40,118 nucleotides of DNA from a virus. The notes below the pieces were generated by a model, which saw only the letters and a program-made list of their open reading frames with translations, was not told where the DNA came from and did no database searches. This document shows, piece after piece, positions 1 to 40,118 of the stretch (within the stretch, counting starts at the first letter, position 1; each line of letters begins with the position of its first letter). Made by a program: the position numbers and the translations under genes. Location: positions 1 through 40,118 of the IMG/VR virus record IMGVR_UViG_3300045971_000059; one strand, given 5' to 3'.

Positions 1-127
1 GGCGTGTTGGCTGGGTTCAAATTGCCCATCAATGGTGCCTACCCGTTCACCACCATTCGCCTGACGGTCATCCAGCCCAAGCTGGCGTTCCGAGGTGTTG
101 CTGCTGTTCGCTCAAAGGACTATTCAC
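1..127. repeat. Terminal direct repeat, left copy (contig overlap)
   Basis: Bases 1-127 are identical to bases 39992-40118. Joining the ends at this overlap restores one open nuclease gene in frame. The length equals the largest word size used by common short-read assemblers, so this is most simply an assembly overlap of a circular molecule, giving a unit genome of 39,991 bp, and not a physical phage terminal repeat. Confidence 0.95.
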
Positions 128-828
128 TCCAGTCGATTCTTGATATGATTCCAGTTCTGGTCAGAGAGGGCGCCGCAACGGATGCCCCCGATGCACCACT
201 GGTTCCGGGTGAAGGTCAATGTAAATATTGCCGTGCAAAGGGTTCATGCTCTGCGCTGGCAAGTAACGTAATGAAGGAGATCGGTGTCATGTTTCAGCCA
301 GTCGTAAGTTCCCCCGTCTTTGATGTCGCACAGCAAAGTGCCAACAAAGATCCCAACACCATGAGCGATCAGCAGATCCGCGAGATCATGGAAGCAGCCC
401 CCCTGATGCGCCAACTCCTCGATGGAGTGGAAGCGGAAGCACTGCGCCGGTTCCAAGCTGGCCAGGTCATCCCTGGGTTCAAGGCAGTCTATGGCCGCGG
501 CTCTCGTGCATGGGCATTGTCGGAAGACGAGATGGCCGAGCGGCTCATCAAGATGGGTGTGCCCAAGGGTTCTGTGTGGGAGACCAAGCTCGTGTCGCCC
601 GCCAAGGCCGAGAAGCTCACCTGGGAGAAGACCAAGGCCGGTGAAAAGGTCAAGGCTCAACTCTCCGACCGCCAGTTGAAGACCCTCGAGCAAGAGTACA
701 TCACGAAGTTGGCCGGCAAGCTGACCATCGTCCCCGAATCAGACAGTCGTCCTGCGATTGTCCTGAATGCTGCACCGATGTTCAGTGCAGTAGTTGAAAC
801 GCCGGCACTCCCTGCCTGGCTCCTGTAA
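1..828 (+). CDS. DUF2800 RecB/Cas4-like nuclease, C-terminal part (N-terminal part at 39527-40118)
   Basis: This is the C-terminal two thirds of a 430-residue protein that starts at 39527 and crosses the circular junction; base 1 is the first base of codon 156. The part seen here carries a Cys cluster (GQCKYCRAKGSC, C229, C232 and C238 in full-length numbering). With a lone Cys near the N-terminus (C18) this gives the one-plus-three arrangement of AddB/Cas4-type 4Fe-4S nucleases. The PD-(D/E)XK core lies in the other half. DUF2800 proteins usually sit beside DUF2815 and a polymerase in phage replication modules, as here. A role in end processing or recombination is inferred from the family. 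The first possible start in the window (GTG at 4) is internal to the gene and is not a true start. Confidence 0.92.
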   Translation, partial: GVLAGFKLPINGAYPFTTIRLTVIQPKLAFRGVAAVRSKDYSLQSILDMIPVLVREGAATDAPDAPLVPGEGQCKYCRAKGSCSALASNVMKEIGVMFQPVVSSPVFDVAQQSANKDPNTMSDQQIREIMEAAPLMRQLLDGVEAEALRRFQAGQVIPGFKAVYGRGSRAWALSEDEMAERLIKMGVPKGSVWETKLVSPAKAEKLTWEKTKAGEKVKAQLSDRQLKTLEQEYITKLAGKLTIVPESDSRPAIVLNAAPMFSAVVETPALPAWLL

Positions 829-852
829 TCCCGTAAATCACGAAAGTAAATC

Positions 853-1524
853 ATGTCAGACATCATCTTTATCTCCAACGCACGTCTCTCCTTCCCCCAC
901 TTCGCTGAACCCCAGCGCATGAAGAACGAGGTCACCGGTGCCGAGCGCATCTCCTACAACTGCGAACTGCTGCTGGCTCCCAACGACCCCGGTGTGGCCG
1001 CTTTTATGAAGCGTTATGGTGAACTGGCTGTGGCCAAGTGGGCCGAACACGCCCAGCAAGTCATGCAGATGATTCAGCAGGATCGCAAGAGCCGCTGCTA
1101 CGGTTCGGGCGACGAGAAGATCAACAAGAAGACCTTCAAGCCCTATGACGGCTACGCTGGCAACTTCTACATCACCGCCGGCCGCGACACCCAGCCCCAA
1201 GTGATTCAGGCTGACGGTCAGCCCATCGATCCCAACAACTCGATGGCCTACCAGCAACTGACTCGCAAGATGTACGGTGGCTGCCGCATCAATGCTGCCA
1301 TCAAGCCCTGGGCACAGCAGAACAAGCACGGCAACGGCATCCGTTGTGACCTGATCGCCATCCAGTTCGCTGGCGACGATACCCCGTTCGGTGAAGGAGT
1401 GGCAGATGCGTCTAATCTCTTCGGTGCGGTGGCGTCTGCTCCTGCTGGAATGTTTGGTGCTGCGCCTCAAGCTGCGATGCCAGCAGCACCGTTCGCGGCT
1501 CCTAAGATGCCTTGGGAAGTTTAA
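853..1524 (+). CDS. DUF2815 family single-stranded DNA-binding protein
   Basis: A 223-residue protein recognised as DUF2815, a phage ssDNA-binding (OB-fold-like) family found next to DUF2800 nucleases. The N-terminus (ISNARLSFPHFAEPQ) and the central stretch around DGYAGNFYITAGRDTQP are typical. The last ~35 residues are an Ala/Pro/Met-rich flexible tail ending in the acidic-hydrophobic PKMPWEV, comparable in layout to the protein-contact tail of other SSBs (inference). It lies 24 bp after the nuclease gene and before the polymerase gene, so the three probably share an mRNA. It likely coats single-stranded DNA during replication and recombination. Confidence 0.9.
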   Translation: MSDIIFISNARLSFPHFAEPQRMKNEVTGAERISYNCELLLAPNDPGVAAFMKRYGELAVAKWAEHAQQVMQMIQQDRKSRCYGSGDEKINKKTFKPYDGYAGNFYITAGRDTQPQVIQADGQPIDPNNSMAYQQLTRKMYGGCRINAAIKPWAQQNKHGNGIRCDLIAIQFAGDDTPFGEGVADASNLFGAVASAPAGMFGAAPQAAMPAAPFAAPKMPWEV

Positions 1525-1533
1525 GTAGAAATC

Positions 1534-1595
1534 GGGGCGTTGGCGTGGCCAGCGGGTGCATGGTTTACCTTGCATCGTCGCAGTAACAGCGCCCC
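1534..1595 (+). promoter_or_regulatory. Structured RNA leader (three-way junction) before the DNA polymerase gene
   Basis: The 89-bp gap between the SSB-like gene and the polymerase gene can fold as follows. An outer stem pairs 1534-1540 (GGGGCGT) with 1589-1595 (GCGCCCC, one G-U). It encloses hairpin 1 (1541-1544 TGGC with 1548-1551 GCCA) and hairpin 2 (1555-1560 GGTGCA with 1571-1576 TGCATC, extended by GG/CC). The polymerase ATG at 1614 has no recognisable Shine-Dalgarno sequence. A translational operator is inferred by analogy with T4 gp43 and gp32 autoregulation; no known riboswitch class is recognised. Confidence 0.5.
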
Positions 1596-1613
1596 ACCTA
1601 ACTGGTAACTGTA

Positions 1614-3446
1614 ATGGTCAATGATGTAATTTATGATTTGGAGACATACCCCAATGTCTTCACGATCGCCGCAGAACACGCTACGCTGCCGATCAAGTGG
1701 CAGTTCGAGATCAGCCCCTGGGTCAACGATTCAGCCGAGATCATCGACTGGCTGCATGGCCTGAAGTCCATCGATGCCCGCATGGTCGGGTTCAACAACA
1801 TCGGCTTCGACTACCCCATTCTGCACATGCTCTTTCGCATGGGGCGCTCCGATGCCAACACGCTGTACCAAAAAGCAATGGCCATCATTGCCGCGCAGGA
1901 CGATGAGAAATTTGTCCACATGGTCAAGCCATCCGACCGCATCGTGGAGCAGATCGACCTGTTCAAGATCCACCACTTCGACAACAAGGCCCGCTCCACC
2001 AGTCTGAAGTCACTCGAGTTCAACATGCGCTCCGACACGATTGAGGACTTGCCCTTCAAGGTTGGCACCATGCTCACGCAGGACCAACTGCCCACGCTCA
2101 AGAAGTACAACGCGCACGATGTAAAGCAAACCAAGGTTTTCTATACACATACGCTGGACATGATTCATTTCCGCGAAAAGATGAGCACGATGTACCCTGG
2201 CAAGGACTGGCTCAATTTCAACGACACCAAGATCGGCAAGGAGTTCTTCACCTTGAAGCTCGAGGAGGCCGGCGTGTCGTGCTACGACTTCAGCGCCGCG
2301 GGTCGTGTGCCGCGCCAGACCAAACGCCCCGTGATCAATCTGGGTGACGCGGTGCTGCCGTGGATCACGTTCGATCACCCTGAGTTCACCCGTATCTTGG
2401 ACTGGTTCAAGGCACAGGTGATCACCGAGACCAAAGGAGTCTTCAGTGATATTACTTCAACCGTTGATGGCTTTACTTTTGTCTTTGGCCTCGGTGGCAT
2501 TCATGGCAGCGTTGAGTCGGAGGTCATTGAGTCCGATGAAGATCGCGTTATTGTCGATCTGGATGTTTCCTCTTATTATCCAAATCTTGCCATCGTCAAT
2601 GGGTTCTACCCAGAGCACCTCGGAAAAGAGTTCTGCTTCATCTACAAAAGCCTGTACGAGCAGCGCAAGTCGTACCCCAAGAAGTCGGCAGAATCGGCCA
2701 TGCTGAAGCTGGCGCTGAACGGTGTGTATGGCGACTCCAACAACCGCTTCAGCGTCTTCTACGACCCGCTGTACACCATGAAGACCACGCTCAATGGTCA
2801 ACTGCTGTTGTGCAAGCTGGCCGAGGGGCTGCTGCACATCCCCGGGCTCACGCTGATACAGGTGAACACCGATGGCCTGACTGTGATGGTGCCGCGCTCC
2901 CAGAAGAACATGGTCGACCTGGCCCGCCACGCATGGGAAGACCGCACCGGGCTCCAACTCGAGGAGGCCATCTACTCGCACATGTTCATCCGAGATGTGA
3001 ACAACTACATCGCCCGCTATGAGAATGGGTCCGTGAAGCGCAAAGGCGCCTATGAGTGGGACATGGAGTGGCACCAGAATGCCGGCGCACTGGTGGTGGC
3101 CAAGGTGGCCGAGAAGCACCTAATCGAGAGGACGCCCATCCGTACCATCGTGGAGCAGTGGCCCGACAAGATGGACTTCATGCTCCGCACCAAGGTGCCG
3201 CGCTCCAGCTACCTGCAGTGGGGTGAGCACCAGGCGCAGAACATCAGCCGCTACTACATCGCCAAGGGTGGCAAGCCCCTGACCAAGTGGATGCCGCCCC
3301 TCAAGGGTAAGACCGAGTGGCGCAAGTTCGCCGTGGAGTCTGGGTGGAACGTGCAGGTATGCAACGACATCAAGGATGCCACGCTGCCTGTGGATTTTGA
3401 TTACTACGTCAACGAAGTGGAGAAAATATGTCTGGGTCTAGCTTAG
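1614..3446 (+). CDS. Family B DNA polymerase with 3'-5' exonuclease domain
   Basis: A 610-residue replicative polymerase. Exonuclease motifs are intact: Exo I D8-L-E10, Exo II FNNIGFD (N62, D66) and Exo III Y165-NAH-D169. Polymerase motif A is DVSSYYP (D317), motif B KLALNGVYG (K365, N369, Y372, G373), and motif C is VNTDG (D420). Motif C departs from the canonical DTDS: the first Asp is Asn and Ser is Gly, while the metal-binding second Asp is kept. The protein is shorter than most cellular B polymerases. It follows the SSB-like gene and overlaps the DUF3310 gene by 19 bp. The start has no clear ribosome binding site and lies after a foldable leader. Confidence 0.93.
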   Translation: MVNDVIYDLETYPNVFTIAAEHATLPIKWQFEISPWVNDSAEIIDWLHGLKSIDARMVGFNNIGFDYPILHMLFRMGRSDANTLYQKAMAIIAAQDDEKFVHMVKPSDRIVEQIDLFKIHHFDNKARSTSLKSLEFNMRSDTIEDLPFKVGTMLTQDQLPTLKKYNAHDVKQTKVFYTHTLDMIHFREKMSTMYPGKDWLNFNDTKIGKEFFTLKLEEAGVSCYDFSAAGRVPRQTKRPVINLGDAVLPWITFDHPEFTRILDWFKAQVITETKGVFSDITSTVDGFTFVFGLGGIHGSVESEVIESDEDRVIVDLDVSSYYPNLAIVNGFYPEHLGKEFCFIYKSLYEQRKSYPKKSAESAMLKLALNGVYGDSNNRFSVFYDPLYTMKTTLNGQLLLCKLAEGLLHIPGLTLIQVNTDGLTVMVPRSQKNMVDLARHAWEDRTGLQLEEAIYSHMFIRDVNNYIARYENGSVKRKGAYEWDMEWHQNAGALVVAKVAEKHLIERTPIRTIVEQWPDKMDFMLRTKVPRSSYLQWGEHQAQNISRYYIAKGGKPLTKWMPPLKGKTEWRKFAVESGWNVQVCNDIKDATLPVDFDYYVNEVEKICLGLA

Positions 3447-3667
3447 AGAAACAGGTGGCCGGCAACCACTATAAAGACATGCCAATTCAGCCCGTCGAGT
3501 ACATCCACGCCAACGCACTGGGGTACTTCGAGGGTAACGTGGTCAAGTACATCTCACGCTGGCGCCTGAAGAATGGTGTACAGGATCTTGAGAAGGCCAA
3601 GCACTATGTCGAACTGCTGATCGAACTCGAGCACCGCAGGGTCGACAAGGAGTGCAACGGTGCTTGA
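3428..3667 (+). CDS. DUF3310 family small protein
   Basis: A 79-residue protein recognised as DUF3310, sometimes called SaV-like and annotated as a putative nucleotide kinase. The family signature is NHYKDMPIQPVEYI, followed by GNVVKYISRW and a helix rich in charged residues (QDLEKAKHYVELL). It starts inside the end of the polymerase gene, with a GGAG-type ribosome binding site in the polymerase sequence, so translation is probably coupled. The biochemical role is not established; position within the replication genes suggests nucleotide or DNA metabolism. Confidence 0.88.
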   Translation: MSGSSLEKQVAGNHYKDMPIQPVEYIHANALGYFEGNVVKYISRWRLKNGVQDLEKAKHYVELLIELEHRRVDKECNGA

Positions 3668-3944
3668 AAAGGACATCGAGGGTAAAGTCTGTGAATATGC
3701 ACGGTCAAAGGGTGTGCTTGCGTACAAATTCACCAGCCCCGCACGGGCTGCTGTGCCCGATCGTCTGTTCATTGCACCGGATGGCCGTGTGTGGTTCTGT
3801 GAATTTAAAGCTGAAGGAAAAAAGCCAACTCCCGCCCAAGAGCGAGAGCACACCAGGCTCCGGCAGCAAAAAGTAATCGTCCTTGTAATTGATAACGTAA
3901 TCGAAGGTAAGAATATGATCGACTTGATGGTGGGGCTATGCTGA
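3660..3944 (+). CDS. VRR-NUC domain nuclease
   Basis: A 94-residue single-domain nuclease of the VRR-NUC (PD-(D/E)XK) family. Active-site residues are visible as AVPDRLF (D34) and CEFKA (E48, K50), with a following Gln at residue 60. It starts with GTG at 3660, placed 7 bases after AAGGAG and overlapping the end of the DUF3310 gene. Stand-alone VRR-NUC proteins are commonly encoded directly before SNF2 helicases in phage replication modules, exactly as here, and stand-alone viral members have structure-selective nuclease activity. It probably processes branched DNA together with the helicase. Confidence 0.92.
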   Translation: MLEKDIEGKVCEYARSKGVLAYKFTSPARAAVPDRLFIAPDGRVWFCEFKAEGKKPTPAQEREHTRLRQQKVIVLVIDNVIEGKNMIDLMVGLC

Positions 3945-5344
3945 CCCCTGAACTACTGTTTGACTACCAGAAGAAGGCAGTCAACTTCCAATGCACCCAC
4001 CCCAACTCGATGCTCTGGCTCGACATGGGACTGGGCAAGACCGTGATCACTCTGACCACGCTGTCCCACCTGATCAAGACCCAGTTCCTCAAGGGTGTGG
4101 TCATCGTGGCGCCCATCCGAGTCATCCGACTGGTGTGGCGCCAGGAGGCCGCCAAGTGGGAGCACACCAAGCACCTAAAGTTCTCGATGGTCACCGGCAC
4201 CAGAGACCAGCGCACCCGCGCCCTGCTGCGCCCGGCCGACATCTACCTGATCAACTATGAGAACCTGAAGTGGATGGCCGAGACGCTGCAGACCTACTTC
4301 GTCAAGAAGGACCGGCCCCTGCCCTTCACCGGCATTGTGTGGGACGAGATCAGCAAGATGAAGAACAGCGCCACCGACCGCGTCAAGGCCACCCGCAAGA
4401 TACTCGAGCAGTTCACCTGGTCCACGGGGCTCACTGGGACGCCGGCCAGCAACGGCTACAAGGATCTCCACGGTCAGTTTCTGGTGGTCGACAAGGGTGA
4501 GCGACTCGGGGTCAGCAAGACCGCGTTCCGCACCCGGTTCTACAAGAAGATCGGCCCCTACAAAGAGGTGGCCTATGAGGACACCGAGGACACCATCAAA
4601 CGCCTGATTGGTGACATCACACTCGAGATGAGTGCAGAGGACTACAACCCGCTGCCCGACCTGATGGTCAACAACATCGAGATTGAGATGCCCGAGGCAC
4701 TGAGAGCTTCCTACGACAAGATGGAGCGGGAGTTCTTTTTGAAGCTCGACAGTGGCACCGAGGTGGAGATGTTCAACCAGGCGTCCCTGACCAACAAGTG
4801 CCTCCAGTTCAGCAATGGCGCCATGTACCCCGTGGCCGGTATGCCCTTGTGGGAACCCATCCATGACCTCAAGCTCGAAGCACTCGAGGAGATCATTGAC
4901 GAGGCCCAGGGCAGCCCTATCCTGTGCTCCTATGCTTACCGCAGTGATGCCCAGCGCATCATGGAGAAGTTCAAAGACTTGGACCCGATCAACCTGACCG
5001 AGTGCAAGACCGAGAGCAGTCTGGTCAACGCCATGCACCGCTGGAAAGCAGGCGATTGTGCCCTGATGATTGGCCACCCAGCTTCGATGGGTCACGGCAT
5101 TGACGGGCTCCAGAACAGCGGGCACATTCTGGTCTGGTACGGACTGAACTGGTCACTGGACCTGTACGACCAGTTCAATGCCCGGGTGCGCCGGCAAGGC
5201 CAAGGTGCCCCAGTCATCTGCCACCGCATAATGATGCGCGACACGCTGGACCAAGCGCAAGCTCTGGCACTCGACGACAAGGCCACCACCCAGGCCGGTC
5301 TCAGGAGCGCAATCAAAATGTACCGGCAGTCCAAGAATCTGTGA
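3938..5344 (+). CDS. SNF2-family DEAD/DEAH-like helicase
   Basis: A 468-residue superfamily 2 helicase. The Walker A motif is DMGLGKT (29-35), motif II is WDEIS (135-139, in place of DEAH/DEAD), motif III LTGTPAS (165-171), and the C-terminal half has the motif VI region QFNARVRRQGQ with its arginine finger. The set matches compact phage SNF2 helicases that have only the two RecA-like lobes. It overlaps the VRR-NUC gene by 7 bp, and the pair probably act together on replication or recombination intermediates. It is the last well-defined gene of the replication block. Confidence 0.93.
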   Translation: MLTPELLFDYQKKAVNFQCTHPNSMLWLDMGLGKTVITLTTLSHLIKTQFLKGVVIVAPIRVIRLVWRQEAAKWEHTKHLKFSMVTGTRDQRTRALLRPADIYLINYENLKWMAETLQTYFVKKDRPLPFTGIVWDEISKMKNSATDRVKATRKILEQFTWSTGLTGTPASNGYKDLHGQFLVVDKGERLGVSKTAFRTRFYKKIGPYKEVAYEDTEDTIKRLIGDITLEMSAEDYNPLPDLMVNNIEIEMPEALRASYDKMEREFFLKLDSGTEVEMFNQASLTNKCLQFSNGAMYPVAGMPLWEPIHDLKLEALEEIIDEAQGSPILCSYAYRSDAQRIMEKFKDLDPINLTECKTESSLVNAMHRWKAGDCALMIGHPASMGHGIDGLQNSGHILVWYGLNWSLDLYDQFNARVRRQGQGAPVICHRIMMRDTLDQAQALALDDKATTQAGLRSAIKMYRQSKNL

Positions 5345-5348
5345 TACA

Positions 5349-5370
5349 CTTGTTCCACACTAACAAGGAG
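5349..5370 (+). promoter_or_regulatory. Hairpin overlapping the ribosome binding site of the next gene
   Basis: A 6-bp perfect stem, CTTGTT (5349-5354) with AACAAG (5362-5367) and a 7-base loop, covers the first half of the AAGGAG Shine-Dalgarno sequence at 5365-5370. When folded it would hinder initiation at 5373 or 5379. A regulatory effect is inferred only. Confidence 0.3.
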
Positions 5371-5378
5371 TAATGGGC

Positions 5379-5798
5379 ATGAAACGCAAGCGCAAATACT
5401 ACGCAGACCCTGGGCTGCTGTGGAAGATGGTCTCCAAGCAGAAACCGTTCTGCGAGGAGGACTTCATCATCCTGTCAGTTGCCCTGCGGATGAACCTCGA
5501 GCGGCTTCGGATTGGTGAGTATGATGAAGGGGACCACCGGAGCCTGTGCGCCGCCATGAACACCTGTGCCATCAGGTCAGTCAGCATTGGTGACGATGCC
5601 GGCAAGATTGCCCACGATGCCATCATGGCACTGGCGGCCATCGGCAAGCGGCACGACACATGGGGCAAGTGGGAGTGCATCCCTGCCGAGGAGATTGCCC
5701 TGCTCAACGGTGTGGACCTCCACGACCAGATGGTCAAGCACTCGGACAAGGGCAGTCTGGTTGCGGCGTTCAGCCTACAAGATGTGCTGGCAGCATGA
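5379..5798 (+). CDS. Hypothetical protein, 139 aa
   Basis: I do not recognise this family. The protein starts very basic (MKRKRKYYADP), is mainly helical by composition, and has no membrane segment. Two in-frame ATGs exist at 5373 and 5379; the second lies 8 bases after AAGGAG (5365-5370) and is preferred, the first only 2 bases. It is 3' of the helicase, with a hairpin across its ribosome binding site, and overlaps the next small gene by ATGA. Its place at the end of the replication block suggests an accessory role in DNA metabolism or a host-takeover function, but nothing in the sequence decides this. Confidence 0.75.
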   Translation: MKRKRKYYADPGLLWKMVSKQKPFCEEDFIILSVALRMNLERLRIGEYDEGDHRSLCAAMNTCAIRSVSIGDDAGKIAHDAIMALAAIGKRHDTWGKWECIPAEEIALLNGVDLHDQMVKHSDKGSLVAAFSLQDVLAA

Positions 5799-6040
5799 TC
5801 TGCTGCAACCACAATTGCAATCAGGGGCGCGACTGCCCCCTGAGAAAGCCGCTACTTGGCGGCCCCTTTAACTTTTTCCCACGATCGACCCATGACGTAG
5901 CCGGTCATCACCACACCGAACAGTTGCAGGATCGAGTCGGGGATGGCACCCAGCCATGCCTTGAACCCCACGGTGAACGTGGCTGCCGCACCCGGGTTGA
6001 AGATGGCCAGGACGCCCATCGGGATGCTCCACAGCAGTAG
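5795..6040 (+). CDS. Possible small Cys-rich protein, convergent with the holin gene
   Basis: An 81-codon frame opens with ATGA overlap on the preceding gene. Its first residues, MICCNHNCNQGRDCPLRK, have five Cys and resemble small zinc-ribbon-like proteins at this position in other phages. From about 5852 on it runs antisense over the holin gene, where its composition looks like a shadow frame. The N-terminal part may be real and the rest read-through, or the frame may be chance. Confidence 0.4.
   Translation: MICCNHNCNQGRDCPLRKPLLGGPFNFFPRSTHDVAGHHHTEQLQDRVGDGTQPCLEPHGERGCRTRVEDGQDAHRDAPQQ
5821..5843. terminator. Hairpin between convergent operons
   Basis: A perfect 7-bp stem, TCAGGGG (5821-5827) and CCCCTGA (5837-5843), lies just before the point where the rightward replication block and the leftward late operon meet. 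There is no good T-run on either side, so it may be a weak or Rho-assisted terminator, or an mRNA 3' end stabiliser. Confidence 0.4.
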
Positions 6041-6271
6041 GATGTAGACCACATAGAGGAACGAGGGTCTGGCCCTGCTGGTCCACGGGTCAGGCGACTG
6101 CGCCTCTGCGATGATGGCAGACAACTGGGTCTTGATCTCGTCGAGATCCCCCTGCTGCTGCATTTTGAGCAACTCAAGTTGGGCCTTGGCTTTTTCCGTT
6201 GGATCGGGGAACAGCTTATCGATCAGCTTGCTGCCGATGCTGAAGATACTGGAGAGAGTGATCGGGTCCAT
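5852..6271 (-). CDS. Three-TM holin (Holin_3TMs / GTA-holin type)
   Basis: A 139-residue protein starting at 6271 in a TAATG overlap with the lysozyme stop, behind AAGGGG; longer upstream extension would run into the lysozyme gene. The N-terminal 70 residues are an amphipathic, charged helix (KAKAQLELLKMQQQGDLDE). The motif DPWTSRARPSFLYVVYILL leads into hydrophobic segments at about 73-92, 97-112 and 115-128. This is the layout of the Holin_3TMs family, known from phages and gene transfer agents. It should sit in the inner membrane and release the neighbouring muramidase. It is the last gene of the late operon. Confidence 0.87.
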   Translation of the reverse strand: MDPITLSSIFSIGSKLIDKLFPDPTEKAKAQLELLKMQQQGDLDEIKTQLSAIIAEAQSPDPWTSRARPSFLYVVYILLLWSIPMGVLAIFNPGAAATFTVGFKAWLGAIPDSILQLFGVVMTGYVMGRSWEKVKGAAK

Positions 6272-6744
6272 TAAATCCCCTTGAGTTGGTCGGCCAGGCG
6301 CCGAGCCCAGCCTTTGCCGAATACGTCCCACGTCGAGAGCTTGGTCATAAAGTCCAACCGCTGACCAATGAACCGGGCACAAGCCGATTCGGCATCAAGG
6401 CGCCCCACCGCGGCCTGGGTGAGCGGGCCAATGACACCATCATCTGCGGTGCCCACTGCCCGCTGCAGGAACCTGGTGGCCTGGCCGATACCTGAGTTGA
6501 CCGCAGCATCGAACAGCAGGAACGCCAGTGTCGGCGGCAGCTTGTCGCACTGGGCACGGTCCCAGTAGTCCCGCTTGTAGATCTCCTTGGCACCTTCCCG
6601 AGTGATGTTCTTGATGTCCACTGCCGGGTAGGCCCGCTTGCTGATGCCGAAGTTGGTCTCGCCGCCAGGGTCACGCGGGTCTAGGGTATACCCTCCCTCG
6701 TAGCCGATGAGCTTGTCGAAGCATTGGTCAAACCAGGTGGTCAT
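6271..6744 (-). CDS. GH108 endolysin (N-acetylmuramidase) with PG_binding_3 domain
   Basis: A 157-residue lysozyme. The N-terminal glycosyl hydrolase 108 domain has the catalytic Glu in GYEGGYT (E16) and the signature DPGGETNFGIS. The C-terminal third (about 88-157, AVGTADDGVIGPLTQAA onward) is the peptidoglycan-binding domain type 3. The protein has no signal peptide or N-terminal anchor, so export should depend on the holin encoded next (TAATG overlap). It overlaps the 822-residue ejection protein gene by ATGA. Full family length; no missing residue seen. Confidence 0.94.
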   Translation of the reverse strand: MTTWFDQCFDKLIGYEGGYTLDPRDPGGETNFGISKRAYPAVDIKNITREGAKEIYKRDYWDRAQCDKLPPTLAFLLFDAAVNSGIGQATRFLQRAVGTADDGVIGPLTQAAVGRLDAESACARFIGQRLDFMTKLSTWDVFGKGWARRLADQLKGI

Positions 6745-9209
6745 GGTGCGAGTGAGTTGATGTTTTCAGGGGTCACGATCAAACGGTTCCTCTGGGCAGC
6801 GCGGGTCTTCGGACCTTGGCCACCGGCAGACACCGGCCGAGGGGTCGACAGCTTCGCCTCAAGCTCGAGCAACTGGTCCATCAGGATCTCGCGCTTGCGG
6901 GCAGTCTCTTGAATGGCAGCGTTGCTCCTGGAGCGTTCGGCCAGCATATTGAACGCCTGGTCCTGCTCCCGCAGCTTTTGGATGGTGTCAGACACCCATT
7001 GACGGTCCATCATCTTGCCGGCGATGGCCTTGTCAGTCAGTCCCTTGAGCGCCGGGTCAGCGGCAGCCATGTCGACCTTGGTCTTGTTCCAGGAGATCCG
7101 TTCCTCGGGCGTCATATCGAACAACCGGCCACTGGCCACCTTGTCTGCGGCGCTGCTCATCGAATGACCTGTGCTTTCCAGCACCTGTATGTTCGGTGTC
7201 GCACCCTTGAGCGTTGAGTCAGTGGGAATCAGCTTGCCAGTGATCGGGTCCAAGTCGAACTGCACACCACCTCTGGCAGGCTGGCGAGTGGCTGCTGCCC
7301 GCTGCTCTGCCGCGGCCTGGGCCTGGGCTTCGGCGGCGGCCTGCTGCTGGTACACCCGAGCATCTTCTGCACGGAGAGCACCCATCTGGCCACCCACTGG
7401 GCCTTGGGACATCCCGATCTGGGCAGGGCCGGGTGCTGGGCCGGTCGGGGTTACCCGCGGCGGCACATCATTGCGCCCTGGCACCCAGTTGGGAATCTGG
7501 TCAGCGGGAATAACCTGCTGGCTCCAATCGTAGGGGACCATCTGGTTTGGTCCGTAGTTCATCTCGGCAGGACGCAGGTTATTCACTGGCCGATAGTCAG
7601 TGGGCACGGCATGGGCAGCCTGGTAACCAGGGGTTGCCATGCGCTTGGCCGCCACGCTGCTGGCCAGCTTGCCAGCCACGGCACCGGTGACAGCGCCAGC
7701 GATCGGAGTGCCAAGCACTGTACCTGCAGCGTAGCCAATCGTGCCGGCCACGCCAGAGCGGGTCAGCCCCTGCTGCCAGCCGGGCGAACCCTTGACGCCG
7801 ACCTGGGACACCTCGGGGAAGTTGGCCGCCACCTTGCCGATATCGGCGCCCACGCCAGACATGTTGCCCTTGCGCTCGTCGAGCATCTTGGCATACACCT
7901 GGGGGTCGACCTTGTTGGTGCTGTAGTCAATGGCCCGCTCGTGGTCATAGATCTGAGCCTGGCGCACACGGGACTTCTGGAAGTCGGTCAACGCCTGCGG
8001 AGTCGGGGCGTGTTCGTCGATCATCTTCTCCAGCGCACTGGCGATGCCCATCTTGGCGTCTGCGGCGGCCACGTCGGCAGGAGGCGGGTTGTTGCCCTTG
8101 TCCCGTGCCTTGTAGACGTTCTGGGCGTCCCGGCGCAACTGGCGAATGTCGTCAACGATTTGTGCCCCGCTGCGGCCTTCACCCAGCGCATCGAGGGTTT
8201 CCCCTACCAGTGACTGCACTGCGCTGGCCTTGGCCTTGCCGCCGATGGTGGCAGGCTTGTCCAGGGCGCGGATCGACGCCAGCACTTCCCCGCTGGCCTC
8301 CATCTTCGGGATGGCACGGATTACCTCATAGGGTTTGCTGGCCACGTCGAGAGCACTCTCGATAGCGGCCGAGTTGAGCTTGCCCTCTGCAGGCACACCC
8401 AAGTCATTCTTGACGATGTCGGTCCACTTGCCCTCATTGGCAGCAGCCAGGTTGGCGTTGACATCTTTGTTGCCGGTGAGCACCGAGCGCACCTTATTGC
8501 CGGTGGTCGGGTTCGACTCGGCAGGGTTCAGGGCGATGCCCATGTTGTTGGCTGCCTGCGCGGCCTCGATCTTGGTGGCATTCTTGTAGCTGTTGGCCAC
8601 ATTGGTGGCCTGGGTGGCCGCCTGCTTGGCCTTGATCGGGGCTTCGATGGCCTGACCAAGACGAGTGGCACGAGCAGCCTCAACAGTGGCGCCGGCAGCA
8701 TCTCTGACCACGGGCGCAGCAGTCTTCACTGCGCCAGGCGCGGCAAGACTCAGGCTCATAATCATGTTGTTCACATCAGCCTCGGGCATCCCCGTCTGCT
8801 TCGAGATCCAACCTGCACCCTTCTGGATGTTCTCCCCCACAAAGTCCAAGATCTTGCGGGATGCCTCCTGCTTGTACTGAGGAGTGTCGGTGACACCGAA
8901 CGCCTTGCCGAACGGTTGGTCCACCGCGCTGGTGGCATTGTTGGCAGTGCGAGTCGCCTCATCAGGGGTCTGGCCAAAGACTCGAGCCACTGGATAAGTG
9001 ACCTGTTGGACAACCGCCGGGATTACCCCACCGATCGTGTTGTCAGCCAGTGAGGCAACGCTGCGCCCAAACTTGGTCCATGCCCCAGCCTTTGGGGCAG
9101 GGGTGGGAGCAGCAACAGGCGCCCGGCTGGCCAAGTAGGCGTCGGGGTCGAATGCTACGGGAGCGGCAGCCTTCTGAGCAAGATATGCGTCTGGGTCAAA
9201 TCCGGCCAT
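6741..9209 (-). CDS. Large internal virion / DNA ejection protein (P22 gp16-like by position)
   Basis: An 822-residue protein, the largest after the primase. It opens with two copies of FDPDAYLA (residues 4-11 and 20-27), then has a hydrophobic Gly/Ala-rich stretch (around AGTIGYAAGTVLGTPIAGAVTGAVAG) that could enter a membrane, long Ala/Gln-rich helical regions, and a coiled-coil-like end. It is the third of three consecutive genes (255, 487 and 822 residues) in the order of P22 genes 7, 20 and 16, which encode ejected proteins that build a conduit across the cell envelope. Function is inferred from order, size and composition, not from clear homology. Confidence 0.75.
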   Translation of the reverse strand: MAGFDPDAYLAQKAAAPVAFDPDAYLASRAPVAAPTPAPKAGAWTKFGRSVASLADNTIGGVIPAVVQQVTYPVARVFGQTPDEATRTANNATSAVDQPFGKAFGVTDTPQYKQEASRKILDFVGENIQKGAGWISKQTGMPEADVNNMIMSLSLAAPGAVKTAAPVVRDAAGATVEAARATRLGQAIEAPIKAKQAATQATNVANSYKNATKIEAAQAANNMGIALNPAESNPTTGNKVRSVLTGNKDVNANLAAANEGKWTDIVKNDLGVPAEGKLNSAAIESALDVASKPYEVIRAIPKMEASGEVLASIRALDKPATIGGKAKASAVQSLVGETLDALGEGRSGAQIVDDIRQLRRDAQNVYKARDKGNNPPPADVAAADAKMGIASALEKMIDEHAPTPQALTDFQKSRVRQAQIYDHERAIDYSTNKVDPQVYAKMLDERKGNMSGVGADIGKVAANFPEVSQVGVKGSPGWQQGLTRSGVAGTIGYAAGTVLGTPIAGAVTGAVAGKLASSVAAKRMATPGYQAAHAVPTDYRPVNNLRPAEMNYGPNQMVPYDWSQQVIPADQIPNWVPGRNDVPPRVTPTGPAPGPAQIGMSQGPVGGQMGALRAEDARVYQQQAAAEAQAQAAAEQRAAATRQPARGGVQFDLDPITGKLIPTDSTLKGATPNIQVLESTGHSMSSAADKVASGRLFDMTPEERISWNKTKVDMAAADPALKGLTDKAIAGKMMDRQWVSDTIQKLREQDQAFNMLAERSRSNAAIQETARKREILMDQLLELEAKLSTPRPVSAGGQGPKTRAAQRNRLIVTPENINSLAP

Positions 9210-10672
9210 TATTTCGCTCCAAGTTGTGCTTTGATTTTAGCGGCTCTTGGATCGGAAGGGTTGGCATTTGCCCAGTCGAGGGCTTGCTTGTCTTGGGCTG
9301 ACACAGCGGCTGGCGCAGGGGTTGCGGCGCCCGGCCGGCCCTTCTGCCGTTGCTCCTTGAGCACCGCGGCGGCATCGCTGGAGGACTCGACGGCCGCCTT
9401 CATTTCGGCTGGCAGGACAACATCGAGGAACTCGGCAAACTGACCACCGGTCATGTTCTGGTTGATCACCTCGCGGATATGGTCCTTGTCCGACTTCGTG
9501 GCGATGCCCTTCGGATTGATAACCCGAGCGTAGGTGTTCACCAGCGCATTCAGTGACTGGGCCAGACCTGTCGCATTGGTGTCCCCCGTATTGCGGGCGA
9601 CATACATGCCAGCAGCGTTGAGCACCGGGTAATTGCCTGGGTCGACATTGTCCACATAGTGCTTGACCAGCGGGACCATCTTGGTGACCTCGGTCGCCGC
9701 GGCGGCCTGAGATGCACCCTGGGTGCCCAGTGTTCTGGCAGCCGAGGCCGAGCCGACGTTGTCGAAGCTCATCTCGCGCAGATCGATGCCCGGGGTGTTC
9801 TGGAGCGCACCCACGATGAACTTGGCATTGCGGCCATTGACCTTGTTGATGTCCACCCGCCCCTCGGCAATGGCCTGGGACAGGATCAGGTTCTCAGTCG
9901 GATCGAGTTGTGCGCCTTCCTTCTTCAGCCGGTCCTGGGCAACCTTGAGTTGGCCTTGGGAGACCTTGAGTTGGTCAGCCGAGGTATTGGCCTGCTGCTG
10001 CAGGATTGGCACCCGTGCAGTCTCGAACGGGGTCATGGTGGTCGTTTGCTCAGACCCTGGCACAACCGTGGCGGGACCACCGAATGCACCTGTGGAGATG
10101 GCCCGAACTGTGCCACCAAGGTTCTGAGGTGTGATGGTCGGCTTGAGGTCGGCACTCTTGGCGCCTTGAGACGCAAGGAACGACTGGCGCTCAGTCAATG
10201 GCATAGCAAGGAACCGGTCTGCAGCAGACAGCAGTTGCTGCTTCTCGGCATCAGAGAACAGCGAGTTCATCTGAATGTCTTCCTTGTACGCGGTGATGTT
10301 CGCATCCGATGGGTTTCGGCTGATGTCCCGTTGGGTCTGCTGGACAAACTCCTGCTTACCCTTCTGGATCTCCATCTGGGTCTTCTGGCCAGTGAGTCCA
10401 GCATTCTTCGCCTCGGTCACTGACTTCAGCGCCGCAATCCCGGGTGTGCCGAACTTGGTCAACCCCTCGGGCTTGTAGTCGGGACTCTGCATGTACTTCA
10501 GCATCCCATCATTAAGATCGTCGGCCCGCTTGGCAGACGACAACTGGTACTGGGCCAGCGCATTCTGGGTCACACCGGCCTGCAACTGCTGCATCTTGCC
10601 GTACTGGGCGAAGGGATCTGGGGGCGCCTGGAACTGGGCGCCTTGGGCAATGAGAGCGTTCAAATCTGCCAT
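9209..10672 (-). CDS. Internal virion / DNA ejection protein (P22 gp20-like by position)
   Basis: A 487-residue, Gln/Ala-rich, largely helical protein. The N-terminal region (KMQQLQAGVTQNALAQYQL) is typical of podophage internal proteins that start with a small soluble helical bundle. The middle has coiled-coil potential (QQQANTSADQLKVSQGQLKV). It has no signal peptide or TM segment. The stop overlaps the start of the 822-residue protein by TAATG, so the ratio of the two proteins is probably fixed by coupling. The role, ejection with the DNA at infection, is inferred from order (second of three) and composition. Confidence 0.7.
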   Translation of the reverse strand: MADLNALIAQGAQFQAPPDPFAQYGKMQQLQAGVTQNALAQYQLSSAKRADDLNDGMLKYMQSPDYKPEGLTKFGTPGIAALKSVTEAKNAGLTGQKTQMEIQKGKQEFVQQTQRDISRNPSDANITAYKEDIQMNSLFSDAEKQQLLSAADRFLAMPLTERQSFLASQGAKSADLKPTITPQNLGGTVRAISTGAFGGPATVVPGSEQTTTMTPFETARVPILQQQANTSADQLKVSQGQLKVAQDRLKKEGAQLDPTENLILSQAIAEGRVDINKVNGRNAKFIVGALQNTPGIDLREMSFDNVGSASAARTLGTQGASQAAAATEVTKMVPLVKHYVDNVDPGNYPVLNAAGMYVARNTGDTNATGLAQSLNALVNTYARVINPKGIATKSDKDHIREVINQNMTGGQFAEFLDVVLPAEMKAAVESSSDAAAVLKEQRQKGRPGAATPAPAAVSAQDKQALDWANANPSDPRAAKIKAQLGAK

Positions 10673-10675
10673 GAT

Positions 10676-11443
10676 TTACCCTATGTTGGCGAATGGACTG
10701 ACCGGCTGGGCTGGGCCTGGGGTGACTGCCCCACCAGCACCGTTTTGATTCATCCAGGTGTTGAAGTTCTGCTGGTTCTGGTAACTGCTGGCCATCGTGC
10801 CCAGAGCATTGTTCCAGGTGTTGCCCTGACCCATCTGGCTGGCAGCGTTGGCCTGGCCGGCGGCAGTGAGCGCAGCGCCAGCATTGTTGGCGTAGTTCTG
10901 GCCGGCCGCACCCAGTTGTTGGTTGACGGTCTGGCCCACGCCCGCCATGCTGGCAAGCCGGTTGTAACCGGTGTCTGACCGTGCCACGTCGGCGTTGTAG
11001 CCGGTGAGCGCACGATTGAAGGCATTGCCGTATTCCTGAGAGCCCATGTCCTGGCCATATCGAGTGGCAGCCCTGAGAGCCCCACCGGAGATCAGACCAC
11101 CTCGAGCAGCAGCCGAGCGGTCGAGAGCCTTCTGGCCTTCTGAGACGCGGAACGCATAGCCCGGGTCTTGGTTGGCATTGAACTCACTGGCTCCGAATTT
11201 GAATGCACCCGGCTGGGCAAACTCGCCAGCCTGCATCTTCCCCAGAGCGTTGACGCCGGCATCGCGCCACGGTGTCTGGTCCTCACGGGTCTGCATGTAC
11301 TGTTGGTACTGCATGTCCCCCGTGGCCTTGGCAGCATCTGCCTGGGTGTTGGCCGCAGCTTTTTGTCCTTGAGAACTGAGGGCGGCCCCACCCAAGATGG
11401 CCCCACCTATCAACCATGTTCCGGCACTAATTCCTGCGCTCAT
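10676..11443 (-). CDS. DNA transfer / ejection protein (P22 gp7-like)
   Basis: A 255-residue protein of a family common in podophages and often annotated as DNA transfer protein. It starts with a hydrophobic Gly/Ala segment (GTWLIGGAILGGAALSS, about 9-25) that looks able to cross a membrane. The conserved central block is ALDRSAAARGGLISGGALRA followed by TRYGQDMGSQEYGNAFNR. It is the first of three putative ejection genes and occupies the place of P22 gene 7. The start overlaps the stop of the cupin-SET gene (ATGA). Family recognition is good; mechanistic role is inferred. Confidence 0.82.
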   Translation of the reverse strand: MSAGISAGTWLIGGAILGGAALSSQGQKAAANTQADAAKATGDMQYQQYMQTREDQTPWRDAGVNALGKMQAGEFAQPGAFKFGASEFNANQDPGYAFRVSEGQKALDRSAAARGGLISGGALRAATRYGQDMGSQEYGNAFNRALTGYNADVARSDTGYNRLASMAGVGQTVNQQLGAAGQNYANNAGAALTAAGQANAASQMGQGNTWNNALGTMASSYQNQQNFNTWMNQNGAGGAVTPGPAQPVSPFANIG

Positions 11444-12306
11444 TTTGTAATCCTCTCTCTAGGAGAAAACCCGGCACCGTTCACACTCATCGCTTGCCGG
11501 TAGTCAACTGTAATTTCGTCACCGCTCTGGATATCCTTGATCGCCAGGGCCACCAGACCACCATCCTTGGAAGACGTGAACACGATATTAGCCTTGCACG
11601 AGTGATTGATCAACCACCCAGCAGGAGTTCTCTTGTCACCAATCCGAATGTCGACCACCTTGCCGCCAAGGGGGATGTCGACACAGGCGAATGTTCCGGT
11701 CCCGTGCAGATCTGATGGGGCGAACCTGACAAGGAGGGGCTCATCGGGAAACTCTGTCCGGTCATCCGTATTATCGACGAGTTGGCGCACAAGTGCCTCA
11801 TTGAATCCGTACTCGTCCAGAAACTTCTGGTAGTCCTCTTGGTCAGCGAGTCGCAGGTTGTTCTTGAGTTGCACGTTGTCCCGCCCACCAATGAGTTGGG
11901 AGTTGGTGGACTCGGTGATCTCGAACATGATCTTGTCCAGATCTGTCTCATCTCCGACGAGGTGGTATGTCGTCCAGACCGTCGTCTCCAGTGCATACCC
12001 GACACGCTTGGTGCCAGGCTTCGAGATGATCGTGTACGGGGCGCTGACCGTCTTCATCCCCTCGTCGGTGGAGACCATGAGCCGGCCCTGGGACACGGTA
12101 CACAGGTGCTCATGCCGATGGACTGCCCCAGTGAGCACCACGCCCGCTGGGATTGTCATCTCCCGCGCATAGATGCCGCCGGCGAAGTAGTGCCTGACAG
12201 GGCAGTCGACCTGGGGCAACTCATTGATCTTGTCCTCGAGCACGAAGACCTTCTCGAGCATGGTCTTCTCTGCGGGAGCAAACCCTTCACCGTAGGTCAC
12301 GTTCAT
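11440..12306 (-). CDS. Cupin-SET domain fusion protein
   Basis: A 288-residue two-domain protein. The start at 12306 is chosen because its ATG overlaps the preceding TGA; the longer frame to 12405 runs through that gene. Residues about 35-118 are a cupin-like domain (YAREMTIPAGVVLTGAVHRHEH, with H63, H65 and H67 as possible metal ligands). Residues about 191-270 are a SET domain: HGTGTFA for the cofactor loop, LINHSCKAN (N234, H235, S236, C237, N240) and GDEITVDY with the active-site Tyr at 269. SET proteins methylate lysines on proteins using SAM. The cupin half resembles an uncharacterised family widespread in phages; the SET fusion is unusual. It is coupled by ATGA overlaps on both sides to virion and membrane genes, so a virion protein or host envelope/chromosome protein could be its target (inference). 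Confidence 0.85.
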   Translation of the reverse strand: MNVTYGEGFAPAEKTMLEKVFVLEDKINELPQVDCPVRHYFAGGIYAREMTIPAGVVLTGAVHRHEHLCTVSQGRLMVSTDEGMKTVSAPYTIISKPGTKRVGYALETTVWTTYHLVGDETDLDKIMFEITESTNSQLIGGRDNVQLKNNLRLADQEDYQKFLDEYGFNEALVRQLVDNTDDRTEFPDEPLLVRFAPSDLHGTGTFACVDIPLGGKVVDIRIGDKRTPAGWLINHSCKANIVFTSSKDGGLVALAIKDIQSGDEITVDYRQAMSVNGAGFSPRERITK

Positions 12307-12674
12307 TGTGGACCCTTCAGGAACTGCTGCCATGCAGACAAGACCAAGAACCCCAGCACCCCGAGGCCAGCCCACTTGGCGCCGGCAATCCGCATCTCCT
12401 GCCAAAACTTGGCCTTCTCTTCGGCCTGCTTAATCACAAGCTCGTGATGGAGACGATGGCCAGTCGGGTCACCCTCCGGGAACGCGGATGCCATCAAACC
12501 AGCGATCGATTCAGCAAGCTCTGTGGTCTCCATCGTCATGTGTTGGGTCAGCTTGTCATCCAACGCTTTTTGGCTGACGTGGATCTGCTTGACAAGTTCC
12601 AGGAGGACTGGCATTGGGGAATCCTTACGACGGTCACTGAAACTATCTGCAAGAGGGCTGAAGTCGCTGCTCAT
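12303..12674 (-). CDS. Small C-terminally anchored membrane protein, unknown function
   Basis: A 123-residue protein with a charged, helical N-terminal part (coiled-coil-like from about 20 to 95) and a single hydrophobic segment near the C-terminus (WAGLGVLGFLVLSAWQQFL, about 100-118). I do not recognise the family. It follows the two-TM protein gene and overlaps the cupin-SET gene by ATGA. The C-terminal anchor is opposite to an i-spanin, which has an N-terminal TM, so a spanin role is not supported. It may be part of a lysis or envelope-associated set with its neighbour. Confidence 0.75.
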   Translation of the reverse strand: MSSDFSPLADSFSDRRKDSPMPVLLELVKQIHVSQKALDDKLTQHMTMETTELAESIAGLMASAFPEGDPTGHRLHHELVIKQAEEKAKFWQEMRIAGAKWAGLGVLGFLVLSAWQQFLKGPQ

Positions 12675-12677
12675 GTG

Positions 12678-12878
12678 TTACTTCTCCGCGAGGGCAGTGG
12701 TTGTAACCTCACGAAGTGCCAACATCAAAACCGGCCAGAACATGAGGGCGTAGGGGCGATACCACGCCGGGAAGTACTGGCTGAAGTAGCCACCTTGGGC
12801 GTCCATCACGGTAAGGACTGCACCGATGATAGCTGCCCAATAGGTCTTGGATTTGAGGCGTTGAATCAGGATATCCAT
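12678..12878 (-). CDS. Two-TM small membrane protein, possible second holin
   Basis: A 66-residue protein with two hydrophobic segments (about 13-27, YWAAIIGAVLTVM, and 41-56, RPYALMFWPVLMLAL) separated by a short aromatic loop, and a short charged C-terminus. The ATG at 12878 follows AAGGAC and is preferred over the upstream start in the tailspike gene. Size and topology fit a class II holin or pinholin, but another holin candidate (three TM) sits beside the lysozyme at the end of the operon, so this could equally be an antiholin or an unrelated membrane protein. Confidence 0.7.
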   Translation of the reverse strand: MDILIQRLKSKTYWAAIIGAVLTVMDAQGGYFSQYFPAWYRPYALMFWPVLMLALREVTTTALAEK

Positions 12879-12886
12879 GTTAGTCC

Positions 12887-14302
12887 TTAAACAGAAGTGA
12901 CGGTTTCCCATGCTGTGGCCCCACCGATGCGTAATTTGTTCAGCGTGGTATCAAAGTACATGGCACCCTTGACGTAAGCAGGTGCAGATGCCGTAGCCGA
13001 CATTCTTGGGCTGATCGTTCCATTACTGGTGATGTTGCCAAAAAGTTTAACAAGGCCGATTTGAGACGTGGCAGACGAGGCATTATCGTTGAAGCATTGA
13101 ATCCAAGTGTTTTCAGACAAAGCTACAAACGTGTATTCAAATACGCCAGTCGTAGTTAGATATCCAGCATTTATGAGGTTAAACGAACCCGGACCAGTTG
13201 ACCCAACCCGCACAATATTTCTGGATGCTGCCCCGGTAATTGTGACCTGTAGGGTGTAGGAGTTACCTTTGACCGTCGTTATCTTTTGTCCTGCACTTGT
13301 GCCGGCAGGCAATGACAAAATATTAGCAGCGATGCTTGCAGTCAAATATAAAGTCCAGATACTTGAATCAGCAAAGTTACCGTTCAGTACCATATCCTTG
13401 CCTGATGTGGCTGGGGCAATAGGTGCGTAATCAAGCAAGGAAGAATACCGAAAAGCTTGGCAGTCTAGATCGTAGATCTTGTTATTTTGAGGGTTGGCTT
13501 GATAAAGAGCACCCGCAACATTTTGCTCAGAATCTCCACCAAATATCGAAATAGCAGATAACGGACCCAAATTAATTCCGTACCCTGTGTTGCTCTCAGC
13601 CAAAGGCCTGATGATTGTGGTCCAAGCACTTTGGTTTACATACAGACCATGAAGGGTATTGTTTTGCACCAGAGGATGCGTGATGATCCCAGCGTTCGCG
13701 TTCGAGGGGAGAGTCGCATCGCCATCACTAATGTGTATTCCATACCGACCGTTAATCGAAGCCGACGGGCTAATCAATTGGAAACTATTTGCATTGATAC
13801 CAGATCCCGGAGTATCTGAACCTACTCGGATGCCGTCTTGTCCACATCCTTGCACATAAGGCTTATCCAAAATTACGTTGTTGGCAAGGATGGTATATCC
13901 GTTACCTGTGTTTCCAACGACCCCCACAATACCACCACGTTCGATCAAAGTGTTTGTAGCAGTAATCGTGACAAGATCAGCATGGACCGACGCGGCCTTA
14001 ATCAAATATGACTTTGGCAGTGACCCAGACGAGTTGCCGGGAGCACCCTGAAACGACCAGTACTCCTTCACTGATATGGTCAATGCCGCGTCAATGAGGG
14101 GAGTACCGTAAATGAGTAGAGCAGTTTTTGCGGTGACTGCTGCTGCTCTTGCGAGATTGAATGCGGTAGTGTCTACGGTAACACCGTCTCCCACCACCCC
14201 ATAATCTAACGTGGACACCGGAGCGCCAAGTATCATGGAATTGGTGAGTAAGTTGCTTATACTTCCTGTGACCATCGCTGGATCGACTTTTGTGAGGCTC
14301 AT
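12887..14302 (-). CDS. Beta-helix tailspike-like receptor-binding protein
   Basis: A 471-residue protein with a pectate-lyase-like right-handed beta-helix. The start of the helix domain is marked by LDYGVVGDGVTVDTTAFN, the usual D-x-G-A/V-x-G-D-G-x-x-D-x-T/D signature. Repeating short strands follow to about residue 290. After that comes a jelly-roll-like carbohydrate-binding segment (VLNGNFADSSIWTL onward) and a C-terminal region. It has no long N-terminal virion-binding domain, so it probably docks on another tail protein such as the 708-residue spike. The gene is visibly more AT-rich than the neighbouring virion genes, as expected for a receptor-binding gene exchanged between phages. Enzyme activity cannot be assigned. 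Confidence 0.8.
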   Translation of the reverse strand: MSLTKVDPAMVTGSISNLLTNSMILGAPVSTLDYGVVGDGVTVDTTAFNLARAAAVTAKTALLIYGTPLIDAALTISVKEYWSFQGAPGNSSGSLPKSYLIKAASVHADLVTITATNTLIERGGIVGVVGNTGNGYTILANNVILDKPYVQGCGQDGIRVGSDTPGSGINANSFQLISPSASINGRYGIHISDGDATLPSNANAGIITHPLVQNNTLHGLYVNQSAWTTIIRPLAESNTGYGINLGPLSAISIFGGDSEQNVAGALYQANPQNNKIYDLDCQAFRYSSLLDYAPIAPATSGKDMVLNGNFADSSIWTLYLTASIAANILSLPAGTSAGQKITTVKGNSYTLQVTITGAASRNIVRVGSTGPGSFNLINAGYLTTTGVFEYTFVALSENTWIQCFNDNASSATSQIGLVKLFGNITSNGTISPRMSATASAPAYVKGAMYFDTTLNKLRIGGATAWETVTSV

Positions 14303-14311
14303 TTCAATTCC

Positions 14312-15082
14312 TTAAATTCTGTAAGAGACAGTGAAAATCATTCTGATCGTAGACAATGAGACATTAGTCATTGCAGTGCTTCCACTTCCTGTTAGTCCGT
14401 ATAGGATTATGGAAGCACCCCCTGTAACACCCGAGAATCTGGATGCGTACCCCGTGTAATGCACATTCATTCCACCACCGTTGCTGGCACTATTGAAAGG
14501 TAACCCGCTAAGTATTGCGGCACTTGCACTTGCTGTGACGGGGTAGGTAATATCTCCGGTTAGGAACACAGTTCGACCTGTTCGAGTGTATGAAGCTGAT
14601 GTAACGGTCAAGATTAAACCTGCCCCGCTACCATCAGTAGGGGTCCAAGTACCTTCTTCGTAATTAGCTAATAATTGGCTGGTCATCCCGGCAGTGGGGG
14701 TCACTGCGGAGAAGTCAATGCCCTTACCTGAAGTCGACGGGACAAAATTACCAGATAACGCTTTAAGATCTCCACTAGCCAACAAACTAAGTTTATCGAC
14801 ACCGCTGATCGCCCAGTTATATGTGCCACCATTAGCTTGGTTGAACTGAAACTTATCTGTCGCAGCATAGCTTATTTCGTTGTACGTGGCATTATCGGAA
14901 CGGTAGAGTCGTTGCACACCACCAGCGCGCACCCAAGAGCCAGCCATACTGACCGTTCGACCCTCAGTGAGATTTGCGACGCTTACCTGCTTCGTGCCCG
15001 TACTATCCCAAACTGGGACAAGCTCAGTCCCGGCCAGCGGAGTCGTGGCCACAGTAAGGTCGGGGATGCGCTTATTGGTCAT
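14312..15082 (-). CDS. Tail fibre / spike-associated protein
   Basis: A 256-residue protein whose N-terminus (IPDLTVATTPLAGTELVPVWD) matches a short motif often found at the N-termini of phage tail fibre and spike proteins. The rest is Ser/Thr/Gly-rich and predicted to be beta-structured, with YEEGTWTPT in the middle, a motif also seen near the C-terminal domains of spike proteins. It lies between two beta-helix spike genes and shares their AT-richer composition. It may form a branched adhesin with them. Function is inferred from composition and position. Confidence 0.7.
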   Translation of the reverse strand: MTNKRIPDLTVATTPLAGTELVPVWDSTGTKQVSVANLTEGRTVSMAGSWVRAGGVQRLYRSDNATYNEISYAATDKFQFNQANGGTYNWAISGVDKLSLLASGDLKALSGNFVPSTSGKGIDFSAVTPTAGMTSQLLANYEEGTWTPTDGSGAGLILTVTSASYTRTGRTVFLTGDITYPVTASASAAILSGLPFNSASNGGGMNVHYTGYASRFSGVTGGASIILYGLTGSGSTAMTNVSLSTIRMIFTVSYRI

Positions 15083-15085
15083 AGG

Positions 15086-17212
15086 TTATACCAACATGAA
15101 GTTACCGTAAATACGAACGCTACTATTTGTTGCAACCCAAGCTGGGCAATAACCATTTGTGCCCGATACAACCCCTGTACCTATAGTTGTTACACCGCTA
15201 TCGAATTGTGCTGTAAATGGACTCACTGATGGATTACCAGTCGCAGGAATTCCATTGAAGAATGTTGCCCCGCCACCTGCACTAGAAGTCGTACAAGTTC
15301 CAGTTACTACAATGCTGACCTCCCAGAACATCATATTGCCTTCGATATGGTACTTTCCTGAGTAGGTTGCTCCACCGGTTCCATTGACAACAGTTAATCC
15401 AGTGAATACGGGCACCCATGTTCCCGCTCCGTAACCAACATTTGCTGACACCTGCGAGGTGATGGCACAGTTCGGTGATTTGTCGAAGTTATTAGCTACA
15501 AGCTGAAGCAAAACACCCACTGCTGAAATTGAGTAAGTTCCGACAGAATTAGTGAAATAATTACCCTTCCAAATGGATGCTGACGCAACTACTGCACAGG
15601 TAGTGCCATTGAAACCATTGAAGTAATTATCGGTGAATACCGTACCAGAACAACCTGTGCCCATTTGGATATTTATCGCAAAAGCACCAACTTGGTTTTC
15701 AGTAATTTGGTTTCCTGCGGCCCCATTACCTATATAGATACCGACTGTTCCTGTATTAGCGACATAGGTAGTTTCGCAGACCAGTGAATTCCCGGATATT
15801 GTTATTCCAGTGCATCCAGAAGCAGAAGTTGTTGTGTCCAGCCAAATCCCATAGCCGGGGTCAGCGAGGATATATCGACGTGAATAGATGGTGTTGTCTT
15901 GGATGATGTGCCCACCTTGATGTCCGGCTCCTCCGGAAATCTTTATTGCGGCTTGTTCATGCTCTTCAAAATGACAACGAATAATTCTTGCGTTATCACT
16001 TGCTCCAGTACTAGAGATATTTATACCTATCTGACAAGTATCGGCCCAGCAATCTACAAACCTAGCCCAGCGAGATAAACACTCAAAACCATTAGCACCA
16101 GCACCAAGTGTGTAACAGTTATAGAAATAGTTATGGTACGAATTCCCTGTCGCATCCCCCGTTACAAAACCATGTCCTCCTATATTGAGAACCCGACACC
16201 GTCTGAAGATGACATTTGAAGCATTGGCCAATAGAAAACCATTACCTGCTGGATAGGTGGCTTTATCCGCAATAATTGTGATGTTCTCAAAGACGTTGCT
16301 ACTGTCGTGGCCTACAACGCCTGTCATTGTGATGGTGTTGCCGGAAAATGCCGGGACAATTGCAGTCCCAAAGTCATATACAGAACCAGACCATGACCCC
16401 TGTAAAACTCCAAGCAGTGATACTTTCGGTGGAACCACAAGGGTAGCAGTGGTCTTATATTGTCCGACAGGAAATAATACTAGCCCGCCCATTGTCGTGA
16501 ATGAATTCAAGGCAGCTTGGATGCCAAGTGTGCTATCAACCACGCCTGTCGGATCAACTCGAACACCGGACACGCCATTCGCATAAAAATCCAATACACT
16601 CACACTTTCCCGCAGCTTGGCTTGAACTGTGGTGGTATCTGCCCCAGCGCCAGCGGGCAAGTAGGTCACCAAGTCCGAGCTTGTCGCAGCGGAGTTGATA
16701 TTGATGAACTTGACCACTGCGCCGACATGAAGACCAGACACGAAAGTCACAGTCGTGGCGCTAGTCTCGACATATGAATTGTTGACAACCTGATTCACAC
16801 CGTCGATATACACGCCCAAGGTGTGAGTAGTCGGGGTGTATACCATCGAAGTTAGGGTGAAACTCGTCTGCCCCGCAGTTGCGATCTGCACTTCGGTCAC
16901 CGCAGTCTCAGCACCAGCGGAGTACCCGTAGATGTTGTCGTAGGTGCCAATGAGCGTATCGTTCGAGGATTTCAGGATGAACAGGTACGCCTGCGCCGAG
17001 GTCAGCCAGATCTCGCCGCCAGGTATGCGCCCAGTGGAGTCCAGAATGATCGGGTTGGAGTGAGCAACAAGACCACTGGCCGATGTGTAGCAAGCCTTGG
17101 GTGTGGTTGTCCCTGCCTCGTAGGTATAGATCTTGCCGCCGGCGAGGGGGACGCCACCGCTGTTGAAGAACTGGCTTGCAGCGCCGCCAATGGGGGATAG
17201 GGAGACAGACAT
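15086..17212 (-). CDS. Tailspike protein with virion-binding N-terminus and beta-helix
   Basis: A 708-residue protein. The first ~100 residues (FFNSGGVPLAGGKIYTYEAG ... ILDSTGRIPGGEIWL) are a head- or tail-binding domain equivalent in logic to the P22 tailspike anchor. A linker (about 105-205) leads to a beta-helix domain (DPTGVVDSTLGIQAALNSF at about 216-234, then short repeated strands to about 580). The end (YGAGTWVPVFTGLTVVNGTG onward) is a C-terminal beta domain. It is the likely primary adhesin and perhaps depolymerase, in an AT-richer gene suggesting exchange. Catalytic residues cannot be assigned from sequence alone. Confidence 0.85.
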   Translation of the reverse strand: MSVSLSPIGGAASQFFNSGGVPLAGGKIYTYEAGTTTPKACYTSASGLVAHSNPIILDSTGRIPGGEIWLTSAQAYLFILKSSNDTLIGTYDNIYGYSAGAETAVTEVQIATAGQTSFTLTSMVYTPTTHTLGVYIDGVNQVVNNSYVETSATTVTFVSGLHVGAVVKFININSAATSSDLVTYLPAGAGADTTTVQAKLRESVSVLDFYANGVSGVRVDPTGVVDSTLGIQAALNSFTTMGGLVLFPVGQYKTTATLVVPPKVSLLGVLQGSWSGSVYDFGTAIVPAFSGNTITMTGVVGHDSSNVFENITIIADKATYPAGNGFLLANASNVIFRRCRVLNIGGHGFVTGDATGNSYHNYFYNCYTLGAGANGFECLSRWARFVDCWADTCQIGINISSTGASDNARIIRCHFEEHEQAAIKISGGAGHQGGHIIQDNTIYSRRYILADPGYGIWLDTTTSASGCTGITISGNSLVCETTYVANTGTVGIYIGNGAAGNQITENQVGAFAINIQMGTGCSGTVFTDNYFNGFNGTTCAVVASASIWKGNYFTNSVGTYSISAVGVLLQLVANNFDKSPNCAITSQVSANVGYGAGTWVPVFTGLTVVNGTGGATYSGKYHIEGNMMFWEVSIVVTGTCTTSSAGGGATFFNGIPATGNPSVSPFTAQFDSGVTTIGTGVVSGTNGYCPAWVATNSSVRIYGNFMLV

Positions 17213-17226
17213 GTGGCTTTCCTTCG

Positions 17227-17562
17227 TTACGTCACTTCACGGCCGGAAGCGCGGATGTTGATGCTGGTGGCAGTGCCTGCGATGGTGGAGATGAACCCAC
17301 TGGCCATGATCACCTGACCCACCAACTCGGGGAAAGTGTAGACCTCGGCCGGTTGCAGTGTCTTGGTCTTGGTGATCAAGTTCTGGTTGCCCGCAGTGTC
17401 GGCAGCAGTGACCAGGTTGACGCTGATCGTGGCGGCCACAGCACTGTAATTGGTGGCAGTGAACTTGTCCAGGATCGTGGTGACACCGGTGGCCGTGTAC
17501 TGGGTGGTCTGGGTTGCTTCCGCAATCTTCGCGGGGATAAGGACTTTTACGGTGACGGTCAA
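17227..17562 (-). CDS. Small beta-rich virion protein, unknown
   Basis: A 111-residue, Thr/Ala/Val-rich protein with alternating hydrophobic residues that suggest a beta-sandwich, and no signal peptide or TM segment. Its composition and its place between the tail hub and tailspike genes point to a minor structural or adaptor protein. I do not recognise the family; similar short proteins occur in other podophages as hypothetical proteins. Confidence 0.7.
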   Translation of the reverse strand: MTVTVKVLIPAKIAEATQTTQYTATGVTTILDKFTATNYSAVAATISVNLVTAADTAGNQNLITKTKTLQPAEVYTFPELVGQVIMASGFISTIAGTATSINIRASGREVT

Positions 17563-17574
17563 GATTATTCTCCT

Positions 17575-17931
17575 TCATTCCAGTAATAGGAAACTGCCCA
17601 TGTCCGAGGGGATAGTCGGCTGCACGGCAAGGTTGTTCACAAGGTCATTCACAGTCTGCTGCAATTGACCAACGGTTGCAATCAGTTGGGCCTGCTGGTA
17701 GGCGTCATCAAAGTTCGGCACAGCCACTGGGATCAACTCAACTGAGTCACTAGTAATTGACACTTCGATTGGAGGCACAAGCTGCAGATCTTCCAAACTC
17801 GTCGTGTTGACGCCACCACCGGTCAAAGTGAACAGGTTCAGTAGGAACCGATACCACTCCCGTGAGATCAAGCCCGTCTTCTCATCGATGAACGGCACCC
17901 GAGGGGCTGGGATGTTGGTGATGTTAAGCAT
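17575..17931 (-). CDS. Conserved podophage tail protein (position of P22 tail needle)
   Basis: A 118-residue protein starting at 17931 (LNITNIPAPRVPFIDEKTG), chosen because this N-terminus is typical of its relatives; a GTG nine codons upstream has no better ribosome binding site. The segment SREWYRFLLNLFTLTGGG is characteristic, and the second half has heptad-like hydrophobics (AQLIATVGQLQQTVNDLVNN) suggesting a trimeric coiled coil. It overlaps the gp10-like gene by 8 bp and holds the place of the P22 needle gene 26, but it is much shorter. A plug or spike-linking role is only a possibility. Confidence 0.72.
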   Translation of the reverse strand: MLNITNIPAPRVPFIDEKTGLISREWYRFLLNLFTLTGGGVNTTSLEDLQLVPPIEVSITSDSVELIPVAVPNFDDAYQQAQLIATVGQLQQTVNDLVNNLAVQPTIPSDMGSFLLLE

Positions 17932-19360
17932 TGGTCTGTGCGGCGTGTAGCTCGGCACCCATTATCGTGATCTTCACCGGGTCGGTGCCAGATATCTCGT
18001 ACACGCGGTCGCGCAGCTTCTGAGTCATACCCAGCCGGCGCCAGATGGCGCGACGGCCATATTCACCAATCTTACCCACCGACACCCAGTGCTCATTCGA
18101 CCAGGTGTGACCACCATCATCAGACCAGCGCAGCACGACCTGGGGGTCAGTGCCCTGCGTGATGCCGTCCAGACCGACACCGGTCTCCAGATCAAGCTGC
18201 AAACTGTGCTGGGTGGTACGGACCAAGATGTTCTGGCCAGGAGGGATCGCTCTCCAAGATCTGGTCCACTTTTGAGTTGCACCATTGTCGGCGTAAACCT
18301 CCATGTCGAATGCATACAGGTTGCCGTTCTCGTAGTCGCCCACAACAATCTCGCCATTGAACTGGTCTTGGCAGTTCGCACGATGGCGGGCAAACGTACC
18401 ATTGGAGAACGATGCCCGCTCATGCCATGCCTGGGTGGACACATCGTAGACCCATGTGGTGTCAGCACTGGGGAAGTTCAGCACATAGAACGAGTGGCCT
18501 TCTTGCTGGTAGGTGTAGCCCACTGCGTCCGAGATATTTGCATACTGCTGAATCTGCCACTCCACTGCATGGGTCGAGATCCGCACACCAGTGTAGCCAT
18601 TGGATCGGTACACAATGCCCTTGCCGCGGGCGTCGGAGCCCAGCCAGAACAGACCATTGTCGAGTTTGGCAAGCGAGTATGCAGCAGCGCACCCAATCTC
18701 GTTGAAGGCGCCTTGGATGCGGGACAGTGGGAAGTCGGCGCCACCGGCGTCATACCAGACCTCGACTGAGTTGGTGCCGAAGAGCCAAGTCTCGCGGTGG
18801 TCCACGATGAGGGCCACTAGGCCATCAGGAGAGCCTTCAGCACTCGCGAAGTCGAGTGGGTCAACGGCTGTGCCATCCAACAGGCTAGTCACCCAGAATC
18901 GCTGGCTATTGGGCTCATTGAACACAAAATACCCGTCGATATACCCAACGGTGACGGCACCGGGGAAGTCGGGGTCAGTGATCTGGGCAAAGGCGAGTGT
19001 GGTCGCGTTGTAGATGTAGCTGGGGCCATTGGCAGCGATGAACAACTGGGTGCCGTTGTCGGCCATGCTGACCTGGCTGGTCCCGGCAATCGTGCCAAGC
19101 AAGGTCGCAGTGTAGAGCGAGTCGAGTTTGTAAAGCTCAGTGCCGCTGACCACATACAGATAGCCACCGAAGGACCACGTTCCCCGACTGGGTCCGGTGC
19201 CGATGGTGCCGAGGAACCGCAGTCCCGGCGCACGACTCAGGAACCCAGGGTCTTTCCCACCCTCTGGCACAGCCTCGGGGAACAAATTTATCATGCGGTT
19301 ATCCGCAGCATTGACACTGCGGGCCACATAGGATGAGCCGAGTATCGGGGTGTGCATCAA
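17924..19360 (-). CDS. P22 gp10-like tail hub / packaged DNA stabilisation protein
   Basis: A 478-residue protein of the Phage_stabilise family (P22 gp10). The N-terminus (SYVARSVNAADNRMINLFPE) is the family signature and the body is a beta-propeller-like series of strands (TWSFGGYLYVVSGTELYKL; VEVWYDAGGADFPLSRIQGA; RWSDDGGHTWSNEHW). In P22 six copies close the portal channel after packaging and connect gp4 to the needle. The gene overlaps the gp4-like gene by ATGA, keeping the P22 order gp4-gp10. Confidence 0.92.
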   Translation of the reverse strand: MMHTPILGSSYVARSVNAADNRMINLFPEAVPEGGKDPGFLSRAPGLRFLGTIGTGPSRGTWSFGGYLYVVSGTELYKLDSLYTATLLGTIAGTSQVSMADNGTQLFIAANGPSYIYNATTLAFAQITDPDFPGAVTVGYIDGYFVFNEPNSQRFWVTSLLDGTAVDPLDFASAEGSPDGLVALIVDHRETWLFGTNSVEVWYDAGGADFPLSRIQGAFNEIGCAAAYSLAKLDNGLFWLGSDARGKGIVYRSNGYTGVRISTHAVEWQIQQYANISDAVGYTYQQEGHSFYVLNFPSADTTWVYDVSTQAWHERASFSNGTFARHRANCQDQFNGEIVVGDYENGNLYAFDMEVYADNGATQKWTRSWRAIPPGQNILVRTTQHSLQLDLETGVGLDGITQGTDPQVVLRWSDDGGHTWSNEHWVSVGKIGEYGRRAIWRRLGMTQKLRDRVYEISGTDPVKITIMGAELHAAQTNA

Positions 19361-20070
19361 TAGTTACCGGCGTAGACGTTGAACCGCTGACGAGTGGCCA
19401 CGATCGCATACGGCATGGACATCACACCATCGTCGACGTTGATGCGCTTGAGGTTGCGCTTGGATGTGATTGCGATGCGCGACACGGTGGCCGATGGCTC
19501 AACACCGAACTCGGCTGCAATCTCGCAGGCCAGGTTGTACTTGAATGCCCGCAGGTAACCCGGTGGGAATGCCAGGGTGGTGGCCAGGGTGGCCGGCTGG
19601 CTCAGTTCCTGCGCCGAGATGATATGCCACTCCAGATCCCGCGTGGGCACGGGGTAGATGGTCAGCGTGATGTCGGGGACATTCATGTTGAGCCACAGAA
19701 CCTGGGGGTAGGTGGATGTGACTGTCTTCACGGCAATACCGTTGTACTGCTCCTGATTGATGATCTTGATACCGAACGACACATTGGTGCCCGGGTCACG
19801 ATAGTAGGTGGAGTCTTCCACCTCGACCGGACGGGAGCCAACAAAGTCGCCACTGGGTCCGAGGGTTCGGGAAAGTTGACCAGCCGGCCAGGTGAATGTC
19901 TGGTCGATGGTCGTGTAGATCATCAGGTGCTCGGTCGACCACGAGTCGAGCATCTGGGTCATTGCATTGAGAGCGTCTTGGGACGTATCAGCAGAGGGAG
20001 TCTCGCCTTCAGCCAGAACACCTAACAACCGCAGCGCGGCATTTATTTGATCTCCGGCAGTGGTGGACAT
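19357..20070 (-). CDS. P22 gp4-like head-tail connector (tail accessory factor)
   Basis: A 237-residue protein matching the P22 tail accessory factor gp4 family. It starts with a helical region (AGDQINAALRLLGVLAEGET) and contains ALNAMTQMLDSWSTEHLMIY and the late conserved helix FPPGYLRAFKYNLACEIAAE. In P22 twelve copies bind under the portal ring once DNA is packaged. Some gp4 proteins also have muramidase activity, which cannot be judged here. It directly precedes the gp10-like gene. Confidence 0.9.
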   Translation of the reverse strand: MSTTAGDQINAALRLLGVLAEGETPSADTSQDALNAMTQMLDSWSTEHLMIYTTIDQTFTWPAGQLSRTLGPSGDFVGSRPVEVEDSTYYRDPGTNVSFGIKIINQEQYNGIAVKTVTSTYPQVLWLNMNVPDITLTIYPVPTRDLEWHIISAQELSQPATLATTLAFPPGYLRAFKYNLACEIAAEFGVEPSATVSRIAITSKRNLKRINVDDGVMSMPYAIVATRQRFNVYAGNY

Positions 20071-20072
20071 GA

Positions 20073-20273
20073 TTAGACTCCTTCGGGGACAGACTCAACT
20101 TTTCGGTTCTTGCGCCTCAACCTGAGAGTATTCTCGGATGCCACTTCTTCGGGTGCCGAAGGTGTATCGGGATTGTAGCGCACCCAACCATTTTTTTCAT
20201 CATATTCGGCCTCGGCCTCCATTGTGGCAACCTTGGAACCGTGGATGAAATGCTTTAGATAAATTGCGGCCAT
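20073..20273 (-). CDS. Small hypothetical protein
   Basis: A 66-residue charged protein (MAAIYLKHFIHGSKVATME at the start, a basic RLRRKNRK block near the end). It starts with a short N-terminal beta-like segment also seen in small proteins found next to phage coat genes. It lies between a UUCG hairpin and the gp4-like gene. Function unknown. Confidence 0.65.
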   Translation of the reverse strand: MAAIYLKHFIHGSKVATMEAEAEYDEKNGWVRYNPDTPSAPEEVASENTLRLRRKNRKVESVPEGV

Positions 20274-20280
20274 ATTGAAA

Positions 20281-20298
20281 ATGGCCCCGAAGGGCCAT
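20281..20298 (-). terminator. UUCG-tetraloop hairpin with T tail
   Basis: On the - strand ATGGCCC-TTCG-GGGCCAT forms a perfect 7-bp stem with a TTCG loop, followed by TTTTC. It lies after the 78-residue protein gene and before the 66-residue one, so it should cause partial termination or protect the 3' end of upstream mRNA. Confidence 0.65.
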
Positions 20299-20313
20299 CT
20301 CTTCGATCAGCGA

Positions 20314-20550
20314 TTAACCGATGCGCCAGGCTGCACCATCGCAGAACACTGGGACAGTATTGGCACCACCAGCAGCCACAGCGGCGCCGATACCGGCGGT
20401 CAGTGCAGCGTTGGAGTTGTTGACCACCATACGCATTCCTGCGATGGCAGCACTAGCGGTCGGCAGGAGCGCCACCGTAGTCGGAGTGAAGGTTGCACTT
20501 TCGAGTTGGGGGTCCACGAAAGCCACACCAGTTGCTTTGGTATTGGGCAT
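20314..20550 (-). CDS. Small Ala-rich virion protein, possible head decoration protein
   Basis: A 78-residue protein, rich in Ala, Thr and Val, with no charged clusters (VNNSNAALTAGIGAAVAAGG; ends VFCDGAAWRIG). The composition suits a small beta-structured capsid or decoration protein. It lies in the row of genes behind the coat gene, framed on both sides by UUCG hairpins, which suggests a separately dosed, abundant product. No family recognised. Confidence 0.68.
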   Translation of the reverse strand: MPNTKATGVAFVDPQLESATFTPTTVALLPTASAAIAGMRMVVNNSNAALTAGIGAAVAAGGANTVPVFCDGAAWRIG

Positions 20551-20567
20551 GTTTGATCCTTAAGGAG

Positions 20568-20583
20568 AAGGGCCGAAGCCCCT
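20568..20583 (-). terminator. UUCG-tetraloop hairpin
   Basis: On the - strand AGGGGC-TTCG-GCCCTT makes a six-pair stem (one G-U) with a cUUCGg loop, followed by CTCCTTAAGG. It follows the stop of the 136-residue protein gene by a few bases. The tail also carries the AAGGA ribosome binding site of the next gene. Confidence 0.55.
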
Positions 20584-20586
20584 CAA

Positions 20587-20997
20587 TTAAACAATGCGGT
20601 ATGCAACCCAAGTAGCGGCAGCAGTGCGACGGAAGCGGAACTGACCAGATGCGCCAGCAGCAGCAGTCGGGAAGGTTGCCTGACCAACGATGCTGACACC
20701 AGTGCTTGCAACAGCAGTGATCACACCTGTGGACGTACCCAAGTTGACAATCACCAGATCGAACGTAGATCCGATTTTGGCGTTGGTCATCACCGCATCA
20801 ATTGCGGCGCCCGTGGGGAACGTGTAGGAAGCAGCAGTCGTAGACGGATTGCCGACGAGAATGCCACCAGTAACTTGGGCAGCGGTCAGAGTTGCAGTTG
20901 CAGTTGCCGTCTGAACGTCAGCTTGCTCACCGAGCCAGATTTCGTTCAGATTGCCATCACCAAGTTGCGAACCACCACCAATGGAAGGAAGAGCCAT
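20587..20997 (-). CDS. Small beta-rich virion protein, possible decoration or fibre subunit
   Basis: A 136-residue Ala/Thr/Gly-rich protein. The early segment GDGNLNEIWLGEQADVQTA is followed by beta-type repeats and a C-terminal FRFRRTAAATWVAYRIV that ends like many phage head-fibre or decoration proteins. It is the first gene after the coat gene and is bracketed by UUCG hairpins. A structural role is inferred from location and composition. Confidence 0.72.
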   Translation of the reverse strand: MALPSIGGGSQLGDGNLNEIWLGEQADVQTATATATLTAAQVTGGILVGNPSTTAASYTFPTGAAIDAVMTNAKIGSTFDLVIVNLGTSTGVITAVASTGVSIVGQATFPTAAAGASGQFRFRRTAAATWVAYRIV

Positions 20998-21025
20998 GAT
21001 ATTTTCTCCAAATAAAGTTCAAGAA

Positions 21026-21039
21026 GGGGCCGAAGCCCC
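21026..21039 (-). terminator. UUCG-tetraloop hairpin after the coat gene
   Basis: On the - strand GGGGC-TTCG-GCCCC forms a perfect 5-bp stem with a UUCG loop followed by TTCTTG. It begins 7 bp after the coat stop codon. Partial termination here would raise coat mRNA over the tail genes. Confidence 0.6.
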
Positions 21040-21045
21040 ATCAGA

Positions 21046-22254
21046 TTAACCCCAGAGGCGGGCAGCCATTTGAGGACGAATTGCAGCGTAGCCGTAGAGT
21101 ACGTCGATCCGGCAGGGCATACGATCGTTGTTGATGTCGTACTGACGAACAACGCGCAGGCTGATACCGTTGTGGACGGCACGGCTGGCCATATCGACAC
21201 CCTGGGGCAGCAACAGGTCGGCGGTAGCGAAGGTAATGGCGTCCTTGTGATACACCAAGTTCTGTGGGTACTGGCTGGAAGCAGAGCCAACCCAAGTCAC
21301 GGTGCCGCCGGATGCAGGGAATGCATCGATGGTGGCCAGTGCATGAGCACCGGTGTACATGGGTGGGTAGATCGCAGTAGCAGTCGTTGCACCACCACCA
21401 GAGGCAGTGTCAGCAGCGGTCACAACAAACTGCTGCAGTGAGCCAGTGGACTCACGGGTCTGTGGGTTCACAGCGTACACGCCGGAGACAGTGAACACGT
21501 CACCAACTGCCACTGTGCCCGATGCGCCCAGACCGGCCAGAGCGATGGTGGACTGACCTTGAGTCGCCACGGTCGTACCCACGGTGCCGTTGGTACGGCT
21601 GCCGGTGGTATGCACCTTGATCGACTGGGACATGTTCACTTCGTCAAAGCCCAGAACGCCAGTACCCATCATGCCGTTGCGGAACTGCTTGGACACGGTG
21701 TCAGTGGGGTTGAACAGACCCTTCATACCTTCGACCAAACCAGCGTTTGCAGCGGGGTTGACGGTGGCGTAACGGGGCGACATGCCGGCAGCTTGCTCAT
21801 TGAGCTTTTGCTGGGCTTGCAGCAGGACCAGCGAGGTGGCGGGCGTGGTGCCAGGAGTGCCGACAGAAGCAGCGATGCTCTTGTATGCGTTGGCCACGTC
21901 AGCGTCGATGCTGGATGCGAGTTGGCTGATACGGGGTTTCAACACACGGTCAGCAAAGTCGTCCAACTGCATCGTCAGTTCAGCAGTGGTGAAGTTGATG
22001 CCGATGTGCTTCTGGCTGGAGACAGACAGAGTGGTGTACTGCTCGTTGTCGTCCTGGACTTGCAGGGCGGCACCGTCAGTGACCAGAGCGCGGTCAGGCA
22101 GGCGAATACGCAGGGTGGTGCCGATCTTGGCGCCTTCGGTCGCAAAGCTGTCGTCGTACTGACGATTCACGTTGCGGGTCAGAACAAGGTTGTTCTCGAG
22201 GATCTCGAGACTCTTGCGGGTGATCATATCGATCGTTAGGATGCTATTAGACAT
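21046..22254 (-). CDS. Major capsid protein (P22 coat family)
   Basis: A 402-residue protein matching the P22 coat protein (gp5) family, slightly shorter than P22 gp5 (430). The N-terminal arm (MITRKSLEILENNLVLTRNV) and the block KIGTTLRIRLPDRALVTDG are characteristic, as is the late DMASRAVHNGISLRVVRQYD leading to the basic, hydrophobic C-terminus. It follows the scaffold gene by 17 bp and is followed by a stable hairpin. It assembles an icosahedral shell on the scaffold. Confidence 0.93.
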   Translation of the reverse strand: MSNSILTIDMITRKSLEILENNLVLTRNVNRQYDDSFATEGAKIGTTLRIRLPDRALVTDGAALQVQDDNEQYTTLSVSSQKHIGINFTTAELTMQLDDFADRVLKPRISQLASSIDADVANAYKSIAASVGTPGTTPATSLVLLQAQQKLNEQAAGMSPRYATVNPAANAGLVEGMKGLFNPTDTVSKQFRNGMMGTGVLGFDEVNMSQSIKVHTTGSRTNGTVGTTVATQGQSTIALAGLGASGTVAVGDVFTVSGVYAVNPQTRESTGSLQQFVVTAADTASGGGATTATAIYPPMYTGAHALATIDAFPASGGTVTWVGSASSQYPQNLVYHKDAITFATADLLLPQGVDMASRAVHNGISLRVVRQYDINNDRMPCRIDVLYGYAAIRPQMAARLWG

Positions 22255-22271
22255 GATGTCCTTTCAATGGT

Positions 22272-23048
22272 TTAGCGGCGCTGCGCTTCCAACTTACGGG
22301 TCTGGCGAATGCGTTCAGCTTCAATCCACTCCGACGTACTCATTGACTTGACTGACCGTGGGTCTGTCGTGTCATACGTCGGGTTTCCCGAAGCTCGTGC
22401 GTTCACCGGAACAATAGGTGCTGGCGCAGAAGTTGTTTTCTTCACCGGAGGAGCCTCGACCAATTTGGCCTCGATTCTTCCAATTTCCTTTGCCTGTGCG
22501 AAAGGCTGCAGGCGAGAAATACGCTCCGCTTCCTTGGGATTCGCGCCGAGGTAGTAAGCCACATCGGGGCCAATCTCTGAAGACTGGATCGTCTCAGCCA
22601 TCACGTCAGTGATTCGGACTTTCGGGTTGTAGGCGACTTGCTCGAAGTCATCGTACTTTGCCCGTGCTTCCTCTTCACGTTCATGGTAGCTGTCAAGAAC
22701 CGTGGCCTTTTGCTTCGCGGCATCCCGTTTGGCAATCAACTCTTCTGCCTTCTTGAGTGCCAGTGCTTCCGCATAGGCGTCAGGAGACTCAAATTGATCG
22801 ATCGGCGGCACATCCGCGGGCGCTTTCAGGACTTGCTGGTCGGCTTGTCGCTGGGCCTGCTCTCGTTCCCACTTACGTTGCTCTCTTGCGAGGCGTTTGC
22901 CAATGGCTGCATCAAGTTCCTCTTGCGAGAATGTCTTGGGTGCTGACTCTGGCGTCTCCGGCGATTTAACTTCAGCGTCAGGTGTGGCCGTCACATCCTG
23001 TTCTGGCGCGGGTGCTTCCGCTAAGTCTTGTAAGACTTCATCTGTCAT
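22272..23048 (-). CDS. Capsid scaffolding protein
   Basis: A 258-residue, highly charged, helical protein. The N-terminus is acidic and Pro-rich; SQEELDAAIGKRLAREQRKW is the phage scaffold signature, and the last part is basic (RIRQTRKLEAQRR), fitting the coat-binding helix-turn-helix of P22-like scaffolds. It sits directly before the coat gene, as in P22 genes 8 and 5. It should direct procapsid assembly and then leave the shell. Confidence 0.9.
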   Translation of the reverse strand: MTDEVLQDLAEAPAPEQDVTATPDAEVKSPETPESAPKTFSQEELDAAIGKRLAREQRKWEREQAQRQADQQVLKAPADVPPIDQFESPDAYAEALALKKAEELIAKRDAAKQKATVLDSYHEREEEARAKYDDFEQVAYNPKVRITDVMAETIQSSEIGPDVAYYLGANPKEAERISRLQPFAQAKEIGRIEAKLVEAPPVKKTTSAPAPIVPVNARASGNPTYDTTDPRSVKSMSTSEWIEAERIRQTRKLEAQRR

Positions 23049-23066
23049 GTTGAATCCTAAGATTCC

Positions 23067-23083
23067 CTGGTGAAACGCACCAG
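23067..23083 (-). other. Hairpin in the scaffold leader
   Basis: CTGGTG and CACCAG form a 6-bp stem with a 5-base loop in the 53-bp gap between the coiled-coil protein gene and the scaffold gene. No T-run follows. Its effect is unknown; it may be an mRNA processing or stability element. Confidence 0.35.
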
Positions 23084-23101
23084 TACGTTGATATTCTCAC
23101 A

Positions 23102-23599
23102 TTATGCAGTGAGTGATGCAACTTTTTCCTGGAATGCGCGAATCCGCGCTTCCAGTGCGCTGGCCTGGTCTTCCAGGTCAGAGCGTAATTTGATGTTCTT
23201 GGCTTCGAGTTGGGCCACATTGGCCTCGGCAGCAGCCACACGGTCTTCGCGGGTCTGAACATCGATGTCCCGTTGAGTCAGTTCGTCACTGATCATCTTC
23301 TCACGGGAGTCGAGGGATGCTTCACGGGCGTCCAATGCGGCCTTCTTGGCCTTGACCTTGGCGGCATCGTCTTTGGCGTCATTCAGGATGACCAGGGCTT
23401 CGGCGCGGGCACTGGCCAATTCGCCGGCCGCAGCATCGCGGTCAGCCAATGCGAGTTGGGCGGCGCTGATGGCACCCTGGCGCACAGCCAGTTCGTCACG
23501 CACCTCAACCATCTGGCGCAGATCGCCAGGGAACTGGTTGACGATGTACTCGAGGAATTTGGCAGGATCGATACCGCCGGGTGCGTCATTGACGTTCAT
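23102..23599 (-). CDS. Coiled-coil protein, unknown function
   Basis: A 165-residue protein. Residues 1-40 are compact (FLEYIVNQFPGDLRQMVEV) and the rest is one long coiled coil rich in Ala, Lys, Asp and Glu (AKVKAKKAALDAREASLDSR). Similar coiled-coil proteins precede the scaffold gene in related phages. It could act in head assembly as a second scaffold or head-completion factor, but there is no direct evidence. Confidence 0.75.
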   Translation of the reverse strand: MNVNDAPGGIDPAKFLEYIVNQFPGDLRQMVEVRDELAVRQGAISAAQLALADRDAAAGELASARAEALVILNDAKDDAAKVKAKKAALDAREASLDSREKMISDELTQRDIDVQTREDRVAAAEANVAQLEAKNIKLRSDLEDQASALEARIRAFQEKVASLTA

Positions 23600-23607
23600 G
23601 GTGGTCC

Positions 23608-23913
23608 CTATGCGTAGTAGGTGATGTTGAGTTTGGCGCTTGCAGCAGACTCGATGAATCGGATCTTGCTCAGATCACCATCGTATTGCAGCGTGGCGCC
23701 AGCAGCCAATGGCATACCAACAGTGCCAGTGGGTGCCACATCGTCATCGCGCCAGCGAACGGCTTGAGCCTCGGCTGTGATGATTGCGATGGAGGGTTTG
23801 CAGGCCAGTCCATTCAGATCAGTTTGGGGGACCGTCAGACCCACAGAGGCAGTCAATGCGGTGATTTGCTGGTAGCCCAGGCGAGTGGTTACAGCTTTGA
23901 GGGTGAGTGCCAT
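23608..23913 (-). CDS. Small beta-rich virion protein, unknown
   Basis: A 101-residue protein starting ALTLKAVTTRLGYQQITALT and ending IRFIESAASAKLNITYYA. The pattern (a site where RWRDDDVAPTGTVGMPL gives a tight turn between strands) resembles small structural proteins found in many phages of this group that have no assigned function. It overlaps the stop of the five-repeat gene and lies between structural genes, so a virion role is likely. Confidence 0.72.
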   Translation of the reverse strand: MALTLKAVTTRLGYQQITALTASVGLTVPQTDLNGLACKPSIAIITAEAQAVRWRDDDVAPTGTVGMPLAAGATLQYDGDLSKIRFIESAASAKLNITYYA

Positions 23914-24473
23914 TAGTGTCTTTCAGTGAATGGACGTAGTGCGATTATTGTATCGCCGGCGCCCACAGTCAAGGTGCCGACGTAAATGCCACCTGGGCCG
24001 TAGTGTACACCGTCCCGAACGTCAGATGGGTCAGGATAAACAGTGCCTCTGGCAGCAGACCCAACGAGGATAGCCCCATCGGCAACAAGTACCCCAGTGG
24101 CAGTATGGGTGGTGGCCACATGGCCCGATCGAGCCGCAGTGCCGGCCAATGTGGCACCGGCGCCAGTCAGTGTGCCGGAGGACGGGTGAGCGCGGAATCT
24201 GGCAGCAGTGCCGGTGAGTGTGGCGCCCGCGCCGGCCAGCACACCGGTGGCCGCATGGACGCGGAATCGAAGGGCAGTGCCCGCCAGGGTGGCGCCGGCT
24301 CCAGTCAGGACACCGGTAGCGGCATGGGTTACCGCTCCAGTAGACCGAGCCGCGGTGCCCGATAAAGTGGCGCCGCCGCCAGTGAGGACACCCGTAGCTG
24401 CGTGGGTGAGCGCCGCGCTGTCAATCTGAAAGGCGTTCTGTTGGAAAGAACCAGACTGAAACGCAGTGGTCAC
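23913..24473 (-). CDS. Five-repeat Ala/Gly/Thr protein with phage C-terminal motif
   Basis: A 186-residue protein. Residues 1-22 (FQSGSFQQNAFQID) are followed by five copies of a 23-26-residue unit around HAATGVLTGAGATLAGTAAR (residues 23-145). The C-terminus (PSDVRDGVHYGPGGIYVGTL) matches a motif common at the ends of phage structural proteins. The repeat is probably a beta-stalk, so a fibre or spacer is likely. Copy number may vary between relatives. Confidence 0.75.
   Translation of the reverse strand: MTTAFQSGSFQQNAFQIDSAALTHAATGVLTGGGATLSGTAARSTGAVTHAATGVLTGAGATLAGTALRFRVHAATGVLAGAGATLTGTAARFRAHPSSGTLTGAGATLAGTAARSGHVATTHTATGVLVADGAILVGSAARGTVYPDPSDVRDGVHYGPGGIYVGTLTVGAGDTIIALRPFTERH
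24048..24407 (-). repeat. Five in-frame coding repeats
   Basis: Five tandem units of about 69-78 bp encode the HAATGVL...GTAAR repeats. Units two and three are closest, unit five most diverged. Spacing differences fall between units (3-9 bp), pointing to expansion followed by drift. Such a stretch is prone to copy-number change and to assembly collapse. Confidence 0.8.
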
Positions 24474-24474
24474 G

Positions 24475-24978
24475 TCACACCTTTGTCAGTTTGGCAGCAC
24501 CCTTGTGCCGGTTGATAACGTACCACACGGCTGCCTGAGAAACACCATATTTTCGGGCAAGCCAACTCTGGCTCTCACCCTTTTTATAGCTGCCTGGCAC
24601 ATGAGTCTTGAGTATCTCAGCAACTTGCCAATCACGCAAACGAGCAGCACCTGCACGTTCGCCAATGGCAATACCCAATCGTTCAGATGATTTTTTCAGA
24701 ACCTCATCGATTTTGGCAGATCTTCGTGCCCCCATCAATGGTTGCAACATCAGCATGATATCTCGGGCCTGCTGCCCAAATACCTCGACCCGATACACAG
24801 GTTTCCAACCCTCTTTTCTGGGTGGGACATCGTATACAGGCTTTCCCCACATATCAGCGACTCTCTGAATTATGTCTTGATCTGTCATAGACAGGGATAT
24901 TTTTGGGGTTCGATTGAATGCAAAACATCCCTCTCCCTCCAAGAGTCCCGCCAGCCACCCACAAGTTTGTTCGTTCAT
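24475..24978 (-). CDS. LAGLIDADG-type homing endonuclease
   Basis: A 167-residue protein. The start holds the LAGLIDADG-like motif WLAGLLEGEGCF (8-19), where the Glu in GEG replaces the catalytic Asp, as is common. The single motif implies a homodimer. The C-terminal part (residues about 115-158, with SWLARKYGVSQAAVWYVI) is a helix-turn-helix likely to help DNA binding. It is free-standing, with no intron or intein around it that I can see, and lies between structural genes. It is probably a selfish element that targets intron-less alleles of this region in other phages (inference). Confidence 0.85.
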   Translation of the reverse strand: MNEQTCGWLAGLLEGEGCFAFNRTPKISLSMTDQDIIQRVADMWGKPVYDVPPRKEGWKPVYRVEVFGQQARDIMLMLQPLMGARRSAKIDEVLKKSSERLGIAIGERAGAARLRDWQVAEILKTHVPGSYKKGESQSWLARKYGVSQAAVWYVINRHKGAAKLTKV

Positions 24979-24985
24979 TCACGAA

Positions 24986-25534
24986 TTATAACTTAGTAAG
25001 AGAGGCATGTAAATCTTGGCAGGCGTCTTTGTAATTCTGGAGCGCAAACTGGATGTATTCTTGATTGCGATTGGACAGTTCTGGAGTGAAACTATACCCC
25101 CAAGTGGCCTGGAAATCACAGTCGTAGCCGTCCTTGTTCCACTTTTTGTCGGTGTGCGGCGCCTGGGTGGCCCGCCACTCTTTGGACAGGTAGTAGAAGG
25201 ACATTTCAGCCACTGGCGGCCACTGGTGCGTTGGGTCACCATACGCACGATTGCTGGCCCAGTGGGGAGTAATGATTGTGGCCTTTGCGCCGGGTTTCAG
25301 CACACGGCATAGCTCATTGTAAAAATGCACCCGCTCCGATGCGGTGAGGTGCTCCACAAAATGAGAAGAGTGCGCCTCCTCGATAGACGAATCCGCAAAC
25401 GGCCATTTCGTAGTGCCAATCTTGAGGACCGTGTCCACGCCTTCCATTTTGTACTGATCGACACCATGAAAACCTTCTCTTTTCTTGGAGCCGCATCCGA
25501 TGTCCAGCTTCGTGGGAGCAACCTTTTTCACCAT
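24986..25534 (-). CDS. SAM-dependent class I methyltransferase
   Basis: A 182-residue small-molecule-type methyltransferase. Motif I is LDIGCGSKK (10-18), an acidic residue after the second strand follows (GVDQY), SSHFVEHLTASE (57-68) is the motif IV region and VLKPGAKATIITP (78-90) motif V/VI, typical of the Methyltransf_11 group. No DNA-methylase NPPY/DPPY motif is present, so DNA is an unlikely substrate. It overlaps the glycosyltransferase gene, suggesting a joint role in sugar modification or methylation of glycans. Confidence 0.87.
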   Translation of the reverse strand: MVKKVAPTKLDIGCGSKKREGFHGVDQYKMEGVDTVLKIGTTKWPFADSSIEEAHSSHFVEHLTASERVHFYNELCRVLKPGAKATIITPHWASNRAYGDPTHQWPPVAEMSFYYLSKEWRATQAPHTDKKWNKDGYDCDFQATWGYSFTPELSNRNQEYIQFALQNYKDACQDLHASLTKL

Positions 25535-26259
25535 ACCATGTCGGGAATCCCGCCTCGTTTGCCGTCCAGGTCGTAGTGTCCGACCTTAACTGATGTGTCA
25601 ATAGCGCAGCGATAGCCGAGCTTCCGTGCATTGGACCAGAAGGCCAAATCTTGCGTGGCCACGCCACCCTGGGTCTTGGTCTCGAACAGGGGCCGCGGGA
25701 GTGCCTTGTCCTTGAACATCGACATGCGCCACAAGTTGAACCCCATGCCGGTGCCGCAGCACTCTTGCACTGTGTTTGGGATTGGGATCTGTGGCCGGAA
25801 GTTCAGCACTGGGTCTTTGGGGTCACCCCAGATCTGCGCCGCGCCGCCCGGCCCCTGAGTGAAGTAGAGGCCACCGATGCAGGCATATTCAGGGTGCTTC
25901 TCCATCGACTCCATCAGCTTCACGATCCCGTCGCCCGGGGGCAGGTTGTCGTGTTCCAGGGTCAGGATGTATTTCCAGTTGGACAGGTCCGGATTGGCCA
26001 AGATGCTTTCGATAGCTGTCGAAAATGCATGTCCAACCTCCATTCCCACCGCAAAGAGGCGCACAAACTTTGCATTCGGGGGTGAATACAGGTTCATCCA
26101 TGATGCCACCGCCTTGGTTGGAATCGAGCCAAAACACGGCACGATCATCACGCACGACAAGTCCTTGTAGCCACCATTTTTGGACAAGCGGCTGATAGTC
26201 TTGGTCAGGTCTGCGTTGTGCTCACCACCGTTGTAGCTCGATATGATTTGGGGTTCCAT
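25528..26259 (-). CDS. GT-A type glycosyltransferase-like protein
   Basis: A 243-residue protein with the GT-A nucleotide-sugar fold pattern: CVMIVPCFGSIPTKAVASW at the start, YILTLEHDNLPPGDG (98-112) with EHD in the DxD position, and later GGVATQDLAFWSNARKLGY, where QD is the usual acceptor/catalytic region. It is similar in build to GT2-like proteins of viruses. It starts on the stop of the head-fibre gene (TAATG) and overlaps the methyltransferase gene by 7 bp. Likely substrates are virion proteins such as fibres, or host surface glycans; the sequence does not decide. Confidence 0.82.
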   Translation of the reverse strand: MEPQIISSYNGGEHNADLTKTISRLSKNGGYKDLSCVMIVPCFGSIPTKAVASWMNLYSPPNAKFVRLFAVGMEVGHAFSTAIESILANPDLSNWKYILTLEHDNLPPGDGIVKLMESMEKHPEYACIGGLYFTQGPGGAAQIWGDPKDPVLNFRPQIPIPNTVQECCGTGMGFNLWRMSMFKDKALPRPLFETKTQGGVATQDLAFWSNARKLGYRCAIDTSVKVGHYDLDGKRGGIPDMVW

Positions 26260-27761
26260 TAAACGTCCAATTGCAAATACATCCGAGCCTGACCCACCTG
26301 ATTCGTCAGACCGCTCAAGGCCAACGTATTAGGTAACCCGGCAGATGTCACCGAATAAACACCCTGCGCCCAATCACCCACACGGCTGGCAGCGGAGATC
26401 GAGATACCGTCAGCGGGGCTGATCCGACCGACTGACAAATTGGTGTAGTTGGTCATGTCCTTGAACGCAATCCGCAAAGCACCAGTATTGCCGGTTGTGG
26501 CAGAACTGATGTTCATGGCGAATGCGTAATTTCCACCCGCGGTGATTGTGCTCGAGAACGGCATGTACATGTGCTTGAAGCCGGACAGAGCCGACATATT
26601 CACAGTCCCCGCACTGCTGTTGGTGACACTTGCCGCGCCCTGGCTAACTGTGAACCCGGCACTCAGGTTGCTTGAGTAGCTGGCCTGCATGAACATCCGA
26701 GAGGACGCAATCAGTTGGTAGATTGAGGTGCTTGCACCAGTGCCGATCGAATAGAGCCCATAGTCAATGGTGTACGCCCCCTGCACGGACAATGCACTCG
26801 ACACTGTCGACAGAGACGCCCGACGCTCGAAGTTGTTGAAACTTGCATTCACAGGCATCAGGAACTTTTGCATGTAGATGCTGTTCTGCCCCAATGTCGT
26901 GAATGTGGTGGCATTGTTTAGCTGGAATATCTCGTACCCGCCAATAGTGTTTGCACCACCTCCACCGCCGCCCGCGGGCGCATAGATGGACAATGACGCA
27001 CTGTTCCCATTCACTGACTGAGACAGTGTGATATTTGTGTTGCCTTCGAAGAACACGATCTGACTTGCTACCAGCCCCGTAGTACCCAGTGCATCCGTAC
27101 TCACACCAGCGTTAAAACCGCCACCACCCGCACCATTCGTAATGAAAGGAGGCCATGCAACAGAAAGACCAGCCGTGTTCTGCGTTACACCTACAGTGGT
27201 TCCCGCTTGGGTTGTCGAGGTGTAGCCAGTGCCAGCAATATTTCCCGAGGCTGCTGTTTGGTTGGTCTGGGCAGCAAAGGTCGTGATGAACGGTGGCACA
27301 CCAATCGTGGCACCCACGGAGTTGGCAGTGCCCACGACGATGTTGCTTCCGTTTGTCGTGGTGGTCGCAAAGTTGTGGCTGTGGGTGCTGTTCGCGCCCG
27401 TGGTCAGGTAGCTGGGCACAGCCATCAGCAGACCGGCACTATTTTGTGTGGCCGCAACGACAGCACCGGCGACGGTGGTCGTGGTAAACCCGGCGCCGAC
27501 AATGTTGCCGCTGGCCTGGGTCTGAACGGTCTGGGCGACAGTGTTCGGGCCGATGACGGTCACACCGTTCGAGGAGGCCGACAGAGTGATGTTGTTGCCA
27601 CCAGCCCAGATGATGTCCGAGCCGCTGATCTGCGAGGTGCCCGCAGTGTTGCCGCCAATGTTCAGGACTTGGTTGTGGGCTGAGTTCCAGTCACTGGGTC
27701 GGACTACAGATGTGGCCGTTCCATCCGCTACCGTTTGCGAGTATGCGTGGATGATGGACAT
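26259..27761 (-). CDS. Head-fibre or decoration-like beta-rich virion protein
   Basis: A 500-residue protein, Ser/Thr/Asn/Gly-rich. The N-terminus (RPSDWNSAHNQVLNIGGNTA; GSDIIWAGGNNITLSAS) belongs to a type found in fibre proteins of many phages. Two related units follow around ASGNIVGAGFTTTT and ASGNIAGTGYTSTT, each with the motif QN(S/T)AGL, and after a poly-Gly hinge (GGGGGGANT) a C-terminal globular domain from about 280. The hinge separating stalk and head suggests an exposed fibre. It precedes the glycosyltransferase gene, so it is a possible acceptor. Confidence 0.75.
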   Translation of the reverse strand: MSIIHAYSQTVADGTATSVVRPSDWNSAHNQVLNIGGNTAGTSQISGSDIIWAGGNNITLSASSNGVTVIGPNTVAQTVQTQASGNIVGAGFTTTTVAGAVVAATQNSAGLLMAVPSYLTTGANSTHSHNFATTTTNGSNIVVGTANSVGATIGVPPFITTFAAQTNQTAASGNIAGTGYTSTTQAGTTVGVTQNTAGLSVAWPPFITNGAGGGGFNAGVSTDALGTTGLVASQIVFFEGNTNITLSQSVNGNSASLSIYAPAGGGGGGANTIGGYEIFQLNNATTFTTLGQNSIYMQKFLMPVNASFNNFERRASLSTVSSALSVQGAYTIDYGLYSIGTGASTSIYQLIASSRMFMQASYSSNLSAGFTVSQGAASVTNSSAGTVNMSALSGFKHMYMPFSSTITAGGNYAFAMNISSATTGNTGALRIAFKDMTNYTNLSVGRISPADGISISAASRVGDWAQGVYSVTSAGLPNTLALSGLTNQVGQARMYLQLDV

Positions 27762-27762
27762 A

Positions 27763-28152
27763 TTAGGCCGGCAGTGCGGTGTATGTCAGGCTCGAGCAAG
27801 AAACAGTGTCACCGCTGGCCACTGTGAGACCGTTGGAGAGGTTGATGTCGCCGGCAGCAGCGGTCACAGCACAGTGGATCACCAGAGTCCCACCCGATGT
27901 TTCCAAGGTGGCGGTGGCGACGGCCGCGGCGTTTCCGGTGGCGTTCGTGTCACTGGAGATGGCGTTGGCGGTTGCTGTTCCGCTGGCAGAGGCACCGAAT
28001 GCGGTGGCTGACAGCGGCAATGTGGCCACCGCAGTACCCGGTGCGCCAACTGTCCCGGTGAGACGAAATTTGAGATTACCACTGGCCCCAATGAGCGCCG
28101 TGACGGCATCAGTCGCAGCGTTGCGGGCTGCTGTCGTGTGTGTTACTGCCAT
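27763..28152 (-). CDS. Small Ala/Thr-rich virion protein
   Basis: A 129-residue protein starting with a helix (HTTAARNAATDAVTALIGA) and then a beta domain (LKFRLTGTVGAPGTAVATLP). This pattern occurs in phage structural proteins that begin with the RNAATDAV helix. The start ATG follows AAGGAA 5' of it and lies inside the end of the 57-residue gene. It is likely a minor structural or head-surface protein; no confirmed function. Confidence 0.72.
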   Translation of the reverse strand: MAVTHTTAARNAATDAVTALIGASGNLKFRLTGTVGAPGTAVATLPLSATAFGASASGTATANAISSDTNATGNAAAVATATLETSGGTLVIHCAVTAAAGDINLSNGLTVASGDTVSCSSLTYTALPA

Positions 28153-28282
28153 TTTGGAGTTCCTTCAATTTGTCTTCATCGAGGTGGCCGATGAGGTCAT
28201 ACTTCTCGACCAAACCGGTTTCCTTGCGTGTGATCTCCACCGTGAAACGAAGTTCGGCCTTCTGACCCTGGAGTTCGCTCAT
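28109..28282 (-). CDS. Small conserved phage protein, 57 aa
   Basis: A 57-residue frame starting at 28282 with ATGA overlap on the portal stop. It reads SELQGQKAELRFTVEITRKE, then TGLVEKYDLIGHLDEDKLKE, a beta-hairpin pattern (FTVEITRKETGLVEKYDLIG) that is typical of short proteins placed after the portal gene in related phages. The end overlaps the next gene by 44 bp. The overlap at both ends and the strong conservation-like pattern make chance unlikely. Function unknown. Confidence 0.65.
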   Translation of the reverse strand: MSELQGQKAELRFTVEITRKETGLVEKYDLIGHLDEDKLKELQNGSNTHDSSPQRCD

Positions 28283-30477
28283 TGTGGCATACCTTGGTCG
28301 GGTTGTGGGGGTCGGGCAACGTCCATCTCACCAGGCTCGATCGACACCGGCTCATCCGATTCGGGCAGTCCTTCAGCCAGGATCTGGCGAATGAACTCTT
28401 TGGTGACCAACTGGATGTCGGCCGACACCGGGGCATTGGCCGCGGCATTGGACAGAGCAGTGAGTCGCTTGGTCTCGGCGTCATACGCCTGCAGGTCAGC
28501 CTTGAACTTGTCGTTGTCGAGGGTCTGGGCCTCCATCGACTTGCTGAAGTTCTTGATGATCCCGTGCATCTGCTCCATTTCCTGACCCATCTGCTGCATC
28601 TGCTGCTGGGCGGCGGCCAGGGCCGGGTTGTCTTGTGCATCGTCCATGATCTTGGGATCGATGGTGCGGGCAAAGCGTTTGGACATCTCCTGGGCGCCCG
28701 GCCAGTCCATATTCTTGACAAACAGGTCGCCGGCGATCTTCCAGAGGTCTGGATTGCCTTGGAGCAATTGGGCCATTGCCTCGAGTGCCTCTTGGCGCTT
28801 GGTGGCGTAGCCTGGGCCAGTGGTCACGCAGACATCGTACTTGCCAACGGACGGGTTGTAGATCTTCTCGATCACGTTGCCAGCCTGGTCAGTGATCTTC
28901 TTCACCGGCTCGGGCTGGGCTGGGTTGATCTTGACCATGTCGGCTTCGCCATCCTCTCCGATGATCCGTGCGATGCGCTCGGTGTCGTAGATTTTGGGGA
29001 TCAGATCCACCAGTTGGCGAGTAACATTGCGAACAGCGCGGGCCAGATTATCCACATAGTGATAGGTTCCTGTGTCACCCTCTTTTTGGCGGGCGAGAAT
29101 GGCTTTACCGGAGCGTTCGTTGCCCTGCATACCCAGCGAAGCGTCGAACTGGCCGGTTGTGGCCTTGATATCCTCGGATGCACCCATCTTGGCCTGCAGC
29201 AGACCACTTGATGCCATCGGGGGCTGGGCACGTTGGGGCAGCGGCAGCATGTTGCCGGCCGCATCCGTAACGTCAGGATTGACCTCCAAATAGGGCCAAT
29301 TGTTGGTGTTTGCGGTCTTCCAGTGCGACTCGTAGCCCTCAAATTGGCCACCGTAGCCGATGAACGGAGCCTTGGGCGCCAGGGCCAGCATCTCAGCTTC
29401 CTGGGAGACCCAGTAGTTGTACATGCGCTGGGCATCCTTGGCATTACGCACCAGGCCAGACACAAAGATGCGCCCATCGACCTCGTACTCGTTGCCAACC
29501 ACGCGGATCACGGGAATGTGCTTGCCGGCCCACTCCTGCTCCTCGAGGATCTCGTAGCCGTTGATCTTGCACCACTTCACCTTGCGCCGGTCAGCCTGGC
29601 GCGACTTGGTGGGTTTGGCGTAAAGCTGGCGCAGGTACTTGTCTTCGGGGGTGCCGTCGAATGCCGTGGCATTGCCCGGGTACAGGTTCAGCGTGGCACG
29701 GTCGTAGTCGACGTAGAAGTACTCGGCAATCCGAATGGTCTTCTCGTTCATCCACTGGGCCAGCGACTCATCACCCACGCCCAGCGACATCAGGGTGTTG
29801 GCCGGCGATGCATTGGGGTACAGGCGGGAGTAGTCTTCCTTGGTGATGTCTTCGGTGATGAAGCACCACTTGGCATCGGCGCCGCACGGGTCTTGGATCA
29901 GCGGGTCCATGTAGACGCTGAAGCTGTTCCTCACCCGGCCGATCTTGATGTCTTGGTTGAAGCTGTCGTCCGAGCAGTACTCGGTCAGGATGCGGATGTA
30001 GCCCTCGCCATAGGACACCTGGTTCTCGCAGGCAGTGTCGTAGGCCACGTCGGCGTCCGAGATGTACTCGATGTGGCGCACCATGCCGTCGTAGATCTCA
30101 GCCACGTCCACATCGGCCTTGTCGTCCACTGGGATCACTTTCCCACTGGGACGGTTCTGCCGCTGGTCGTTGGTGACTTGGCGAACGTGCTGGGGGAGTT
30201 TGTTGATGGTCAGGCAGGGGCGCGAGTTGATCGACTGTCCCTGCACCGCGCCACGGGTGGCCAGAACGTCGGCCGGCCACTGCCATTGATTGTCGGGACT
30301 GCCTGCGTAGAAGCGCAGATCGTCGAGTTCGTCTTCGCGGGACTCAGAATACGCCGAGATGGCGATATTCATGCGGTCACGGGCGACCGAGAGGATTTCT
30401 GCCTTTTTGTCGCTACCCTTGGCGCCACTGACGGTCAAGGACTGGACAGCATTTACACCAGAGTAGTCTTGGGGCAT
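28279..30477 (-). CDS. P22-type portal protein
   Basis: A 732-residue protein, the size of the P22 portal (725). Segments typical of the family are DDLRFYAGSPDNQW, LTINKLPQHVRQVTNDQRQN, ADVAYDTACENQVSYGEGYI and the late NERSGKAILARQKEGDTGTY. The C-terminal ~120 residues are Gln/Met-rich helical (AAAQQQMQQMGQEMEQM), matching the long barrel helix of P22 portals. Twelve copies form the DNA channel that binds the terminase and then gp4. It overlaps the small basic protein gene by TAATG. Confidence 0.93.
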   Translation of the reverse strand: MPQDYSGVNAVQSLTVSGAKGSDKKAEILSVARDRMNIAISAYSESREDELDDLRFYAGSPDNQWQWPADVLATRGAVQGQSINSRPCLTINKLPQHVRQVTNDQRQNRPSGKVIPVDDKADVDVAEIYDGMVRHIEYISDADVAYDTACENQVSYGEGYIRILTEYCSDDSFNQDIKIGRVRNSFSVYMDPLIQDPCGADAKWCFITEDITKEDYSRLYPNASPANTLMSLGVGDESLAQWMNEKTIRIAEYFYVDYDRATLNLYPGNATAFDGTPEDKYLRQLYAKPTKSRQADRRKVKWCKINGYEILEEQEWAGKHIPVIRVVGNEYEVDGRIFVSGLVRNAKDAQRMYNYWVSQEAEMLALAPKAPFIGYGGQFEGYESHWKTANTNNWPYLEVNPDVTDAAGNMLPLPQRAQPPMASSGLLQAKMGASEDIKATTGQFDASLGMQGNERSGKAILARQKEGDTGTYHYVDNLARAVRNVTRQLVDLIPKIYDTERIARIIGEDGEADMVKINPAQPEPVKKITDQAGNVIEKIYNPSVGKYDVCVTTGPGYATKRQEALEAMAQLLQGNPDLWKIAGDLFVKNMDWPGAQEMSKRFARTIDPKIMDDAQDNPALAAAQQQMQQMGQEMEQMHGIIKNFSKSMEAQTLDNDKFKADLQAYDAETKRLTALSNAAANAPVSADIQLVTKEFIRQILAEGLPESDEPVSIEPGEMDVARPPQPDQGMPQ

Positions 30478-30608
30478 TATTTCTTCCTTGGAGCCACCTT
30501 GGCCTGGCGCTTGTCGGCAGCTTCTTCACGCTTGCTACCTTCTTTGCCCAGGGATTTCTTCTCAACGTCCTTGGTGGACTTCTCGAACGGTTTCGGTTTA
30601 GTGGCCAT
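30477..30608 (-). CDS. Small basic protein, 43 aa
   Basis: A 43-residue, Lys-rich and Glu-rich protein (ATKPKPFEKSTKDVEKKSLG then KEGSKREEAADKRQAKVAP) beginning at 30608, two bases after the TerL stop, and ending in a TAATG overlap with the portal start. It has almost no hydrophobic residues and is probably disordered. Tiny basic proteins are found here in many P22-like phages. A role with DNA or portal is possible but unproven. Confidence 0.65.
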   Translation of the reverse strand: MATKPKPFEKSTKDVEKKSLGKEGSKREEAADKRQAKVAPRKK

Positions 30609-30610
30609 GA

Positions 30611-32137
30611 TTAACTTCCCATCCATCCGGTTGAAACAGCGGCGCCAAGTTGCCTCGGTCGGCGCTCCTGCCGGTCATTGTACTGCTTATGCGCGACAGG
30701 GAAAGCAAAAGTTACGCACAGGGCGTCGGCCGCGTCGGGAGAAGCCAAACCGCGGGATTTCATCTCCTTTTTGCCCTCCAAGAAGATCGTGCCCTTGGAA
30801 TCGGGCTTCTTCATTGGGCCAATCAGGTCGTTTTTGAGCCCCCGGTCGGTCGTAATTGCAGCAGTTTTGAGCCAATCGCGCATCAATCCCCACATCTCGG
30901 CCCTCTTATTCCCATACATGAGCGGAGTCTTCGATTTGGAGCCAAAGTTCACCCCTTTGACCTTGAACCGCTGCTCAGTGAGCCTATCGAGTATCCCATA
31001 GCCCAGGCCACCCTCGTCGATCACGGTCAAAACTGGCTTGTACTCGTCAATGGCGTCGATGACGTGGCCCACCACGGCCATTGTGTCCTCGCCTTTGTAG
31101 CGTTTGAGTGCGATCAGGTCGCGTCCCTGGCGCACACAGATCACGGTGCTGTCCATGCCACCCCGGGCCGGGTCAACCCCAATGACTATCGGGGCCGTTG
31201 GGTCTTTGTACTTCGGCCGTTTGAACGCATCCTCCACCAGCACGGGCGAGATGAACTGGTCCTCGCCGGCGGCCGGGAACTCACCATAGACCTCGACCCT
31301 GGCCTGGATCGAGTCTTCCCCGTACTCCTCGATGATCTGGTTGTAGACCGCCTGGTCGGTGCCCTCCACCGTTCTGGCGTCGATCACCTTGCCCTTCCAG
31401 AAGTCCCGTTTGGCGTGGAAGCACTCGAAGAAATACCCGGTGTTGCGCCGTGGGTTACTGAACGCCAGCCAGTACCTGTCCAGGATCTTCTCGGTGAAGA
31501 AGCCCGCGGCAACGCTCCAGATCGCATCGGGGATACCGCTGGCCTCGTCGAAGATCACCATCATGCCGTCGTGATTGTGTACACCGGCATACGAGTCGGG
31601 GTTCTCCTCGCTCCACAGCTTGCCCTCGGCAGCCCAGTACCGGGTGCCCTTCTTCAGATCCCGCTCAACCAGGTCGGTTATCCACGCGGCCGGTACGAGC
31701 TTGGTCGCACTCACCTCCCACCAGTGTGCGTTGATGGCCATCGTGGCCCACTTGGTCAACTCACCCCACGTCACCGTCCTCAACTGATTCTCGCTGTTAG
31801 CCGAGACGATCACGCTCGAGCCGATGCGCGTGGTCAGCATCCACAGGATGAGCCAACTCACCAGTGCGCTCTTCCCGATCCCCCGACCGCTTGAGACGGC
31901 GCTTCTCAGCGCATCCATGTCAATCTGGCCTTTGTTCGACTTGATGTGCTGGGTGATCTCGCGCAACGTCTCCCGCTGCCACCGGCGTGGCCCTTTGAAC
32001 TTCTCCAGCGGCGTGTTCTTCTGCCCCCACGGAAACGCAAACAGCACGAAGCTCTCCGGGTCATCGGCCAGCATCGGGCTCCATAGCCTGGCCATCAGCC
32101 CCTGCTCCTCGTCAGCCGTATAGATCGGTTTCTGCAT
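30611..32137 (-). CDS. terL: Terminase large subunit
   Basis: A 508-residue packaging motor. Walker A is SSGRGIGKS (82-90), Walker B VIFDEA (194-199), with GIPDAIW next to it. The RNase H-like nuclease has IGVDPARGG (D322), TVIDEGGLGYGI (D374) and SPDAADALCV (D468/D471). It pumps DNA into the procapsid through the portal and cuts it. Together with the P22-like portal and a circularly closing contig, a headful (pac) mode is likely (inference). The start overlaps the terS stop. Confidence 0.96.
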   Translation of the reverse strand: MQKPIYTADEEQGLMARLWSPMLADDPESFVLFAFPWGQKNTPLEKFKGPRRWQRETLREITQHIKSNKGQIDMDALRSAVSSGRGIGKSALVSWLILWMLTTRIGSSVIVSANSENQLRTVTWGELTKWATMAINAHWWEVSATKLVPAAWITDLVERDLKKGTRYWAAEGKLWSEENPDSYAGVHNHDGMMVIFDEASGIPDAIWSVAAGFFTEKILDRYWLAFSNPRRNTGYFFECFHAKRDFWKGKVIDARTVEGTDQAVYNQIIEEYGEDSIQARVEVYGEFPAAGEDQFISPVLVEDAFKRPKYKDPTAPIVIGVDPARGGMDSTVICVRQGRDLIALKRYKGEDTMAVVGHVIDAIDEYKPVLTVIDEGGLGYGILDRLTEQRFKVKGVNFGSKSKTPLMYGNKRAEMWGLMRDWLKTAAITTDRGLKNDLIGPMKKPDSKGTIFLEGKKEMKSRGLASPDAADALCVTFAFPVAHKQYNDRQERRPRQLGAAVSTGWMGS

Positions 32138-32700
32138 TAACTGTTCTCTAATCTCGGGGTCACATCTGTCACATCTGCCAACTCAATGACTCTCATGTTC
32201 GCGGCATCCATCTGAGCCTGCAAGATGTTTATCGACCCGCCCACGTCGATGGTCTTGGTCTCGCCATACACCTTACGGTTATCCGCGGCCATGAGCCACT
32301 TGCGAGAGTCGATCCGTACTCTTGATCGGTTTACATCCTCAACCGCATCCTCGGCATCGGCAATCTCAATGATCTCGCCGGCCCAGTGCTCCGTGCGAAG
32401 TTCTTTGGCCTCCTTGTAGAGGCTGTGCCGCTCGGGGTCGCGCTTGACCCATCTGAGGAACGCTCCAGACTTGAACCCGCGGAAGTCGCTGGTGAGGATC
32501 TGGTTGAGGGTTCTGCCCGATGACATCTCCTCGAGCACACGAATAAACATCGACTCGAACTGCGTTTGGACGAGTTCGGTCTGCACTCGCTGATGGTCAG
32601 GGGTGCGTTTTGGGATAGGCGTAGGCGACGATGTCAGCCAATCGGGTATGTCGTCAATCGTGACAGTTGCGCCTACAGAATCGTCGAGGGCTTGTTCCAT
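32137..32700 (-). CDS. terS: Terminase small subunit
   Basis: A 187-residue protein identified as TerS by sequence pattern and place. The N-terminal ~40 residues are probably disordered; the middle (LEEMSSGRTLNQILTSDFRG then FKSGAFLRWVKRDPERHSLY) is the DNA-binding helix-turn-helix of the TerS type that carries LYKEAKELR; the block RSRVRIDSRKWLMAADNRKV YG is a further known marker. It recognises the packaging site, and the repeat-rich region directly upstream is a natural place for it. No good Shine-Dalgarno sequence is visible. It is the first late gene. Confidence 0.9.
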   Translation of the reverse strand: MEQALDDSVGATVTIDDIPDWLTSSPTPIPKRTPDHQRVQTELVQTQFESMFIRVLEEMSSGRTLNQILTSDFRGFKSGAFLRWVKRDPERHSLYKEAKELRTEHWAGEIIEIADAEDAVEDVNRSRVRIDSRKWLMAADNRKVYGETKTIDVGGSINILQAQMDAANMRVIELADVTDVTPRLENS

Positions 32701-32748
32701 AGTAAGGGTGATGGTATCAGAAAGGGGATGGTTGTGGAGAATTTGAGT

Positions 32749-32769
32749 AAGTGATCCAATGGGTCACTT
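32749..32769. promoter_or_regulatory. Inverted repeat upstream of terS, operator-like
   Basis: AAGTGATCC (32749-32757) and GGGTCACTT (32761-32769) form an inverted repeat with one imperfect pair around a 3-base centre, 49 bp upstream of the terS start. It may bind a dimeric protein such as the phage HTH protein or TerS. The partner is unknown. Confidence 0.4.
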
Positions 32770-32906
32770 GGTTCTTGGCTAAAAGTTTAAAAAATTCTTG
32801 CGACCCCTCCGCAGCCGTCAGCGCCAGTGCGCCGGCCCTCCCCCACCCCCTGAATCAAAATCGCTCGGCGCCGCGGCATGAGCCCTGGGCGCCCTGGTGT
32901 GCATGG

Positions 32907-32952
32907 ATCATGTGCATGCATCATGTGCATGAGTCAGTGAGTCAGGTAGTCA
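32907..32952. repeat. Tandem repeats, iteron-like
   Basis: Two copies of ATCATGTGCATG (32907-32918 and 32920-32931) are followed without gap by AGTCAGTG, AGTCAGGT and AGTCA (32932-32952). Such short direct repeats are found at phage origins and at terminase binding sites. Function not shown. Confidence 0.55.
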
Positions 32953-33231
32953 ATGGCTCAGGGTATAGCGTGGCCATGTGCCATTGGCCATTGACTATTG
33001 GCGCCATGCTGTGGCCATGTGCCATTGGCTCTATATGCTGTGTCCCATTGGCTCAATTCGAGTGAGTGTGACAATTGCTCCTTTATCCCTCTTAAACCCT
33101 TTATAGAGTACTATTCCCATTGAGTACTTTGTAAGGAAAGTCAGTGGCTTTTTCCGCGTTTCCAGGGTCTAGAATCCCGTTTACAGTCGCCACTGTCACA
33201 GTTAGCCCAATAAAACCAGTAAACCACTAAC

Positions 33232-33289
33232 CCATTGGCTCACTTTACAATACTTTACAATGTAAGCCATTGACAACGTGAGCCAATGG
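33232..33289. promoter_or_regulatory. Inverted repeat flanking and entering the early promoter
   Basis: CCATTGGCTCA (33232-33242) is the exact reverse complement of TGAGCCAATGG (33279-33289). The second arm lies inside the spacer of the promoter at 33270-33297. Between the arms lies the tandem repeat ACTTTACAAT and the palindrome TTACA-A-TGTAA (33255-33265). A direct copy of CCCATTGGCTCA is also at 33044-33055. This is an operator-type arrangement. Confidence 0.5.
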
Positions 33290-33297
33290 CTTATACT
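33270..33297 (+). promoter_or_regulatory. Strong sigma70-type promoter of the early block
   Basis: TTGACA at 33270-33275 and TATACT at 33292-33297 with a 16-bp spacer. Transcription would begin near 33304 and run into the gene at 33336. It is the best promoter match found in the window. Confidence 0.72.
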
Positions 33298-33335
33298 TAG
33301 CACATCACCAACTAAACCCGTAAGGAAAATTTAAC

Positions 33336-34055
33336 ATGTTCAAATTAAACCCTGTCACTGAGTCAATGGCTTTCCATATGACCATGAAAAGCGCCAACGT
33401 CAAAACGGGACCGATACCCGTTAGCACTTCGAGCCGTGAAACCTGTTCACCCGTTTGCCCGTTTTTTGGCAATGGCTGCTATGCTGAGTCCGGCCCATTG
33501 GCTTTGCATTGGAATGCGGTAACGGCTAACCTGCGTGGTTTTTCATTCGTAGAGTTTTGCTCGTGTGTTGCATCGTTTGACGACGGCCAACTGTGGCGCA
33601 TGAACCAGGCCGGTGATTTGCCCCACGTTGGGGGAATGATTGACGCCGGCGCCGTGGCCCTGCTCGTGGAAGCAAACCAGGGAAAACGCGGGTTTACATA
33701 CACTCACCACGATATGGCCGCGGGTGATAACCTGGCCATTGTAGAGTTGGCCAATGTGGCCGGGTTTACTGTGAATTTATCGGCTAATGACCTAGAACAT
33801 GCCGACACGTTGGCCGCAACGGGTTTGCCGGTGTGCGTGGTTTTGCCAATCGATCAGGCTGACAATTTGACAACGCCTAAAGGTAATCGCGTGGTGGTTT
33901 GCCCGGCCGCTATTCGTGACAATGTCTCATGCATGACGTGCCAACTGTGCCAACGTGCCGACCGCACCGTTATTATTGGCTTTCCGTCGCATGGCACCGG
34001 CGCCAAAAAGGCCGACAGCGTGGCCCGTCGCGTGATCAGCATTAAATCGATCTGA
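33336..34055 (+). CDS. GP88/DUF7227-like Cys-rich phage protein
   Basis: A 239-residue protein and the first early gene. The N-terminus has KSANVKTGPIPVSTSSRETC and CSPVCPFFGNGCYAESG with Cys 37, 41 and 48, followed by WNAV; another cluster, CMTCQLC, is near the C-terminus. These match a family found in phages of many hosts (mycobacteriophage gp88-like / DUF7227), whose Cys clusters could hold a metal or Fe-S centre. The function is unknown. It is preceded by a strong promoter and a leader repeated before the next gene. Early expression suggests takeover or DNA metabolism. Confidence 0.8.
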   Translation: MFKLNPVTESMAFHMTMKSANVKTGPIPVSTSSRETCSPVCPFFGNGCYAESGPLALHWNAVTANLRGFSFVEFCSCVASFDDGQLWRMNQAGDLPHVGGMIDAGAVALLVEANQGKRGFTYTHHDMAAGDNLAIVELANVAGFTVNLSANDLEHADTLAATGLPVCVVLPIDQADNLTTPKGNRVVVCPAAIRDNVSCMTCQLCQRADRTVIIGFPSHGTGAKKADSVARRVISIKSI

Positions 34056-34061
34056 TTTTCA

Positions 34062-34102
34062 GGGTTAGCCGGATATGCGGCTAACCCGGACAATCCGTCC
34101 GG
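34062..34102 (+). other. Two consecutive hairpins between early genes
   Basis: GGGTTAGCCG (34062-34071) pairs with CGGCTAACCC (34078-34087), a perfect 10-bp stem. CCGGAC (34086-34091) pairs with GTCCGG (34097-34102), a 6-bp stem. The two stems share bases 34086-34087, so both cannot form fully. No T-run follows. They may be a processing or attenuation element, or partial terminator, in the 81-bp gap between the first two early genes. Confidence 0.5.
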
Positions 34103-34136
34103 CTCTGTAACCCGTAACCCGTAAGGAAAATTTACC

Positions 34137-34442
34137 ATGACCACCACCACCTTAAACCCTGTTATTTTGGCCGCATGCGTTGACCGCCTGGCCATGATCA
34201 AAGCCATTGAAGCAGATCTGAAAAAAGAGGGTGACCAGATCAAAGCCCAATTGATTGACGCAGAATTACCCGTGATCGAGTCCAATGCATACCGTGCCGC
34301 GGTGTCAATGTGCGACGGCCGCGTGGTCATCGATTGGAAAGCCATTGCTGAAAAGCTCGAGCCATCGCGCCAACTGGTAACGGCTCATACTTCGCAGGGC
34401 GCACCGTTCGCTGTGGTTCGTGTATCGGCTCGGAAAGGTTAA
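34137..34442 (+). CDS. Small conserved hypothetical protein
   Basis: A 101-residue protein with helices in the first half (VDRLAMIKAIEADLKKEGDQ) and a conserved-looking block (RAAVSMCDGRVVIDWKAIAE, then LEPSRQLVTAHTSQGAP) ending in a basic RVSARKG. Small phage proteins with this DWKAIAEKLxPSRQLVxAHT pattern are common in early regions, but their function is unknown. It follows a leader nearly identical to that of the preceding gene. Confidence 0.78.
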   Translation: MTTTTLNPVILAACVDRLAMIKAIEADLKKEGDQIKAQLIDAELPVIESNAYRAAVSMCDGRVVIDWKAIAEKLEPSRQLVTAHTSQGAPFAVVRVSARKG

Positions 34443-34444
34443 TC

Positions 34445-34549
34445 ATGCATAACTCTTATTTTCACCACTGCGCCAATTGCCTGGTGGCCGGCGCCAAACC
34501 ATTGGCCTATGTTCAGTGGCTCGTAATCGTTAACACAATTGAGGGGTAA
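34445..34549 (+). CDS. Possible tiny protein, 34 aa
   Basis: A 34-codon frame 3 bp after the previous stop, with GGAAAGG as a possible ribosome binding site. It contains HHCANC and a hydrophobic end (YVQWLVIVN). It fills the gap between two good genes exactly and the next gene starts 3 bp after it. It may be real, but such a short frame may also be chance. Confidence 0.42.
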   Translation: MHNSYFHHCANCLVAGAKPLAYVQWLVIVNTIEG

Positions 34550-34552
34550 ACC

Positions 34553-34882
34553 ATGCTTACACCAATGACACCAAAAGATCAAGAACTGACCGTTAAAAAC
34601 CTGGTCGCAGCATGTAAGAACATCGAACGATTGAACGGCCGCGGGTATGGGTTCATTTACCTGGCGTCTGGGTTTATTGCCCATTACAACCTGGAAGGGT
34701 TCAAGGGTGAATACACCGGCGCCACATTGAAGCGGGCCATTCTGGCCAATCAACGGTTTAACCAATGGTCCAATTTTCGCCCGGGTGAGCGGGACTATGA
34801 CTATTACATGGCCAAGAAACACATTTACAACGCGGTATGCCTGGCCATCGGTGGCGGTCAATCGCAATTTATAGGGGTTTGA
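34553..34882 (+). CDS. Hypothetical early protein, 109 aa
   Basis: A 109-residue protein with a helical N-terminal part (DQELTVKNLVAACKNIERLN), many aromatic residues (FIYLASGFIAHYNLEGF; YDYYMAKKHIYNAVCLAIGG), no membrane segment, and a GAGGGG ribosome binding site 7 bases before ATG. I do not recognise the family. It lies in the early block, where small host-interacting proteins are usual. Confidence 0.7.
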   Translation: MLTPMTPKDQELTVKNLVAACKNIERLNGRGYGFIYLASGFIAHYNLEGFKGEYTGATLKRAILANQRFNQWSNFRPGERDYDYYMAKKHIYNAVCLAIGGGQSQFIGV

Positions 34883-34884
34883 TC

Positions 34885-35079
34885 ATGGCTCGAGAATTTA
34901 CGCTATCCATCACCCTGGGCAACGATGCCATGCAAACACCGCAGGACGTGGCCAGGGCTCTGGAATACATCGTTATGCGCCTGCACCGCGGCGCCGATAT
35001 GGGCAACATTAAAGACATCAACGGAAACAATGTGGGCTCGTTTGAGGGTGAATTTGAAGACCTGGAAGGGGACGAATAA
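34885..35079 (+). CDS. Small conserved phage protein, 64 aa
   Basis: A 64-residue protein beginning AREFTLSITLGNDAMQTPQD and then MGNIKDINGNNVGSFEGEFE. The pattern NDAMQTPxDVAxAL...GNIxDxNGNxVG is one I know from many small phage proteins of unknown role. The start at 34885 is chosen because it follows GGGGTTTGATC, two bases after the preceding stop. It overlaps the next tiny gene by TAATG. Confidence 0.75.
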   Translation: MAREFTLSITLGNDAMQTPQDVARALEYIVMRLHRGADMGNIKDINGNNVGSFEGEFEDLEGDE

Positions 35080-35174
35080 TGCGCCGCTATCTGCTCGAAC
35101 TGCTCGACGCCCTGCTATTTGCTGCGCTTATCGGCGCCCCGTTTGCCCTCTATTTTTGGAGCATGAAACCATGA
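35079..35174 (+). CDS. Single-TM micropeptide, 31 aa
   Basis: A 31-residue frame (RRYLLELLDALLFAALIGAP, ending FALYFWSMKP) coupled by TAATG to the gene before and by ATGA to the gene after, behind GGAAGGGG. It has a basic start and one TM segment with no cleavage site. The tight coupling supports a real gene. Location in the inner membrane is likely; function unknown. Confidence 0.6.
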   Translation: MRRYLLELLDALLFAALIGAPFALYFWSMKP

Positions 35175-35422
35175 TCAAAACCATGATTGCCAAGTACCGC
35201 GGCATGGACTGCCGCACGGGTCACCCTATCCGGCCAGGTGACGAGATCCAATACGACACAGCCACGCGCCAGGCATGGATACACGAGCGGGCAGACGAAC
35301 GGCCGTTCTACACATCACCCGGCCGGGTGAGCGATCACCTGGTCATCGGTGGCCAGGACTATTTCAGAAACAAGGCCGGCCGGTGCGAGGATGCGCCCTG
35401 CTGCGGCTGCTGCACAATTTAA
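35171..35422 (+). CDS. Small protein with Cys-rich C-terminus, 83 aa
   Basis: An 83-residue protein with a central block (GMDCRTGHPIRPGDEIQYD) and a Cys-rich end, CEDAPCCGCCTI. This RPGDEIxYD...CEDAPCCGCC pattern recurs in small phage proteins of unknown role and in the Cys tail suggests a metal site. Start at 35171 by ATGA overlap with the micropeptide. A second in-frame ATG lies four codons later. Confidence 0.75.
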   Translation: MIKTMIAKYRGMDCRTGHPIRPGDEIQYDTATRQAWIHERADERPFYTSPGRVSDHLVIGGQDYFRNKAGRCEDAPCCGCCTI

Positions 35423-35432
35423 AGGGTACACC

Positions 35433-35639
35433 ATGACCGACACACTGCAAACCTTTGCCGCTAACCTGGGCCGCGCTATTCGCAACCGTGAGACGGTGAC
35501 CATCGGCGGCGGCCAATTCACTGATGGCGAATTGCGCCTGGTGCTGATGGCCATCAATGACACCATCAAGGCACGGGAAACCCTGGAAGCTATCCGGGAG
35601 AAAATCTACGACGAACACGCCGCCGGGCTCGACTCATAA
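35433..35639 (+). CDS. Hypothetical early protein, 68 aa
   Basis: A 68-residue acidic, helical protein (TDTLQTFAANLGRAIRNRET; a GGGQF turn; a C-terminal helix DTIKARETLEAIREKIYDEH). Start ATG at 35433 lies behind AAAGGG at 35421-35426. Longer frames upstream run through the preceding gene. Function unknown. Confidence 0.7.
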   Translation: MTDTLQTFAANLGRAIRNRETVTIGGGQFTDGELRLVLMAINDTIKARETLEAIREKIYDEHAAGLDS

Positions 35640-35651
35640 AGGGGAAACACT

Positions 35652-35846
35652 ATGCTACTTTCATCACTGACCATTGCCGAGCGGGAACGCTTGGCCTACA
35701 TCGAGGGATTCACCAACGTGGCCACCATGCTGGCCAGTCTGGACGATTGCCACCGTGAGCTTGCCAAGTCCTTGGAAGACTACAGCAACGCCGCGGATGA
35801 GATCCAGACCCTGCACCGGCGCCTGAGTGATTGGTGGAACACATGA
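35652..35846 (+). CDS. Hypothetical early protein, 64 aa
   Basis: A 64-residue helical protein (LTIAERERLAYIEGFTNVAT, then a coiled-coil-like ELAKSLEDYSNAADEIQTLH) ending WWNT. AAAGGGGAAAC lies before its ATG. It overlaps the next 18-codon frame by ATGA. Function unknown. Confidence 0.7.
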   Translation: MLLSSLTIAERERLAYIEGFTNVATMLASLDDCHRELAKSLEDYSNAADEIQTLHRRLSDWWNT

Positions 35847-35899
35847 TCTACTTTGCCGCCATCATCGTCGCCATAATCGCCATTTTATTGGACCTATAA
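35843..35899 (+). CDS. Possible 18-aa hydrophobic micropeptide
   Basis: An 18-residue frame, almost entirely Ile, Ala, Val and Leu, coupled by ATGA to the preceding gene. It would be one TM helix. It sits in the spacing before the HTH gene with only 4 bp left, so it may be real, but very short hydrophobic frames also occur by chance. Confidence 0.35.
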   Translation: MIYFAAIIVAIIAILLDL

Positions 35900-35903
35900 C
35901 ACC

Positions 35904-36140
35904 ATGACCATCGAAACAGTCCCCACCATCGCCTCGCGCATCGCCGCCATTCAGGAGCGCCACGGCATGACCGATGAGCAGTGCGCCACCTATCTGGGCG
36001 TGCCTGTGCATACCCTTCGCAACTGGCGCACAGGCAAGCGCATACCGGCCGCGGTCGTGTATCACCTGCTGGACGTTTTGGGTATGGTGGAGGCACTGGC
36101 GCCGGCCATTCACGCGCACTTTATCCCTGCCAAGCGGTAA
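35904..36140 (+). CDS. Helix-turn-helix DNA-binding protein
   Basis: A 78-residue protein with a helix-turn-helix at about 23-49 (TDEQCATYLGVPVHTLRNW RTGKRIPA), close to XRE/Cro-like or YdaS-like proteins. It is the last gene of the early block and is followed by a strong terminator. It may act as a Cro-like regulator of the early promoter or of the late operon, for example at the inverted repeats at 32749 or 33232. No partner repressor is seen. Confidence 0.8.
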   Translation: MTIETVPTIASRIAAIQERHGMTDEQCATYLGVPVHTLRNWRTGKRIPAAVVYHLLDVLGMVEALAPAIHAHFIPAKR

Positions 36141-36155
36141 CCCTAGGCACCATGA

Positions 36156-36179
36156 AAAACGGCCCCACGGGGCCGTTTT
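36156..36179. terminator. Bidirectional intrinsic terminator
   Basis: AAAACGGCCCC (36156-36166) and GGGGCCGTTTT (36169-36179) form a perfect 11-bp stem with a 2-base centre, with A-rich and T-rich arms that work as U tracts both ways. It lies between the convergent HTH and primase genes. Confidence 0.9.
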
Positions 36180-36186
36180 GCTTTGT

Positions 36187-38775
36187 TCATTCGTCCATTG
36201 TGTCGGGGTCGTAACCCTTGACGAATTTGCGCTGTGTTGTCCTGCCGGCCGACATCACCACGCTGTACTGATAATCAGCCACCCGCTGCTTGGCCCTGAT
36301 GACCCGGCGCCGCTCATCGGGGAACAGCGTAGCCAGGGATGGGTTAAGAGCCCACACGATGTGCTGCTTGTGGGGCTCGTCTTCTATCCGCACACACCAC
36401 CGGCCAGCCTCGAGCACGTCCATTGCATCGCAGATGGCCGCCTGTTTTTCCCACTCGGTCTTACCCTCGAGTGGTCGACGTGCTGAACGCTTGAGATCCC
36501 TGACCGACACCTGGGGCTTATCGGGCGCCCGGTGAATCACCCAGTCGCGCACCCACTGCACAAAGTCATCACCACCCACCCCACCCATCTCGGAGAATGT
36601 GTACCGCAGCGTGGGGATGACGTAGCCGCGCACCAGGTCGATCACCCGCTCCATCGTGGCCAGGCTGACGCTGACACTCATCGGCGCCTCCATCAGGTGC
36701 ATGACCAGGGCCAGGCGCCCGGCCAGTCCCTCGAGCTTGCCGAACGCGGTCATGTAGGTGTCGGACGCCTTGAGCACCCGCTCGTCCTGCTTGGCGTCCT
36801 CATACCAGGTCTGGAACGCCCGGTATGCCTCATACGCCTCGGGCGAGAGTCGGTAGGTCATCTCGGGCAGGCTGTAAGCAATGCGTAAGGTCTGCTCCCA
36901 CTGCGCCGCGTGGGTCATGTACTCGGGCACGGGCTCACCGCGGCGGGTGTTCTTGCTGCGTGGGATGGCTGGGATAAACCGCTGAATCAGTCCATCGCTG
37001 GCCAGGCTGGCCAGGTTCGCCCTGAACACGGCCGGCTGCACGTTGCCATAGATCGACACTGCCAGGTTCTCGGCATGTATCGAGCCGGCGCCCACGCGGT
37101 CCATGTCATACGACTCCGACTCATACGCCTGCACCCAGGCCGACCGGTCCTCGCCGCTTGACTTGTCGGTGATCTTCTTGACCCAGCCGTTCATCTCATC
37201 GAGGTAGCACAAAATCCCCCGCGGTCTGTCTGCTGCCACACGGATGAGCTTTTGAGATGTCACGTCCATCACGGTGACCTTGAGCGGCACGGGCTGGGGC
37301 GGGAGGTCGCCCACCGCCGGCGCCTGGTCGCCACTGAGCATGCGCTCTGCGCTGGCGCTGAACTCGAGGAACGCCTTCATGGCTGCACCGTGGGCTGCCT
37401 CGTGGCCCTGCCACTCCAGAATGGCCTTGGCGAATCGTGGCTTGTCCTCTGCTTCAATGTTCTTGATGGGGAACAGCATCGGCTTGCTGCCGGGGCTCTT
37501 CTTGTCTGCTGGGTCGCCAATCGTCATCAGCCACAGCACTGGCGGCACCTGATACCCGGGCATCAACTCGAGTCGGATGCGACTATCGACCACTCCGCAG
37601 ACCGCCGCCAGGCCCGCGAAGAGTGGGATCAAAGGGTCGCACCCCACAGACTCTGCCACTTCATTGGCACGGGTGGCCAGGATCGATGGCCACAGGTCCA
37701 TCCGCATCTCGGGCGGTGGTGGCTTGAGTCCCTCCAACAGGTCAATGGGTGGCATGGGTGGGTTGGTGGCGTTGATGGCCTTGAACATCTCGCTCACGTC
37801 CACCGCTGGCCGTGTCCATCCCGCCTTGCGGGCGATATGGAACAGACTGCCCAGCTTGACCGCGGTGGCCTTGTGCGCCTTGAAGCTGTCCCACTGCCCC
37901 AGGATCTCGCGCTCTCCGGGGTACTTGGTCTCGCTCTGCTTGCTCCACTCGTTCCAGATGTGCAGACCCTGATCGAGTTGGTCGGTCTGGCTGCCGGCCC
38001 AGTGCAGGGCCATGCCGATGGTCACCCAATCATCTCTCGTGCAATCAGCGCTTATGTGCTCTAGCGCACTGTGTATCTCGTCGAACGAAGCCGATACTGT
38101 ATCTGTGGGAATTGTTCGCTCGGAATCCTGAACAAGCATTGATTGCCATAAATCGAGGATGTCCTGTGGGATCATCGGCAGTCTGGACCAGTGGCCTTTG
38201 CCGGCCCACCGGTATGGCTGCATGGTCTGTGGGTGGATCGATGGTGGCAGCACGTCCTGTACTGTCACACCGCTCACCGTGGCGCAGCGTAGTTCGTAGA
38301 CCGTGACGCCGCTGATGCTGATCTTCTTGGATGGCAGCGCCAGCCCGAAGGGCATCGCATACAGCAGTTTGCCGTGGCCACTGCGCCCACTGTCCACGAT
38401 GACCGCATCGGGCGCCTCATACAACGCCTGCAGATCGATGCCATGCTGCTTGAGCACGTTGACACCCATCGTCCAGTCATCGATGTCCAAGGCCATCGTG
38501 CCACTGTAAGCATGGGCCAGTCCGATGCCATAGCCCTGTGGCAGTTCGGTCTGTGACTTCAGTGCATTCTGTTTGAGGTTCCACCCTGGTGTACGCGGTC
38601 CCTTGGTGCCATGCGGGATGGGTACGAGTGACCAGCCATTGCGAATATATGCATCGACAGATGCGGGATGTTGCGAGACCTGTTGTTGTGTCATATACTT
38701 CGTTCCGCTAGTTGTTTCATCTTGAACTCCCCCTGTTAACCCGGCCTCGAGCCGGGTTTCTTTTGCCTGTTTCAT
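36187..38775 (-). CDS. Primase-polymerase / DUF3987 ATPase fusion (replicative primase-helicase)
   Basis: An 862-residue protein. Residues about 38-185 form a Prim-Pol domain (DAYIRNGWSLVPIPHGTKGP; ALDIDD with D97 and D99; DSGRSGHGKLLY; LPPSIHPQT). About 233-310 is a PriCT-2-like helical domain. From about 370 to 700 lies a DUF3987 helicase-like ATPase: GDPADKKS (421-428) is in the Walker A place but has Lys for the second Gly, and CYLDEM (D527, E528) is Walker B. The C-terminal ~150 residues are basic. Start at 38775 behind GGAGGG is given; ATG 38694 is an alternative that begins just before the Prim-Pol domain. It is on the strand opposite the other replication genes and has a terminator-type hairpin at each end. 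Confidence 0.9.
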   Translation of the reverse strand: MKQAKETRLEAGLTGGVQDETTSGTKYMTQQQVSQHPASVDAYIRNGWSLVPIPHGTKGPRTPGWNLKQNALKSQTELPQGYGIGLAHAYSGTMALDIDDWTMGVNVLKQHGIDLQALYEAPDAVIVDSGRSGHGKLLYAMPFGLALPSKKISISGVTVYELRCATVSGVTVQDVLPPSIHPQTMQPYRWAGKGHWSRLPMIPQDILDLWQSMLVQDSERTIPTDTVSASFDEIHSALEHISADCTRDDWVTIGMALHWAGSQTDQLDQGLHIWNEWSKQSETKYPGEREILGQWDSFKAHKATAVKLGSLFHIARKAGWTRPAVDVSEMFKAINATNPPMPPIDLLEGLKPPPPEMRMDLWPSILATRANEVAESVGCDPLIPLFAGLAAVCGVVDSRIRLELMPGYQVPPVLWLMTIGDPADKKSPGSKPMLFPIKNIEAEDKPRFAKAILEWQGHEAAHGAAMKAFLEFSASAERMLSGDQAPAVGDLPPQPVPLKVTVMDVTSQKLIRVAADRPRGILCYLDEMNGWVKKITDKSSGEDRSAWVQAYESESYDMDRVGAGSIHAENLAVSIYGNVQPAVFRANLASLASDGLIQRFIPAIPRSKNTRRGEPVPEYMTHAAQWEQTLRIAYSLPEMTYRLSPEAYEAYRAFQTWYEDAKQDERVLKASDTYMTAFGKLEGLAGRLALVMHLMEAPMSVSVSLATMERVIDLVRGYVIPTLRYTFSEMGGVGGDDFVQWVRDWVIHRAPDKPQVSVRDLKRSARRPLEGKTEWEKQAAICDAMDVLEAGRWCVRIEDEPHKQHIVWALNPSLATLFPDERRRVIRAKQRVADYQYSVVMSAGRTTQRKFVKGYDPDTMDE
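38691..38720 (-). other. Nine-codon frame between the two possible primase starts
   Basis: ATG at 38720 follows AGGGGGAG and the frame ends after nine codons (KQLAERSI) in TGA, which overlaps the alternative primase ATG at 38694 as ATGA. It is out of frame with the primase. If real, it would act as a leader that couples translation to the shorter primase. Confidence 0.25.
38738..38764 (+). terminator. Intrinsic terminator reading rightwards
   Basis: AACCCGGC (38738-38745) and GCCGGGTT (38751-38758) with a CTCGA loop, followed by TTCTTTT. It is oriented to stop + strand (antisense) transcription coming through the primase gene and thus isolates the replication block promoter. On the - strand it lies inside the first codons of the long primase frame. 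Confidence 0.65.
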
Positions 38776-38793
38776 TTTCCCTCCAAATTTATT

Positions 38794-38822
38794 TTGTAAA
38801 ATTGTTGCACGGAGTGTATCAT
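38794..38822 (+). promoter_or_regulatory. Rightward promoter of the replication block
   Basis: TTGTAA (38794-38799), 17-bp spacer, TATCAT (38817-38822). It would start transcription near 38829, upstream of the RHH gene at 38858 and everything through the helicase. Its -10 box overlaps that of the leftward promoter. Confidence 0.5.
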
Positions 38823-38842
38823 GTGTGTTAACATCCGTTCAA
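38813..38842 (-). promoter_or_regulatory. Leftward promoter of the primase gene
   Basis: On the - strand TTGAAC (38842-38837), an 18-bp spacer and TACACT (38818-38813) preceded by TG (extended -10). It would start near 38806, about 30 bases before the primase ATG at 38775. Confidence 0.45.
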
Positions 38843-38857
38843 CGAATTAGGAAATAT

Positions 38858-39061
38858 ATGGCAACCAAGTCCAAAACCAAGTTTCTGGCCACTCGGGTCA
38901 CCCCCGAGGACCACAAAGCATTCGGCAAGATGGCTCAGAAGTACGGGAAACCGTCTGACATCCTGCGCGAATTGGTGAAGGCGTTCAATACCGAGCGGCT
39001 CACCATCAAACCACCCCCTGTAACCAGTAACTCTAAAGAAAGCCTTTTCACCCATGAATGA
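38858..39061 (+). CDS. Ribbon-helix-helix DNA-binding protein
   Basis: A 67-residue protein starting behind AGGA at 38858. KFLATRVTPEDHKAFGKMAQ and KPSDILRELVKAF give the strand-helix-helix pattern of Arc/CopG-like dimers. It is the first gene after the divergent promoter pair, so autoregulation there is likely. It has a loose, Pro-rich C-terminus and overlaps the next gene by 8 bp. Confidence 0.8.
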   Translation: MATKSKTKFLATRVTPEDHKAFGKMAQKYGKPSDILRELVKAFNTERLTIKPPPVTSNSKESLFTHE

Positions 39062-39524
39062 CACCACCATCCAGATGATCGCCCAGGCCATCATTGCCAA
39101 CACCAAAGTAATCCAATCGCTGATTGAGGCATTGCCGCATGATGTGAAAGTTGCCGTTGCAGGGGCTGCCAATGTAGCACCAGCCGCACCTGTTGCACCA
39201 GTATTCGTTCCCGTGGTACAAGCTGCACCCGCTCCTGTTGCCGTGGCTCCGATGCCCGCGCCGCCTGTTTTTACGGCACCGGTAGCAGCGCCGGCACCTG
39301 TGGCTGCCCCAGTTGGAGTTTCTGCTCCTGCCACCTTGGAAAAGGCTCCGTTCGCAGACGCTAAAGGTCTGATCGACTTTGTGATGGCCGCCTACAAGGC
39401 ACTCGGCCCGCAAAAGGGTGCTGGCATCCAAGGCGTGTTGACCGGTCTGGGTTACCAGAACATCAACGATGTGAACCCTGCCCACTACGATGCGCTGTTC
39501 GCTGGCGTCAAGGCACTGGCCTAA
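39054..39524 (+). CDS. Two-domain protein with long Ala/Pro linker, unknown function
   Basis: A 156-residue protein. A short N-terminal helix (IQMIAQAIIANTKVIQSLIE) is joined by a ~55-residue Ala/Pro/Val linker (APVAPVFVPVVQAAPAPVAV and on) to a C-terminal helical domain (DAKGLIDFVMAAYKALGPQK; IQGVLTGLGYQNINDVNPAH). The C-terminal domain recurs in other phages, also next to DUF2800. The layout suggests a tether between two partners in the replication complex. Function is unknown. Confidence 0.75.
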   Translation: MNDTTIQMIAQAIIANTKVIQSLIEALPHDVKVAVAGAANVAPAAPVAPVFVPVVQAAPAPVAVAPMPAPPVFTAPVAAPAPVAAPVGVSAPATLEKAPFADAKGLIDFVMAAYKALGPQKGAGIQGVLTGLGYQNINDVNPAHYDALFAGVKALA

Positions 39525-39526
39525 TC

Positions 39527-40118
39527 ATGGCATCTCACGTTACTCTCAGCCCTAGTAAGCGGTTTCAGTTCTCCGCTTGTCCGGGGTCTGTGCGTGAGCA
39601 GGCCAAGTTCCCCGATGGGGGATCTGGCCCTGCTGCCATCGACGGCACCCACAGTCACACGCTGCTGGAGAAGTCGATTGTTGCCCACCAGCCCGCGACT
39701 GCCTTTATCGGTGGACAACTGTCCGACCATGAGGGCACGTTCACTGTCGACAAGGACCGTGCTGCCCGAGTGCAGATTGCTCTGGACTACATCAACCAAG
39801 TTGCCTACCTTGGTGCCACCGTATTGGCTGAGACCCGGGTCGAGCCTGAGTGGCTGATCGGACGCAAGGACATGGGCGGCACGGTGGACATCCAGATCCA
39901 CGCTGCACCAATCCTTGAACTGATCGACTACAAGGACGGTATCAACGATGCGTGGGACAGTGCGGTCAAGCAGATGGAGCAGTATGCCGTGGGCGTGTTG
40001 GCTGGGTTCAAATTGCCCATCAATGGTGCCTACCCGTTCACCACCATTCGCCTGACGGTCATCCAGCCCAAGCTGGCGTTCCGAGGTGTTGCTGCTGTTC
40101 GCTCAAAGGACTATTCAC
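39527..40118 (+). CDS. DUF2800 RecB/Cas4-like nuclease, N-terminal part (continues at 1-828)
   Basis: The first 197 codons of the 430-residue nuclease run to the end of the window; the last 42 of these are duplicated at 1-127. The PD-(D/E)XK core is here: GTVD (D121), ELIDYKDG (D134, K136), an upstream Glu at 102 and the RecB-type QMEQY motif (Q149, Y153). C18 near the N-terminus (FSACPGS) is the fourth ligand of the proposed 4Fe-4S cluster. It follows the Ala/Pro-linker gene by 2 bp. The gene is complete on the circle. Confidence 0.93.
   Translation, partial: MASHVTLSPSKRFQFSACPGSVREQAKFPDGGSGPAAIDGTHSHTLLEKSIVAHQPATAFIGGQLSDHEGTFTVDKDRAARVQIALDYINQVAYLGATVLAETRVEPEWLIGRKDMGGTVDIQIHAAPILELIDYKDGINDAWDSAVKQMEQYAVGVLAGFKLPINGAYPFTTIRLTVIQPKLAFRGVAAVRSKDYS
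39992..40118. repeat. Terminal direct repeat, right copy (contig overlap)
   Basis: Identical to bases 1-127. It should be counted once in the circular genome. Confidence 0.95.

Follow-up and report, generated by a model that had tools for sequence, protein, structure and literature searches.

The closest described enzymes are vSET of PBCV-1, an H3K27 methyltransferase, and the SET domain of MLL1/KMT2A. Both share the fold predicted for the protein studied here, and their GxG, NHxxxPN and ExTxDY motifs align with it, but they lack a cupin, have a longer SET-I segment and act on eukaryotic histones. On the phage side, the cupins of phrog_12032 and phrog_24280, for example in Ralstonia phage Firinga and Vibrio phage VPMS1, have the same cupin and, where examined, the same position before an ejection gene, but carry neither the linker nor the SET domain. 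No account of a phage cupin-SET protein and no paper on lysine methylation of podophage virions was found in the open-licence literature. By term search, neither a cupin nor a SET domain is mentioned in the papers on the phages P26218 (PMC4657236), PBR31 (PMC10975493) and Shewanella X14 (PMC9011153), and for a Stenotrophomonas phage an ORF with a SET domain is briefly noted (PMC9025141).

The window, the whole 40,118-nucleotide stretch analysed, is an entire IMG/VR record of a short-tailed phage. It encodes a portal, a terminase, a P22-type head protein, Hc3 and Ad3 connectors and an endolysin, together with DNA polymerase, primase and helicase genes. An earlier note, made from the DNA alone, had placed a cupin-SET fusion gene in the virion operon of a P22-like phage. 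Its coordinates proved exact, with the cupin recognised by phrog_12032 and the SET domain by PF00856, the head and tail genes are P22-like, and the gene lies beside that of an ejection protein (Table 1). The ATGA overlaps on both sides, read there as translational coupling, are present. SET was the only Pfam family above cut-off in the 288-aa protein, and searches against NCBIfam and the PADLOC defence-system library gave no match. In PHROGs, the phage cupins phrog_12032 and phrog_24280 match the N-terminal half, and phrog_34170 spans residues 23-274 and therefore holds the same fusion. The cupin-linker-SET architecture is thus already clustered in PHROGs v4, without function or description. 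Directly upstream of the fusion gene lie the genes of the holin-like and 123-aa proteins (12303-12911, minus strand), neither of which was found in the other fetched loci; a lysis gene seems to have been inserted here.

Table 1. Positions in the window of the cupin-SET gene, its domains and motifs, and the neighbouring genes.
Feature	Position	Strand	Basis or remark
Cupin-SET fusion gene	11440..12306	-	288 aa; start ATG at 12306, stop ends 11440
Cupin (RmlC-like) domain, residues ~16-135	11902..12261	-	phrog_12032 E 7e-56; AF2 pLDDT ~95; PDB cupin matches
Helical linker, residues ~140-190, conserved D155, D158, D182	11737..11889	-	Alignment and model
SET domain, residues ~193-275, without SET-I insert	11482..11730	-	Pfam PF00856; KMT2A profile; Foldseek; GxG-NHx spacing
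GxG SAM-binding motif (GTGTF, residues 202-206)	11689..11703	-	G202 and G204 in 96/96 fusions
NHS motif, residues 234-236	11599..11607	-	N 95/96, H 94/96 fusions
GDEITVDY motif, residues 262-269, putative catalytic Tyr269	11500..11523	-	E264 and Y269 in 96/96
ATGA start/stop overlap of cupin-SET gene with upstream 123-aa gene	12303..12306	-	Sequence
ATGA start/stop overlap of cupin-SET gene with ejection gene	11440..11443	-	Sequence; -4 is the commonest spacing in relatives
First ejection protein	10676..11443	-	phrog_598 'DNA ejection', E 1.5e-38
Probable second ejection protein	9209..10672	-	Position only; without family match
Probable third ejection protein	6741..9209	-	Position and size only; without family match
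123-aa protein, C-terminal hydrophobic segment	12303..12674	-	Sequence; without family match
77-aa holin-like protein	12678..12911	-	phrog_297 holin, weak, E 6.6e-4
Endolysin	6271-6744		

The N-terminal part of the protein matched the phrog_12032 profile over residues 16-151 (E 7.3e-56), and the cupin model and its Foldseek matches to solved cupins indicate an RmlC-like β-barrel. The earlier note had pointed to an HRHEH cluster in this domain, which is not conserved. Among 96 fusions, 53 have Q and 41 have H at position 63, and 17 have H at position 65; H67 (89/96, near-invariant) is the only conserved histidine of the cluster. The metal-ligand set HxH...E...H, common in cupins if not present in all, was not found as a conserved feature of the 96 fusions. 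Because H63 and H65 are not conserved, metal binding by the cupin should not be assumed.

The SET assignment rests on profiles, motifs and predicted structure. PF00856 scored 34.2 bits (E 3.6e-8) against a Pfam cut-off of 22.4, and 48 of 50 aligned relatives matched it as well (E<=0.001). A linker-SET profile matched KMT2A (E 9e-12) and, less strongly, PBCV-1 vSET (E 2e-6), and the KMT2A alignment pairs SxIxGxGLF and GRYTNHSxxPNA...GEEITVDY with the KMT2A motifs. The protein has the GxG, NHxxxPN and ExTxDY motifs of SET domains, and LINHSCKAN and GDEITVDY, both singled out in the earlier note, are present in its sequence. Across the 96 fusions S198, G202, G204, E264 and Y269 are invariant, and N234 (95/96), H235 (94/96), N240, R226 and T227 are near-invariant; the loss of the catalytic tyrosine and NHS motif in relatives that would have spoken against a SET enzyme was not seen. 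At position 231 the window has W, as do standalone bacterial SET proteins such as that of Reyranella, and 93 of the 96 fusions have R. After the SET domain, the window's clade also has a C-terminal tail, YRQAM(S/R/H)VNGAG(F/I)xP (11440-11499, minus strand), that is missing in the other fusions looked at.

Structure prediction, suggested earlier as a check on both domains, gave predicted cupin and SET folds that match solved cupins and SET methyltransferases. The AlphaFold model of the whole protein, built on an alignment of 50 fusions with rows from annotated phage records left out, had a mean pLDDT of 87.6 and ~95 in both domains, and its PDB fold search returned solved cupins at the top and the MLL1 SET domain also among the matches. 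When the linker-SET part was modelled alone (pLDDT 91, pTM 0.84), all 50 of the top 50 PDB matches listed by Foldseek were SET/PR-domain structures, including MLL1, vSET and SETD8, with a TM score to vSET (3kma) of 0.66 by target length. The pattern of motifs argues for a SAM-dependent lysine methyltransferase, and we infer both activity and specificity for lysine.

The domain is unusually short between its motifs. In 92 of the 93 fusions measured, GxG and NHx lie 32 residues apart, compared with 59-79 residues in eight standalone bacterial SET proteins (only those in which both motifs could be located; a further value of 6 was a mis-hit and was left out). In the profile alignment, the 42-residue KMT2A gap is cut to ~4 in the fusions. 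The cupin-SET fusions lack a SET-I insert of the usual length, an insert that is common in SET domains but variable and does not define them. In known SET enzymes, the SET-I segment forms part of the substrate groove. Because it is missing here, substrate binding must differ from that of the known enzymes. The missing segment would also suit a SET domain that is a structural relic, a folded beta-clip module extending the cupin in the virion without catalysis, and beta-clip folds do serve as decoration domains in some phages. A structural role, however, does not require GxG, NH or the tyrosine at the catalytic position, all kept in 94-96 of 96 divergent sequences, and we regard such a relic as improbable. 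The SET motifs are kept under purifying selection, with a dN/dS of 0.03-0.27 for the SET part in pairs with unsaturated synonymous change (the window and its nearest relative, L010, were too far apart for the measure and were left out).

The earlier note knew of no described phage system of this type, and had proposed searching phage sequences for SET fusions of the cupin. The search found them, and uniqueness is not supported. Besides phrog_34170, a tblastn search of a phage collection turned up eight records that match 80% or more of the protein and represent five distinct GenBank phages (Rhodoferax phage P26218, Pseudoalteromonas phage PH1, Phage zth2-2 and the Podoviridae isolates ctfPj964 and ct1fd225). 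A profile scan of IMG/VR found at least 361 relatives, with full fusions in 79 of the best 80 loci, and a single-sequence scan of viral contigs found no match. Full-length relatives of 68% identity in another contig and of 57 and 53% in two Paraburkholderia genomes refute a chance motif match or an assembly chimera, for which nothing was found in favour and which we consider practically excluded. SET-less cupins were found in genome contigs of Pandoraea, Cupriavidus, Polynucleobacter, Acinetobacter and Xanthomonas. Two of 14 fusion-bearing phage contigs (the source records of L017 and L021) carry an integrase, and none was seen in the other twelve.

To place the SET domain in context, we compared 187 cupin loci, 96 with SET and 91 without, a ratio that does not reflect natural abundance because cupins with and without SET both served as queries. 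In none of the 187 was SET encoded by a separate gene next to the cupin. A phrog_598-type ejection gene directly follows the cupin in 131 of the 165 loci with a downstream gene (74/86 with SET, 57/79 without), mostly overlapping it or a few bases away. Ten of the remaining loci were examined, and in eight the next gene matches other internal-virion, ejection or structural families. Since these other families also follow it, the cupin is tied to the position before the first ejection protein rather than to one protein family, and this tie is independent of SET. In BPP-1-like and Alteromonas phages the cupin instead lies shortly before head-tail connector/adaptor genes; in Bordetella phage vB_BbrP_003 (locus L090, 3947-4405) it is an uncharacterised 152-aa protein between the terminase and a head-to-tail connector protein. 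A virion location of the cupin is suggested by gene position and by labels in sequence records, for example 'structural gene' in that of Shewanella phage X14; the basis of that label was looked for and not found. A 111-aa protein of the window (17227-17562, minus strand; IDKFTATN...PELVGQ...FIST...ASGRE) has 79 matches in the fetched loci and no PHROG match, and its gene is directly upstream of the cupin in many of these loci. An apparent enrichment of this gene upstream of SET-bearing cupins vanished on independent pairs.

Gene position also bears on the database labels of the cupin families, 'short tail fiber protein' for phrog_12032 and 'tail fiber adhesin' for phrog_24280, which together with some record labels and the setting among tail and ejection genes would make the fusion a tail-fibre or adhesin protein. 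Against this, a single-domain cupin of 120-150 aa is unlike a fibre, and it lies beside ejection/internal virion genes (P22-like, T7-like) or before connector/adaptor genes (BPP-1-like, Alteromonas). No paper supporting such a role was found in the open-licence literature, and we think it quite unlikely.

The earlier note had further suggested that the fusion reveals the function of the whole cupin family. Many cupins without SET hold the same gene position, so the SET domain is an add-on module on a virion-operon cupin, and the suggestion is not supported. In the cupin tree, the window belongs to a seven-member SET clade (support 98) nested in a 43-row clade that is otherwise SET-less (support 97). 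Parsimony gives seven gains or losses of SET, at least four of them forced by well-supported branches. AU tests rejected neither a single SET clade (p 0.20) nor a congruent SET tree (p 0.37); repeated gain or loss of SET on the cupin is therefore suggested as likely and stated no more firmly.

Collectively, these results suggest a virion-module protein with two working parts, and we consider it rather probable, from the sequence comparisons and models, that it is active in lysine methylation and docks to the ejection/tail apparatus through its cupin. The cupin would be a long-established phage protein, linked to how the ejection/internal-virion apparatus is assembled or acts. The SET part, an optional module at the C-terminus, would bind SAM and methylate a lysine on a protein brought close by the cupin, and the cupin-SET protein would presumably be expressed late. 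To look for a substrate, we compared lysine columns between SET carriers and other loci. None of the four proteins compared (first ejection, major capsid, gp10-like and gp4-like) has a lysine column that clearly follows SET. Two conserved lysines of the first ejection protein are rarer in SET carriers (12 vs 46% and 32 vs 71%). In gp10 and gp4, a small number of lysine columns did pass the threshold, in a test that ignores shared descent. Because no lysine of the first ejection protein tracks SET, the earlier proposal of ejection proteins as the substrate gained no support and is weakened; the methylated residue could belong to one of the two larger ejection proteins, too divergent for lysine comparison, or to the host. 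We tentatively favour a virion or ejection-complex partner methylated during assembly, give almost as much weight to methylation of a host protein, late in infection or once ejection has taken place, and leave the remainder to self-methylation or no methylation.

A host target would also change the meaning of the gene's position. The SET part would then be an active methyltransferase aimed at, for example, a protein of host defence, of the envelope or of the nucleoid, and the gene would lie next to the ejection genes for putative delivery along with the ejected proteins, or just to be expressed late. The four virion proteins show no substrate-lysine signature, and the scattered occurrence of SET over the cupin tree is what one would expect if its function were accessory and directed at the host. 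However, the gene is locked to its structural position and no match in the defence-system library hints at counter-defence, and we hold this account to be rather unlikely. Of the earlier interpretation, the cupin-SET fusion, its virion operon, the intact motifs and the predicted SET fold stand, whereas uniqueness, the function of the cupin family and the ejection-protein substrate found no support.

Compared with known systems, the NHS and GEExTxDYR core of the fusions is shared with standalone bacterial SET proteins (e.g. Reyranella, Bryobacterales), which differ in being separate genes with a longer GxG-NHx region and no cupin. Further counterparts are P26218 gp30, PH1 gp49 and the proteins of zth2-2, ctfPj964 and ct1fd225, which combine cupin, linker and SET domain in full; their genes lie in the structural block and, where there is annotation, adjoin ejection genes. 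They are ~30% identical to the window protein and are either annotated as hypothetical proteins, in one case with an automatic name taken from the PBCV-1 enzyme, or carry no annotation. We see an even chance that these fusions are protein lysine methyltransferases of a class that is widespread in phages and undescribed, whose minimal SET domain, without SET-I, is docked or delivered by a virion cupin and methylates ejection-machine or host proteins. If active, they would amount to a protein-methylation system that is common among phages and open to study in cultured environmental ones (P26218, PH1), for which relatives naturally lacking SET could serve as controls, and the missing SET-I segment would reveal how little of a SET domain suffices.
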